From Lamprocystis purpurea DSM 4197 (GTDB taxonomy: Bacteria; Pseudomonadota; Gammaproteobacteria; Chromatiales; Chromatiaceae), in contig NZ_KB902515.1 of assembly GCF_000379525.1 (NCBI RefSeq), forward strand, positions 1-55,404: a stretch of DNA of 55,404 nt, written 5' to 3'. Below are positions 1-55,404 of the stretch, one piece after another. The translations under genes were made by a program, and so were the position numbers. How positions within the stretch are numbered: the stretch's first letter is position 1; every line of letters starts with the position of its first letter. Below the pieces are notes generated by a model. It had not been told where the DNA came from, did not search any database, and saw nothing but the letters and a program-made list of their open reading frames with translations.

Positions 1-13
1 GACAAGCCGGGGA

Positions 14-268
14 CAACGCGCCGCGGGCGCGTTGCCCCCACCTTGCCCACACTCATTCACCCTTTGCCCACACTGCGCCGCACGGCCGCCGGAGCTGGCT
101 GAGAACGCCTGCGGCGCAACAGCAACAGATCTTTTCTTAATCGCTGCGCGGATGCCGTCTTAACGACCGCTCCGCGGTGGCTGGGGCAGCGCCAAACCGC
201 TGCGATGAACGTCGGCACGACAACTTAAATTCGGGGGAAAACTGTCCTGGACATGGGGTCCACTATAC
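14..268. repeat. Left copy of a 255-bp inverted repeat bounding the window
   Basis: This stretch is the reverse complement of 55150-55404 with only one difference noticed (near position 24). It starts with a palindrome (CAACGCGCC, 3-nt centre, GGCGCGTTG) and holds two copies of TTGCCCACACT near 49-78. Its inner edge, near TGTCCTGGACATGGGGTCC, has nested inverted symmetry like the tip of an insertion sequence. No transposase is visible, so the body of the element would lie outside the window. Family not recognised. Confidence 0.9.
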
Positions 269-351
269 TGATCGACAGCTTCTACCGGATGCGCGGTTGT
301 CGGAACAGTCAAGACGTCGGCTTCTTTTTATACACTATCTGGTTGCTCGGT

Positions 352-780
352 ATGAAGGCGATACGCATCAGTGGGCGGCGTGCCATCGACCTGATCGGCC
401 GCGCCCAAGGTGACGAGCGCCGCGAATTACAGCGTGTCCAGTCGCGTGACGCGCGCGGCTTTCTGCGGCCATTCGACGGACCGCCTGATGCAGCGGAGAT
501 ACCTTGCCGCCTGCTCAACCTCAACCGCGAGACGATCCTCATCCAATGCGACGACGACCGGCCGCTGACCCGCGTCCATCTGCGACTCGAACGGTATGCC
601 CGTAATCGGCCAGGGCAGCCCGCAAAACGTCGGATCGTACACTGCGAAGGCGAGGTGAGCATCACGCGCACTCCGGCAGCCGCCAACCATCACTGGCGTT
701 ATGTGCTCAAGGTAAAGCCCAGCACGCCCCTGAACGAATTCAAATTTCAAAAGTATTTTCTAAAGTCCGGGATCTCATGA
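352..780 (+). CDS. Hypothetical protein, possibly a divergent PilZ-like domain
   Basis: This encodes about 142 residues with no signal peptide or membrane segment. The middle has the pattern 'IPCRLLNLNRETILIQCDD' followed by a CEGEV strand and a final YVLKVK strand, which resembles the beta-barrel of PilZ domains. An Arg-rich stretch (RRELQRVQSR) precedes it. The NxSxxG motif needed for cyclic-di-GMP binding is degenerate (NLNRET), so binding is doubtful. The frame is open back to 253 inside the terminal repeat. I chose the ATG at 352 because it lies outside the repeat, but 289 is possible and neither has a strong ribosome site. It lies upstream of the polysaccharide locus in the same direction. 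Confidence 0.5.
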   Translation: MKAIRISGRRAIDLIGRAQGDERRELQRVQSRDARGFLRPFDGPPDAAEIPCRLLNLNRETILIQCDDDRPLTRVHLRLERYARNRPGQPAKRRIVHCEGEVSITRTPAAANHHWRYVLKVKPSTPLNEFKFQKYFLKSGIS

Positions 781-949
781 GCAAGAACCCACTCGCCACG
801 CAACCGGGTCGGCAATGACGCGGGCGGGCGGCCCCGGGCGGAACCAGCTGCTCAGACGTTGCGCGCCGCACCCCGGCCGGATACGCTCTCTCAAGTGGAC
901 GCTGTGCAGGCGGCGCGGCCTTGATCACGGTTCCGGCTACGGGACATCC

Positions 950-1028
950 TAGGGTGGACAAGCGCAGCGCAGTCCACCAGCGACGGCGCGGGATTCGGTG
1001 GACTTGCGCTATCGCTTGTCCACCCTAC
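950..1028. repeat. Hairpin-forming dispersed repeat (TAGGGTGGA... family)
   Basis: The two arms, TAGGGTGGACAAGCGCAG and its near reverse complement ending in TTGTCCACCCTA, are separated by a short GC-rich centre. The motif is closely related to the TAGGGTGGATAAGCGCAGCG arms in the repeats at 44285-44468 and 51893-52071. The gene-free stretch 781-1202 contains nothing else I can name, apart from an AATAAC/GTTATT inverted pair at 1126-1131 and 1146-1151 just before the polysaccharide locus. That pair could be an operator. Confidence 0.75.
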
Positions 1029-1202
1029 GGCCGGAACGATGACCAAGGCCGGCAGCGGCGCCCCCAAGCCGGTCGTGAGACCCAGCACCCCGCGTTACCT
1101 GGGACTCCCGACGTAACTCTTAAATAATAACAATGTGTTGCTATGGTTATTGCGGTACCAGCCTTGCCCGACGCACAGATCATGGAATCCTAGGACGCGT
1201 TG

Positions 1203-1862
1203 ATGAGCCCGTCACTGTCACCGCTCATGATCGCAGACTGCGCGCCGCTTGCCGCCGTCGCCGCGAGCCTGATTCGACTGCGTCAAAAACAGGCACTGAC
1301 CAGCCTGATCGTCACCAGTTGCAACGCGGGCGAGGGCAAGACGACCGTCGCCCTGCAGATCGCCAGAGCGGCGGTACTGGAATCCGAGCTGCGGGTGCTG
1401 CTGATCGACTGCAATCCGGCCAACCCGCGGTTGGCCGACTTGCTCAACTGCGATCCCGTTCCCGGGTTCGCGGATTTTCTCGATGGTCGTGTCGCGGAGG
1501 ACGTGATCATACGCGCCACCGCGGTCAGGGGTCTCGACCTGATGCCCTTCGGCAGCCCTGGACCAGGCCGGGCCAGCCGCTACGAACCGGGACGTCTGCG
1601 CAGCAAACTGCCATGGCTGAGCGCCACGGAGGGTGCCGCCTACGATCTGATCGTCCTCGACGGCCCGAGCAGCGTCGGCGAGTTCGACCTGACCGCAAGC
1701 GCCAGCCTGTTCGATGGTGTGGTGTTGGTCATCGAGTGCGAGCGCACCCGTTGGGAGGTCGTCAGGAACTACCAGGACAGGCTGCGCGACGGCAACGCCA
1801 ATCTGCTCGGCGCCGTCATGAACAAGCGCCGGTATTACATTCCCAAGGGACTTTATGTCTGA
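1203..1862 (+). CDS. CpsD/CapB-family ATPase (BY-kinase-like), polysaccharide locus
   Basis: The protein has 219 residues and no membrane segment. It shows the P-loop arrangement of tyrosine autokinases that control polysaccharide chain length. Walker A is NAGEGKTT near residue 45, the A' motif is VLLIDCNPANPRL near 70, and Walker B is YDLIVLDGP near 150. Its C-terminus, RRYYIPKGLYV, keeps three tyrosines, a minimal version of the usual phosphorylated tyrosine cluster. The ATG at 1203 is chosen because AGGA lies 7 nt upstream; a TTG immediately before it is also in frame. It overlaps the exporter gene by 8 nt. Kinase activity would need the separate Wzz partner at 2958. Confidence 0.82.
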   Translation: MSPSLSPLMIADCAPLAAVAASLIRLRQKQALTSLIVTSCNAGEGKTTVALQIARAAVLESELRVLLIDCNPANPRLADLLNCDPVPGFADFLDGRVAEDVIIRATAVRGLDLMPFGSPGPGRASRYEPGRLRSKLPWLSATEGAAYDLIVLDGPSSVGEFDLTASASLFDGVVLVIECERTRWEVVRNYQDRLRDGNANLLGAVMNKRRYYIPKGLYV

Positions 1863-2943
1863 GCGGCAGGACTCCGAACGGCGCGCCTGTCCGCGGGGCC
1901 GGGTCCGCGTCCGGACCGAGCGCTGGTTGCGCATCCTCACCGTGATAGCCCTGGTGCTGAGCGTGATCGCCTGCGGCACCCGCCGTGACATCGGGGTCGA
2001 CGAAGAGGTCAGCGTCGCGCGCCGCTCCTTCTCATTCGAAACGTCCAATAACTTCGATCTGATGTCGAAGTATCGCATCTCGCCGGGAGACGTTCTCGAC
2101 GTCCTGTTCCAGATTCGTACCTGGATCGAAAAGGAGAGCTTTCGGATCGCTGCCGACCATACGGTCGCGGTCAAATTCGTCTATACACCAGAGCTGAATA
2201 CAGAACAGTTGGTACGCCCCAACGGGATGATTACATTACCCTATATCGGCGAGACCTATGTCGTCGGCAAGACGCCCAAGCAACTCGAGGCTGATCTCAA
2301 GGCGGCCTATGCCGGAACCTTGCGCGCCCCGGAAATCTTCGTTCAGGTCCCCGAGTTCCAGTCATCGATCAAGGAGCTCAAGCGCGATCTGCACACGGCC
2401 TCACGCGGCCTGAGCCGGCTGGTGACGGTGCATCCCGACGGCTTCGTGGTCTTCCCGATGCTTGGCGAGATCCTGGTCGCCGGACGCAGCATCACCGACG
2501 TCAATGATGAACTGAACGAAAAATACGAGGTCATGATCTCCGGCCTGCATGTCGATCTCTTCCTCGAAAAGCACTCCGGCTCGCTGGTCTATGTGCTTGG
2601 AGCGGTCAAGGAACCGGGTGGCTTCACGATTGCCAAGCCGATCTCGGTCGCTCAAGCGCTCGCGCTGGCAGGCAGCTTCAGCGACGGGGCCGAGTTGCGC
2701 TCAGTCATCGTGGCACGGCGTCGCCATGAGCACGAGATCGTCGCCACCCGGCTCGATCTGACCCGCTCGGCTGACCTCGGTGGACGCGGGTCACTGTTCT
2801 ACCTGATGCCGGATGACATCGTCTTTGTCCCGCGCACCTTCCTCAATGAGGCGGCACAGATCGGCACTGAATTGCGCGATGCGTTGATGTTCCGCGGCTG
2901 GAGTATCAACGTCGACAACATCTCCCTCGACGACAACCCATAA
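1855..2943 (+). CDS. Wza-type outer-membrane polysaccharide export lipoprotein
   Basis: The protein has 362 residues. After an Arg-rich start comes a hydrophobic stretch ending in VIAC, a lipobox with the acylated Cys at residue 40. A poly-export domain follows (ISPGDVLDVLF, then PNGMITLPYIGETYVVGKT) and then two SLBB-like segments, the second being VLGAVKEPGGFTIAKP near residue 250. These proteins form the periplasm-spanning channel of Wzx/Wzy-dependent systems. The start overlaps the end of the ATPase gene, which suggests translational coupling. The next gene encodes the inner-membrane co-polymerase. Confidence 0.9.
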   Translation: MSERQDSERRACPRGRVRVRTERWLRILTVIALVLSVIACGTRRDIGVDEEVSVARRSFSFETSNNFDLMSKYRISPGDVLDVLFQIRTWIEKESFRIAADHTVAVKFVYTPELNTEQLVRPNGMITLPYIGETYVVGKTPKQLEADLKAAYAGTLRAPEIFVQVPEFQSSIKELKRDLHTASRGLSRLVTVHPDGFVVFPMLGEILVAGRSITDVNDELNEKYEVMISGLHVDLFLEKHSGSLVYVLGAVKEPGGFTIAKPISVAQALALAGSFSDGAELRSVIVARRRHEHEIVATRLDLTRSADLGGRGSLFYLMPDDIVFVPRTFLNEAAQIGTELRDALMFRGWSINVDNISLDDNP

Positions 2944-2957
2944 CGGGGCATCAGTCT

Positions 2958-4445
2958 TTGCAACACAGCAGTCAGCAATTCGAAAACTATCTGCGGGAGC
3001 TGCTGCTGATCTACTTCGCGCGGCAATCGTTGATCCTGACGACGGCCGCCCTCATCTTCCTGACGGCAGTGGCCGTCGCCCTCTTTGCGACACCGCGCTA
3101 TTCCGCGCAAGCGGCCGTCCTGGTGCGCTCGGCAGAGGTCCAGCGCAGCCCAGACGCGATCGAAAGCGAGGACGCGCGCGCATTCAAGGTCGGCGAAGAG
3201 GACCTGCGCTCCGAGCTCGAGCTCATCCGCTCTCCCGCCGTCATCCAGGGGGCGGTCAGCAGACTCCTCGCCGAACAGCGTCCCTTTGCCGACGGGCTGG
3301 AATGGCTGCGGATACAGAAAGACCTGACGACCGAGCTGGTACCGGATTCGCGCGTCATCCATGTCGCGCTGCAACGCGACGCTGCCGACCAGGCCATCGA
3401 AATCCTGAACGCCATCCTCGACGAGTACATCCTGCGTCGGTCGCGGATCATCTACCCGGAAGGCAGCACTGAGTTCTTCAGCGCCCAGTTGGATCGCTTC
3501 AGAACACAGATCGACGACACCGAACAACAACTGGTCGCACTGGCCGCCACCGCCGGAACGCCGAACCCGCTCAAGGAGATCGAGCACAATCTGCTGGCCA
3601 AGCAGCATCTCGGCGAGCGTTTGAATGCGCTCGGGGGCGACGAGGCCACGCTGCGCGAGCAACTCAGACACCTCGACAAAGTATTGGCGGAAAAGGAGGT
3701 ACGGAACTTCTCTTTCCTACAGAACCCGACCATCGGCGAGATGGCCGCGCGCCTCGTCGATCTGCAGGTCGAACGCGGCAAGACGGCGCGCCATTACGAG
3801 GATAACGCCCAAGCGGTGACGGTCATCGATAGGCAGATCCTGAGCAGCGTGAAGCAACTCCGGCGCGAGGTCGACGATTATCGCGACCGGCTCGCGTCCG
3901 ACCTCGCCGCCAACACCGAGCAACAGCGTGTCCTGAACGCGCGGATCAGCGCGATTGAGGCCCGTAATCTCGAATTGAACCTGAAGAGCATCGAGGCCGA
4001 CAAATTGAACCGTCAGGCCGAGTTGCTGCATCAATCCTTCGCGACCTTCTTCAAGCGCCGGCAGGAGGCGGAAATCAATACCAAGGTCGACTCCGCAATG
4101 TCCCGCTTTTATGTCAGTATCCTCAATCGCGCCTATTCGACCGGCCACCCGGTGTTCCCGAATCGTCCGATGCTGCTGGTCGTCGGCGTACTCGCGGGTC
4201 TGGTAACGGGTTTCAGTCTCGGTTTCGTACGTGAATTCTTCGATCACAGCTTCAAGAATCCGCGTGATCTGGAGCAGTTTTCCGGCCTGCCGCTGTTATT
4301 TTCAATCCCGTTGATCAAAGAATCCTGTACTCCGCTTAGCTCCCGGCCCGAACCGTATCCAAACCCTGGGAACACATCCGGCGACCTGCCCGCGTCGGCT
4401 TGGACGGCCGCGAATCCCGGAGCCGGCCAGCACCGTGGCGGATAG
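2958..4445 (+). CDS. Wzz/GNVR-type polysaccharide co-polymerase
   Basis: The protein has 495 residues. One membrane helix lies near residues 23-45 (SLILTTAALIFLTAVAVALF) and a second near 398-420 (PMLLVVGVLAGLVTGF). Between them is a long periplasmic coiled-coil region, including a tyrosine-kinase-type C-terminal repeat (KSIEADKLNRQAELLHQSF). It sets chain length and bridges to the Wza-like exporter. It has no fused kinase domain, so the ATPase at 1203 is the likely partner. TTG is the only sensible start, with GGGG about 10 nt upstream. The last 11 nt overlap the flippase gene. Confidence 0.87.
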   Translation: MQHSSQQFENYLRELLLIYFARQSLILTTAALIFLTAVAVALFATPRYSAQAAVLVRSAEVQRSPDAIESEDARAFKVGEEDLRSELELIRSPAVIQGAVSRLLAEQRPFADGLEWLRIQKDLTTELVPDSRVIHVALQRDAADQAIEILNAILDEYILRRSRIIYPEGSTEFFSAQLDRFRTQIDDTEQQLVALAATAGTPNPLKEIEHNLLAKQHLGERLNALGGDEATLREQLRHLDKVLAEKEVRNFSFLQNPTIGEMAARLVDLQVERGKTARHYEDNAQAVTVIDRQILSSVKQLRREVDDYRDRLASDLAANTEQQRVLNARISAIEARNLELNLKSIEADKLNRQAELLHQSFATFFKRRQEAEINTKVDSAMSRFYVSILNRAYSTGHPVFPNRPMLLVVGVLAGLVTGFSLGFVREFFDHSFKNPRDLEQFSGLPLLFSIPLIKESCTPLSSRPEPYPNPGNTSGDLPASAWTAANPGAGQHRGG

Positions 4446-5970
4446 CCTCTCCGGTACCCTCACGCGTTACCTGTCGAGCAAACTCGTCAGCCAGATCTTA
4501 GGTGCCGGCATTGGCTTCCTGCGGCCCCGTCTGTTGTCGCCCGAGCTGTTCGGCCTCTGGACCCTGCTCAAGCTGATCCCGCAGTACGCCGGCTACGCGC
4601 ATCTCGGCACACGGACGGCCTTGCGTGTGTTCTATCCGTGGCACCTCGCCCGCGGCGACCGGGAACAGGCGCAAGCGCTGGTCTCCGGCGGCATCCTCGG
4701 GGCCATGTTGATCGATACTCTGCTCGCGTCGGCAATCATCACCCTGGCCCTGATCGGCAACTGGAGCGACTTGGTCCGCTTCGGCTTACTGGCAATGGCC
4801 GCCCTGGTCGTGCTGCAAGGCTGGCGCGATTCCATGTTCGCCGCGCTCAAGGCCAGCCATCGCTTCGATGTCATTGCCCGAGCCTACTATGTGGAAGCGA
4901 CAACCTTATTTCTTACGACGCTGATCCTGTTGCCGACACTCGGCATTTACGGACTGTTCCTCTCGGTGTTGCTGAGCGAGTTCCTTGTCGCCGTCTATCT
5001 CGGTCTGCGCGCCGGCGTCGCACTGCAATGGTCACGACGGATCGTCGTGATCATGGGCAGCATGATCCGTCGGGGTTGGCCGATCATGAGCTTGGAACTG
5101 GCAATGATGCTGGTGATCACCACCGATCGCTTCGTCGTGTCAGCCATGCTCGACACCACCGCCCTCGGCTATTACGGCGTCGCGCTGATGATCGTCAGCT
5201 TCCTGCGCAATGTACCCGGCACCGCACGCGAGGTGCTGGAGCCGCGCCTGATGGCGGATCTTGCCGGGACCGAGCGACCGGCACTGTTGCGGCGGCACCT
5301 GTTGGAACCAGCGCTCAATGCCGCGTTCCTGATGCCGCTGATTATCGGTCCGGTCGCGCTGGCCGCACCCTTGATCATCGAATGGCTGTTGCCGGGCTAC
5401 CAGCCGGCGGCGGCGCCGACCCAGATCCTGGCCTGCGGGGTCTATTTTCTGGCGCTGTCGCTGGTCTTACGCAGCCCGGTTGTCGCCCTCGGTCGGCAAC
5501 GCCGGGCCGCCGCACTGATGCCGCTCATCGTGCTCGCCAACCTTCTGACTGCCTGGGTCGCCCTGCGACTGGGCGCGGGGCTGGCGGGTGTCGCCGCCGC
5601 CAGCGGGGTCGCTTTCTTGCTGCTTTTTCTCACCCTCTGGCGGCTACTGCGCCCGGAACTGGCCGCCACCCCGCGTGAGGAGCGCCGTCAACTCATCTGG
5701 ATCTGGCCCCTGTTCCTGCTGACCGCACTGCTGATCTGGCAATTGCCGGAATTGATCACGGATGCCGGCCTGCTCGGAACCGGCCTGCGTATGTTCGTCT
5801 TCATCGCCAGCTTCCTGTTGTTACATTGGCTCGCCCAGGGTCGCTTGAATCTGCTGAGTCCATTACCGCTCGAGGTGCTCGAAAACCTGTTTCGTGCACT
5901 CCAGGTCGGACGCAGAAACAAGGCACATCAATCAAGTCGCCTCCTGGCAGATAAACAAAAATCGCTTTAG
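4435..5970 (+). CDS. Wzx-type lipid-linked saccharide flippase (MOP superfamily)
   Basis: The protein has 511 residues with about 12-14 predicted membrane helices throughout and the layout of polysaccharide biosynthesis/MATE-like exporters. An early RPRLLSPELFGLWTLLKLIP segment is typical of this family. It would move undecaprenyl-linked repeat units across the inner membrane. Translation starts at a GTG that overlaps the Wzz gene, so it belongs to the 1203-5970 operon. The next gene converges from the opposite strand only 9 nt later. Confidence 0.87.
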   Translation: MADSLSGTLTRYLSSKLVSQILGAGIGFLRPRLLSPELFGLWTLLKLIPQYAGYAHLGTRTALRVFYPWHLARGDREQAQALVSGGILGAMLIDTLLASAIITLALIGNWSDLVRFGLLAMAALVVLQGWRDSMFAALKASHRFDVIARAYYVEATTLFLTTLILLPTLGIYGLFLSVLLSEFLVAVYLGLRAGVALQWSRRIVVIMGSMIRRGWPIMSLELAMMLVITTDRFVVSAMLDTTALGYYGVALMIVSFLRNVPGTAREVLEPRLMADLAGTERPALLRRHLLEPALNAAFLMPLIIGPVALAAPLIIEWLLPGYQPAAAPTQILACGVYFLALSLVLRSPVVALGRQRRAAALMPLIVLANLLTAWVALRLGAGLAGVAAASGVAFLLLFLTLWRLLRPELAATPREERRQLIWIWPLFLLTALLIWQLPELITDAGLLGTGLRMFVFIASFLLLHWLAQGRLNLLSPLPLEVLENLFRALQVGRRNKAHQSSRLLADKQKSL

Positions 5971-5979
5971 CCTCAGGTG

Positions 5980-7791
5980 TCACGGGAGTTGTCGTTCACG
6001 CCAGAGGTGCAGGGAGTTCCCGCCGTGCAAGCGGTCGATCATCGATAGCAGGGTGAGCAGCAGCAATACTTGCCGCTTCGGGCGTTGAGTAATACCCTGA
6101 ACGACGTGCCGACACGCGGCAACATCCACACCCGCCGCCGCAGTCCCTACCGTACCGATTTGATACTCAAGCAACCGTGCCACCTCATCCGTCGCGGCAA
6201 AGCCGGGGGTGCGGATCAGCGCACGCTGCACGCGCCGCGCCAGTCCCGGCCAGGAGTGTGCCGCTGCCTTGAAACGATGGTGAAACGTGAAGCCGAAAGA
6301 ACCGATTGCGCCGTGCGACCCCGCCTTATCCAGCGTGGCAAGATCCTGTCTCAGCGCCGCAAGGAATTCACGGTAGAGTCGATAGTTTTTCTTCAGATGC
6401 GCCGGACAGTCCATCGCATCGCGAAAGAATGGCAACGAAAAGAACGGCGCTACGCTCCAGAAATAGTGTCGGTTACGGTCCTCGCCCTCGAACAGCCAGC
6501 GCATCGTCCGCTCATAGATCAGAAAATGAACATACTTGTCAACGCCATCCGCTTCCGGGTAACCCGAGAAGCGATCCATCAATGACGAACGCAGCTCACC
6601 AACACTGATTCCTGTGATCGCTGCTGCTTCAGTGAGCGTGAAGACACCGCGGCGATCAAGGGTAAAATCACACATCGCCTCGCTATCCGCTAGACGTCGG
6701 TTCGGACGAAGTTCGGGAAGCGCTTTGTCTCCCCCGTCTCCGGTGAAATAAACAACCTCGCTGCCGCAGCGTCGACGGATATCTGTGAAGAACGAGAGGT
6801 GGAACGCCATACCGAGTTCGTTCAGCCCCTGCTTGATCTCCAGCAAAGCCGAATAGTCAGCGCCGCGGCAGGGCGGCACTTCGAACGCGCGCCACGGGCG
6901 CCCCAACCGTCGTGCCACGTCCTGTGCGATCCGGATTTCCTCCGTGGAATACCAACCGGGTCGCGCCATCGTCACCGCGTCGAACGCATCTTCTGCACCG
7001 GCAAGCCCAGCCGCTACGGCACGCGAATCCAAACCGCCGCTTAGCGCGACGACATGAGGTCCCGGAAGCTGACCGCGCGCGGTACAGGATTTCCGGAATA
7101 AAAGCGCCAGGTGACTCGCCTGCTCACGCAGATCGCCGGCGGCTGTCGCCTTGGCGCTGAAATCGAAGCGGTGCAATTGTGTCAGGTGACTGCTTGCGTT
7201 GCGGCCGATCCGCAGCAACGTTGCCGACGGCAGCACCCGTATCTTATCCCAGAGGGTCTGCTCCCCCAGGCAATGACCGAAAACAAGGAACTGTGCCGCA
7301 CCCACCGCACTCATCCCATGGTGCCCACACCACGCGACCGCGACACCAATATTGCGCGTCACGGTGAAACCTCGGTCTGAGCGACCCAAGTAGATGGGCA
7401 AACGACCAAAGACATCGTTCAAAACGTACCAATCGCCGCTTGCCTTATGCAGGATGACGAACACAAAGTCACCATCGTGCGCGAGCAGCCCATCGGTCAC
7501 CGCGGCGCAATCATTGCTGACGATGGCTTCGGCCAAGGTGAACGCCGTCCGTACTAAGAGGTCTTCACCTAGCCCATAAATCCGACCTTCGCAGCAGATG
7601 ACAAAACGTTCGTCCCGCCACACCCTGACCGGGTAGTGTGGATAAGCGGTCATTGTGAGCAGGGCCGCATTGTCCTCGGCAATGACTTCGGTCGATTGTT
7701 CTACCGGCGCTTCACTCCCGGCAATGCGGTCGCACGCGTCGGGCACCGCAGACGCATGGGGTGACTGGACAATCAGGTTAAAACCGGGCAT
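5980..7791 (-). CDS. Asparagine-synthetase-like amidotransferase family protein
   Basis: The protein has 603 residues. An N-terminal Ntn-hydrolase-like domain (DGDFVFVILHKASGDWYVLND) is followed by an ATP-pyrophosphatase domain with the PP-loop SGGLDSR near residue 251. A GDGGDK motif in the second half also matches the family. The start is set at 7791 because this gives MPGF where active enzymes have MCGI. The catalytic Cys2 is therefore Pro, and glutamine hydrolysis is unlikely. GGAA lies 9 nt upstream; an in-frame ATG at 7815 is the alternative. Such enzymes in polysaccharide loci often amidate sugar acids, but the substrate here is unknown. Confidence 0.82.
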   Translation of the reverse strand: MPGFNLIVQSPHASAVPDACDRIAGSEAPVEQSTEVIAEDNAALLTMTAYPHYPVRVWRDERFVICCEGRIYGLGEDLLVRTAFTLAEAIVSNDCAAVTDGLLAHDGDFVFVILHKASGDWYVLNDVFGRLPIYLGRSDRGFTVTRNIGVAVAWCGHHGMSAVGAAQFLVFGHCLGEQTLWDKIRVLPSATLLRIGRNASSHLTQLHRFDFSAKATAAGDLREQASHLALLFRKSCTARGQLPGPHVVALSGGLDSRAVAAGLAGAEDAFDAVTMARPGWYSTEEIRIAQDVARRLGRPWRAFEVPPCRGADYSALLEIKQGLNELGMAFHLSFFTDIRRRCGSEVVYFTGDGGDKALPELRPNRRLADSEAMCDFTLDRRGVFTLTEAAAITGISVGELRSSLMDRFSGYPEADGVDKYVHFLIYERTMRWLFEGEDRNRHYFWSVAPFFSLPFFRDAMDCPAHLKKNYRLYREFLAALRQDLATLDKAGSHGAIGSFGFTFHHRFKAAAHSWPGLARRVQRALIRTPGFAATDEVARLLEYQIGTVGTAAAGVDVAACRHVVQGITQRPKRQVLLLLTLLSMIDRLHGGNSLHLWRERQLP

Positions 7792-7884
7792 TTCACATGA
7801 TTCCGCGGTGAACATCCACCGCCGAGCAACACAAAGCCCGCGGCGCGACGTCGGAAGGACCCACTTGCTATCACGCGCCGCGGG

Positions 7885-8970
7885 TCAAGGGAGGATACGC
7901 AAATTCCGCGGGCGCGGTAAACGCCCATGGGTCCAATCCGTATAGCCGACATTCTTCCCTGGCCGACTCGGCAGGGGTGCCGGAAACGCGGTGCCATAGT
8001 AATAATTCACGAGATGCGGCTGCCAGGTATCGTCACCCTCAGCCGGGTAGTTCGCCTGCGTATGCAGCCATTCAAAGGCCCGCAGCAGCGCCTTATCCTG
8101 CCATCCGAACACATCGTATCCGGCACGCTCCAGCATCACAGCCTGAGCGAGCGCGCCCTGCAGCGTCGAGTACACATAGTTTTCATGGGGCGGGGGCCAG
8201 GTGAATATGCAGCAGCGCCGCATTCCCTCAGGAATGACACCGTCGATGTTGTGGCCGTCCCGTGCTGAACCGAACGGGTTGACACCGACTGGATTCGCGG
8301 GATCCGCCTGCCAGTCGAGTTCGCCGTAACTGAAATCCGCGTAGGCGGTACGGTCGCCAAGCCAGCCCCGAAAGATCCTCGCAATCTCGGCCAACTCCTC
8401 TTGATTGCCGAGATAGGCCGCAACGGCTAACCGACTGGCGCCGGCAAAGGTTCCCCAGCCATTTGGCCTGATGGCGTGGGTCTGGCGCAGCGTTCGACCC
8501 TCGCTCATCGGCTTCTCCACGACCTTCCCGAGCCAAGCGCGAAACACGGCATCCTGCTCCAGTGGCAGACCCACCAGGTCGGCGGCCAGGACATAGGCCA
8601 TCAATTCACGGCCGAGCGCGAGGCTGCTGCCGCCGTCCTCGGTACCAATAGCGGCCATGCAAGCCGCAACCACCGCGTCCCGATAGATCGATGCCCCCGT
8701 ACGCACATAGACCAGGGCCCGCGCCAAGACCAAGACGTTCGTTGGATCCTCCTGATTCGAGAGATTCGGGACAGCCATCGGCTGGTCAGCAGCGGCTTTC
8801 AGCGCATCCCAAGCGACGCCCGTGGTCGGCAGGGCACCCAACCGCTGACGATCGATCCAGATTCCGTTGGCGAGCATTTGCATGTCCGGCGGTGCGGCCC
8901 GCGTATCTATCGGCGCAATGAACAACAAGACCAGCATCGTGGACGCAAGCGAAGCGAAAACGCGGAACAT
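7885..8970 (-). CDS. Secreted alginate-lyase-superfamily protein
   Basis: The protein has 361 residues with an N-terminal signal peptide (about 25 residues, ending near DTRAA). The body contains GWGTFAGASRLAVAAYLG, HNIDGVIPEGMRR, TWPPPHENYVYSTLQGA and DDTWQPHLVNYYYGT, spaced as in the alpha/alpha-toroid of PL5-like alginate lyase family proteins. It probably trims or edits the exopolysaccharide in the periplasm, as AlgL does for alginate. It is co-oriented with the asparagine-synthetase-like gene, 93 nt upstream of it, and with the glycosyltransferase that precedes it. The exact polymer cut cannot be told from sequence. Confidence 0.72.
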   Translation of the reverse strand: MFRVFASLASTMLVLLFIAPIDTRAAPPDMQMLANGIWIDRQRLGALPTTGVAWDALKAAADQPMAVPNLSNQEDPTNVLVLARALVYVRTGASIYRDAVVAACMAAIGTEDGGSSLALGRELMAYVLAADLVGLPLEQDAVFRAWLGKVVEKPMSEGRTLRQTHAIRPNGWGTFAGASRLAVAAYLGNQEELAEIARIFRGWLGDRTAYADFSYGELDWQADPANPVGVNPFGSARDGHNIDGVIPEGMRRCCIFTWPPPHENYVYSTLQGALAQAVMLERAGYDVFGWQDKALLRAFEWLHTQANYPAEGDDTWQPHLVNYYYGTAFPAPLPSRPGKNVGYTDWTHGRLPRPRNLRILP

Positions 8971-8997
8971 TGCAGACTCCTCGGGGTTGCCGCGAAT

Positions 8998-11418
8998 TTA
9001 CCGGACACCAGCCTCTGGAGGCTGACCAAGATAGGGCTCGAACAGGACCGCTAATTGCCGAACATTCATCGCAGTATCAAAATCCCGCAGCACGCGCTCG
9101 CGCCCGGCCGAGCCCAAGGCCATCCGCAGCGCGGGACTCGCCGCCAGACGGGCAAAAGCACTGGCGATTTCCTCCGGTTGACCCGGTTGCGTAAGCAGGC
9201 CGCTCACACCATCCTCGACCAACTCCGGAATACCCGACAGGCGACTGCTGACCACCGGCAGACCGCAACTCATCGCCTCCATCAGCGTGACCGGAATACC
9301 CTCACGGTTTCCGCGGGGTGCCAGGACACTGGTCAGTGCGACGACGTCGGTCTGTTGAAGCAATTGTTGCAGCACGGCTTCCTGCCGTAAAGGCCCCAGC
9401 AACCGAACCTGATCACTCAGACCGAGCGTGCGTATCTGGCGCTCCAGTTGCACCCGTAACGGCCCATCGCCGACCAGTCGACAGCGAAACCCAACACCCC
9501 GATCCCGGAGCAGTGCGCAGGCATCGATCAGGTGACGATGACCCTTGACGTCCCGCAGAGCGGCAACGCACAGGATGCGCAATCCCCCGCCATCCGTCTG
9601 CAACCCCGCCGGGTTCGGACTAAACAGGCGGGTGTCGACACCGCAATGGACGACCTTGATCTTATCCTTGAAGGAGCGTCCAAGCCGTTGTTCGATAAAG
9701 CGGCGGTTGTATTCCGAGATGCTGACCACAAAACGCGCATCATCGATCTTTTTCTCCAACATGGTTTGATCGACATGCAGATCGGAGCCATGGGCCGTGA
9801 AGCTGTAGCCGATGCCGGTGAGCCGGTAGACGATCCATGCCGCAAGCGCCGGGTGGCTGGCGAAATGGGCGTGCAGATGACGCACCTGATCCTGTTCCAG
9901 CCGGCGCGCCAAGTGGACGGACTTGGGCCAGATACCGAGCGCACCGATAAAGAAATTCCGGCTCGGGCGGGTGCCGCGAATCATTTCCGCGAAGGTGCTC
10001 CAGTAGCGTCCCGGCCGGCTGATGGCACTGCTGAGATTCGACCACAACACCGCCACCGACAGGAATGGCAGCCATTCCACCAGCGGCATGACCCGCTCGA
10101 CATCCGCGTGCTGCACCCGCGTGCGCTCGCGCAACAACGGCCAGATCCGAACACGATAGCCCAACTCCAGCAGCGCCACAATTTCCGACAGAATGAAGGT
10201 CTCGGTGAGCCTGGGAAAGCGGGACATCGTGTAGGCCATCGCGGGGGCAGACTGATCGACCTCGCCCTTGATCGGGTCCCACCGCACCACGGTACGCCCA
10301 CGTACAAAATCCCACAGCCCGAGCCCGGTGCCGTAATTGCCCAGAACGAAATACCAGGCCGTGCGACTGACCGTTCCGAACCGACCGCGCAGCGCCGGCA
10401 CCGCCGCGCCGATCACCGCCAGACCACCGACGCCGAGTTGCAGCATGAGCAGCCACATCCAAGGTGCTGACTCCAAGGCCAGCAGGCTCGTGCTCAGCAG
10501 CAGGAGCACCAGAAAAACGGGCAACAAGCGACGCAGCACCTTGTTGATGGCGAGCGCGAGCGCGAAGACCCCGAACCGCAGCGGATTGAGTAATTGGCGA
10601 TGCATGAAAAGCCCGCGCAAAGAGCGGCACACCACCCGCCGCCGCCGCGAGACTTCGTGTTCAGCCGAGCGCGCCGGCACCCGCACCGCGGCAACGGCCT
10701 GCGGCTCGAAAACAAAGCGCCAGCCTGCGGCGATGACCTGCAAGGCGGCGTAAAGATCATCCGTCACACCATCGACGATGGGACCCGCAACCCTGGCGCG
10801 CAGCGCATAGAGCTTGCCATCGTTGCTCGTCACACTCCCGACCCGGGTCTCCAGTAACTTGATGCGGCTGTCCCAGTCGATATAACGCACCTGCGCATCC
10901 CGCAGGGCCTGTTGCTCGCGCTGCAAGACCCGTTGCCCGCACACGCCCCCGATCGTCTCGTCACCGAAATGCGCAAGCAGCGCGCGCAACGCGGTTGGCA
11001 CCAGTTGGGCATCGACATCGCTGAATACCAGAATTTCGCCGCTCGCCAGCGCCATGGCCTGATTGAGCGCATAGGCTTTCCCGTGATGCGCGCCGAGTAC
11101 GCAAGCATGGATCCGTGGTTCTTCGCAATGGTGCAGGATTGCTTCGGTTCCATCCGTTGAACCATCGGAGACGATCACCATGTCGATACGATCAGCGGGA
11201 TAGTCCAGCGCGAACGTATTTGCAATCTTTTCCTGAAGAAGCACTCCGGGATTGCGACATGCGACGATCAGCGTCACCCGCGGCGTCCAGGTCCTGTCCA
11301 GACGGTATGGACGCGCGCGCATCCTGGCCGCCAAGAGCACCAGCAGCGGATACCCCGCCAGCGGCAGCGCGATACCACACAAACTCGCCGCGAATACGAA
11401 AAGCATTACCGCGTCCAT
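8998..11418 (-). CDS. Fused GT2-GT4 membrane glycosyltransferase
   Basis: The protein has 806 residues and carries two enzymes in one chain. The N-terminal third has a leading membrane helix and a GT2 (GT-A) domain with VTLIVACRNP, VSDGSTDGTE and the DxD-type motif FSDVDAQL. Several membrane helices follow (about 283-385). The C-terminal half is a GT4 (GT-B) domain with HLHAHFASHP, FTAHGSDLHVDQ and the donor-binding EGIPVTLMEA motif near residue 720. The ATG at 11418 follows a strong GGGAGGAG and overlaps the stop of the ligase gene by 1 nt. The two domains may add consecutive sugars of the same repeat unit. Confidence 0.87.
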   Translation of the reverse strand: MDAVMLFVFAASLCGIALPLAGYPLLVLLAARMRARPYRLDRTWTPRVTLIVACRNPGVLLQEKIANTFALDYPADRIDMVIVSDGSTDGTEAILHHCEEPRIHACVLGAHHGKAYALNQAMALASGEILVFSDVDAQLVPTALRALLAHFGDETIGGVCGQRVLQREQQALRDAQVRYIDWDSRIKLLETRVGSVTSNDGKLYALRARVAGPIVDGVTDDLYAALQVIAAGWRFVFEPQAVAAVRVPARSAEHEVSRRRRVVCRSLRGLFMHRQLLNPLRFGVFALALAINKVLRRLLPVFLVLLLLSTSLLALESAPWMWLLMLQLGVGGLAVIGAAVPALRGRFGTVSRTAWYFVLGNYGTGLGLWDFVRGRTVVRWDPIKGEVDQSAPAMAYTMSRFPRLTETFILSEIVALLELGYRVRIWPLLRERTRVQHADVERVMPLVEWLPFLSVAVLWSNLSSAISRPGRYWSTFAEMIRGTRPSRNFFIGALGIWPKSVHLARRLEQDQVRHLHAHFASHPALAAWIVYRLTGIGYSFTAHGSDLHVDQTMLEKKIDDARFVVSISEYNRRFIEQRLGRSFKDKIKVVHCGVDTRLFSPNPAGLQTDGGGLRILCVAALRDVKGHRHLIDACALLRDRGVGFRCRLVGDGPLRVQLERQIRTLGLSDQVRLLGPLRQEAVLQQLLQQTDVVALTSVLAPRGNREGIPVTLMEAMSCGLPVVSSRLSGIPELVEDGVSGLLTQPGQPEEIASAFARLAASPALRMALGSAGRERVLRDFDTAMNVRQLAVLFEPYLGQPPEAGVR

Positions 11419-12872
11419 CAACGCTCCTCCCTAAGAGGCGGCCAGTAATCAAACCCGGTGGTTGCCGGCCCGGCGCCCACAGGAGCCTTTTCCACCGCGA
11501 CGGTGTCGGCGACACGCAGCCATACCTGCGACAGGCCGATGGATAAGAGCATGAATTTCTGGAACACGTCGCTGAACATGGTCAGGTAAAGCAGCAGGAC
11601 GCATAATGCGACCAGATAGTGCAGCACCTGATCGGCATGGTAGCCGTCGTCACACTTGAGAAACAACCGGCGGGCACGCAACAGATTGCGCATTGCTGTC
11701 AGCAGGAGCGCGATAAAAAAGAAGAAACCCAGCAACCCCGTCCCGACCAGTACCTCTAAATAGGTGTTATGGGCAAAGCGTCGATTGGTCGAGCCTTTCT
11801 TATCGTAGCGCTGAGCCCAGTCGGACGTTGTATAGAGATCACGAAAGGTACCAGGTCCATGGCCGAGAATCGGACGATCGACAATCGCATCACGCGCCAC
11901 GATCAGATAAGAACCACGGCGGTTGAGCGAGCGGTCCTGCTTGGAAGATACCAGCGTCGCCTGGCGCTCCCAGAACGACTGGGGAACCATCGCCGCCCCG
12001 ACCAGCATGACCGCCGCGGCCCCAGCGAACAAGAGCCCCAACTGCCGTGAGGTCAGTCCTTTGACATTGATAAAAGACAAGATCGCCAGCGTCAGCCCCA
12101 TGACGATCGCACCGCTGCGCGAAAATGTTCCGACCATCGCCACAATGTTGATGAGGAGCATGGCCAACGCCAGGAGTTTAACCAGTCGATGCCGTGCATG
12201 TGTCAGCCAGAAGACCACAAAAGGCAGGCCAAAAATGATCTGCATCGCAAGCGCATTGGGGTCGGCGGTTCCCCCTGTACTACGGCTGAATGTATCGCCT
12301 TCCGAGAACACTGCGACATGAAACAGGGTTCCGACGACTGCAGACAGGGAGCCGATCGATACCGACGCCGCGATCACGGCGGGGATGTGCCGCGTCACAC
12401 CGGTCTTGTCGGTCAGCGAAATGGTCAGCGCAAAAAAAACGATGGCGACTAGCGTCAGCACGACCTGCTCCGCCGCGTTGCTCTTGTAGTCGGAAAAGAA
12501 GGTCGAGAGCAGACTGATCGCCAGGAACAACAGGAACCAGGGCCACAGGTTGGAGCGGAAGCGCGCCATCAGCGTGCGATCGGACAACAGGCGAAGCGCC
12601 AGCACCAGCAGCAACACCAAGGCCAGTAGCCAATGAATCTTGATCTTCTCGAGCGGCCCGCCAAGATCGCGAAAGTTGCCGAACGGAATCAGAAAAATGA
12701 TCGCGTACAGGCCGAGTTCCGGACGGCGGCCGATGAGGAACAGAAACAGCAGCCCCAGACCGGGAGCTAACGCCAGATAGGGATAGTCGGTCAAAAGCGG
12801 CATCACACTGGCCAGAATCACCAGAACTGCCGCCAGTTGCCATAGCAAATTACCTGGCCGTGAGGCTATCAT
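11418..12872 (-). CDS. O-antigen ligase / Wzy-type polymerase family membrane protein
   Basis: The protein has 484 residues, with about 11-12 membrane helices and a large periplasmic loop in the second half. That loop carries DRPILGHGPGTF and FAHNTYLEVLVGTGLLG, the pattern of the Wzy_C/O-antigen ligase family. It would polymerise the repeat unit or ligate finished chains. The frame is open to 12932, but I chose the ATG at 12872 (GGGG upstream) because the longer start would run into the divergent glycosyltransferase gene. It is followed without a gap by the GT2-GT4 gene. Confidence 0.83.
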   Translation of the reverse strand: MIASRPGNLLWQLAAVLVILASVMPLLTDYPYLALAPGLGLLFLFLIGRRPELGLYAIIFLIPFGNFRDLGGPLEKIKIHWLLALVLLLVLALRLLSDRTLMARFRSNLWPWFLLFLAISLLSTFFSDYKSNAAEQVVLTLVAIVFFALTISLTDKTGVTRHIPAVIAASVSIGSLSAVVGTLFHVAVFSEGDTFSRSTGGTADPNALAMQIIFGLPFVVFWLTHARHRLVKLLALAMLLINIVAMVGTFSRSGAIVMGLTLAILSFINVKGLTSRQLGLLFAGAAAVMLVGAAMVPQSFWERQATLVSSKQDRSLNRRGSYLIVARDAIVDRPILGHGPGTFRDLYTTSDWAQRYDKKGSTNRRFAHNTYLEVLVGTGLLGFFFFIALLLTAMRNLLRARRLFLKCDDGYHADQVLHYLVALCVLLLYLTMFSDVFQKFMLLSIGLSQVWLRVADTVAVEKAPVGAGPATTGFDYWPPLREER

Positions 12873-12961
12873 GCGTACTGACCCCGTGAAGACAACAAGC
12901 TGGCTAAGGCACATCGCGTCCGTGATCGCCAATGCCGAGGCAACCGGCAGCCGACCAAATC

Positions 12962-13909
12962 ATGCTCAGCACCAGCGTCGTTATTCCGACTTATCATCGC
13001 CCCGCCGAACTTGAAATCGCGTTGCGGTCGATCTTGACACAAACCCGGCTGCCGGACGAGTTGATCATCGTTGACGACGGCGATCTGGCTGAAGTGCCCT
13101 TGCTCGATCCGCTGCAGCGCGCCGGCGTCCGCTGCCGACTGGTGCGTAAGGAGCGCCCTGGACTGACCGAATCGCGCAATCTGGCCGTCTCCATCGCCGA
13201 CGGTGACCTGATCTTCTTCTTCGACGACGATGTCGAACTCTTTCCGGATTATCTGGACGAGGTCGTCCGCGTCTATGCCCAGGATCGGATCGGGCGTATC
13301 GGCGGCGTTGGCGGAGTCATCGTCAATCAGAAGCCGTCAAACACCAAACGTCGTCTACGGCAAATCCTGGATCGGCTGTTCCTGGTCTCGGGAAATACCG
13401 AGGGCAAGGTGCTGATCTCCGGTTTCTGCGTTGATTACGGCCACACCGGGCAGATCCCCGATGCCGACCGCGATGTCGACTTCCTGGCCGGAGCCGCCTG
13501 CTCCTATCGTCGCAGTGTTTTCGACAGCTTGCGTTTCACGCCCGGTTATCGCGATGCCGCCTTCGGTGAGGACAAAGACTTTTCCTACCGGGTCGCGAAA
13601 CGTTGGCGCCTGGTGCTGGCCGCGAGAGCCAGGCTCGCTCATTTTGAATCACCGACGATGCGCCCGGAGCCGGTTGCCCGCGGGCGCAAATTTATCACCG
13701 GCCGGTATCTGTTCTTCCGCGACCTGGTGCATCACACCTGGTGGGACTGGGTGCTGTTCTGGTATGCCTGCTGCGGCTACCTGATCATTAGGCTGCTGAT
13801 CCTGGCCGCGTCATGGCGCCGCAACGACTGGGACCGCATTCGCGGCGTCGTCCACGGCATCGGCGACATCCTGACCGGACGCCTCCCGCGGCGGGCGCCA
13901 AGCGCCTGA
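12962..13909 (+). CDS. Family 2 glycosyltransferase
   Basis: The protein has about 315 residues. A GT-A domain starts at once (STSVVIPTYHRPAELEIAL), with IIVDDGD, the DxD-type FFFDDDVELFPDYL near residue 90, and GEDKDFSYRVAKR near 200. A hydrophobic segment near the end (FWYACCGYLIIRLLILAAS) suggests membrane attachment. It is divergent from the ligase gene. The ATG at 12962 sits directly before the domain; an upstream ATG at 12932 is possible and neither has a clear ribosome site. Confidence 0.85.
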   Translation: MLSTSVVIPTYHRPAELEIALRSILTQTRLPDELIIVDDGDLAEVPLLDPLQRAGVRCRLVRKERPGLTESRNLAVSIADGDLIFFFDDDVELFPDYLDEVVRVYAQDRIGRIGGVGGVIVNQKPSNTKRRLRQILDRLFLVSGNTEGKVLISGFCVDYGHTGQIPDADRDVDFLAGAACSYRRSVFDSLRFTPGYRDAAFGEDKDFSYRVAKRWRLVLAARARLAHFESPTMRPEPVARGRKFITGRYLFFRDLVHHTWWDWVLFWYACCGYLIIRLLILAASWRRNDWDRIRGVVHGIGDILTGRLPRRAPSA

Positions 13910-13933
13910 GCCGGAGCGATTTCGATCATCGCG

Positions 13934-15670
13934 ATGCGTGCCACGCCACAGCCGCCGACAAGCTGCGACCGACCCGCGCTCCGTTGGGGGCTGGTGCTGT
14001 TCGTCCTGCTGTCGAGCCCGAATCTGATCCTGACCTTGAGCGGCGGCGAGAAATCCATCCTCTCGCTTCCGGGTCTGTCGTTCTTCGTCCTGTCTTCAGG
14101 ACTTGCCGTGCTGCTGGTCGGCCTGTTTCGCCGGCCATGGGTCCTGGTCTTGGCGTGTCTGCCGCTGTTCGCGGTCCTGCCGCTGGAGATCTATTTCATT
14201 CGGACCTACCAGTCCCCGTCGACAGTCAACATCATCGCCAGCGCCTTCACCGGCGATCGACATGAGGCCCTACAGTACCTCGGCAGGCAACTCGTTCCGG
14301 CGATCCTCGTCATCACAACACTGCTGACGCTCTGGTTCTTGGGTCTGCGCGCCCTCCACCAGAGCCACTGCGCACTGGCACCGCGACTGCGTTTCTCCCT
14401 GGTTGCCGTCGGCTGTCTTTCTATCATCGTCATTTTCGGGAAAAATCTTGCCAAGACCGATCTGGACCTTGACGCCTCGCTCGCACAGACCGGCATCAAT
14501 ATCGAACGGACCTTTCCGGTCGGCTTTCTCTTGCGCATTTGGCGTGTCCACGAGGAGCATCAACGTCTCCGACACATCGCGGAGCGGATCGCCGGGTTTC
14601 GCTTCGACGCCCGCCGCAGCGGGCAGACCGATGAGGCCGGACTGAATCTGGTCCTGGTCATCGGCGAAGCCTTGCGCCAGTCGTCCTGGTCCCTGGGCGG
14701 ATATGCCAGGGAGACGGCACCGCGGCTTGGGCGCGAGCCCGGCCTCGTCAACTATACCGACGCCACGGCCGCCGCCTGCCTCACGCGCACCGCGGTGCCG
14801 CTGATGATCTCTCGCGCAACGGCGACAGACCCCGATCGTCATCTTGAAGAAAAGACCCTGTTGGGCCTGTTCTCCGAGGCCGGCTACCGGACCTGGTGGC
14901 TGTCGAACCAATTCCGGATCGGCATCAACAACACCACTATCTCGGCCCATGCCGTCGAGGCCGATGAGGTCACTTTTTTTAACGACTCGGAGTTGGAGCA
15001 GACCCCCTTTGACGACGTGCTCCTTGCCCCCTTGGCACGAGCGCTGACCGAACCGGGACCAACGCATCGTTTCCTGATCCTGCACACCATGGGAAACCAC
15101 TGGGACTACGGGTATCGTTACCCCGATGCGTTCGACCACTGGCGACCGTCACTGCGCGGTCTGACCAACTATCATATCGGCGCTCCCGGCATCAAGGCGA
15201 ACATGATCAATGCGTACGACAACGCAACCCGATTCACCGACCATGTTCTTGCCGAGATCATCGCGCTGCTGAAGGCCACGCGCCGCCCTGGCGTCCTGGT
15301 GTTCATGCCCGACCATGGCGAGAATCTGTTCGACGACGCCCGAGGCTTCACCGGACATGCACACGACAGCGCCTGGGAGTTACAGGTTCCACTCGTCTTC
15401 TGGGCCACGGACGCCTATCGCGCTCTGTACCCGAACGCCTGGCAGCAGGTGATCGCTCACCGCGATGCCCCGGTCAGCGCCGACAATCTGTTTTATTCGG
15501 TGGCCGAACTCGCGCATATCGTGTTCCGCGGTCAGCAGCCGGCGCTCAGTGTCGCCAGCAGCACGTTCCAGCCCGCACCACGCCGCTTTTTGTCGATCAC
15601 CGGAGCCGCGCTGAGCACCGAAGCGGTACTGCGGCGAGACCGGTCGCCGTTGGTTCCAAAGCGCCAATGA
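13934..15670 (+). CDS. Phosphoethanolamine-transferase-like membrane enzyme (EptA/CptA type)
   Basis: The protein has 578 residues. Four to five N-terminal membrane helices (to about residue 170) precede a periplasmic alkaline-phosphatase-fold domain. Recognisable are LVLVIGEALRQSSWSL, where the Glu would bind metal, the nucleophile region CLTRTAVPLMIS, and FMPDHGENLFD with its metal-binding Asp-His. Family members move phosphoethanolamine from phosphatidylethanolamine to lipid A or glycans. Here it may decorate the polysaccharide. It begins 24 nt after the GT2 gene, in the same operon. Confidence 0.82.
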   Translation: MRATPQPPTSCDRPALRWGLVLFVLLSSPNLILTLSGGEKSILSLPGLSFFVLSSGLAVLLVGLFRRPWVLVLACLPLFAVLPLEIYFIRTYQSPSTVNIIASAFTGDRHEALQYLGRQLVPAILVITTLLTLWFLGLRALHQSHCALAPRLRFSLVAVGCLSIIVIFGKNLAKTDLDLDASLAQTGINIERTFPVGFLLRIWRVHEEHQRLRHIAERIAGFRFDARRSGQTDEAGLNLVLVIGEALRQSSWSLGGYARETAPRLGREPGLVNYTDATAAACLTRTAVPLMISRATATDPDRHLEEKTLLGLFSEAGYRTWWLSNQFRIGINNTTISAHAVEADEVTFFNDSELEQTPFDDVLLAPLARALTEPGPTHRFLILHTMGNHWDYGYRYPDAFDHWRPSLRGLTNYHIGAPGIKANMINAYDNATRFTDHVLAEIIALLKATRRPGVLVFMPDHGENLFDDARGFTGHAHDSAWELQVPLVFWATDAYRALYPNAWQQVIAHRDAPVSADNLFYSVAELAHIVFRGQQPALSVASSTFQPAPRRFLSITGAALSTEAVLRRDRSPLVPKRQ

Positions 15671-15811
15671 ATCGCTTGCTTCCCGGTCTGGGCGACCGAC
15701 AGCCTGAGATCCCGGCATTCGGATCCGCAGCATCTTCGACCGCGGCCGCCCGCAAATTATTTCAAACGACTATACTGAATCAACATTCGCGACAGTTTCG
15801 CCGCGGCATGG

Positions 15812-15832
15812 AACACCGGCCCTGCCAGGCCG
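15812..15832 (+). other. GC-rich hairpin in the leader of the second ATPase-Wzz pair
   Basis: The arms CCGGCC and GGCCGG face each other across a 6-nt loop, inside a longer possible GGCA...TGCC pairing. A TATACT box lies upstream at 15771, without a good -35. It does not match any riboswitch class I know, including the cyclic-di-GMP types. Confidence 0.35.
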
Positions 15833-15898
15833 GGGTGCGGAGGTAACGAGCGAGTGCCTCATGGGACCTTGACGCAGTGATCGTGGCTGAATAAATCT

Positions 15899-16552
15899 AT
15901 GATTCATATTGAAACGAAGCTTCGGCAAGCGCTTGAACAGATCGCCGAGGTCAAACGAATATTGTGCGCGATCGAGTTTGCTTTACAGAAACAAGAATGC
16001 GCAACGCTGTTGATCACCAGTGCCGTGCAGGGTGAAGGAAAGAGCTTGATCGCAGCGGCGCTCGCCGCCACTGCCGCACAGCATGGTAACTATCGCGTGG
16101 CAGCACTGGATTTCAATTGGTACCGCCCGGCGCTGCATCGCTGCTTTGATCGTGCACTCCCACACTCACTGAAGGCGCTGTACAGCGCGCCGCTAAGCGA
16201 ACTCGTTATTTCCTTCGGGCCGAATACGCCGGATCTTCTGACCGCTCCGGAGGATTACGCTGATCAATCCGCCTTGACTGACCAGGCATTTCCGACAATC
16301 ACTCGACTGATTGGCCAGGCTCAAGACAGCTACAATCTCATCGTCATCGACAGCGCGGCGGTTTTTCCGACAAACAGAATGATGATCGACCCCGTGATGC
16401 TCTCCGGTATCGCCACGGGTGTCGTGATGGTCGTGCTATCCGCGGTAACACCGAAGCAGCATGTCAGAAAGGCCCAAAAAATCATGGAAGCCGCTGGCGC
16501 GAATATGCTTGGGGTCGTCACCAATCAGCGGATGATATCAGGAAGAAAATAG
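15899..16552 (+). CDS. Second CpsD/CapB-family ATPase
   Basis: The protein has 217 residues and is soluble. Walker A is SAVQGEGKSL near residue 40, A' is VAALDFNWYRP near 68, and Walker B is YNLIVIDSAAV near 145. Unlike the copy at 1203 it has no C-terminal tyrosine cluster (it ends TNQRMISGRK), so it may work as a ParA-like regulatory ATPase rather than an autokinase. It is followed after 110 nt by a short Wzz-like gene, repeating the ATPase-Wzz pairing seen at the left of the locus. Start ATG is assumed; no clear ribosome site is visible. Confidence 0.78.
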   Translation: MIHIETKLRQALEQIAEVKRILCAIEFALQKQECATLLITSAVQGEGKSLIAAALAATAAQHGNYRVAALDFNWYRPALHRCFDRALPHSLKALYSAPLSELVISFGPNTPDLLTAPEDYADQSALTDQAFPTITRLIGQAQDSYNLIVIDSAAVFPTNRMMIDPVMLSGIATGVVMVVLSAVTPKQHVRKAQKIMEAAGANMLGVVTNQRMISGRK

Positions 16553-16662
16553 CACAGGACAACCGCATAGCCAGTCGATCAACAAGCGACAGCGATGAAA
16601 AAGGGTAATCGTGCCGGAACATCAGAGTACATCGACCTTTTCAGAAACAACCAGGAATCAAC

Positions 16663-17421
16663 ATGGGATTCTACCTGAGACGCTATGGCAACGCACTGCG
16701 CGCGTATAAGCCATGGATGTTACTGACCGTGCTTGCGGTTATCCTTTACCTGGGTATTGCCGCACTGACCGATATCACCTATTCCGTGTATCAGGATTTT
16801 GAGCCCCACTCGGGAGATATCCCGGTCGCCGCGTCAATGAGCCCAGTCGACACCATCACCATCAACGCCGTCGCGGCGGACCCGGACCTGCTGTTTCTGG
16901 AAAACTTCGCGCTGACAACACTACAGAACAAGCTGGAACTGGTGGCAACTCCGCACAGTGGTGCGGACAACAACGCGCTGCGCCGACTCGTGCACACCGC
17001 CCTGACCTTATCCGCAACACCTGAGTCCGGATTACGGTTAAGCTATACGGGGAAGGATGTTGCGCTCGGCAGGATACTGGTCGGGTTCTATACTGACAGG
17101 CTCTTGAGGCGAATCGACGATGGGTTCGCGCGTGCGCAATCACAACGCGTTCAAACGCCGGGGCCATTCCGCACGGCCGGCGACCTGCTGGTGGTTGCCA
17201 AGCGATCCGTCTGGAGCGCCGATCGACTGCGGCCGGCGCTGTTCGTGCTGCTGCTGTCATTCTTGGGCATGGTGGTACTGATCGGACTTTTCGAACTGGC
17301 AGACCCGTCATTCAAGTCCGAACGGCAAATCGCACGTTATCTTGGGTTACCGGTGCTTGGTGCGATTCCGGATGCGGAACCGCTGGTGCGGACTCTACCG
17401 GATCGGCGGAATGACACGTGA
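16663..17421 (+). CDS. Short Wzz-like chain-length protein
   Basis: The protein has 252 residues. Membrane helices lie near 19-38 (WMLLTVLAVILYLGIAAL) and 186-210 (LRPALFVLLLSFLGMVVLIGLF). The end, ADPSFKSERQIARYLGLPVL, is the cytoplasmic tail that follows the second helix in Wzz proteins. The periplasmic part is far shorter than in the protein at 2958 and lacks the long coiled coil. AGGA lies 6 nt before the ATG. It most likely partners the ATPase at 15899. Confidence 0.75.
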   Translation: MGFYLRRYGNALRAYKPWMLLTVLAVILYLGIAALTDITYSVYQDFEPHSGDIPVAASMSPVDTITINAVAADPDLLFLENFALTTLQNKLELVATPHSGADNNALRRLVHTALTLSATPESGLRLSYTGKDVALGRILVGFYTDRLLRRIDDGFARAQSQRVQTPGPFRTAGDLLVVAKRSVWSADRLRPALFVLLLSFLGMVVLIGLFELADPSFKSERQIARYLGLPVLGAIPDAEPLVRTLPDRRNDT

Positions 17422-17476
17422 GTTGGCCAAGGTGGCCGTCGACCTCCAAGCCATCATCAAGGTTAAAGGCTCTCTG

Positions 17477-19531
17477 ATGAAAAGCGGTATCGAATCCTAT
17501 GCATGGGCAGGCGTGTTGGTCCTGCTGGCGGTCATGACTGCACCGGCCGGTGCCGCTCAGTATACTCTGGGCTGGGATCCGGTTGATGATGCGCGTATCA
17601 CGGGCTATACGATTCATCGTGGCGAGCGATCCCGCGATTACGATCACACGGTCGCGGTCGGCAATCAAACGACGTTCACCCTCACTGACCTCGATCCTGA
17701 TCGTATTTATTATTTTGCTGTAACGGCAAACAGCGACAATGGCGACGCCTCGGATTTTTCCGACGAAGTCACGTCCGGACAGTTCAGATATGTCCTCGGG
17801 ATGGGTGCCGATCCGGCGAACAGCGGCCAACTTGAAATCGTCAATATGAATCGGACATTGGAGCAACGTGTCGCGTCCGGATGGTCGGCATACAATGCTT
17901 TGAGTGGTGAAACCCGCGTTGCCACCGGCGACATCGATGGCGACGGAAAGGATGAGGTCGTCATCGGTTTTGCTCCGGTCAGTCAATCGGGCATACCGGG
18001 CGGCCGCTTTCAGATTCTTGATGACGACTTCTCCCACTTGCTCTGGGGTCAGGTCGACTGGCCGGACTACAACGCCGCGAGCGGCGAAACGCGTCCCGCG
18101 GTCGGTGATATCGATGGCGATGGGAAAGACGAGATCATCATCGGGCTCGGGCAAGGTGGAGATGGCAAGATGGCGATCTTTCGTCTGACGGATCGCGCGC
18201 TCTCGCCAATCGGCTGGGCCGACATCAACTGGCCGGACTACGGCCAGGCGAACGGTGAAACCTGGCCGGCTCTGGGCGATATCGATGGTGACGGAAGGGA
18301 TGAACTGGTGATTGGTTTGGGCAGTGGCGGCTTCGGAATCTTTCTGGTCAAGAACGGCTTTGACGCGGCGCGTCTTACGGCTGGAGTCGATCCGTGGCGC
18401 GACGAGGTTCAGGGAAACCTGTCATGGGCCGAATACGCGGCTCAGGTGGGTGAAACACGGCCTGCTCTTGGTGATCTCAACGGCGATGGCAATCAGGAGA
18501 TCGTTATCGGTCTTGGACCAGGCGGCGGAGGCACGATCGAGGTTTTTGATTATGTTCAGTCCGCGGTTGTGCACATGGCATCGGCCGGCGTCCATTGGCC
18601 CGATTACAACATCCTGAATGGTGAGACCCGCCCGGTGGTCGGAGACATCGACGGCGATCAGCGCGGAGAGATTCTCGTTGGCCTTGGCGACGGCGGCGGC
18701 GGCTATGTCGATCTGTTGGATGATGCGCAGACGCAATTTCTCAATCTCGACAGTTTACGGTCAGGCACGGCCGCCTATCAGGCCGCCAATGGCGGATTCT
18801 GGCCGGCCGTCAAACGCGAGCGCAACGCACCGCCCGCGGCGCCTGTCACCTATCTGCTCAGCGTGCTTAAAAATGGCACCGGCAGCGGAATTGTCGGTGG
18901 CGGCGGTCGTTATCCTGTCGGCACTCACGTGACACCGACCGCGGCCGCCGGGGACGACTCAAGCTTTGACGGCTGGAGTCCCGGCAGTTGTGGTACGTCG
19001 TTCGCGCTCGGCGCTGACGCGACCTGCACCGCGGCCTTCACGTTGCTCCCCAAACACACACTCACCGTCACCCGTAGCGGAAGCGGTGCCGTGACCAGCA
19101 GCCCATTTGGAATCGACTGCGGGAGTGATTGCTCGGAAGCTTATGTCAGCGGCACCGCGGTCACCTTGATCCCTGTCCCGGCCGGCACCTATCGGTTTTC
19201 CGGCTGGAGCGATGCCTGCACCGGGGCTGGACCCTGTGTGGTCGCGATGAGCGCGGCGAAGAGCGTCAGAGCGACCTTCACGGCGCTGCCGAAATACACA
19301 CTCACGGTCAAGCGTAGCGGCAGCGGTACGGTGACAAGTGAGCCGGCAGGGATCGCCTGCGGCAGCGATTGCAAGGAGGTTTATATCAGCGGCTCCGCAG
19401 TCGCATTGACCCCCACACCGGCGACCGGGTACCTGTTTTCGCACTGGAGCGGCGTCTGCACCGGGACGGGCCCCTGTACCTTGATCCTGTCGGGAAACAA
19501 GACGGCGACCGCCTACTTCATTCGCAAATAG
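17477..19531 (+). CDS. Large secreted protein: fibronectin III, FG-GAP repeats, InlB-type repeats
   Basis: The protein has 684 residues. The start at 17477 gives a clean signal peptide (cut near AGA-AQ) with AAGG upstream; the frame is open back to 17342. A fibronectin III domain (about 28-110) is followed by five FG-GAP-like units with GETRPAVGDIDGDGKDE-type motifs near residues 151, 211, 268, 333 and 390, and a decayed sixth. The Asp-rich loops should bind calcium. From about 458 come three InlB-B-type repeats (LTVTRSGSGAVTSSP..., C-rich, ending in TATAYF). It closes the polysaccharide locus and may be a surface adhesin or a matrix protein that holds the polymer. Confidence 0.8.
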   Translation: MKSGIESYAWAGVLVLLAVMTAPAGAAQYTLGWDPVDDARITGYTIHRGERSRDYDHTVAVGNQTTFTLTDLDPDRIYYFAVTANSDNGDASDFSDEVTSGQFRYVLGMGADPANSGQLEIVNMNRTLEQRVASGWSAYNALSGETRVATGDIDGDGKDEVVIGFAPVSQSGIPGGRFQILDDDFSHLLWGQVDWPDYNAASGETRPAVGDIDGDGKDEIIIGLGQGGDGKMAIFRLTDRALSPIGWADINWPDYGQANGETWPALGDIDGDGRDELVIGLGSGGFGIFLVKNGFDAARLTAGVDPWRDEVQGNLSWAEYAAQVGETRPALGDLNGDGNQEIVIGLGPGGGGTIEVFDYVQSAVVHMASAGVHWPDYNILNGETRPVVGDIDGDQRGEILVGLGDGGGGYVDLLDDAQTQFLNLDSLRSGTAAYQAANGGFWPAVKRERNAPPAAPVTYLLSVLKNGTGSGIVGGGGRYPVGTHVTPTAAAGDDSSFDGWSPGSCGTSFALGADATCTAAFTLLPKHTLTVTRSGSGAVTSSPFGIDCGSDCSEAYVSGTAVTLIPVPAGTYRFSGWSDACTGAGPCVVAMSAAKSVRATFTALPKYTLTVKRSGSGTVTSEPAGIACGSDCKEVYISGSAVALTPTPATGYLFSHWSGVCTGTGPCTLILSGNKTATAYFIRK

Positions 19532-19652
19532 GACTACTGACACGCGCTCGCCCCAGCAACGACCGCGCCTGACGAACACCCGCCGGCCTGGGTGTGCTAG
19601 GGTTATTCTCGCTTAGCCCCACAACGCTGCGGATACCTGACCCGGAGGCCCC

Positions 19653-20132
19653 ATGCTGACACTGCGAATCAATGGCACCGAGCACCAACTGGACCTGGAC
19701 CCGGCGATGCCGCTGTTGTGGGCGATCCGCGAGCATGTCGGTCTGACTGGAACCAAGTACGGCTGCGGCATGGCCCAGTGCGGAGCCTGTACCGTGTTTC
19801 TGAACGGGGCGCCGGTGCGCTCCTGCTCCACCCCCGTGTCGGTCGCTGCGGGGGGAGAGGTCGTGACGATCGAAGGACTGGTCCAGGGGCTGGGCGCCGG
19901 CGCCCTCGGCAAGGTCGGCCAGGCGGTGCGCACCGCGTGGCTGGAGTTGGACGTGGTGCAGTGCGGATTCTGTCAGTCCGGCCAGATCCTCGCCGCCACC
20001 GCCCTGCTCGCCGAGAATCCTGACCCGACCGACGCGCAGATCGACGCGGCCATGTCCGGCAACCTCTGCCGCTGTGCCACCTATGCCCGCATCCGCGGCG
20101 CCATCCGGCGCGCCGCCGACGCTTTGGTTTAA
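19653..20132 (+). CDS. 2Fe-2S subunit of molybdenum hydroxylase (IorA-like)
   Basis: The protein has 159 residues. It carries the N-terminal ferredoxin-type cluster motif [16 protein letters not shown] and the C-terminal second cluster motif [12 protein letters not shown] with [13 protein letters not shown]. This is the small subunit of two-subunit xanthine-oxidase-family enzymes such as isoquinoline 1-oxidoreductase or periplasmic aldehyde oxidases. It passes electrons from the molybdenum site of the next protein. The next gene follows after 12 nt. Confidence 0.9.
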
Positions 20133-20144
20133 GGGGGAACGACG

Positions 20145-22361
20145 ATGACAACCACCGACCGCCAGATTGCAGCCATCACCCCCGACACCATCGAGAACGT
20201 GGGGCGCCGCACCTTCCTAGAGGCCGGAATCGCGGCCGGCGCCGGGTTGCTGCTAGGACTGCGCATCGGCCCGGCCCCCGCGACCGACACTGACCACGCC
20301 GGGGCGGCTCCGGCCGCGGCGGCAACCTTTGCGCCCAACGCCTTCGTACGCATCGGCACGGATGACACCGTGACCGTCATCGTCAAACACCTGGAGATGG
20401 GCCAGGGCACCTTTACCGGACTGCCGACCCTGGTGGCCGAGGAACTGGACGCGGCCTGGGACCAAATCCGGGCGGAGGGCGCCCCGGCCGACGCGGCGCG
20501 CTACAACAATCTCCTCTGGGGCAGCGCCCAGGGGACCGGCGGCAGTACCGCCCTCGCCAACTCGTACGAGCAACTGCGCAAGGCCGGTGCTGCCGCACGC
20601 CAGATGCTGGTCGCCGCGGCGGCGCAACGCTGGCAGGTCCCGGCCGCCGACATTCAGGTCAAGGACGGTGTGGTCAGCCATCATGCCGGCCACAGTGCGC
20701 GCTTCGGCGAATTGGCAGAGGCGGCGGCCAGACTGACGGTGCCCGCGCAGATCCGGCTCAAGGACCCGGCTCAGTTCAAGCTCATCGGCAAACCGGGGCT
20801 GCACCGCACGGACGGACCGTCCAAGACGGATGGCAGCGCCCTGTTCACCCAGGATGTGCGCCTGCCCGGTCTGCTGACCGCGCTGGTGGTGCACCCGCCC
20901 CGCTTCGGCGCCCGGGTCAAGCGCATCCATGACACCGAGGCCCGCGCCATTCCGGGAGTCGAGCGGATCGCCGGGATCCCGAGCGGAGTGGCGATCATCG
21001 CCCGCGATTTCTGGACGGCTCGACGCGCCCAGGACGCCCTGCGGGTGGATTGGGACGAAACCGACGCCATGACCGAGGGCACCGCCGAGATCCTGGCGCG
21101 CTATCGGGAATTGGCCAAGTCCCCCGGCGCCATCGCCCGCCGGGACGGCGATGTGGACGCCGCGCTCGCCGGTGCCGCCCAAGTCATCGAGGCCGAGTAC
21201 AGCGTTCCCTATCTGGCCCATGCCGCCATGGAGCCGATGAACTGCGTGATCGAGCCCACGGACCAGGGCATCCGGGTCTGGAACGGCGAGCAGTTTCAGA
21301 CGGGCGATCAGGCAGCCCTGGCCAAGGTCTTTGAACTCGCCCCCGAGCAGGTCGAGATCCGCATGTTGTTCGCGGGCGGGTCCTTCGGCCGACGCGCCAA
21401 CCCGGCATCGGACTATCTGATCGAAGCGGCGCACTGTTACCAGGCCCTGCGTGCCCGACTGCCGGTCAAACTCCAGTGGACTCGCGAGGACGACATGCGC
21501 GCCGGCTGGTACCGGCCGCTGTATCTGCATCGCATCCGCGCGGGGATCGACCCCAAGGGCCGGCCGGTCGGCTGGGATCAGCGCATCGTGGGTCAGTCCA
21601 TCATCGCCGGGACGGCCTTCGAGCCCATGCTGATCACGGACCAGGTGGACCAGACCTCCGTGGAGGGCGCCGCCAACCTCCCGTATACCGTTCCAAACTT
21701 CAGGCTGGACCTGCACTCACCGCGGCTGCCGGTCCCGGTCCAGTGGTGGCGCTCAGTCGGGTCCTCCCATACCGCCTTTGCCGGGGAGTGCATGATCGAC
21801 GAGCTGGCCACGGCGGCCGGCCAGGACCCGGTCGCCTATCGCCTGCGCCTGCTGAAGAACCATCCACGCCACCTGGGGGTGCTGAAACTTGCCGCAGAGA
21901 AAGCCGGCTGGGGCCAGCCACTGCCCAAGGGCCGCGGACGCGGGGTCGCGGTCCATGAATCCTTTGGGACCACGGTCGCACAGGTGGCCGAGGTCACGGT
22001 GCGCAAGGGTGGTCAGTTCCGGGTGGACCGGGTGGTGATCGCGGTGGACTGCGGCCTCGCCGTCAATCCGGACGTGATCCGCGCCCAGATGGAAGGCGGC
22101 ATGGGCTTCGGACTCTCCGCCGCCCTGCTCGGCGAGATCCGCATCGAGCACGGCGCCGTGGTCCAGTCGAATTTCCACGACTATCAGGTGCTGCGCATCG
22201 ACCGGATGCCGGAGGTGGAAGTCCACATCGTCGCCTCGGCACAACCGCCGACCGGGGTCGGCGAACCGGCGACACCGGTCATCGCCCCGGCGGTGGCCAA
22301 TGCACTCTTCGCGGTCACCGGCCAGCGGCTGCGCAGCCTGCCCCTGCGCTTGTCCCCGTAG
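20145..22361 (+). CDS. Molybdopterin subunit of IorB-type hydroxylase/aldehyde oxidase
   Basis: The protein has 738 residues. A twin-arginine-like signal ([20 protein letters not shown]) points to export in folded form. The body has [20 protein letters not shown], the [16 protein letters not shown] cofactor motif and, near the end, [18 protein letters not shown], which holds the catalytic glutamate of the family. This is the single-gene IorB layout. GGGG lies upstream of the ATG. The substrate (an N-heterocycle or an aldehyde) cannot be told from sequence; the neighbouring YqhD-like enzyme favours an aldehyde. Confidence 0.88.
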
Positions 22362-22388
22362 GGTCCGCTCCGCGGACCGACAACCGCC

Positions 22389-23405
22389 ATGACCGCTGCA
22401 CCCGATGATCTCCTAGAGCATATCGCCACCTGGCACGCTCAGGGAAAACGCGTCGCCCTGGCAACCCTGGTGCGCGGCGGGTCCTCATTACGCCCGATCG
22501 GCAGCCAACTGGCGGTGGCTGACGACGGCACCTTTCACGGTTCGATCTCCGGCGGCTGTATCGAGGGTGCGGTCATCGCGCAGGCATTGGCGTCGATCGC
22601 CGACGGACAACCGCGCCGGCGTGACTTCGTCATCGGCGACCCCGACCCCGCGGCGGCCGGGCTCGCCTGCGGCGGACGGGTTCAGGTCTGCATCGTGCGG
22701 ATCGACCCGACCGGCGCGTTCGAACACCTGCTCGCCGCGCACCGGGCGCGGCGTCCCGCGGCACTGGTCACGCGCCTGACCGACGGCGCCATGGCGATGG
22801 TCGACGTTGACACCCTGGATGGCGACCTACCGCTGGCCCCGCCGCTCCTCGACCGGGTGCACGAGCACATCGCGGCGGAGCACAGCAGCTTGCTGGAAAC
22901 CGACCCGGCACTGTTCGTATGGGTCACTGCCCCCATGCCGCGACTGCTCCTCGTCGGCGCCGTGCACATCGCTCAGATACTCGCACCCATGGCCCGACTC
23001 GCGGGCTTCGCGGTGATCGTGATCGACCCGCGCCCGGCCTTTGCCGACCCGGCACGCTTCCCCGGGATCGCGCTCATCACCGACGCGCCGGACACCGCCC
23101 TGCTGCACCTGGCGCCAGACCCACGCACGGCGGTCGTCGTCCTGGCGCACGATCCGCGGCTGGATGACCCCGCACTCACGGCGGCGCTCGCCAGCCCCGC
23201 CTTCTATATCGGCGCGCTGGGGAGCCGCCGCACCCAGCACCAGCGGCTGGAACGACTGCGCAGGGCCGGACTGGCGACACAGACACAGCGCATCCACGGA
23301 CCGGTCGGACTCGACCTGGGCGGCCGGGCACCAGCCGAGATTGCGGTCGCTATTCTGGCTGAGATCATCCAGACCCGTTATCCAGGCAGCAGCGGTCGGC
23401 GCTGA
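22389..23405 (+). CDS. xdhC: XdhC/CoxI-family molybdenum cofactor maturation protein
   Basis: The protein has 338 residues. The N-terminal XdhC/CoxI domain has GGSSLRPIGSQLAVADDG and GSISGGCIEGAV. The C-terminal Rossmann domain starts LLLVGAVHIAQIL and contains IGALGSRRTQHQRLERL. In this family the protein binds sulfurated molybdenum cofactor and loads it into partner hydroxylases. It follows the IorB-like gene by 27 nt and precedes mocA, the usual order. Confidence 0.87.
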   Translation: MTAAPDDLLEHIATWHAQGKRVALATLVRGGSSLRPIGSQLAVADDGTFHGSISGGCIEGAVIAQALASIADGQPRRRDFVIGDPDPAAAGLACGGRVQVCIVRIDPTGAFEHLLAAHRARRPAALVTRLTDGAMAMVDVDTLDGDLPLAPPLLDRVHEHIAAEHSSLLETDPALFVWVTAPMPRLLLVGAVHIAQILAPMARLAGFAVIVIDPRPAFADPARFPGIALITDAPDTALLHLAPDPRTAVVVLAHDPRLDDPALTAALASPAFYIGALGSRRTQHQRLERLRRAGLATQTQRIHGPVGLDLGGRAPAEIAVAILAEIIQTRYPGSSGRR

Positions 23406-23447
23406 CGGCTCTTCCCAGGACGAATACAGATCAACGCGGCGACATCA

Positions 23448-24068
23448 ATGAACCTCGATCAGGCGCACCGGATCGCGGCACTGGTCTTGGCCGCCGGAGC
23501 CTCCTCGCGGATGGGTGGACAGCACAAGCTGCTGCGCCTCATCGATGGAATACCCATGGTGCAGCATGCCGTGGCGGCGGCCCTGGGCTCGCGCTGCGCC
23601 CAGGTGCTGGTGGTGACCGGCGGCGAGGCCGCGGCGGTCGAGGCCGCGCTGGTCGGCGCGCCGGTGTCGATCGTGCGCAATACGGAGTATGAATACGGTA
23701 TGTCGACCTCCCTGCATCGCGGCCTGGCCGCGCTGCCGTCGGACACCGCGGCGGCCGTCATCCTGCTTGCGGACATGCCGCGGGTCAGGGCCGCACACAT
23801 CGACCGGATCATCGCCGCCTTCGACCCCGATCACCCCGCGATCGTCGTCCCGACCCACGGCGGCCGTCGCGGTCATCCGGTGCTCTGGCCGTGCGGCCAC
23901 TTCGCGGCGCTGCGTCGGATCGTCGGCGACACCGGCGGGCGAACGCTGCTCGGCGCGCTGCGCGACAACCTGATCACGGTCGCCTTCGACACGGATGCGG
24001 TACTCACCGACGTCGATACCCCCGCCGATCTGGCGGAACTGAGTTCACAACGGAAGCAGTTGTGCTGA
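23448..24068 (+). CDS. mocA: Molybdenum cofactor nucleotidyltransferase (MocA-like)
   Basis: The protein has 206 residues. It starts with the nucleotidyltransferase motif LVLAAGASSRMGGQHKLL and has LLADMPRVRAAHIDRII and GGRRGHPVLWP. It would transfer CMP to molybdopterin to make the cytosine dinucleotide form used by IorB-type enzymes. It completes a four-gene molybdenum hydroxylase operon with 19653, 20145 and 22389. Confidence 0.85.
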   Translation: MNLDQAHRIAALVLAAGASSRMGGQHKLLRLIDGIPMVQHAVAAALGSRCAQVLVVTGGEAAAVEAALVGAPVSIVRNTEYEYGMSTSLHRGLAALPSDTAAAVILLADMPRVRAAHIDRIIAAFDPDHPAIVVPTHGGRRGHPVLWPCGHFAALRRIVGDTGGRTLLGALRDNLITVAFDTDAVLTDVDTPADLAELSSQRKQLC

Positions 24069-24162
24069 AAAGTCTGGAACTGTCGACGGGTGCGCGCTTC
24101 GCGTCGCCCCTTCCACTGAAGCGCAATGGTTTCATCTGCTTTTTCATCTTCACGGAGTTCCA

Positions 24163-25317
24163 ATGCAAAATTTCACGTTCCACAACCCCACCCGCATCCT
24201 CTTCGGCTCCGGGCAGATCGCCGCGATTCACCAGGAGATCCCCAGCGGTGCGCGGGTGCTCATGACCTATGGCGGGGGCAGTGTTGTGAAGACCGGCACC
24301 TTGGCCGAGGTCAAGGCAGCGCTCACCGACTTCACCCTCCTGGAATTCGGCGGCATCGAGCCCAACCCGACCTATGAAACCCTGATGCAGGCCGTCGCGC
24401 TCGCGCGCCGGGAACAGGTCGACTTCCTGCTCGCCGTCGGCGGGGGCTCGGTGATCGACGGGACCAAGTTCATCGCCGCGGCGATTCCATTCGCCGGGGA
24501 GCCCTGGGACATTCTCGCCAAGCAGGCGCCCATCACCGCCGCCGTTCCCTTCGGCAGCGTGCTGACACTGCCGGCAACCGGCTCGGAGATGAACAGCTTC
24601 TCGGTCATCACCCGCGCCGCCACCCAGGACAAACTGGGTTTCGGAAATCCGCTGGTCTTCCCGCGTTTCTCGGTGCTGGATCCGACCAAGACCTACACGC
24701 TGCCGCCGCGGCAGGTCGCCAACGGCGTCATCGACGCTTTCGTACACATAGCAGAGCAGTACCTGACCTATCCGGACGATGCCAAGGTGCAGGATCGATT
24801 CGCCGAAGGCTTGCTGCTCACACTCATCGAGGACGGGCCCAAGGCGTTGGCCGAGGCCGACAATTACGCGGTACGCGCCAATCTCATGTGGACCGCGACC
24901 TTAGCCCTGAATGGACTGATCGGCGCCGGCGTGCCGCAGGACTGGGCGACCCACATGCTCGGTCACGAGATCACCGCCCTACACGGCCTCGACCATGCGC
25001 AAACGCTGGCCATCGTCTTGCCGGCCATGTTGCAGATCAGGCGCCGCGACAAGCGCGAGAAGCTCCTGCAGTATGCTGCACGCATCTGGGACCTCCATGA
25101 CGGGGATGAGGACGCGCGCATCGATACCGCGATCCGCCGGACCCGCGACTTCTTCGAATCACTGCAGGTCCCGACCCGGCTCTCCAGTTACGGCATCGGC
25201 CCGGAGGCGATCACGCCACTGGTGCGGGCACTCGAACGCCACGGCATGACGGCGCTCGGTGAGCGGCAAAACGTCGATCTGGAGCAGTCACGACAGGTCC
25301 TGGCGTTGGCCTGCTAA
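24163..25317 (+). CDS. Iron-containing alcohol/aldehyde dehydrogenase (YqhD-like)
   Basis: The protein has 384 residues. The NADPH-binding half has VLMTYGGGSVVKTGTL and LLAVGGGSVIDGTKFIA. The metal site residues are in GVIDAFVHIAEQYLT (Asp and His) and HMLGHEITALHGLDHAQTLA (two His). This matches the YqhD branch, which reduces short-chain aldehydes. It lies 94 nt after mocA, in the same direction. GGAG sits just before the ATG. It may remove aldehydes that the upstream hydroxylase would oxidise. Confidence 0.88.
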   Translation: MQNFTFHNPTRILFGSGQIAAIHQEIPSGARVLMTYGGGSVVKTGTLAEVKAALTDFTLLEFGGIEPNPTYETLMQAVALARREQVDFLLAVGGGSVIDGTKFIAAAIPFAGEPWDILAKQAPITAAVPFGSVLTLPATGSEMNSFSVITRAATQDKLGFGNPLVFPRFSVLDPTKTYTLPPRQVANGVIDAFVHIAEQYLTYPDDAKVQDRFAEGLLLTLIEDGPKALAEADNYAVRANLMWTATLALNGLIGAGVPQDWATHMLGHEITALHGLDHAQTLAIVLPAMLQIRRRDKREKLLQYAARIWDLHDGDEDARIDTAIRRTRDFFESLQVPTRLSSYGIGPEAITPLVRALERHGMTALGERQNVDLEQSRQVLALAC

Positions 25318-25418
25318 GACCGGATCAACAACGCGTTCGCCAGGGACGGACATGGCGGCGGAGATCCCCGGTCTGGGATCAAAGCCCCAAATTTTGATCC
25401 AAGATCGGCGGTATCCTC

Positions 25419-26681
25419 ATGGCCTCCTCCCCCGTCCGCCTGGCACTGTTACTGGTGACCCTGGTCATTCTGACGATTGGCTTGCTCAGCCTGCGACCGA
25501 CGGCGGTCGAACCAATCCGCATCGGAGCGGTACATGCCTTGTCCGGCGTCATGGCCGAGAGCGAACGCGGACTGGTCGATGCGGTGCAGCTTGCCGTGGA
25601 TGAGATCAACCGGGACGGCGGACTGCTGGAGCGACACGTGGAACTGATGGTTGCCGACAGCCGCTCGGATTGGACGGTGGCCGCGAACCAAGTCGAGCGG
25701 TTGATCCTGAAAGACGGTGTCAGTGCCCTATTCGGCTGCTGGACCTCGGCCTGCCGCCAGGCCGTCCGACCGGTAGTGGAAAAACACCATCACCTGCTGT
25801 TTTACCCGCTGCAATATGAGGGTCTGGAACAGTCGCCCAACATTGTTTACATGGGTTCGGCGCCCAACCAGCAGATCATCCCGGGCGCCCGCTGGGCGCT
25901 GGACCACTTCGGGCGCCGAATCTATCTGGTGGGTTCCGATTACGTCTTCCCGCGGACCGCCAACCAACTGATTCGCGACCTGGTCATTGCCGCGGATGGC
26001 GAAATTATCGCCGAACGCTATGTCCCGTTGGATGCGACCGCGTTCGCCGATATCGCCGCGGACATCCGCCGCCAGGCGCCGGACGCGGTACTGAACACCC
26101 TGAACGGTACGGCCAACCGACATTTTTTCGCCGCCTTGGCCGCCGCGGGGGCCGACGCGCTGCCGGTGGTTTCGTTCAGCATGGCCGAGCCGGAACTTCA
26201 GTCGATGCGGACCGCGCACGTCCACGCCGCGCATTACGCGGTCTGGGGCTATTTCCAGAGCCTGCCGCACGCGGCCAATCAGCGCTTCGTTGCCGATTTC
26301 AGACAGCGCTTCGGCCCCGAACGCGTCATCAGCGATCCGGTCGTGACCAGTTATGATGCCGTCAGACTCTGGGCCGCCGCGGTCCGCGCGGCCGGGACGC
26401 CCGATCCGGCACAGATCAATCGCTCCATCGGGCGCATGGGTGTGGATGGCCCGTCCGGCATCGTCGCGGTGGACGCCGCCACCCGTCACCTGTGGCGGCG
26501 GGTTTATGTGGGGCGGGCCCGGGCAGACGGGCAGTTCGAGGTCACCGAGATCTCCGAGGCACCCGTCCGCCCGGTGCCCTTTCCGCCCTACCGCGGCCGC
26601 GACGAATGGCTCGAACTGGTTCGTACACTGCTGACCGCGACAGATTCGCACCATCCCAAGGAAGCCGGGGAGGAGTGGTGA
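25419..26681 (+). CDS. UrtA/AmiC-like periplasmic substrate-binding protein
   Basis: The protein has 420 residues. An N-terminal hydrophobic helix (residues 6-26) acts as signal or anchor. The type I binding fold begins IRIGAVHALSGVMAESERG and includes VSALFGCWTSACRQAV, LLFYPLQYEGLEQSPNIVY and APNQQIIPGARWAL, all typical of urea/short-chain-amide receptors. No ABC permease or ATPase genes follow. Instead its stop overlaps the GTG of a GGDEF-EAL protein, so it is more likely the sensory half of a signalling pair than a transport component. The ligand is inferred only from family. Confidence 0.85.
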   Translation: MASSPVRLALLLVTLVILTIGLLSLRPTAVEPIRIGAVHALSGVMAESERGLVDAVQLAVDEINRDGGLLERHVELMVADSRSDWTVAANQVERLILKDGVSALFGCWTSACRQAVRPVVEKHHHLLFYPLQYEGLEQSPNIVYMGSAPNQQIIPGARWALDHFGRRIYLVGSDYVFPRTANQLIRDLVIAADGEIIAERYVPLDATAFADIAADIRRQAPDAVLNTLNGTANRHFFAALAAAGADALPVVSFSMAEPELQSMRTAHVHAAHYAVWGYFQSLPHAANQRFVADFRQRFGPERVISDPVVTSYDAVRLWAAAVRAAGTPDPAQINRSIGRMGVDGPSGIVAVDAATRHLWRRVYVGRARADGQFEVTEISEAPVRPVPFPPYRGRDEWLELVRTLLTATDSHHPKEAGEEW

Positions 26682-29600
26682 AACCGCTCAGCCTGCGGCT
26701 GCGTCTCGCCCTTGGCTTCCTGATCGTCGCCCTGCTCCCGCTGGCTGGTTTAGCCTGGTTTTACCTGTATACCTTTGAGCGTTCGCTCACCGCCGCGGCG
26801 TTGCAGAACATCGCCTCGATTGCCGACAAAAAATCCGACCAGATCAACAGTTACATCAGCGAACGCCTGGCCGATGCGCGCTCATTCGCCGGCCAGGATC
26901 AGATGCGCGCGGCCTTGCCGGCGCTCGCCGCGGACTTTCGCCGCGGCGGCCTCAGCGCAACCCGTGACACGGCCGCGCACTACCGCGTGCCATTCGCGAC
27001 ACTGAGCGAACAAGGCGAATATCATGATGTGCTGCTGATCGATGACCAGGGCAATGTCGTCTTCTCGCTGCGCGCCGAGGCCGATCTGGGTACCAACCTG
27101 CTGGATGGTCCTTATCGCAAGAGCGGGCTGGCCGCCGGCTTCCGCCAGGCCATGACCTTTCTGCACATCGATCTGAGCCGATTCGCACCCTACCCGCCGT
27201 CCAACAATGCGATTGCCGCCTTCATCGTCGCACCGCTGCTGGACCATGGCCGACCGATTGGCGCCTTGGCGCTCCAGGTCAATCTGGCCACCCTGATGCC
27301 GGTGGTGGCGGATCGCACGGGGCTCGGCCGCACCGGCGAAACGGTCCTGGCGGTGCAAGATGGGCACGGTGTCCGCTACACCATCCCGCTGGCGCGGATG
27401 CCAGGTGCGCCGTTCACCAACGTGATCCCGCTCGCGCAGGCCGCCGAACCCATGCGCCGAGCACTGACCGGAAATCAAGGTCGGGGGATGGTGCACGACT
27501 ATGCCGGTCGCGAGGTCGCCGCCAGTTGGCACTATTTGCCGGCCCTGGGCTGGGGGATGGTGGTCAAAATCGACACCGACGAGGTGCTGGCGCCCTTGCA
27601 CGCCACCCAACGGACGATCGTGCTGGGATTCGCGTTCTTCGTGCTGCTGTCGGCCGGCGCCGCCCATAGTCTCGGGCGTCGCTTCATGCGCACCGAGACC
27701 GCGCTCGGCCGGTCGCTTGAGCAGTTGCGCGATGCGCAACGCATCGCGCGGCTCGGCAGTTGGCGGCTCAACCTCAAGACCCGCCGACTGGATTGGTCGG
27801 ACGAGGCCTTCCGTATCTTCGAACTGGACCCGACCCGCTTCGGCGCCAATTACCAGACCTTTCTCGAGGCCGTCCATCCGGATGACCGGGAACGCGTCGA
27901 CCAGGCGTACCAAGCCTCGCTCACCAGCCGGAAACCTTATGCGATCTCCCATCGCCTGCTGTTTGCCGATGGTCGGATCAAGCATGTCCATGAGCACGGC
28001 GAAACCCTCTATGCTCCGGACGGCACCCCACGGGTCTCGCGCGGCACGGTACAGGACATCACCGAACTGCGCCGCGCCGAGGACGCCTTACAGCTCTATG
28101 CCAACATTTTCGAGCACAGCGGCGAGGCGATTCTGGTCACCGACCACGACAACCGCATCATTGCCATCAATCCGGCCTTCTCCCGGCAGACCGGCTATCG
28201 CCTGGAAGATGTCGCCGGAAAAAACCCCAGTCTGCTCTCGTCCGGCCGCACCCCGCCCGACACCTACGAGAACATGTGGACCGCACTCGCCGAGAGCGGC
28301 TATTGGCAGGGTGAACTCTGGGATCGTGACCGTCACGATGAAATCTATCCAAAATGGGCGGCCATCTCGGCGATCCGCGACGAGCACGGCGCGGTCACCC
28401 ACTATATCGCCAGCTTCACCGACATCAGCGAGCGCAAGGCCGCCGAGGAACGGATCGAGCACCTCGCGCACCACGACAGTCTCACTGGCCTCGTCAATCG
28501 CTACAATCTGGAAATCCGCCTGTCGCAAGCGCTGCTCTCGGCCCACCGCGAAGGCACCATGCTTGCGGTGTTGTTCATCGACCTCGACCGCTTCAAAGTG
28601 ATCAACGACACGCTGGGCCACCAGATCGGCGATCTGCTGCTGGTCGAGGTGGCACGCCGCCTGAAACTCTGTGTGCGGGAGAGTGACATCGTCGCCCGCC
28701 AGGGCGGTGACGAGTTCGTCGTCGTGCTGACCGGCCTGGAGAGCCCGGAAGGCGCCTCACCACTGGCCGCCAAGATCCTTCACGATCTCAACGCGCCCTA
28801 TCACATCAACGGCGATCGGCTCTACACCAGTCCGAGTATCGGGATCAGCATCTATCCGAACGACGGCACGGACGCCGGTATCCTGATGAAGAACGCCGAC
28901 ACCGCGATGTATCACGCCAAGGAACAGGGACGTAACAACCTGCAATATTTCACCGCCGCGCTCAACGCCGCGGCCGGTGAACGCCTGTTGCTGGAGCGCG
29001 AATTGCGGATCGCCATTGAGGAGGAACAATTCGAACTGCACTATCAGCCGCAAATGGCGGCCCAGTCCGACCGCGGCGCCCGGCCCTGCGCCATGGAGGC
29101 GCTGATCCGCTGGCGGCATCCGCGACGCGGTCTGGTCCAACCAGCCAAATTCATCCCCATCGCTGAAGAAACCGGATTGATCCAAACTATCGGGGACTGG
29201 GTACTGGACGAGGCGTGCCGCCGTTTCGCGCGGTGGAAGGCGGCTGATATCGGCCCCAGCCGCGTCGCGGTGAACGTATCGGCCCAACAGTTGAGCGACC
29301 CCGCCCTGGTCACCAAGGTGGCTGCCGTGCTGCAACGCTATGGCCTGCGGGACAACGAACTGGAGCTTGAAATCACCGAATCGGTAGCGATGAGCGATCC
29401 GGTCAGCGCCGGCAAGACGCTGCAAGCCTTGCGCAGCCTCGGAGTGACGCTGGCAATCGACGATTTCGGCACCGGCTACTCATCGCTGGCCTACCTGAAG
29501 CGCCTGCCGATCCAGGTGCTGAAACTCGACCGTGAGTTCGTGCGCGACATCGAAAGCGACGAGAACGACGCCGCGATCAGCGCCGCGACCCTCGCCCTGG

Positions 29601-29770
29601 CCCATGGTCTGGGTCTGATCGTGGTCGCCGAGGGCATCGAAACGGAAGGCCAGAGCCGGTTCCTGAAGGCGCATGGCTGTGACCTCTTGCAGGGGTATCT
29701 TTACGGCAGGCCGGCGCCCGCCGAAACCTGGACCGCGCGCTGGAGCCTGGACTGCAACAAGACCACTTAA
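26678..29770 (+). CDS. Membrane Cache-PAS-PAS-GGDEF-EAL cyclic-di-GMP protein
   Basis: The protein has 1030 residues. Order: membrane helix (about 8-30), periplasmic Cache-like sensor, second helix (about 310-335), PAS (from about 358), PAS (from about 475), GGDEF and EAL. The cyclase site GGDEF is intact near residue 675, with an RxxD inhibitory site (RESD) five residues before it. The phosphodiesterase domain keeps EALIRW, NVSAQQL, ITESVAM, DDFGTGYSSL and VVAEGIET, so both activities look possible. GTG at 26678 overlaps the binding-protein stop (GTGA) and follows GGGGAGGA; GTG at 26675 is an alternative. Periplasmic ligand binding by the upstream protein probably controls it. Confidence 0.9.
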   Translation: MKPLSLRLRLALGFLIVALLPLAGLAWFYLYTFERSLTAAALQNIASIADKKSDQINSYISERLADARSFAGQDQMRAALPALAADFRRGGLSATRDTAAHYRVPFATLSEQGEYHDVLLIDDQGNVVFSLRAEADLGTNLLDGPYRKSGLAAGFRQAMTFLHIDLSRFAPYPPSNNAIAAFIVAPLLDHGRPIGALALQVNLATLMPVVADRTGLGRTGETVLAVQDGHGVRYTIPLARMPGAPFTNVIPLAQAAEPMRRALTGNQGRGMVHDYAGREVAASWHYLPALGWGMVVKIDTDEVLAPLHATQRTIVLGFAFFVLLSAGAAHSLGRRFMRTETALGRSLEQLRDAQRIARLGSWRLNLKTRRLDWSDEAFRIFELDPTRFGANYQTFLEAVHPDDRERVDQAYQASLTSRKPYAISHRLLFADGRIKHVHEHGETLYAPDGTPRVSRGTVQDITELRRAEDALQLYANIFEHSGEAILVTDHDNRIIAINPAFSRQTGYRLEDVAGKNPSLLSSGRTPPDTYENMWTALAESGYWQGELWDRDRHDEIYPKWAAISAIRDEHGAVTHYIASFTDISERKAAEERIEHLAHHDSLTGLVNRYNLEIRLSQALLSAHREGTMLAVLFIDLDRFKVINDTLGHQIGDLLLVEVARRLKLCVRESDIVARQGGDEFVVVLTGLESPEGASPLAAKILHDLNAPYHINGDRLYTSPSIGISIYPNDGTDAGILMKNADTAMYHAKEQGRNNLQYFTAALNAAAGERLLLERELRIAIEEEQFELHYQPQMAAQSDRGARPCAMEALIRWRHPRRGLVQPAKFIPIAEETGLIQTIGDWVLDEACRRFARWKAADIGPSRVAVNVSAQQLSDPALVTKVAAVLQRYGLRDNELELEITESVAMSDPVSAGKTLQALRSLGVTLAIDDFGTGYSSLAYLKRLPIQVLKLDREFVRDIESDENDAAISAATLALAHGLGLIVVAEGIETEGQSRFLKAHGCDLLQGYLYGRPAPAETWTARWSLDCNKTT

Positions 29771-29810
29771 GCGATTTATTGTTACCCTCTCGACGAGCGG
29801 AGCAACTACC

Positions 29811-31679
29811 ATGTCCATATGCATCCCCTTGGTCAATGGTCCGAATCTACCCAATTGGTGGGATCCGAGTGTCGTCTTTCCCGCCCCTCGGGGATACTCC
29901 ACCGAGCTGGACCTTCCCTTCTGGCCGCAAGCCTATCGGCGCCCCTTCGGCAAAGGGACCGCCGAGGAGGCGATGTTCATGGCGTTTGGCCACATCGCCA
30001 AGGACAACCGATCTCTGTATCTCGCCTGGCATGTGCGTTTCGCGCCTGCCTCGAGCCCTGATCGAGACCGGCTCTATGTCGGGTTTACAGCGTCTGCAAC
30101 CTCGGCCCCGCTGCTGCTTGAGATCACCATCTACGCCGAGGACGCGAGTGTGGCGGCCGAGCCGGCCGCGCGGATTGTGGCTGGCACCCTGGATGCGCAG
30201 GGGCAGTTCCAGCCGCTCCCGCGGGTCCCCGCTTGGACAGAGCGTACGACCCGCGTCTGGCGGGCTCCCACCTCCAATCTGGCTCCAGCCGTCAATCTCT
30301 GGGCCGTGCAGATGCAGGTACCCCTGGTCGCCGACGCCGCTCCGGGCGAGGACGCGGGAATCGGCGTCGACGCCGACGGTAGCTTCCGGATGTGGTATTG
30401 CTTCGACATCTATACCCCGCTGAACCCGGCGGGCAGCTCAGCGGACCCAGCGGGCGGCATTCTCCGATTCGGTTTCCCGCAGGATGCCCGATTCTCAACC
30501 GATAGGGGACAGCGTATCTGGCCAGCCCCGTCACGCTATGCGGACTACCACCTGGGCAGCCAGAACCCGCCCTCCGACGTTGGCGGCTACGGCATCTCCC
30601 TGCACTGGCTCACCATGGGCACGCCCGGCATCCCGGCAAGCGAGGTCGATCCGGACCGGCCGAATACCCTGTTCGCCCGACCCACGAATCACAGCGGTGC
30701 GCAGTTGGCGGAGGGCCAGGTGCGGGCCCGCTTCGCCATTGCCAACTGGGGCTCGGTCTGCGATGCCGGAGCGCCGTGGACGGTGATTCGTGAGGATGAG
30801 GGCAACCGGGCGCCGCTACCCGACCGGGCAACGCCGGTTCCGGGCAAGGATATCCGCTTCGACTGGATCCTGCCGGCGGACCTGGCGGACGCGATCCGCC
30901 GCGGTATGCGGCCCCGGTATCAGTGCCTTTGCGTGGATCTGTCCGGCGCTGGTCTCACCTTCGTGAGTCCGACCGTCTATCGCAATATGGACATCCTGGG
31001 GGCGTCCAGCATCTCCCGCGAGGCCGAGATCAGCGTGGTCGGCCTCGCTCCGATCGTGTCGAAACACCGGGATGTCTACCTTGCGGTCGAAGTCTACAAC
31101 ATGCCGGAGCAGATCGATCCGGCGGCTCCTCAGCCCCGCGCGGCACTGCCGGTGACGCGCGGCCTGGCCGCGATTGCGAGGGCAAACGACGGCGAGCCCA
31201 GCGAACTGGAACAACAGGTCAATTCCCTCAATGCGTATGCCTATGACCAAGGCATCGTTCCCAACCCCGAAGTCGCGCAACTCATGATCGACACGGGCAT
31301 TCCGACCTATCGGGTGCATTGTTACCACGACACCGGGGAGCGGGAGGTCATCGACGGGCGGCGCTACGTCATCCTCGGCCTGCAGAGCAGCTTCGGCTAT
31401 CACTTGGTTCACGAAGGGGACGTCCTGGGGTGGAGTCACCGCCTGCGGGGCGCCATTCGCCTTGCCGACCGGTTCTACGTCCTGCCTGTGACCCATCATG
31501 GGGTCGCCAGGATCACCACCAGCATCCAGGCACTCGAACCCGGTGACATGGTCGAGCCCGACGAGCCGATCCAACCCTGGCCGGCACCCGCGTCCGCCTC
31601 CGGTAATCGCCGGTGGTGGTGGCTGTTGGCCTTGCTGTTCCTGGTCCTCGTGATCAATCGCTGCGGCATCGCGGGCTGA
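29811..31679 (+). CDS. Unrecognised 622-residue protein with C-terminal membrane anchor
   Basis: I do not recognise a family. There is no signal peptide. The body is rich in Pro, Trp and beta-type sequence, with segments such as GKGTAEEAMFMAFGHIAKD, MWYCFDIYTPLNPAG and LQSSFGYHLVHEGDVLGWSH. The last 20-25 residues (WWWLLALLFLVLVIN) form one helix followed by RCGIAG, so it looks tail-anchored with the bulk in the cytoplasm. The ATG at 29811 has GGAG upstream; the frame is open back into the EAL gene. It lies 40 nt after the cyclic-di-GMP gene and is probably in its operon. Confidence 0.7.
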   Translation: MSICIPLVNGPNLPNWWDPSVVFPAPRGYSTELDLPFWPQAYRRPFGKGTAEEAMFMAFGHIAKDNRSLYLAWHVRFAPASSPDRDRLYVGFTASATSAPLLLEITIYAEDASVAAEPAARIVAGTLDAQGQFQPLPRVPAWTERTTRVWRAPTSNLAPAVNLWAVQMQVPLVADAAPGEDAGIGVDADGSFRMWYCFDIYTPLNPAGSSADPAGGILRFGFPQDARFSTDRGQRIWPAPSRYADYHLGSQNPPSDVGGYGISLHWLTMGTPGIPASEVDPDRPNTLFARPTNHSGAQLAEGQVRARFAIANWGSVCDAGAPWTVIREDEGNRAPLPDRATPVPGKDIRFDWILPADLADAIRRGMRPRYQCLCVDLSGAGLTFVSPTVYRNMDILGASSISREAEISVVGLAPIVSKHRDVYLAVEVYNMPEQIDPAAPQPRAALPVTRGLAAIARANDGEPSELEQQVNSLNAYAYDQGIVPNPEVAQLMIDTGIPTYRVHCYHDTGEREVIDGRRYVILGLQSSFGYHLVHEGDVLGWSHRLRGAIRLADRFYVLPVTHHGVARITTSIQALEPGDMVEPDEPIQPWPAPASASGNRRWWWLLALLFLVLVINRCGIAG

Positions 31680-31716
31680 AAGGACATGGCGAGCGCTGTT
31701 ACTCGCGGTATCTCGT

Positions 31717-31809
31717 TATAGCCTTCGTACCTGATATCCAGACAGACCCTGGTGTAGGGGCGGGTTTGAAACCCGCCCCTACGTCCAGCGATCACGTTCG
31801 ACGGCTATA
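31717..31809. repeat. MITE-like repeat, copy 1 (core GTAGGGGCGGGTTT palindrome)
   Basis: The ends TATAGCC and GGCTATA belong to imperfect terminal inverted repeats of about 27 bp. The core at 31754-31782 is a near-perfect 29-bp palindrome (14-bp arms around one base). A second copy lies at 45071-45164 in the same orientation. The TA at each edge could be a duplicated TA target, as left by IS630/mariner-type elements. There is no coding capacity. It fills the gap between the convergent genes. Confidence 0.85.
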
Positions 31810-31881
31810 TCAGGGGGTTGATCGGACTCGCACGGACGCATCTCGTACCCGGTTCGACATTAACCGGGTACGGCCACGGCC

Positions 31882-33330
31882 TTAGAAAGCCACGACCACT
31901 TCCGCGCGCAGGAAATAGGACTCATCCCGACGGTTACGGGCGTAGAAGTCGCCTGGCGCCAGATACTCCGCGACCAGGTGTCCGGAGAGGTACTTGTTGA
32001 ACTTGGTCTTGACCCAGCCGGTGAACAAATGGCCACGGAAGTTACCATCGTGGCTGATGTTGTAGAATTGGTTGGCGGTACGCACGCTTTCCTGGTCGGC
32101 CCACAGGGCGTGGTAGTCCAGCAGCACTTCGGTGGTCGGATGGACCTTGGCCAGCCAGCCGACGTTCAAACGGATCAAGTTGGTTGCCTGGCCGACCCGG
32201 CTGTCCAGCGGCCATTGATAGATCATCAGCTCGCTCCACTGGGGCCAGCGGCCCCAGAGCGGATCGAATGACTCGTTGGTCTTGCTGTCCGGATCGTCAC
32301 CAGTGAGGTATTCCAGGTCCGCGTGCACGCGGTTGGCCAATGAGTCGTTGAAGGCATAGGTGAGACGCCCGTTGAAACCGAAGGCTGAGATGTTCTGGCG
32401 CGGTGCCCCGATGGTGACGCGGTTGGCACCCCACTCGCCCGCCGCCTCGGCCCTCAGGTTCCAGTTCGGCGTGAGCTTGGAGTCGATGCGGGCACCCACG
32501 GCATACACCTGCCCGTCGTCCGACGGCGAGGGAAAGGGATAGCCGTTGTTCACCCGCATGTTGTTCAGGGTGTAGTTCGGATCATTGCCCTTGTAGATGA
32601 AATAGCCATCCAGGTCGGTATCCTTGATCAGTGACTTGTTGCGGGCGTAGAGAATCCCGCCTTCCTCATACTGTTCGGTCTGGTCCTCGATCGTGCCGTT
32701 CAATGGCGTGGGGAAGCGGTCTGTGTTCGGGTAATTATTGATGTAGATCAGGTCGAAGGTGGTCTTGATCGCGTCCGCCGCGTAGGTCGCCCGCGCGGCG
32801 TCCATGTAGATGGTGCGCGATCCGTCGATCGGCGTGCCGTCCAGCACCAGCCAGCCGTTGCCGAGGACGAGATCCTGACGCCCGGCCTTGAGTGAGAGTC
32901 CGCTGTCGAAGATCTTCTTGAAGTCCAGGGTCAGCGAATCGAACAGGATACCGCCGCTATACCACTTCTCGAATCCGTACCCTGGCGCAAATGCGCTCTC
33001 CGGCGGCAGCGTGTAGTGGCGACCTTCCCACATCAACCGGGCGGCCAGCGCGAAATGCTCGCTGGGGGCATACTGACCCCAAGCGCGAAAGCGGTAGCGC
33101 TGGAAGACGCGGTTCGCCGTGGGGTTCTGGTTACCCGTGACGTTCCCCGTGGGCGTCAGGAGTTGGTCGTTGAGCCCGATATTCTCGATGTACTCCTCGC
33201 GCAGGCGCATATCGGCCCCCGCACTGAATGCACCCCAGGTTTGATCGGCGGTAGCCGGCGTGATCGCCATGGTGCCGAGTGCACCCAATGCGATGGCCGA
33301 GGCGGCGGCTCGGGTTGTATTAGAGTTCAT
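31882..33330 (-). CDS. Alginate-export-family outer-membrane porin
   Basis: The protein has 482 residues with a signal peptide cut near TPATA-DQ. The rest alternates short polar and aromatic strands (FQRYRFRAWGQYAP, LKAGRQDLVLGNGWL, HLVAEYLAPGDFYA) and ends with the aromatic residue Phe (EVVVAF), as outer-membrane barrels do. The pattern fits the AlgE-like alginate-export family, many members of which are general solute channels. The ATG at 33330 has AAGGTGGAAG before it and overlaps the 56-codon gene by 11 nt. It is the last gene of a symporter operon, so it likely admits the symporter substrate through the outer membrane. Confidence 0.8.
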   Translation of the reverse strand: MNSNTTRAAASAIALGALGTMAITPATADQTWGAFSAGADMRLREEYIENIGLNDQLLTPTGNVTGNQNPTANRVFQRYRFRAWGQYAPSEHFALAARLMWEGRHYTLPPESAFAPGYGFEKWYSGGILFDSLTLDFKKIFDSGLSLKAGRQDLVLGNGWLVLDGTPIDGSRTIYMDAARATYAADAIKTTFDLIYINNYPNTDRFPTPLNGTIEDQTEQYEEGGILYARNKSLIKDTDLDGYFIYKGNDPNYTLNNMRVNNGYPFPSPSDDGQVYAVGARIDSKLTPNWNLRAEAAGEWGANRVTIGAPRQNISAFGFNGRLTYAFNDSLANRVHADLEYLTGDDPDSKTNESFDPLWGRWPQWSELMIYQWPLDSRVGQATNLIRLNVGWLAKVHPTTEVLLDYHALWADQESVRTANQFYNISHDGNFRGHLFTGWVKTKFNKYLSGHLVAEYLAPGDFYARNRRDESYFLRAEVVVAF

Positions 33331-33490
33331 CTTCCACCTTCTGTTCTTCAATAGCCCAGGCACGGTCCTCCGGGGTCACCTCATCGACGGCGGCGTTACG
33401 CCGCAGGATGCCGTAGAGGACGCTGACCGCGGTAACCGCGATACAGCCCAGAAAGGCGGCCAGGACCAGGGGATCAGCGATACCGAGCAT
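33320..33490 (-). CDS. 56-residue symporter small accessory protein
   Basis: This short gene has GGAG 8 nt before its ATG. It encodes one membrane helix (ADPLVLAAFLGCIAVTAVSV, continuing to LYGILRR) followed by an acidic tail ending KVEDEL. Its length, single helix, charged tail and position directly after a sodium:solute symporter match the small accessory proteins known beside some SSS transporters. It starts 23 nt after the symporter and overlaps the porin gene by 11 nt, so translation of all three is probably coupled. It may stabilise the symporter. Confidence 0.82.
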   Translation of the reverse strand: MLGIADPLVLAAFLGCIAVTAVSVLYGILRRNAAVDEVTPEDRAWAIEEQKVEDEL

Positions 33491-33513
33491 GGGGTGTCTC
33501 CGGTCGGTTCAGA

Positions 33514-35367
33514 CTACAGGGTTGTGGCTTGGGGAGCCGCGTACTGGGGAAAACACCGACGCAGATGCTGCGGATCGGATGGCTTGGTAACAGCACTGAC
33601 CAGGATCAGGGTGAGCATCGCCAGCGGCAGCGCGATGATGATCGGGTCCACCGACGGCCAATTGGGATAATCCGCCAGGAGGCTGGTCTTGCCGCCGGTG
33701 ACCAGTTGCACCAGCCCGATGGCGCTCGCCTCCTTGGCCTTGACCAGCAGGAGCCAGAACAACGAGACCAGCATCCCCACCGTCATCGAGGCCAGAGCCC
33801 CAACACGGGTCGCCCGCCGCCAGAACAACCCGCCGACATAGGCCGGCAGGAAGGTGGCAGCACAGAGACCGAAGAAGATCGCGGTGAAACGGGCGATCAC
33901 ATACTCCTCGCGCACGTTGTAGCTGATGCTCACCGACACCAACAGACCGATCACGATGGCGATGCGCATGGCCAGTACACTCGGCTCAGTGCCGTGCTTA
34001 CCGGTGATGCGTTCATAAAGGTCGCGCCCGGCCGCGGTGCCGATCGTGTGGAACTGACTCGACATCGTACTCATGGCCGCCGCCAGCAGGGCCAGGAAAA
34101 ATACCAGCCCGAACCAACGCGGCAGGGCCGTGTTGATGAAGGTCGGAATGATCTGGTCGGCGTCACCCTTGGCATAGACCACCGTGGGTGCACGCCCGCT
34201 GACCAGATCCACGGGGGCGCCCTGGCCATCCTGAGCAGGTTGATGCGCGACAACGACCATCGGCGCCGTCGCCGGCTGATTGGTCTTGGGGTTGATGACG
34301 GGCTCCCAGCGTCCGGGTGATGTTTCCTTCATCAGCCCCACCAGTGCATGACCGCGTTCCGCGTCGATCTCCTTGACCACCTGACCCTTGAGCAGGGGTC
34401 CATGCTGGGCGAACCAGGCGTTGGACAGGCTGCCCACGGCGAAGGGGGTACCGGTCATGAAAAGGATGAAAACCGCGCCGATCGGCACGGCCCGATCCAA
34501 CTCGCGGCGGCTGCGCACCGTCATGAAACGCACCACCAACTGGGGTTGGGCCACGACGCCGATGCCGACACCCAGGATGATGGCCGTGATCACGGTCCAC
34601 CACAGGTCATAGCCGGTCGCCCCCCAGCCGAACTTCGGCATGGCGGTCCAGCCCTGGTGACCCATGGCCTGCAGGGGCGCCGGCACCAGGTCGGCCATCC
34701 CGGTCAGGTACTGGTGCGCCGCGCTGACTCCGCCCAGGCTCGTGTAGGCGAAGAGCAGCAGATAAGCCATGGCCAGGATCATGATGAGCCCCTGGAAAGT
34801 GTCAGTGTACATCACCGCCTTGAGCCCGCCGGGAATCACATAGGCCGCGGTGATCAGGGCGAACACCAGCAGCGCCACCTCGAAATCCACATCGAACTGG
34901 GTGGCGGCAAAGACGGCGCCGCCGGTCATCACCGCCGCCGAGTAAAGCGGCATGAAGACGAAGATCAGCAGCCCGGCGAAGATCTGAATCCCTTTGCTCT
35001 GGTAGCGCGCGCCCAGCAGTTCCGGGAAGGTGTGAGCGCCGAGGTGATGCCCCAGGCGCCGGGTCGGCTCACCGAGCAGGGTGAAGGCCAGCAGAATGCC
35101 CACCCCGATATTGAGAAAGGTCAGCCACAGCAGACTCATGCCGAACAGCCCGGCGACCCCGCCGAAACCCACGATCGCCGCGGTGGAGATGAAGGTGGCC
35201 CCGTAGGACACCGCCATAATGATCGGGTGGACCGAGCGCCCGCCGACCAGATAGTCCGCCCCGGTCCGTGTGCGCTGGTAGCCGAGCCAGCCCAGATAGA
35301 CCGTGGTCAGCAGATAACCCAGGATAACCACAATATCGACCCAACCCACCGCAGAATGCCCCGTCAT
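33514..35367 (-). CDS. Sodium:solute symporter (SSS family), copy 1
   Basis: The protein has 617 residues and about 13 membrane helices. The SSS signature is GGLKAVMYTDTFQGLIMI, and MSTMSSQFHTIGTAAGRDLY is in a later core helix. A hydrophilic insert of about 90 residues (from NAWFAQHGPLLKGQ to DADQIIPTF) is unusual for the family. The ATG at 35367 has GGGGG upstream; the open frame extends further but lacks homology to copy 2. It is close to identical with the gene at 35520-37358 over most of its length. The substrate is not evident; organic acids are common for this family. Confidence 0.88.
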   Translation of the reverse strand: MTGHSAVGWVDIVVILGYLLTTVYLGWLGYQRTRTGADYLVGGRSVHPIIMAVSYGATFISTAAIVGFGGVAGLFGMSLLWLTFLNIGVGILLAFTLLGEPTRRLGHHLGAHTFPELLGARYQSKGIQIFAGLLIFVFMPLYSAAVMTGGAVFAATQFDVDFEVALLVFALITAAYVIPGGLKAVMYTDTFQGLIMILAMAYLLLFAYTSLGGVSAAHQYLTGMADLVPAPLQAMGHQGWTAMPKFGWGATGYDLWWTVITAIILGVGIGVVAQPQLVVRFMTVRSRRELDRAVPIGAVFILFMTGTPFAVGSLSNAWFAQHGPLLKGQVVKEIDAERGHALVGLMKETSPGRWEPVINPKTNQPATAPMVVVAHQPAQDGQGAPVDLVSGRAPTVVYAKGDADQIIPTFINTALPRWFGLVFFLALLAAAMSTMSSQFHTIGTAAGRDLYERITGKHGTEPSVLAMRIAIVIGLLVSVSISYNVREEYVIARFTAIFFGLCAATFLPAYVGGLFWRRATRVGALASMTVGMLVSLFWLLLVKAKEASAIGLVQLVTGGKTSLLADYPNWPSVDPIIIALPLAMLTLILVSAVTKPSDPQHLRRCFPQYAAPQATTL

Positions 35368-35519
35368 GGGTGCCCCCGTTTGTTTATCGTGATGACTGCC
35401 CCAGCGGGCGGCGGAAGAATACCCCAGGTTCACCTCTCTTTTTCTAGATCCAGCGCAGTTAGATTGCAGATTTATGACGCGGCGAACAGACAAAGTGCCT
35501 GAAACCTGCCGGATCCGGG

Positions 35520-37358
35520 CTACCGACCTTGCTCCTGAGGGAAACACCGACGCAAATGCTGCGGATCGGAGGCCTTGGTCAAAACGCTGACCAACACCAG
35601 GGTCAGGAGCGACAGCGGCAGGGCGATGATGATCGGATCCACCGACGGCCAGTTGGGATAGTCCGCCAGGAGGCTGGTCTTGCCGCCGGTGACCAGTTGC
35701 ACCAACCCGATAGCGCTCGCCTCCTTGGCCTTGACCAGCAGCAGCCAGCACAGCGAGACCAGCATCCCCACCGTCATCGAGGCCAGGGCACCGGCACGGG
35801 TCGCCCGCCGCCAGAAGAGACCGCCGAGATAGGCCGGCAGGAAGCTCGCGGCACACAGGCCGAAGAAGATCGCGGTGAAGCGCGCGATCACATAGCCCTC
35901 GCGGACGTTGTAACTGATGCTGACGGCGACCAGCAGACCGAGCATGATGGCGATGCGCATCACCAGCACGCTGGGCTCGCTGCCGTGCTTGCCGGTAAGG
36001 CGCTCGTAGAGATCGCGCCCGGCAGCCGTTCCGATGGTGTGGAACTGGCTCGACATGGTACTCATGGCCGCCGCCAGCAGCGCCAGAAAGAACACCAGCC
36101 CGAACCAGCGCGGCAGGGCCGTGCTGATGAAGGTCGGGATGATCTGGTCGGCGTCACCCTTGGCATAGACCACCGCGGGCGCGCGCCCGCTGACCAGGTC
36201 CAGCGTGGCGCCGTGGACATCCTGGGCGGGTTCATGCGCGGCAACGACCATTGGCGCCGTCGCCGGCTGATTGGTCTTGGGGTTGATCACCGGCGCCCAG
36301 CGGCCGGGTGCCGTTTCTTCCATCAGCCCCACGAGCGCATGCCGGCGCTCCGCGTCGATCATCTTGACCACCTGCCCCTTGAGCAGCGGCCCGTGCTGGG
36401 CGAACCAGGCGTTGGACAGGCTGCCGACCAGGTAAGGCGTCCCCACCATCAGCAGGATGAAAATGGCGCCGATCGGCACCGCCCGATCCAGTTCGCGGCG
36501 ACTGCGCACGGTCATGAATCGCACCACCAACTGAGGCTGGGCCAGCACGCCGATACCGACACCCAGAATGATCGCCGTGACCACGGTCCACCACAGGTCG
36601 TAGCCGGCCGCCCCCCACCCGAACCTGGGCATGGCGGTCCAGCCCTGGTGACCCATGGCCTGCAAGGGCGCGGGCACCAGATCGGCCATCTCGGTCAGGT
36701 ACCGATGCGCCGGCTCGACCCCGCCCAGGCTCGCGTAGGTAAACCACAGTAGGTAGGCCATGGCCAGGATCATGATCAAACCCTGGAAGGTGTCGGTATA
36801 CATCACCGCCTTGAGCCCGCCGGGGATCACATAGGCCGCGGTGATCAGGGCGAACACCAGCAGGGCCACCTCGAACTCCACCCCGAACTGGGTGGCGGCA
36901 AAAACGGCGCCGCCGGTCATCACCGCCGCCGAATAGAGCGGCATGAACAGGACGATCAGCAGCCCGGCGAACACCTGGACACCCTTGCTCTGATAGCGCG
37001 CACCGAGCAGCTCCGGGAAGGTGTGCACGCCCAGCCGATGGCCCAGGCGCCGGGTCGGCTCCCCCAGCACGGTAAAGGCCAGCAGGATGCCGATGGCGAT
37101 GTTGACGAAGGTCAGCCACATCAGGCTCATGCCGAAGAGTCCGGCGACCCCGCCGAAACCGACGATGGCCGCGGTGGAGATGAAGGTGGCGCCATAGGAC
37201 ACCGCCATGATGATCGGGTGGACCGAGCGCCCGCCGACCAGATAGTCCGCCGCCGTCCGGGTGCGCCGATACCCGAGCCAGCCTAAATAGCCGGTGGTCA
37301 GCAGGTAGCCGATCACGACGACGATATCCACCCAATTGACTGCAGAATGTCCGACCAC
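35520..37358 (-). CDS. Sodium:solute symporter (SSS family), copy 2
   Basis: The protein has 612 residues, a tandem duplicate of the gene at 33514. It shares GGLKAVMYTDTFQGLIMI, the same hydrophilic insert and the same start region (VGHSAVNWVDIVV against TGHSAVGWVDIVV). GTG at 37358 is chosen: AAGGAG lies 6 nt before it and it lines up with the ATG of copy 1. Differences cluster in the insert (KMIDAERRHALVGLMEE against KEIDAERGHALVGLMKE). It is first in the operon, and the IS607-type element sits about 80 nt upstream, where its promoter would be expected. Confidence 0.88.
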   Translation of the reverse strand: MVGHSAVNWVDIVVVIGYLLTTGYLGWLGYRRTRTAADYLVGGRSVHPIIMAVSYGATFISTAAIVGFGGVAGLFGMSLMWLTFVNIAIGILLAFTVLGEPTRRLGHRLGVHTFPELLGARYQSKGVQVFAGLLIVLFMPLYSAAVMTGGAVFAATQFGVEFEVALLVFALITAAYVIPGGLKAVMYTDTFQGLIMILAMAYLLWFTYASLGGVEPAHRYLTEMADLVPAPLQAMGHQGWTAMPRFGWGAAGYDLWWTVVTAIILGVGIGVLAQPQLVVRFMTVRSRRELDRAVPIGAIFILLMVGTPYLVGSLSNAWFAQHGPLLKGQVVKMIDAERRHALVGLMEETAPGRWAPVINPKTNQPATAPMVVAAHEPAQDVHGATLDLVSGRAPAVVYAKGDADQIIPTFISTALPRWFGLVFFLALLAAAMSTMSSQFHTIGTAAGRDLYERLTGKHGSEPSVLVMRIAIMLGLLVAVSISYNVREGYVIARFTAIFFGLCAASFLPAYLGGLFWRRATRAGALASMTVGMLVSLCWLLLVKAKEASAIGLVQLVTGGKTSLLADYPNWPSVDPIIIALPLSLLTLVLVSVLTKASDPQHLRRCFPQEQGR

Positions 37359-37404
37359 GAGCGTCTCCTTGTAGGCTGTACCGCGCGTTTTGCCCGCCGA
37401 CATT

Positions 37405-37600
37405 GGCACGACGGGGCGCGCGGCAGAATACTGTTCCTAAAATTCTGAGCAAAGTTGCTCGGGGATGAAGTTAGGATTTATCCGCACTTGGTTGATAGGC
37501 ATTGCGGCCTGCAACTCAAGCCCCTTGACGCTCAGTTGCGCCGGAGAACGCGACAGCAGGACCCGTCGAACGTCCCGGTGCGGCATGTACCGCTTGATCT
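37405..37600 (-). ncRNA. Candidate guide (omega) RNA region at the tnpB 3' end
   Basis: In known TnpB elements the guide RNA overlaps the 3' end of tnpB and runs past the element edge. Here the last codons contain a hairpin, GAGCAA-CT-TTGCTC, just before the stop, close to the presumed element end. No direct sequence proof of transcription exists; the span is a guess from family layout. Confidence 0.35.
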
Positions 37601-38840
37601 CGGGGTCCGCGAGCCTTGCCAGCACATTCAGAGCCGCGTTATGGTCGGCCTGCAGAACGTCCCCGGTGACCCGGTAAAACTTGTCGCCACGGCGCGTGCC
37701 TTCCAGCAAGCCTGTGGTCGAGTCCATTTGCGACGTGTAGGAACCATTGACGAGCACATGCTCGGCATCACGCTGCTCACACACCGAGTCCAGGGCCTCG
37801 GCGAGCACGCCTTTCGCCCATGAACTCATGCGTCGGTTGTATCGCTTCCATTGCTGTTTTTGGGCAATGGGCGAGGTTAAATCTTCGGAGACCACCAGGG
37901 CCGCCTTATCCACGATAGAATGCGCCGATTGATAGGCGATCGTGCGCAAGCGCTGCTTGGTGCGGACCCTTCTCGCCTCAAGCTTTTTGCGACCCAGGTT
38001 ATTCGTTAGAATCCGGTCGGCCTTGGCTTGGTTGCCGCGCTTACGGTGCTTCTTTTCCAACGCATGAAGCTGGTTGCGCAGCTGACCCGTCTTGGCGCCC
38101 GTGTCGCTATACGCGGTCAGTACGTCACCAAAGGCCTGCCCATGCGCGGCGCCGTCGGAGTCCGTAAACGCTTCGGTGTAGCCCTTGTCGATCCCGAGCG
38201 CCTGAACCCCGTGCGGGCGTCCGGCCTCCTTGTCGACCGCGTAGTGGATTTCCGTGAAGCCGTCCTTCACGCAAACACGGAGGTTGCTGCCAGTCAGGTC
38301 GACGTTCTTGCCGTTGGACGTCGTAACCAACCGGATGTGATCGCCGTACTTCGGGGCGACGCGGATCGTGATCACCAGTTGGCCGTCGATCACCGCGGAC
38401 GCCTGTTTGTCGGAGCGGACAATGAACTGGTTGGCCGTGTGACTGACGCCGTGCCGGAAGTGCTTGCGCATCTGGCGATGGAGAAAGGGCTCGTCCATCC
38501 ACCGATCGGCTTTGAGTAGGGTGTAGAGCCGTGCCCGCTCGGCTGGGTCCGCGGTCTTGGCAGCGATGGCCTGTCGCACTTTGAGCTTCGCCGCGGCCTT
38601 GTACGTCAGGATATCGTTGACCACATCCTTGGTGGTTTCGTTTCGGATGGTGCCGTCAACCCCCAGTCCCGCATAGATGTCTCGGGCGCTGATGGCCTTA
38701 CGGATGTCGCTCGCGGACTTGCCGACAGTACCCAGCGCACCGTATCGCCGCCAAATATCGGCGCGCAGGTAGCCTATGGCTTGGCAGATGGGCCCCAATG
38801 CGCCGGGGACGTTCGCTTGGAGGGTACGCGTGACTTTCAT
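37437..38840 (-). CDS. tnpB: TnpB-family RNA-guided nuclease, zinc-finger cysteines missing
   Basis: The protein has 467 residues. The RuvC-type active site is visible: Asp in GIDKGYTEAF, Glu in LVVSEDLTSPIA and Asp in VLQADHNAALNVLARL. Between the last two, where most TnpB proteins have CxxC...CxxC, this one reads YTSQMDSTTGLLEG and FYRVTGDVLQ with no cysteine. A tail of about 60 residues follows the last motif. The family cuts DNA using a guide RNA made from the element end, and helps the element persist. The gene is intact and overlaps tnpA by 4 nt. Confidence 0.87.
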   Translation of the reverse strand: MKVTRTLQANVPGALGPICQAIGYLRADIWRRYGALGTVGKSASDIRKAISARDIYAGLGVDGTIRNETTKDVVNDILTYKAAAKLKVRQAIAAKTADPAERARLYTLLKADRWMDEPFLHRQMRKHFRHGVSHTANQFIVRSDKQASAVIDGQLVITIRVAPKYGDHIRLVTTSNGKNVDLTGSNLRVCVKDGFTEIHYAVDKEAGRPHGVQALGIDKGYTEAFTDSDGAAHGQAFGDVLTAYSDTGAKTGQLRNQLHALEKKHRKRGNQAKADRILTNNLGRKKLEARRVRTKQRLRTIAYQSAHSIVDKAALVVSEDLTSPIAQKQQWKRYNRRMSSWAKGVLAEALDSVCEQRDAEHVLVNGSYTSQMDSTTGLLEGTRRGDKFYRVTGDVLQADHNAALNVLARLADPEIKRYMPHRDVRRVLLSRSPAQLSVKGLELQAAMPINQVRINPNFIPEQLCSEF

Positions 38841-39466
38841 TCGCAGACTGCTGTGGGTGTACTGATCTTTACATCGGGGAAGTCGTCCTTGATTTCCTTC
38901 TGGTACTTGCGCATTCCATCCAGGCGACCACTGAAGGTGTGGACGATAGCGATCAGATCCTCAACCATTTCTTGTTGTGGCGACAGGGATTCCTGGTTCA
39001 CTACCACCACCTCGCACCCGTTCTGTCTGGCGATATGCTCGAACAGGTCGAAGCCGAACCGCATCAGCCGATCCTTATGAGCGACCAGAAGCCGTTGAAC
39101 CTCGCCACGCGCAACCCGATCCGCCAAGGCCAGAAACCGCTTGCGCTTGAAGTTCATCCCGCCGCCAATCTCCTGAATCCACTCGTCAACGGCGACTCCT
39201 GCGCCTTGGCAGTAAACTTCCATCGCCTTCACCTGTGACGCCAGATCGTCCTTTTGCCCGGCGCCACTGACTCGGCAGTACACCACGACATCACGTTTCT
39301 CCGTTACCCCGCCGATCAGCAGCCGAACATCCGAATCATCAAAATAGCGATGCCCTGACGGATGGCGCTTCGCAACCAGTTTGCCTTCACGCTCCCAGCG
39401 CCGAATCGTCGATGGCGCTTTGCCAACACGCTTGGCGAACTCACTCATCCGATAAATCTTGCTCAT
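38837..39466 (-). CDS. tnpA: IS607-family serine recombinase TnpA
   Basis: The protein has 209 residues. An N-terminal MerR-like helix-turn-helix (MSEFAKRVGKAPSTIRRWER) is followed by a small serine-recombinase domain: VVVYCRVSGAGQKDDLASQ with the catalytic Ser, and VAHKDRLMRFGFDLFEHI. This is the transposase of IS607-type elements. The ATG at 39466 has no ribosome site and lies only 7 nt after a good -10 box, so the message may be leaderless. A second in-frame ATG at 39448 would cut into the DNA-binding domain. Confidence 0.9.
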   Translation of the reverse strand: MSKIYRMSEFAKRVGKAPSTIRRWEREGKLVAKRHPSGHRYFDDSDVRLLIGGVTEKRDVVVYCRVSGAGQKDDLASQVKAMEVYCQGAGVAVDEWIQEIGGGMNFKRKRFLALADRVARGEVQRLLVAHKDRLMRFGFDLFEHIARQNGCEVVVVNQESLSPQQEMVEDLIAIVHTFSGRLDGMRKYQKEIKDDFPDVKISTPTAVCE

Positions 39467-39473
39467 CTGCACT

Positions 39474-39501
39474 ATTGTAAGCACAAATGAACATATTTCA
39501 A
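39474..39501 (-). promoter_or_regulatory. Sigma-70-type promoter of tnpA
   Basis: On the minus strand TTGAAA (39496-39501) is followed after 16 nt by TACAAT (39474-39479). The predicted start of transcription falls on or within 1-2 nt of the tnpA ATG. The rest of the gap 39510-39688 holds a GGCCGCTCCTACGG-type repeat fragment similar to 52966-53015 and nothing else I recognise. Confidence 0.65.
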
Positions 39502-39688
39502 GCAACAGTTGTTGTCTCCTGGTTGGCAATCGTGATTCGAATGTTGCGCCGGAGGCCGCTCCTACGGGGGTCGCGGCGCGGCTTTCACGGTAACATGCTG
39601 GCCCTACGAGGCTGGCGGCCGAGCGCTAACTGCCAGAATTCAAGATAAAACCCCAGCGTGTTCGCTACGGAACACCGAGGATGGCAAC

Positions 39689-40048
39689 GTGGAAAGTTAC
39701 AAGGTCGTGCGACCCGAGCACCTCAATCACTTCGGGTATCTGTTCGGGGGCTTCATGCTCATGTGGGTGGATGAGATCTCCTGGATCGCGGCCAGCCGCG
39801 ACTATCCAGGGTGCAGTTTCGTCACGGTGAGCATGGACAAGGTGGAATTCCGCCGCGGGGTGCATCAGGGCGCCGTGCTGCGCTTCGCCGTGCGCAAACT
39901 CCACTCGGGCAAGACCTCGGTGGAATACGAGGTGCAGGTCTATGCCGATGACCTGGAGACCGGGACCGAGGAGGCCATTTTCCAGACCCACATCCGCTTC
40001 GTCTGCCTCGACGCCATGGGTAAGAAGACCTTACTGCCACGGCGCTGA
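39689..40048 (+). CDS. Hotdog-fold acyl-CoA thioesterase
   Basis: The protein has 119 residues, a single hotdog domain. The segment HLNHFGYLFGGFMLMWVDEI is the substrate-binding helix and loop of YciA/BFIT-type thioesterases, with the catalytic acidic residue in DE. It begins at GTG with GAGG 8 nt upstream; an ATG 8 nt earlier is out of frame. It probably hydrolyses acyl-CoA. It converges with another hotdog gene 3 nt away. Confidence 0.8.
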   Translation: MESYKVVRPEHLNHFGYLFGGFMLMWVDEISWIAASRDYPGCSFVTVSMDKVEFRRGVHQGAVLRFAVRKLHSGKTSVEYEVQVYADDLETGTEEAIFQTHIRFVCLDAMGKKTLLPRR

Positions 40049-40051
40049 AGC

Positions 40052-40417
40052 TCAGGCTTTCTTGCGGTGGACGGTTCCGGTAAAGAGACCGATCAACTCC
40101 CCACCGCTCTGCACCTCCACCTGATAGACCCCGGTCCGGCGGGTCAGGCTGACCTCGCGGGCGACCGCCTCGATGGTGTCGCCGACCGCGGTCGCCTTGA
40201 AATACTCCATGTGGGCACTCAGGGACACGGCCAGCGGTCCGTGTGAGTTGGAGGCCAGGGCGAAGGCCGAGTCGGCCAGGGTGAACAGCAAACCGCCGTG
40301 GGCCGAACCCCAGTTGTTCAGATGCTCGGGCCGCAGTTGGACCCGCATCCGCGCCTGGCCGGGGCCGGTGATCTCGCCCTCGAATCCGAGGGCGGTCATG
40401 AAAGGATCCAAGTGCAT
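40052..40417 (-). CDS. PaaI-type hotdog thioesterase
   Basis: The protein has 121 residues. The signature HLNNWGSAHGGLLFTLADSA, then FALASNSHG, is that of PaaI/YbgC-like thioesterases, whose HGG loop and Asp bind and hydrolyse the thioester. ATG at 40417 follows AGGAG by 6 nt; an in-frame ATG lies at 40435 with no ribosome site. It is downstream of cytochrome b561 in the same direction. Confidence 0.83.
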   Translation of the reverse strand: MHLDPFMTALGFEGEITGPGQARMRVQLRPEHLNNWGSAHGGLLFTLADSAFALASNSHGPLAVSLSAHMEYFKATAVGDTIEAVAREVSLTRRTGVYQVEVQSGGELIGLFTGTVHRKKA

Positions 40418-40434
40418 GGGGATCTCCTGATGCA

Positions 40435-40992
40435 TCAGCCCGCCGTCCGCCCCCAGGGCAGCATGCGCTCCAGGGTCCCGTCGCGCAGGGTGTACTGGTG
40501 CCAGAGGGCGGCGACCACATGCAGGCCGATCACCACGTAGAAAAAGATCTCCATGGGCTCACCGTGCAGGATGTGCATCAGGTCATTGATCTGTGGCGAT
40601 TCACCGATCAGCGAGGGCACCTGGACGCCAAAAAACTCGACGGTGCGGCCCTTGGAAACGACCCGCAGGTAGCCGAACACCGGGACCAACAGGGTGGCGA
40701 GATTGAGCATCAGATGGACCGCCTTGGCGGCCAGCATGATCCAGGGGGACCCCGGGATCGGCGCCGGCTGAGTACTGATGCGGCTCCACAGAATACGCAC
40801 GATCACGATCAGAAACAGCAGGATACCGAGCGAGATGTGCAAATGCAGCCACTCGGTGCGAAGCTCCGAATCCTTGGGCGCGGCCGAGCGTAGGCTGTCG
40901 GTGACCAGCATCGCGATCATCATCAGCACGACCGACCAGTGAAAAAGCTGGGAGATCAATCCGTAACGTTGGGGTGTTGCAGTCTGGGTCAT
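40435..40992 (-). CDS. Cytochrome b561 (CybB-like)
   Basis: The protein has 185 residues with four membrane helices. Histidines that would bind two haems are in SQLFHWSVVLM, WLHLHISLGILL, AVHLMLNLATLL and IGLHVVAALWHQY. The family oxidises quinol or passes electrons to periplasmic acceptors such as superoxide. The upstream region 40993-41285 is shared with the divergent sulP gene; I see no clear promoter there. Confidence 0.85.
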   Translation of the reverse strand: MTQTATPQRYGLISQLFHWSVVLMMIAMLVTDSLRSAAPKDSELRTEWLHLHISLGILLFLIVIVRILWSRISTQPAPIPGSPWIMLAAKAVHLMLNLATLLVPVFGYLRVVSKGRTVEFFGVQVPSLIGESPQINDLMHILHGEPMEIFFYVVIGLHVVAALWHQYTLRDGTLERMLPWGRTAG

Positions 40993-41285
40993 GGTGTTGG
41001 GAATCTCGGTAGGTTGGAAAGCCCCTTATGATGGCACAGGAATCGGCGCGCGGCAGGGGCATTGATCAATCGCGGCGTACCCCGCCCGACGCGGAGTTAG
41101 GATCCGTTCAGACCGACCGGCTGAAGATCGGCGGGAAACCGGCGGTTCCTCATGGTAAGATTTTAGAAAATTAGCGGGTTCTTCGATAGGCCGACAGTGT
41201 CGGGACACACTCTGCGGACTGCCGCTCGACCCGACGCGTCCAACACCGCTGCTCCGCCCCCGGCCCCCACCGCAGGAATGACGAC

Positions 41286-43046
41286 ATGACCCGGTCCGCG
41301 CTCGCCCCCGCCCTGAGCTGGTTGACACCTTTCATGAAATGGGCGCCGGGCCTGACCCGCCGTGATGCCAAGGCCGACCTCATTGCCGCCCTGACTGGCG
41401 CCATTGTCGTGCTGCCGCAAGGCGTCGCCTTCGCCGTCATCGCGGGTATGCCGCCGCAGTACGGACTCTACGCCGGCATGATCCCGGCCATCATCGCCGC
41501 GCTGTTCGGGTCGTCGCGGCACCTGGTGTCAGGTCCGACCACGGCCGCCTCGGTAGTGCTGTTCTCCGCGCTGTCCGGGTTCGCGACACCAGGCTCGGCA
41601 GACTACGTGATGTTGGCGCTGACACTCACCTTCATGGTCGGAGTCATCGAACTCTCCCTGGGCCTGGCGCGGATGGGCGCCCTGGTCAATTTCATCTCAC
41701 ACTCGGTGGTGGTCGGTTTTACCGCCGCCGCCGCCGTCCTGATCGCGGCGAAGCAGCTCAAATACTTCTTTGGCGTCGACATGAACAGTGCGGGACACCT
41801 CCATGAGATTCTCATCGAGTTCGGGCACCATGTGATCGAAATCAGCCCGGCGGAGACCCTGGTCGCCACGGTGACCTTGCTGACCGGCATCGCGGTCAAA
41901 CGCTGGGTCCCGCGCATTCCCTATATGATCGTGGCCATGCTGGTCGGGAGTCTGCTCGCGACCGTCATGAACCGCTGGTTCGGCGACCTGTTCGGCGACG
42001 CCATCGCCACCGTGGGAGCACTGCCCAGCACATTGCCGCCGCTCTCGGCCCCCACGCTGACGCTGGAAAACATCCGCGACCTGGCACCCACGGCGCTGGC
42101 GGTCACCCTCTTCGCACTCACCGAGGCGGTCTCGATCGGGCGCTCACTGGCCGCCCGCGGCGGTTACCGCATCGACGGCAATCAGGAGTTCATCGGCCAG
42201 GGGCTGTCGAACATCGCCGGGTCCTTCTTTTCCGGCTATGTCGCCACCGGCTCCTTCAACCGCAGCGGCGTCAACTACGAGGCCGGCGCCCGAACCCCGC
42301 TGGCCGCGATCCTGGGCGGTGTGTTCCTGATGGCCATCGTCCTATTGGTCGCACCACTGGCAAGCTACCTACCCAAGGCGGCCATGGCCGGCGTGCTCTT
42401 CCTGGTCGCCTGGGGGCTGATCGACTTCAAGGAGATTCGTCACATCCTGCATTCGTCCATGCGTGAGACCTCGGTCTTCCTGGTCACCTTCGCCGCCGCG
42501 CTCTTCCTGGAACTGACGTTCGCCATCTTTGCCGGTGTGCTGTTGTCCCTGGTGCTCTATCTGGAGCGCACCTCGCGCCCGCGTATCGTCACCCGGACGC
42601 CGGACCCGCACCTGCCGGGCCGCGCCTTCTCCAGCGATCCCGAGCTCAAGCAATGCCCGCAACTGCGTTTCCTGCGCATCGACGGATCGCTCTTCTTCGG
42701 CTCGGTCCCCCATGTCCAGGATGCCTTCGATCGCCTGCGTGCCGAGCATCCTGAGCAGAAACACCTCGCCCTGATCGCCAGCGGGATCAACTTCGTCGAC
42801 CTTCAGGGCGCCGAGGCGCTGACGGACGAGGCCCAGCAGCGCCGCGCCGACGGCGGCGACATGTATCTGATCAAGGTCAAACAGCGCGTGTGGGACATGC
42901 TGGGCCAGTGTGGTTGTATGCACGAGCGCGATGAGCGCAACGTCTTCCAGTCCGAGGAGGTAGCCATCCGGGCGATCTACCAGAAACTGGACAAATCAGT
43001 GTGCGCCACCTGCGAGGCGCGCATTTTCGGCGAGTGCAGCCGTTAG
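41286..43046 (+). CDS. SulP-family anion permease with STAS domain
   Basis: The protein has 586 residues. About 10-14 membrane helices include GAIVVLPQGVAFAVIAGMPP and SSRHLVSGPTTAASVV, the sulfate-transporter signature, and YVATGSFNRSGVNYEAGART. A C-terminal STAS domain (from about 450) contains LIASGINFVDLQGAEALTDE. The extreme C-terminus holds a cysteine set (CATCEARIFGEC) that might bind metal. Members move sulfate, bicarbonate or other anions. It stands alone, so the substrate is open. Confidence 0.87.
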   Translation: MTRSALAPALSWLTPFMKWAPGLTRRDAKADLIAALTGAIVVLPQGVAFAVIAGMPPQYGLYAGMIPAIIAALFGSSRHLVSGPTTAASVVLFSALSGFATPGSADYVMLALTLTFMVGVIELSLGLARMGALVNFISHSVVVGFTAAAAVLIAAKQLKYFFGVDMNSAGHLHEILIEFGHHVIEISPAETLVATVTLLTGIAVKRWVPRIPYMIVAMLVGSLLATVMNRWFGDLFGDAIATVGALPSTLPPLSAPTLTLENIRDLAPTALAVTLFALTEAVSIGRSLAARGGYRIDGNQEFIGQGLSNIAGSFFSGYVATGSFNRSGVNYEAGARTPLAAILGGVFLMAIVLLVAPLASYLPKAAMAGVLFLVAWGLIDFKEIRHILHSSMRETSVFLVTFAAALFLELTFAIFAGVLLSLVLYLERTSRPRIVTRTPDPHLPGRAFSSDPELKQCPQLRFLRIDGSLFFGSVPHVQDAFDRLRAEHPEQKHLALIASGINFVDLQGAEALTDEAQQRRADGGDMYLIKVKQRVWDMLGQCGCMHERDERNVFQSEEVAIRAIYQKLDKSVCATCEARIFGECSR

Positions 43047-43136
43047 GTCCGTGCGTGCTGAGAGGTACCATCCATGGCTCTGGATTCCGGCATCCTGACG
43101 GAATGACGGTTCAGACTCACGCCGGCCGCCGGCCGC

Positions 43137-43952
43137 TCAGGCCCCGGCGTTGACCTCATGGGTCCACACCTGGAAGCTCTTCAGCGTATTGGGGCCGAAG
43201 GTGTTGGTGAGTGCGACATCGGCCGCATCACGTCCGCGCGCGATCAACACCCGGCCGATCCGCGGCGTATTGTTGCGAGCGTCGAAAGTATGCCATTGGC
43301 CGCCCAGGTAGACTTCGAACCAGGCGGCGAAATCCATTGGGCTATAGGGCGGCGGCTGTCCGATATCACTCAGATAGCCGGTGCAGTAGCGGGCCGGGAT
43401 ATTCATGCAGCGGCAGAAGGCGACCGCCAGATGCGTAAAATCGCGACAAACACCGACCCGCTCATTGAAGGCTTCCCAGGCCGTTCGGGTGGCCCGGGCG
43501 TGCGCGTAACCAAAGGTAATATGCTGATGGACAAAGTCGCAAATGGCCTGAACGCGCCCCCAACCCACGGGTGCCGTGTGGAACAGCGCCCAAGCCGCCT
43601 CGGACAGCAGATCGGTTTCACAATACCGGCTGCCCAGGAGGAACAGCAGGGTTTCTTCGGGCAGTTCCTGCACCAGGTGCTGCTGGGCGGAGGGGACGAC
43701 CGGATCACGCTCACCCCGGTCGTTCACCACCGCATCGGTCGACAAGCGAAGTTCGCCCTGGGGCGCGACGATGCGGCTGCACCAGTTGCCGAAGCTATCG
43801 CGATAGGCGGTGATCGGGACGGACGGACGGGTGATCAGATGATCGGGAACCACGAGATCGGAAGCGCGCGTGAAATGGATGTGCAGCGACAACAGCATTG
43901 GTGTCGGCTGCGGGCAGTCATAGATCAATTCATAACCGACCCGGATGTGCAT
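43137..43952 (-). CDS. Transglutaminase-like cysteine peptidase family protein
   Basis: The protein has 271 residues, without a signal peptide. The N-terminal part (ELIYDCPQPTPMLL) is the beta domain common to bacterial transglutaminase-like proteins. The catalytic triad is visible as Cys169 in VGVCRDFTHLA, His221 in GQWHTF and Asp224 in FDARN. It may act as a peptidase or amidase; no target is indicated by neighbours. It converges with the permease gene. Confidence 0.83.
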   Translation of the reverse strand: MHIRVGYELIYDCPQPTPMLLSLHIHFTRASDLVVPDHLITRPSVPITAYRDSFGNWCSRIVAPQGELRLSTDAVVNDRGERDPVVPSAQQHLVQELPEETLLFLLGSRYCETDLLSEAAWALFHTAPVGWGRVQAICDFVHQHITFGYAHARATRTAWEAFNERVGVCRDFTHLAVAFCRCMNIPARYCTGYLSDIGQPPPYSPMDFAAWFEVYLGGQWHTFDARNNTPRIGRVLIARGRDAADVALTNTFGPNTLKSFQVWTHEVNAGA

Positions 43953-44284
43953 AATGAGCCTCTATCAGTCAGGTGATTGGTGCCACAGTTGGTCCGGCGA
44001 ACCGGATCACGCGGGTGGACACCGCTAAGGCCCTGCGGGGGCACGGCGTTCAATCCCAGAGTAACACCCCGCCACGCTGATGACATCGCATTGCGACCGT
44101 GCAGCGGATCGCCAACAGCCCGCGGGGTCATTCAGTCAGCTGCCCAGCCGCTCGGTCATCGTCACCGAGCGATCCCGTGTGAGCGGCCTCCGACCGCAAC
44201 ACGGTACCGCGGTGAACGCCGATGTGCGCTGTCCCGCGAGCTCGCATCGCGGCCGCAGGCCCCTCCTCCAAATTTTGGCGACAT
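43953..44284. other. Gene-free stretch with a hairpin
   Basis: No convincing coding sequence. A stem of 8 bp (CGCTCGGT / ACCGAGCG, 44149-44171) with a 7-nt loop lacks a T-tract, so it is probably not a terminator. Confidence 0.5.
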
Positions 44285-44468
44285 CGCGCGACCCCTGGTG
44301 GATGCGGCGCGCGCGACCGCCGTGCCGGGTCCCTGACACCGAGCGGCGCGCCTTATCCACCCTACAGCGAGCCGGTTTTGTAGGGTGGATAAGCGCAGCG
44401 CATCCACCATCAGCCTCGCGACCGGCACGCTGTTGGCGGCGGCCACCCAAATTTGGAATTGCTGATGC
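44285..44468 (+). repeat. Composite 180-bp dispersed repeat, copy A
   Basis: This copy matches 51893-52071 in reverse orientation over nearly its whole length. It contains two facing arms of the TAGGGTGGATAAGCGC type and ends with CGGCCACCCAAATTTGGAA. There is no coding capacity. It cuts directly into a gene remnant on its right. Confidence 0.85.
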
Positions 44469-44619
44469 CAACCAGTCTCATTTCCTGGGCGCCGACCTGA
44501 CTCCGGACGACCTGTTCACCCTGGAATTTCTGGACATCCCGGCCGAGCGCCTCCCCAACCACTATCGCAACCTGATCGATGCCAGCGGCACCCGGATCTT
44601 CGACACCTGGTACGGCTAA
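44467..44619 (+). pseudogene. Unrecognised C-terminal gene remnant
   Basis: About 50 codons remain open to a TAA, reading FLGADLTPDDLFTLEFLDI and ending in RIFDTWYG, with protein-like composition and normal codon use. No start codon or ribosome site is present; the 5' part appears to have been replaced by the repeat on its left. The parent family is not recognised. Confidence 0.4.
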
Positions 44620-44672
44620 CCTGCGCAGGGCGGAACGCCGCGCGCGGTTCCGCCGGCAAGGCATTGATCATC

Positions 44673-44960
44673 TCAGCACACGGTGTAGCGACGCACGTCC
44701 AAGGCGGCCGCCAGCAGGGGTTGGGACTGCGCCACCAAGGCGTTGAGGTGGGGGGTTTCCAGGTGGGCGTTGATCGCCGCAGCGTCCGCCCACTCCTCGA
44801 CAAAGGTGAAGTCGGTCGGGTCCGCTGTATTGTGAAGCAATTCATAACGCAGACAACCGGACTCCCGACGCGTCGGCTCCAGCATACCCTGCAAGAGGGT
44901 GCGCAGTTCGTCCACGCACTCCGGGCGGGCGATGAAACGGGCGACAATGTGAACGGTCAT
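44673..44960 (-). CDS. Antibiotic-biosynthesis-monooxygenase-domain protein (YgiN-like)
   Basis: The protein has 95 residues, a single ABM domain: HIVARFIARPECVDELRTLL, CLRYELLHNTADPTDFTFVE and HLETPHLNAL with the usual His. Members are small dimeric enzymes or quinol monooxygenases. GAG lies upstream of the ATG. It appears to stand alone. Confidence 0.85.
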   Translation of the reverse strand: MTVHIVARFIARPECVDELRTLLQGMLEPTRRESGCLRYELLHNTADPTDFTFVEEWADAAAINAHLETPHLNALVAQSQPLLAAALDVRRYTVC

Positions 44961-45070
44961 GCAGGCGTCTCGTGAGGGTGATGGTTTAAGGCTGGAGAAC
45001 GGGACGGCGGGCTTTGGTGACGACCTCGCCTTGCCAGTCCGTGTCGCAGCGATCCATCATCACCCGTATA

Positions 45071-45164
45071 TATAGCCTTCATACCTGATATCCGGACAGA
45101 GCCCTGGTGTAGGGGCGGGTTTGAAACCCGCCCCTACGTCCGGTTATCACGTCCGATGGCTATA
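45071..45164. repeat. MITE-like repeat, copy 2
   Basis: Same element and orientation as 31717-31809, with TATAGCC/GGCTATA ends and the GTAGGGGCGGGTTT palindrome. It lies immediately downstream of the tRNA terminator. Confidence 0.85.
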
Positions 45165-45174
45165 GTAGCCGCCC

Positions 45175-45200
45175 AAGAAAAAACCAGCCGAAGCTGGTTC
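45175..45200 (-). terminator. Rho-independent terminator of tRNA-Val
   Basis: On the minus strand AACCAGC-TTCG-GCTGGTT is followed by TTTTCTT. It lies 17 nt after the CCA end of the tRNA. Confidence 0.88.
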
Positions 45201-45216
45201 ACTTGAGTCGCCAAAT

Positions 45217-45291
45217 TGGTGGGCGCGGCAGGGATCGAACCTGCGACCCTCCCCGTGTGAAGGGGATGCTCTCCCGCTGAGCTACGCGCCC
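45217..45291 (-). tRNA. tRNA-Val (anticodon CAC), CCA encoded
   Basis: The 75-nt gene folds as a cloverleaf: acceptor stem GGGCGCG/CGCGCCC, D arm GCTC-AGCGGGA-GAGC, anticodon stem TCCCC/GGGGA with loop TTCACAC, and T arm GCAGG-TTCGATC-CCTGC. The anticodon CAC reads GUG. The terminal CCA is in the DNA. Confidence 0.95.
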
Positions 45292-45305
45292 GAATCAGAC
45301 CCATT

Positions 45306-45334
45306 ATTGTAGCCGCGACCGGCTGGACGGTCAA
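45306..45334 (-). promoter_or_regulatory. Sigma-70 promoter of tRNA-Val
   Basis: TTGACC (45329-45334) and TACAAT (45306-45311) are 17 nt apart on the minus strand, about 14 nt before the mature 5' end. Confidence 0.82.
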
Positions 45335-45370
45335 ATCAGCGGCCGACTTTTTCGGCCTTCACCGCCTCGG

Positions 45371-45727
45371 CTACATGCGCTTCACGATCGGGTCGCGTTG
45401 CAGCCCCAGTGCCTGGGCGCCGAGTTTGAGGGCCTGATTGGCAAAGGTCTCCAGATCGCCCCACCGATCGTCGCGATCCACCACCTCGGTGAGAGCCTCG
45501 CTGACGACACGCAACTGGTAGGCACCGTCCGCCCGATCCGGCGGTGCGGCCGGCTCGGCACAGACATAAAACACCGGCTCACGCTGGCCCTGACGCACAA
45601 AGGCGAGAATATAGCGATAGGTCCGGGCGTCGCCCGCGACAATCTCGCCCAGCAGGGTGGCGGCATAGCCGCCGATTTCATATCGGTGTTTGGGAATGGC
45701 GGTGGTGATCTGGGGGCGGTCTTGCAT
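45371..45727 (-). CDS. Conserved-looking hypothetical protein
   Basis: The protein has 118 residues, soluble, with no motif I recognise. It begins MQDRPQITTAIPKHRYEIGG and has a beta-rich first half (YRYILAFVRQGQREPVFYVC) and a helical second half. Composition and codon use look real, and it precedes the tRNA-Val promoter in the same direction. Function unknown. Confidence 0.65.
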   Translation of the reverse strand: MQDRPQITTAIPKHRYEIGGYAATLLGEIVAGDARTYRYILAFVRQGQREPVFYVCAEPAAPPDRADGAYQLRVVSEALTEVVDRDDRWGDLETFANQALKLGAQALGLQRDPIVKRM

Positions 45728-45827
45728 CGCTGGGCTCCGGCAACTTTCGGGGGGATGTGATTCTGCGCGAATGAACCGTTCACGAATAAGCGAAACGAGT
45801 CCATTAGGGAACGCCCGTGGCGTCTCG

Positions 45828-46010
45828 GTCGTTGTCGTTGTCGTAATCGAGTTTACGATACCAGCGAAGGGCCGTGATCGTAACTCCAGCCACGAGAACG
45901 ACGTGACGGCCTGGGTGCACCCAAGCGGCCTCAGGAATCAGAAACCGACAGACATCGGACTGATCGTGCCAAAAGTGAATCGCTCTTCCGATTACGACAA
46001 CGACAACGAC
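45828..46010. repeat. Long hairpin: 22-bp perfect inverted repeat of a GTCGTT microsatellite
   Basis: The left arm (45828-45849) is a GTCGTT-repeat ending in GTAATCG. The right arm (45989-46010) is its exact reverse complement, and 139 bp lie between. The right arm continues as further ACGACA units. The 328-bp gap between genes holds nothing else recognisable. Confidence 0.85.
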
Positions 46011-46055
46011 AACGATTGTTTTTGCTTCGTTAGGAAAATCCTAACAAACAGAACC

Positions 46056-46391
46056 TTATGAAACCCCTGCGTAGTCGATGGTAATCTCCTCGCCGGGCGC
46101 GATGGCGCGCGACGCATAAAGATCGAACCGGTCGAACTCCGCATTGGGGTCGTCGCTATGGTTCAGCCAGCGCAGCAGGTTGCTCCCACGGCGCGCACTG
46201 AGCACGCCTCCTGCGGCGTCGTAAATCCACAACACATAGGTTCCATCCTCCGCGACCTCGGGTCCTTCGTAGGTGCCGATGAAATCACCCGCATCGAAAG
46301 CGACGCGCGCAAAGCACCCGGAACCGTGAATTTCGGAGCGGGCCTTGCACACCCGGTCCACAAGACGCCCGGACAGTCGAGTGCTGGTCAT
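46056..46391 (-). CDS. Small SET-domain protein
   Basis: The protein has 111 residues, a compact SET domain: GCFARVAFDAGDFIGTYEG, then RWLNHSDDPNAEF (cofactor and knot motif) and APGEEITIDYAG (catalytic Tyr region). SET proteins methylate lysines using S-adenosylmethionine. The zinc-binding post-SET cysteines are absent. The start overlaps the stop of the lipoprotein gene (ATGA), so the two are co-translated. The target is unknown. Confidence 0.82.
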   Translation of the reverse strand: MTSTRLSGRLVDRVCKARSEIHGSGCFARVAFDAGDFIGTYEGPEVAEDGTYVLWIYDAAGGVLSARRGSNLLRWLNHSDDPNAEFDRFDLYASRAIAPGEEITIDYAGVS

Positions 46392-47323
46392 TCCCCATCG
46401 CGCGCGCCCCGCGCGGACTGGCCCTGACGAGCCGGACTCGACTCACGCGGCGACCCCCCGGACGGCTGTACCTGGTCCGACGCGGGCGGCGACGACGGCA
46501 ATGATGTCTGACGTCCGCTGGACGATGGCTCCGACGACGGAGCCGATCGGCTTTCCGACATCCCCTGAGCAGATCTGGACGACACATACGTGTCGGTGGA
46601 GCTCGGGATCGATACCTGCCGGGATGGCGTGCCCCGACCGCGTTCAACATCACCCCCACGCGTCGGCAACTCCGGTCTCGCCGATGACCAACCTGTCGGA
46701 CCCCGCATCTGCTCACGCGTTATCGGTAAGGCTGAACGGCCGCCGGTGGATCGCGCCGGACCGGAACCCACTGTTGGCGCTTCGGCTGACCGCTGGTCTC
46801 GCGGCACGGACCCGCGCGGATAGCCCATCGACCGGCTCCGATCCGGGTAACCACGAGCGCCCTCAGTGCCTCGCGGGGCATCCGGGTCCCGAGCCGCACC
46901 GCCCGCGCGACCGAGCCTATCGCCGTCGAGCGGGATCGGACGCCGGTCCGACTGCGGCGTCGAGACGGCAACCGAAGACTCGGACGGCAGGTTCGGTCGC
47001 CGCTGATACTGGTCGTCCGAACCACCTCGACCTGGATGACCGTAATACCCGTCGTACCCACCATACCCGCCATACCCACCATACCCGCCATACCCGCCAT
47101 ATCCATAAGGGTAACTCGAGTACCGCTGATAGCCGAAAGCGTCAGTATTGTCCGCACCGGCGGCCGATTCCGACCAACTGTTTGCCGCATCACCCGCGGC
47201 ACAAACAGTTCCCGACGACACCCGGGCTAGGTAGGTACAGAACGCCGCGCATCCAGTCAAGCCGAGGACCGGGACGAGGACGAGCAAGCGCAAGAAGACC
47301 TTGAGAGAAAAAATCCGCTCCAC
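46388..47323 (-). CDS. Low-complexity Gly/Tyr- and Ser/Pro-rich lipoprotein
   Basis: The protein has about 311 residues. GTG at 47323 follows GGGAGG by 6 nt and gives a short signal with the lipobox LGLTGC (VFLRLLVLVPVLGLTGCAA). The frame is open to 47401, but that longer start would include the rpoH terminator. After the lipid anchor come tandem GGY units (GYGGYGGYGGYGG near residue 75) and then a long disordered Ser/Arg/Pro/Gly region. No catalytic domain is visible. It may be a flexible envelope protein. Confidence 0.72.
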   Translation of the reverse strand: MERIFSLKVFLRLLVLVPVLGLTGCAAFCTYLARVSSGTVCAAGDAANSWSESAAGADNTDAFGYQRYSSYPYGYGGYGGYGGYGGYGGYDGYYGHPGRGGSDDQYQRRPNLPSESSVAVSTPQSDRRPIPLDGDRLGRAGGAARDPDAPRGTEGARGYPDRSRSMGYPRGSVPRDQRSAEAPTVGSGPARSTGGRSALPITREQMRGPTGWSSARPELPTRGGDVERGRGTPSRQVSIPSSTDTYVSSRSAQGMSESRSAPSSEPSSSGRQTSLPSSPPASDQVQPSGGSPRESSPARQGQSARGARDGE

Positions 47324-47374
47324 CTGAACCTCCCTGACGAAACGCCGGAGCGACGCCTGGGCGCCACCCAGATA

Positions 47375-47402
47375 CACCAAAGCCCGCACAGGGCGGGCCA
47401 AG
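47375..47402 (-). terminator. Likely rho-independent terminator after rpoH
   Basis: On the minus strand GCCCGC-CCTGT-GCGGGC (47383-47399) is followed by TTTGG. A second stem, GCCGGCGA/TCGCCGGC, sits between it and the rpoH stop. The T-tract is short. Confidence 0.55.
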
Positions 47403-47442
47403 TCTTGGGAGAAGCGCCGGCGAGACGTCGCCGGCCAGTCGG

Positions 47443-48282
47443 CTACAGCTCCAGTTGGAGACGCAGTTTCTTCATCGCATTCTTTTCAATCTGACGAATG
47501 CGCTCCGCCGAGACATTGAACTGCTGCGCCAAGTCGTGCAGCGTCTGCTTTTTCTCGTTCAGCCAGCGCTCGCGCAGAATCACCTTGCTGCGCTCATCCA
47601 GGCCCTGGATGGCGGCATAGAGGCGTTCCTTATCGTCGCGCTCGGTGTCTTCGATTTCAAGCATCTTCGACGGCTCCATGCGCATGTCGGGCAGATAGGT
47701 CGAAGGCGCGGACGGGGCATCGTCTTCGTCGTCGTCGTACCCGTCGAAGGCCAGGTCCTGGTTGGACAGTCGGGACTCCATTTCCAGCACCGTAGCCGGT
47801 TTGACCCCCAAATCGGCGGCCACGGACTCCACTTCCTCGCGCGTGAACCAGCCCAAGCGCTTCTTGGCGCTGCGCAGGTTGAAGAAGAGTTTCCGTTGCG
47901 CCTTGGTGGTCGCCACCTTGACGATGCGCCAGTTACGCAGGATGTATTCGTGAATCTCGGCGCGGATCCAGTGCACCGCGAAGGACACCAGACGTACACC
48001 CATATCGGGCTCGAAGCGCCGAACCGCCTTCATCAGGCCAACCGTGCCCTCCTGGATCAGGTCCGGAAGGGGCAGGCCGTAGCCGAGATAGCCGCGGGCG
48101 ATGCGAATCACGAAGCGCAAGTGCGACATCACCATCCGGCGCGCGGCATCCATATCGCCATGGTCGCGCAGACGCTCGGCCAGATCGCGTTCTTCTTCGG
48201 GAGTCAGCACCGGGATCTGGTAGGAGGCGCTGATGTACGCATCAATGTTGCCGGTCGGCATGAGGGCGAAATCTTTGGCCAT
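47443..48282 (-). CDS. rpoH: Heat-shock sigma factor RpoH (sigma-32)
   Basis: The protein has 279 residues. It has region 2 ([40 protein letters not shown]), the RpoH box [10 protein letters not shown] characteristic of sigma-32, and region 4 ([20 protein letters not shown]). It directs RNA polymerase to heat-shock genes. AAGGTG lies 9 nt before the ATG. In gammaproteobacteria it commonly follows ftsYEX, as here, though separated by about 400 bp. Confidence 0.96.
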
Positions 48283-48315
48283 GTGCTGATCACCTTAAAT
48301 TTGGACTTGAAACAA

Positions 48316-48344
48316 ATCCTAGCAGTTTACTCTGTAATTGGCCA
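48316..48344 (-). promoter_or_regulatory. Candidate extended -10 promoter of rpoH
   Basis: TGGCCA (48339-48344) and TGCTAGGAT (-10 TAGGAT at 48316-48321) have 17 nt between the hexamers, about 34 nt before the ATG. The -35 match is weak. Confidence 0.45.
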
Positions 48345-48681
48345 GCGTCAGATCGTCGGGCTTGTCGTCCGCGCTGCTTCAGAGGTTGAGTAGACTTTAG
48401 GCAAAGTCACGGGTTTGTACAAGGGCTATCCAGGCCAATCAGACATCGAATATTCCGATCTTTCCAATACGCTTTGACGATACGAAAAACATTATTTTAT
48501 TTTTCATGATCTTATATTGCTTATCCGAAGACGTTACCAGGGCATTAATTTTTGGTCATCCCACGCCAAGCTGTCTGGATATGAACCGGCAATATCTGTT
48601 CACTTTATGGCCACTCTGAGGCCCCAACCGGACTCTGAACAGATCCCGGCACTGGGTTCCGGCATCGCGCCGGGACCAAGG
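48345..48681. other. AT-rich gene-free stretch between rpoH and ftsX
   Basis: The section at 48470-48560 is much richer in A and T than anything nearby (ACATTATTTTATTTTTCATG). Further rpoH promoters could lie here, but none is clear. No coding sequence is supported. Confidence 0.5.
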
Positions 48682-49647
48682 TCAACCCGGCTCGACCCCG
48701 CGCAGATGTCGGTTGACCGCGATCCAACTTCCCACCAACCCAAGCAGCATGCTGCCGCCCAGGATCGTCAGCAGCTCGAGCGGGCCAAGACCGGCGAGCG
48801 GGAACTCGCTGCGGTAGAGGCTGGCGAGCCGCGCCACCGGCCCCTGGAGCCCGAGCACCGCGAGCGTGACCAGGAACCAGGCACTCAGTCCGCCGAGCAG
48901 CCCATACCAGGCCCCCGCATAAAGAAACGGCCGCCGGATGAAGGACGCCGTGGCACCGACCAGTTCCATGATCTCGATCTCCCCCCTGCGGTTCTGAATC
49001 TCCAGCCGGATGGTGTTGCCCACGATGAGCAACACACCCGAGGCGAGCAAACCGGCAAGCAGCAAGACCAAGGTCGCGGCCAGGTCCAGGATGGCCTGGA
49101 AACGCAAGAGCCACTCGGTGTCCACCCGCACGAAGTCGACCTCCGATAACTGACCCAGTCGTTCCTGCAGATTGAGGATCTCCGCCGGCGCCGCGTAGGC
49201 CGGCTGCGGGAAGAGCGCCAGCACCGCCGGCAAGGGGTTGGTCGTCAACTGGGCCAGCGCCTCGGCGAAACCGGCCTGTTCGCGAAACTCCGCCAGTGCC
49301 TGTTCGGCACCGATCAACTGGACACGCTGGAACTCCGGCCACTCACGCAGCCGACCGGCCACCGTCGCCGCGTCCTGGTCGCTGATATCCCGATGGAGAA
49401 ACAATGAGATGGCGGCGGCCTGATCCCAACTGCCGACCAGGTTGCGCAGATTCTCGGTCAGCACATAGAGCGCCGCCGGCAGGGCCAAAGCGATGCCGAT
49501 CACAGCCACCGTCATCACCGTGGCCAGCGGCGCACGCAGCAACCGTCCGAGGGTGGCGAAGGCACTCTGGACATGGTGCGACAGCCACGCCTGGGGCAGT
49601 TGCAGAAGGTCGGGGGCGCGGCTGCGGCGCGGGGGGCGGCGGGCCAT
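48682..49647 (-). CDS. ftsX: Cell division protein FtsX
   Basis: The protein has 321 residues. One N-terminal helix (LATVMTVAVIGIALALPAAL), a periplasmic domain, then three helices (LAATLVLLLAGLLASGVLLI, FLYAGAWYGLLGGLSAWFLV, LELLTILGGSMLLGLVGSWI) give the FtsX plan. The motif NRRGEIEIMELVGATASFIR is typical. With FtsE it controls septal peptidoglycan hydrolases. It follows ftsE after 5 nt. Confidence 0.95.
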   Translation of the reverse strand: MARRPPRRSRAPDLLQLPQAWLSHHVQSAFATLGRLLRAPLATVMTVAVIGIALALPAALYVLTENLRNLVGSWDQAAAISLFLHRDISDQDAATVAGRLREWPEFQRVQLIGAEQALAEFREQAGFAEALAQLTTNPLPAVLALFPQPAYAAPAEILNLQERLGQLSEVDFVRVDTEWLLRFQAILDLAATLVLLLAGLLASGVLLIVGNTIRLEIQNRRGEIEIMELVGATASFIRRPFLYAGAWYGLLGGLSAWFLVTLAVLGLQGPVARLASLYRSEFPLAGLGPLELLTILGGSMLLGLVGSWIAVNRHLRGVEPG

Positions 49648-49652
49648 AGCGG

Positions 49653-50321
49653 CTAGTCATCCCCCGAATCATTCACCAGCCGACCTTCGCTCAGGGTAAA
49701 GGTCCGGTGGTGCATCGCGTGGATCAGCGCCAGATCGTGGGTGGCGATCATCAGCGTGACGCCGACCTGATGAAAGCGCTCGAACAGTTCGAAGATCTCG
49801 CGCGACAGGTCGGGGTCCAGGTTGCCGGTCGGCTCATCGGCCAGCACCAGCGGCGGTCGGGCGACCACCGCCCGGGCAATGCCGACCCGCTGCTGCTCCC
49901 CCCCGGAGAGGGCCACCGGCAGGGCGCGCTCACGTTTCAGGAGCCCCACCTGGTCCAGCGCGGCACGCACGCGGCGACCGACCTCCTTGTGGCCGAGCCC
50001 GGTCACCACCAGCGGCAGCGCAACATTCTCGAACACACTGCGGTCAGGCAGCAGACGATGATCCTGAAAGATCATGCCGACCTGACGGCGATGATAGGGT
50101 ATCCGGCCGCGCGCCAGGGTGGCGAGGTTGCGCCCGTTGACGATCACCTGACCCCGACTGGGCCGCTCCAGCAGCCCGATCAGACGCAGCAGCGTGCTCT
50201 TGCCGGCCCCCGAGTGCCCGGTCAGGAACACCATCTCCCCGGCCTGCAACTCGAAACTGACATCGCTCAGGGCGTCGCCCCGCTCCGGGTAGCGCTTCCA
50301 GACATGATCGAAGCGGATCAT
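49653..50321 (-). CDS. ftsE: Cell division ATP-binding protein FtsE
   Basis: The protein has 222 residues. Walker A is [13 protein letters not shown], the signature is [14 protein letters not shown], and Walker B is [14 protein letters not shown]. The start [12 protein letters not shown] is typical of FtsE. It powers FtsX. Confidence 0.96.
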
Positions 50322-50358
50322 CGGGCGCTACCTGACAACTCTTGACATCATCACGGGG

Positions 50359-51807
50359 TCAGCTCAGCAACGCATCCAGAAACTCATCCGCATCGAAGGG
50401 CCGCAGGTCCTCGATCGACTCGCCCACGCCGATAAACCGAATCGGCACCTTGATCCGCTCGGCGATGGCAAAAACGATGCCGCCCTTGGCGGTCCCATCG
50501 AGTTTGGTCAGGGCGATGCCGGTCAAACCCACTGTCTGGTGGAACTGGACCGCCTGCGTCAAGGCATTTTGACCGGTGGTCGCATCGACTACCAACATCA
50601 CCTCATGGGGTGCGTCCGGATCGATCTTGCGCATCACCCGCGCGATCTTGGACAACTCGTCCATCAGATTGGTCTTGGTGTGCAGCCGACCGGCGGTGTC
50701 CGCGATCAGCACGTCGATCCCGCGGGCCGTAGCCGCCTGCAAGGCGTCGAAAATCACCGAGGCCGAGTCCGCCCCGCCCTTCTGCGCGATCACCGGCACC
50801 CGGTTGCGCTCCCCCCAGGCCTGCAACTGCTCCACCGCCGCCGCCCGGAAGGTATCGCCGGCCGCCAGCATGACACTGTTGCCCTCCGCCTGAAGCAGCT
50901 TGGCGAGCTTGCCGATAGTGGTGGTCTTGCCGGCCCCATTGACTCCGACCATCAGGATCACCTGCGGCCGACCGGGTGCCGCGGGGCAGGCGCGCGCGTG
51001 CGCGGTCGCCAGAATCTCGCGCAGCGCCTGTTTGAGCGCCGCCAGCAGCGCCTGCGGATCGGCCAGCGACTTGCGCCGCACGCGCGCGGTCAGATCCGCG
51101 ATGATCCGGGTGGTTGCATCCACCCCCACGTCGGCCGTCAGCAGCAGCGTCTCCAGCTCCTCCATCAGCTCATCGTCGATGCGCTTGCGACCCAGAAACA
51201 GATTGCCCAGGCCGGTGCCGAGTTGGGTGCGGCTGCGCGTGAGCCGCTCACGCAGCCGCTTGAACAGGCCGAGCTTGACCTCCGGCGACTCCTCGTCCGC
51301 GAACTGCTCGGTGACGGTGCGCGGCAGGACGACCGCGGGGGCCGCCGCCACCGGCTTCGCCTCGCTGGGCCGTCGAACCTCAGCCGCGGGCAACCGATCG
51401 ATCGTGATCGCCTGGCTGACGGCGGGCGCACCGACCTCCGGCGCGATCCCGGCAACAGTCGGCGGAACAGCCGCCGTTTCACTGACCGCAGCCGGAGACT
51501 CAGCCGGCGTCGCAACGCCGCCCTCGCCCGCCGCGTCCGCCGGGGGCGGCAGCACCAGCCCAGGGATCCAGCCGAATTCCTGCTCCGGCCGCTGCCGCCC
51601 GAAGCCCAGCCGGGCAAAAAGCCCGCGCCGCGGCACCGGCGCCTCATCGACCGTGGACAGCACGCCCGGTTCGACCGGCTGATCCGACTCGCCGGGTCCG
51701 GCGACCGTGTCCGCCAGTCCGGATGACGTCGACGGGTCGGCTCCGGTTTGCGGACTGATCTCCGACGCCGCGGTCTCTTGCTGCTTTTTCTTTCCGAAAC
51801 CGAACAT
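50359..51807 (-). CDS. ftsY: Signal recognition particle receptor FtsY
   Basis: The protein has 482 residues. A long acidic, Ala/Pro-rich N-terminal part (about 1-170) precedes the N domain (FKRLRERLTRSRTQLGTGLG) and the GTPase domain: GVNGAGKTTTIGKLAKLLQ, ADTAGRLHTKTNLMDEL and TKLDGTAKGGIVFA. It docks ribosome-nascent chain complexes at the membrane. GAAGG precedes the ATG. It heads the ftsY-ftsE-ftsX cluster, and copy B of the 180-bp repeat lies less than 90 nt upstream. Confidence 0.96.
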   Translation of the reverse strand: MFGFGKKKQQETAASEISPQTGADPSTSSGLADTVAGPGESDQPVEPGVLSTVDEAPVPRRGLFARLGFGRQRPEQEFGWIPGLVLPPPADAAGEGGVATPAESPAAVSETAAVPPTVAGIAPEVGAPAVSQAITIDRLPAAEVRRPSEAKPVAAAPAVVLPRTVTEQFADEESPEVKLGLFKRLRERLTRSRTQLGTGLGNLFLGRKRIDDELMEELETLLLTADVGVDATTRIIADLTARVRRKSLADPQALLAALKQALREILATAHARACPAAPGRPQVILMVGVNGAGKTTTIGKLAKLLQAEGNSVMLAAGDTFRAAAVEQLQAWGERNRVPVIAQKGGADSASVIFDALQAATARGIDVLIADTAGRLHTKTNLMDELSKIARVMRKIDPDAPHEVMLVVDATTGQNALTQAVQFHQTVGLTGIALTKLDGTAKGGIVFAIAERIKVPIRFIGVGESIEDLRPFDADEFLDALLS

Positions 51808-51892
51808 AACCTTCGCCGCGGTGACTGATGAGCCGAACAGCCGTCAATGCTAACAGATCGCCCGCGCTGGAGCCGCCTTCACCGTCTTGCAC

Positions 51893-52071
51893 CAGCAGTT
51901 CCAAATTTGGGTGGCCGCCGCCAACAGCGTGTCGGCAGCGAGGCCGGTGGTGGATGCGCTGCGCTTATCCACCCTACGAAACCGGCTCCGTTAGTAGGGT
52001 GGATAAGGCGCGCCGCTCGGTCTCAGGGACTCGGCACGGCGGTCGCGCGCGCCGCATCCACCAGAGGTCGC
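51893..52071 (-). repeat. Composite 180-bp dispersed repeat, copy B
   Basis: Reverse-orientation partner of 44285-44468, with the same CCAAATTTGGGTGGCCGCCG edge and two TAGGGTGGATAA-type arms. The pair encloses 7.4 kb carrying the tRNA, SET, rpoH and ftsXEY genes. Confidence 0.85.
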
Positions 52072-52091
52072 TGATCGGGCCGGGCCTCTCG

Positions 52092-52127
52092 GTAGGATGG
52101 GCAGAGCGAGAGCGATGCCCATCCTAC
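52092..52127. repeat. Short palindromic repeat (GTAGGATGGGC arms)
   Basis: Arms GTAGGATGGGC and GCCCATCCTAC with a 14-nt centre. It resembles the TAGGGTGGATAAGCG family in design. Between 51808 and 52300 there is no supported gene. Confidence 0.75.
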
Positions 52128-52302
52128 GCGCATCTGCGACCACCCCACTTCCGACTTGCACCAATCCTGATCAGACCCATACTTGAACAGAGAGACGATG
52201 GAACTGGTCGGCGCCAGCCACCTGAAGTCCAAGGACAACCGACCACGCCGTGATCCAGAACTACACGCAGCTCAGCACCAAGAAAGTGCTGCAGGCTCTG
52301 GA

Positions 52303-52788
52303 GCGGTAGCGGAACTCGCCGGCCTGCGCCGGAACGTCCTCACCACGGCACGCCGCCCGATCGGCTCGTTTCTCTTCCTCGGCCCCTCCGGGGTGGGCAA
52401 GACCGAGTTGGCGCGAGCGCTCGCCGCCTTCCTCCTGGACGACGAGTCGCGGATCGTGCGGCTCGACATGTCGGAGTACATGGAGCGCCACGAGGTCTCC
52501 AAAATGATCGGCGCGCCTCCGGGCTACATTGGCTACGGAGAGGGCGGCCAGATCACCGAGCGGGTTCGGCGCAATCCCTACACCGTGGTCCTGCTCGACG
52601 AGATGGAAAAAGCCCATCCGGACGTCTTTAACGTACTGCTCTAGATCCTGGAGGATGGCCGCCTCACCGACGCCCAGGGCCGCACCGTCTCCTTCCGCAA
52701 CAGCATCCTGATCGGAACCTCCAACCTCGGCACCGAGACCCTGTTCCGGCCAGCGACGGCCTGTCCGCAACTGGAGGCCGAGGTATAG
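52303..52788 (+). pseudogene. Broken ClpB/ClpA-type chaperone gene (second AAA+ domain)
   Basis: Only part of the second nucleotide-binding domain remains: [20 protein letters not shown] (Walker A), [39 protein letters not shown] and [20 protein letters not shown]. An in-frame TAG at 52642 replaces the usual Gln of LLQILEDG, and a second TAG at 52786 stands where EVQPV would be expected. Both fit CAG-to-TAG changes. The first domain, the middle domain and the C-terminus are missing. Nothing nearby encodes a replacement. Confidence 0.85.
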
Positions 52789-52896
52789 CCGGTGGCGATT
52801 CCCGAAATCTGAAAGACAATCAATAACGCCTGCACGCCGGACCGGCTAACGGCCATGGAAGGAACATCACGCCACCGCGGAAGATGAAAGTGCCCC

Positions 52897-52990
52897 GTGG
52901 GAGCGGCGTCCCGCCGCGATGCGGTGCCGCGGTGACCTCGAACGCCGCGGCTGCACGCCCGGCCCCATCGCGGCGGGACGCCGCTCCCAC
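52897..52990. repeat. REP-like hairpin, perfect 25-bp arms
   Basis: GTGGGAGCGGCGTCCCGCCG... (52897-52921) pairs exactly with its reverse complement at 52966-52990. The flank CGCTGCGCGACGTTCACGG also occurs in modified form at 39565-39595. Confidence 0.85.
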
Positions 52991-53069
52991 AGGGTCGCTG
53001 CGCGACGTTCACGGTAACGACTATGGCGCCCGCGCCACCCCGGAACATGAAAGTCCTCTCGACCGCTGC

Positions 53070-53133
53070 GTAGTCAGGGCTTCCAGCCCTGACCGTTCAA
53101 GTCCCGACGCCGTCAGGCCAGGATGGCCTGACG
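53070..53133. repeat. Two small palindromes
   Basis: TCAGGGCTTCCAGCCCTGA and GTCAGGCCAGGATGGCCTGAC lie close together in a gene-free stretch (52789-53281). Neither has a following T-run. I see nothing else in this stretch. Confidence 0.7.
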
Positions 53134-53281
53134 AAGCACCGTCACGGTAAAACCTCGACCTCCAGTGGTCCGAACGATGATGACAGCCTCGCGATCATCA
53201 CCGAGCCGAACAATCTACGCAGAATGTCCAGTTGCCCGATGACAGCAAAATTAGAGATGACCGTAGTATTGACGATGACGG

Positions 53282-53470
53282 TCACGGCAGAGTCCGATAG
53301 CCCGCACGTAACACCTCCGCCTCGGCGCGAGCGTCATCGATGTCGTCCGGCCCCAGGCGGGGGACAACGCCCTTTTCCAGCAAGATGTCTTTCATCTGCG
53401 CCCAACTGATCCCCGCGAGTTCCGCCGCCTTAGCAAGCGAGACCTCAACCCCGCTCCCTCGCGATCTGCT
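53282..53470 (-). pseudogene. UPF0175-like C-terminal remnant
   Basis: About 55 codons resemble the end of UPF0175 antitoxin-like proteins: SLAKAAELAGISWAQMKDIL, then a Gly/Pro segment and an Asp-rich tail. Upstream, the same frame turns Arg-rich and unlike the family, so the N-terminal half is missing or frameshifted. No toxin gene follows. Confidence 0.45.
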
Positions 53471-53698
53471 CGACCGTCGGTCCGCACAGCGACGGATTCG
53501 GATACGCGCAGCGGGGCGCTCAGCATTGTGGATGCGGTTCAGAGGGGCACTGAACCACGACGTTTGTTTCCACCGCCACGTCGGCAACGCAATGTTGAAT
53601 AATGGTTCGAGGCGCAGCACGAATCCGGGCGCTTTTCGGGATGATCGATGTCCATCGCTGGTATCCTCTACCATCGACCATTACCAGACGGATCGACG

Positions 53699-54145
53699 AT
53701 GCTCAAGATCGAACAAGACCACGCCTTGACTCGGGGGCAGCGCTTGCCGCCACGGCATCGACGGATGGCCTTTGCCGGGGGCTTGCTGGTCCTGGGCCTG
53801 GCTCCTCTCCTGTCCGGCGCCGAAACACCTGCCACCATCACCATCGCTCAGGTCCTCGCCGCCTGTGAGCGCGGCTACGCCGTCGGCAACAGAGGCGTGG
53901 ACGCGGCCATGTGCGAATGGTACGCCAACCCCTGCGGGTGCAAACCGGACGCGGCTGGACCCGGCGGTGAGCACTGGTGCATCCCGGCGGCCGAGCCGGC
54001 CGAGACCACCATCCGCAAGGTGGTGACCGAACTGCGCCGGCAGCCGGACCCCGCGGCCCCGGTCGAGCGGGTCGTGCCGGATATCCTGGCACGGATGTAT
54101 CCCTGTCAGTCGGCGGCGGGCAAGTCTTCGCTCCGTTCACCCTAA
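53699..54145 (+). CDS. Secreted protein with Rap1a/Tai-like features
   Basis: The protein has 148 residues. A signal segment (MAFAGGLLVLGLAPLL) precedes a short Cys-rich part (CEWYANPCGCK, HWCIPAA) and a helical end closing in ARMYPC. This cysteine spacing and the final YPC resemble Rap1a/Tai immunity domains. No type VI effector is nearby, so an immunity role is only a guess. ATG at 53765, just before the signal, is an alternative start. Confidence 0.55.
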   Translation: MLKIEQDHALTRGQRLPPRHRRMAFAGGLLVLGLAPLLSGAETPATITIAQVLAACERGYAVGNRGVDAAMCEWYANPCGCKPDAAGPGGEHWCIPAAEPAETTIRKVVTELRRQPDPAAPVERVVPDILARMYPCQSAAGKSSLRSP

Positions 54146-54198
54146 GAAAGAATCGTTCTCGCACAAAGACACAAAGATCACAAAGGATAACGATCCCG

Positions 54199-55008
54199 AT
54201 GCAAGCACGAACTTTGGTCAAGGTCGAAGCCGACGAGCCGGCGAAGCGTCTCGCCGTGCTGATCGATGCGGATAATGCCCAGGCCGCGGTGATCGCTGGG
54301 TTGCTGGAAGAGGTTGCGCGTTTTGGCGAAGCCACCGTCAGGCGCATTTATGGCGATTTTACGTCACCGGGAAGCGCGTCCTGGAAAAAGGTGCTCAACA
54401 CCTTCTCGATCAAGCCAGTTCAACAGTTTGCTTATACCAGCGGTAAAAATGCCACTGATAGTACGATGATTATCGATGCGATGGACCTGCTTTATACCCG
54501 GCGGTTCGAGGGATTCTGTCTGGTGACGAGTGACAGTGATTTTACCGGTCTCGCGGTTCGCCTCCGCGAAGAAGGGCTGGTTGTTTATGGTTTCGGCGAG
54601 CAAAAGACGCCTGAAGCCTTCAGGAATGCCTGCCACAAATTTATCTTTACCGAGGTACTGCGCAAGCCCGTGTCGGGCGAGCAAACGGAGGTCAAGCCAT
54701 CGCCGGCGGCGCGGATGCCGATCGAAAAACCGTCTGGTGCTCAGTCGTCGATTGCCTCACCAGCAGAGTTCCCAACCGCTTTCCTGATGGCGGCGCTGGA
54801 ACAGTCGGTTGATGATTCGGGGTGGGCGCATCTCGGAACCTTCGGGAGCTATCTTCAGAAAATCCAGCCCTCTTTCGATTCGCGGCTTTATGGATTCAAG
54901 AAGTTGTCCGATCTCATCAAGGGCAAGCCCGAGCTGTTCGACGTTGAGGAGCGCCCTGCCCCAGGGGGGACCGGCAAGTCGCTTTACCTGACCGCAAAGC
55001 GACGATGA
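54199..55008 (+). CDS. NYN-domain protein with C-terminal LOTUS/OST-HTH domain
   Basis: The protein has 269 residues. The NYN (LabA/DUF88, PIN-like) domain has its acidic site in LAVLIDADNAQ, ATDSTMIIDAMDLLY and LVTSDSDFTGLAVRL. A Ser/Pro-rich linker (about 155-190) leads to an OST-HTH domain (LGTFGSYLQKIQPSFDSRLY, GFKKLSDLIK). The combination suggests an RNA-directed nuclease or RNA-binding regulator. The ATG at 54199 has AAGGA upstream; the frame is open back into the previous gene. It is the last gene before the terminal repeat. Confidence 0.85.
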   Translation: MQARTLVKVEADEPAKRLAVLIDADNAQAAVIAGLLEEVARFGEATVRRIYGDFTSPGSASWKKVLNTFSIKPVQQFAYTSGKNATDSTMIIDAMDLLYTRRFEGFCLVTSDSDFTGLAVRLREEGLVVYGFGEQKTPEAFRNACHKFIFTEVLRKPVSGEQTEVKPSPAARMPIEKPSGAQSSIASPAEFPTAFLMAALEQSVDDSGWAHLGTFGSYLQKIQPSFDSRLYGFKKLSDLIKGKPELFDVEERPAPGGTGKSLYLTAKRR

Positions 55009-55149
55009 ATCCGACGGGCCGCTAAGGACGCGGCCCCCACAGATGGTCCAGATTGATGGTGATCGCATCGAAGTGCCGGGCAATGATGCGATCCAGTCGC
55101 GACGCCGCCCCGATATGCCGCGCTGCGGGGCGCGGCTGGGCGTAGAGCT

Positions 55150-55404
55150 GTATAGTGGACCCCATGTCCAGGACAGTTTTCCCCCGAATTTAAGTTGTCG
55201 TGCCGACGTTCATCGCAGCGGTTTGGCGCTGCCCCAGCCACCGCGGAGCGGTCGTTAAGACGGCATCCGCGCAGCGATTAAGAAAAGATCTGTTGCTGTT
55301 GCGCCGCAGGCGTTCTCAGCCAGCTCCGGCGGCCGTGCGGCGCAGTGTGGGCAAAGGGTGAATGAGTGTGGGCAAGGTGGGGGCAACGCGCCCACGGCGC
55401 GTTG
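55150..55404. repeat. Right copy of the 255-bp inverted repeat
   Basis: Reverse complement of 14-268, running to the last base of the window. It ends in the same CAACGCGCC/GGCGCGTTG-type palindrome, with one base changed. The repeat probably continues beyond the window. Confidence 0.9.

Follow-up and report, generated by a model that had tools for sequence, protein, structure and literature searches.

Sequence comparison supports the reading of two overlapping genes in the window, the 55,404-nucleotide stretch of Lamprocystis purpurea DSM 4197 DNA that was analysed here, as a recurring two-part membrane receptor. We consider it probable that in this two-protein receptor a urea-type binding protein steers the GGDEF and EAL domains of a membrane enzyme by way of a dCache domain, and that the third gene, which lies behind the pair, is unrelated to it.

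An UrtA-like binding protein gene overlaps the gene of a dCache receptor

An open-frame check bore out the three genes that a sequence-only reading of this DNA had placed at 25419-26681, 26678-29770 and 29811-31679. Gene 1 (25419..26681, + strand, 420 amino acids) encodes an UrtA-like periplasmic binding protein of the Peripla_BP_5 family (Pfam, E 1.7e-130), predicted to be a urea sensor from its reading frame, its Pfam and PDB matches and its pocket residues. Gene 2 (26678..29770, + strand, 1030 amino acids) begins with a GTG at 26678 that overlaps the stop of gene 1, and the resulting GTGA overlap agrees with the earlier claim that the stop of the one runs into the start of the other. Its product is a membrane receptor with the domain order dCache_1-PAS-PAS-GGDEF-EAL, as assigned from the reading frame, Pfam and motifs. 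The R-ESD I-site, GGDEF, EAL and loop-6 DDFGTGYSS motifs were all intact, so that the architecture proposed earlier, with both active sites and the inhibitory site preserved, held up; both catalytic sites were judged by motif.

The sensor region of the receptor (26756..27640, + strand), which spans the stretch between the first and the second membrane helix, both placed by eye, was used for a dCache profile and for structure modelling. The receptor passed the Pfam cut-off for dCache_1 (54.3 versus 45 bits), and the model of the sensor domain had a pLDDT of 91 and matched solved dCache domains in a fold search, the best of them being DvhD. From the model, these matches and the covariation of identities described below, the region is proposed to be where the binding protein docks.

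The product of gene 1 matched solved UrtA chains in the PDB with 265-269 bits and 8tg1 with 333 bits, whereas AmiC reached 175 bits. The earlier label of an UrtA/AmiC-like protein therefore stands for its UrtA half; the likeness to an amide receptor does not, given the lower AmiC score and a pocket of urea type. Against the NCBIfam model for UrtA (TIGR03407) the protein scored 395.7 bits, below the cut-off of 492.75. The window belongs to a 6.9-Mb genome, and no ABC transporter genes were present among the scanned neighbours of the pair (Fe-ADH and others upstream, SSF symporters downstream), nor was urtBCDE found beside gene 1 among the window neighbours, in agreement with the earlier remark that the binding protein has no permease or ATPase next to it. 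Both genes are kept jointly in a sister genome, with 89% identity for the binding protein and 95.5% for the receptor, which is more than chance would be expected to give.

At its N-terminus (within 25419..26681, + strand) the gene 1 product carries a hydrophobic helix that may hold the protein at the membrane, as judged by eye and by a weak pattern test. By eye, the receptor-linked proteins tend to start with such a membrane-like helix and not with a signal that could be cleaved off. An A-x-A motif before the hydrophobic core was matched by a regular expression in 6 of 19 receptor-linked proteins, against 15 of 22 in the comparison set; this test is crude, since it misplaced the core in at least five rows (the window's protein, L057, L043, L003 and L019) and found none in L033 and L169.

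The pair recurs in other proteobacterial genomes

Eighteen other pairs with open frames were found, or 19 with that of the window, in Beta- and Gammaproteobacteria and in further genomes of the window's class; an uncultured relative of the same genus (G006) was counted once, and two of the 19 pairs lie in a single genome (G915). The frames of all 19 are open, and a start codon giving a 4-nt overlap with the previous gene was available in 14; L037, L043 and L179 offer other overlapping starts, and L175 and L176 offer none. These recurrences, with their varied outputs and with no UrtB-like gene beside the receptor-linked binding proteins in the stretches tested, support the earlier suggestion of a sensor joined to a second-messenger switch.

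The neighbours of the binding protein were surveyed in several sets of genomes. Among 32 binding-protein loci, a dCache receptor adjoined seven (two of them, L010 and L012, decayed) and an UrtB-like gene adjoined 24; no locus had both, and one had neither, with no UrtB within the stretch covered. Among the best 80 of 443 relatives, all eight loci with at least 51% identity had a dCache receptor downstream, and none of the other 72 matched the window's dCache, which was the only dCache query used. When 369 genomes of the class were searched, 13 places came up, spread over 12 genomes. Apart from the window, seven of the places had a dCache receptor, four had UrtB (L011 and three more), and at one (L165/L177) a GGDEF-EAL protein is encoded directly upstream of the binding protein, with no dCache match in that protein. 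UrtB labels were given by eye at first for three query proteins, all three of which were then confirmed against NCBIfam.

The distribution of the pair is patchy within the genus. Five of the seven other genomes lack a close copy, and G004 and G030 carry broken copies; in G004 both the binding protein and the receptor are broken into pieces that lie in different frames.

The urea pocket is kept in most receptor-linked binding proteins

In Prochlorococcus UrtA, nine residues line the urea molecule, and mutation of the eight that are conserved lowers or abolishes urea binding; in the same report, each of four UrtA homologues picked at random was found to bind urea (PMC10392092). The eight key residues (W120, S122, Y141, Q144, E146, Y190, N246 and S274) are all present in the window's protein, and 16 of the 19 receptor-linked binding proteins keep every one of them. 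All nine pocket positions were unchanged in the window's protein and in the 11 other receptor-linked rows of the tree set described below. Among seven further pairs, four keep the eight residues, although F192 is Y in L170; in L164, Y190 is replaced by T, and both chemoreceptor-linked binding proteins carry the same set of changes, Q144A/F192W/N246A. With three changed pockets among 19, the receptor-linked family is, as judged by these residues, not uniformly urea-binding. Some UrtB-linked rows also differ in the pocket, namely L014/L046, which are the same place, and L023.

Aligned over the nine positions, the window's protein reads W S Y Q E Y F N S and AmiC (1pea) reads Y S Y P E Y Y V T. 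AmiC thus replaces W120, Q144, N246 and S274 by Y, P, V and T, and because it changes four of the key residues that 16 of the 19 proteins keep, the ligand would more naturally be urea than an amide. An AmiC-type amide receptor was ruled out on these pocket residues; AmiR, the antiterminator partner of the AmiC type, was not found beside gene 1, whose neighbours are the Fe-ADH gene and the dCache receptor gene. On another contig the genome has a transporter UrtA of its own (567.9 bits, above the NCBI cut-off; 37-38% identical to the gene 1 product), followed by UrtB, UrtC and UrtE, and it also has urease alpha. Given this transporter and urease alpha, urea is likely a nutrient here and is therefore our best guess for the ligand; the pocket residues make it likely that the gene 1 product binds urea.

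A binding-protein-dependent receptor of the same build could instead use its UrtA-like pocket for another ligand, whether an amide, a guanidine-like compound or something else, and we regard this as unlikely while giving it real weight. Such a ligand would be consistent with the three changed pockets, with the failure of the gene 1 product to reach the UrtA cut-off that the genome's transporter UrtA passes, and with the amide binding of its relative AmiC; it is at odds with the nine unchanged positions in the window's protein and its 11 companions, and with the urea binding of all four UrtA homologues that were chosen at random.

One input is attached to several kinds of output

The outputs of the receptors in the 19 pairs were GGDEF-EAL in eight, GGDEF without EAL in one (the Halorhodospira pair), histidine kinase or hybrid kinase in seven, chemoreceptor (MCP) in two and class III cyclase in one, as assigned by Pfam or, for L037, L050, L052 and L055, by tblastn with the window's domains. 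L037, a GGDEF-EAL member, has an altered loop-6 motif, DDFGTGHSS. In a tree of 51 binding proteins, which took in the 12 receptor-linked rows then known and carries a long-branch warning, these 12 formed one group (84/81) with a core of ten (100/99), apart from the UrtB-linked UrtA proteins. Inside the core, the binding protein of a hybrid kinase (L056) groups with those of two Thiobacillus GGDEF-EAL pairs, which implies that outputs were swapped while the input remained constant.

Pairwise identities of the binding proteins followed those of the dCache domains closely (rho 0.947, reached in 0 of 5000 permutations), and the dCache residues that are invariant in 12 aligned pairs include Y172, P174 and S175; joint inheritance of neighbouring genes could by itself be enough to produce this correlation. 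The dCache profile gave 63 matches at E<=1e-20 in 142 genomes, and the loci of 30 were looked at. The best six, all below 1e-104, had this binding protein adjoining, although the copy in G004 is truncated. Next in rank, L136 (E 2e-81) had no such binding protein within 1.5 kb, and the two after it lie behind a Peripla_BP_4 protein instead, as if this group of dCache domains served as a docking platform. The remaining 21 loci comprised one decayed pair (L157) and 20 with no match to these binding proteins.

These dCache relatives bear on a different reading, in which the dCache domain would bind a small ligand of its own directly and the binding protein would be a passenger or the helper of another transporter. 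Many dCache domains do bind ligands directly, AI-2 providing examples (PMC7584622), ligand-bound domains are among the solved structures matched by the model, and L136 has the dCache domain with no binding protein. We nevertheless hold direct binding to be improbable: the pair stays together through exchanges of output, a 4-nt overlap is usually possible, UrtB-like neighbours are lacking in the stretches tested, and the two relatives next after L136 stand behind a binding protein of another family.

A model for control of the receptor and its relation to known systems

In the model that we favour, the UrtA-like protein, which probably sits on the outer side of the inner membrane, would close around urea or a small molecule much like it. 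By analogy with NspS-MbaA, the urea-closed protein would then dock on the dCache domain of the receptor. Docking would alter the dCache dimer; the membrane helix and the PAS linkers would relay this change and so shift the balance between c-di-GMP synthesis by GGDEF and c-di-GMP breakdown by EAL, in a direction that is not readable from the sequence.

Control of a bifunctional GGDEF-EAL enzyme by a binding protein is established for NspS-MbaA of Vibrio cholerae, in which the ligand state of the binding protein sets c-di-GMP synthesis or breakdown by the membrane enzyme (PMC8967002). The locus in the window has the corresponding layout, in that gene 1 overlaps the gene of a membrane GGDEF-EAL receptor and no transporter lies beside it. 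NspS, however, binds polyamines and belongs to another, PotD-like family, whereas the protein described here is UrtA-type, and the same input is here also attached to a class III cyclase and to several kinases and chemoreceptors. The AmiC protein of the amidase operon, which belongs to the same family as the gene 1 product, is likewise a binding protein used for regulation, with AmiR as its partner; it differs in the four key pocket positions given above, and the partner in the window is a dCache receptor. The UrtA proteins of urea ABC transporters (PMC10392092) share with the gene 1 product both the family and all nine pocket positions, but the window's protein falls in a separate group of the tree and adjoins a receptor, not UrtB. 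In LuxP-LuxQ a membrane receptor is also switched by a binding protein, although LuxP is a homologue of ribose-binding proteins with AI-2 as its signal, and LuxQ is a kinase (PMC7584622); no LuxQ entry was present among the 50 fold-search matches listed for the receptor dCache domain. Activation of receptors by binding proteins has been described as general and widespread (PMC9602780).

Among the literature matches listed, we noticed no description of an UrtA-type protein paired with a GGDEF protein, a kinase or a dCache receptor. The nearest case was the nif cluster of Dechloromonas, in which a histidine kinase gene is listed two entries ahead of an UrtA gene (PMC2907700), and the word urea was absent from the accessible portion of a review of c-di-GMP sensory systems (PMC8846402). 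The class of mechanism is known; as far as searched, the use of this binding-protein family, its likely ligand and the reuse of one module on different outputs are apparently undescribed. The wider proposal is of a modular, undescribed family of receptors for extracellular urea, in which an UrtA-type protein and a dCache input are inherited together and placed on c-di-GMP enzymes, kinases, chemoreceptors and cyclases, the pocket of the chemoreceptor branch having been re-tuned to another ligand; our confidence in this proposal as a whole is evenly divided. Were it true, urea outside the cell would set lifestyle decisions. To our knowledge, few outside signals have been named for c-di-GMP receptors; here a specific candidate can be named from pocket residues, and simple assays of binding would suffice to check it. 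Since one input occurs on several outputs, the family would also offer a natural kit for studying binding-protein signalling through dCache domains.

Gene 3 occupies a variable slot behind the pair

Gene 3 (29811..31679, + strand, 622 amino acids, ATG start) begins 40 nt past the receptor stop and encodes an orphan protein with a C-terminal membrane-type helix. Its product matched nothing in NCBIfam, PHROGs, PADLOC or Pfam (E<=10), the sole PDB match was at chance level (E 2), and its single-sequence AlphaFold model had a mean pLDDT of 32, with confidence only around the C-terminal helix at residues 600-619; on both counts the earlier description, a protein of no recognised family with a C-terminal helix, was accurate.

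Two syntenic relatives, G006 and G004, keep the surrounding genes: Fer2 and MoCoBD genes, XdhC, a MobA-like gene, Fe-ADH, the binding protein, the receptor, a porin-like gene (named by eye) and SSF symporters. Both relatives resemble the window as far as 29744, in the last codons of the receptor, and again from 31886, close to where the porin-like gene ends. The segment between (29745..31885), which holds gene 3 here, holds in the two relatives an AAA ATPase and an HNH-type protein on the opposite strand, the Septu proteins PtuA and PtuB (E 1.3e-157 and 2.4e-103 in G006, 1.3e-131 and 1.3e-99 in G004); the PtuA frame of G004 stops early.

The earlier proposal that the three genes form one system with gene 3 as its output is very improbable, and as a conserved unit it is refuted: the shared strand, the 40-nt spacing, the similar GC (0.656 versus 0.638) and GC3 (0.787 versus 0.791) and the lack of a terminator-like site between genes 2 and 3 (a scan did no better than on shuffles) are outweighed by the Septu genes that fill the slot in both syntenic relatives, by the failure of the three-gene order to recur, gene 3 being near none of the 18 other pairs within the extent of the loci (179 loci searched; at least 1 kb behind the receptor in 16 of the 18, 37 bases in L043 and 425 in L051), and by the state of its only relative. 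That relative is a frame-broken remnant of 289 bp elsewhere in G004, away from any such pair, with 37 differences spread over codon positions as 14/9/14. Apart from this fragment, gene 3 was not found in 142 relatives, 398 genomes of the phylum or 210 of the order (overlapping sets), nor in GTDB contigs searched with peptide patterns, viral contigs, plasmids or phages; a wide occurrence of gene 3 away from genes 1 and 2, which the earlier reading had considered, was thus not seen either. Weak matches in the phylum were judged to be chance: L049 has three stops in the stretch, and two leads to a distant family, L047 and L048, lay, by eye, over the frames of a GntR-like regulator and an acyl-CoA dehydrogenase-like protein. 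The idea of a mobile, phage or plasmid gene was likewise unsupported, with no match in the phage, plasmid and viral collections.

Gene 3 looks like an unrelated, lineage-specific orphan, whole only in this genome, and the comparison shows the slot to be variable, occupied by a defence locus in two relatives and by an orphan gene in the window. Just behind gene 3, at 31717..31809, lies a copy of a palindromic interspersed repeat that is present in about 40 copies in the genome.

Decay of the pair and variation at the neighbouring site

The pair formed by the UrtA-like binding protein and the dCache receptor was found as decayed copies in three genomes, G004 (locus L041, 9695-12651), G030 (L039, 9300-12258) and G020 (L157), in which the damage consisted of frame changes and a stop. 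Some lineages have thus lost the binding protein-receptor system. The site between the receptor and the porin-like gene, which holds the orphan gene 3 in the window, is a variable spot; in two close relatives it was occupied by Septu-type ptuA/ptuB (L036, 13929-16264, and L041, 12697-14890, the latter from G004), and the ptuA frame of G004 carried an early stop.

Related proteins in other arrangements

At two loci an UrtA-like protein was paired with a dCache chemoreceptor (L173, 1960-4056; L178, 1893-3992), and identical pocket changes, at positions lining urea in Prochlorococcus UrtA, were common to both binding proteins. This shared altered pocket hints that their chemotaxis ligand may differ from that of the other pairs.

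Related dCache receptors were encoded immediately downstream of a Peripla_BP_4 binding protein (Pfam) in L137 and L138, and of a PstS-like protein, recognized by eye only, in L156 and L158. In a Treponema MAG, a UrtA-type binding protein, lipoprotein-like by eye, overlapped a protein with the architecture Reg_prop - Y_Y_Y - class III cyclase (L061, 3828-8110). Giant proteins (~1520 aa) that carry HEAT repeats in addition to two Peripla_BP_5 domains were present in a deltaproteobacterial MAG (L058, 2446-6999) and an Aminicenantes MAG (L060, 3512-8104). The frames of a binding protein and a GGDEF protein overlapped in Vibrio (L113, 6929-9866; also L115); this binding protein is a more distant relative with a different pocket, and the HAMP match of the GGDEF protein, scanned in L113 only, was sub-threshold.

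Other features of the window

A palindromic interspersed repeat of ~93 bp, with the core GTAGGGGCGGGTTTGAAACCCGCCCCTAC, occurred at 31717-31809 and 45071-45164, one copy adjoining a tRNA (45220-45291, minus strand); a manual count gave 42 long matches in the Lamprocystis purpurea genome, the window copies included. Two adjacent SSF symporter frames (33514-35856 and 35520-37409, minus strand) overlap as listed, and additional, rearranged pieces of these two frames were seen in G004. A TnpB-like frame (37437-38840, minus strand) scored 23.5 for Cas12f1-like_TNB, slightly under the Pfam cut-off of 26.3.
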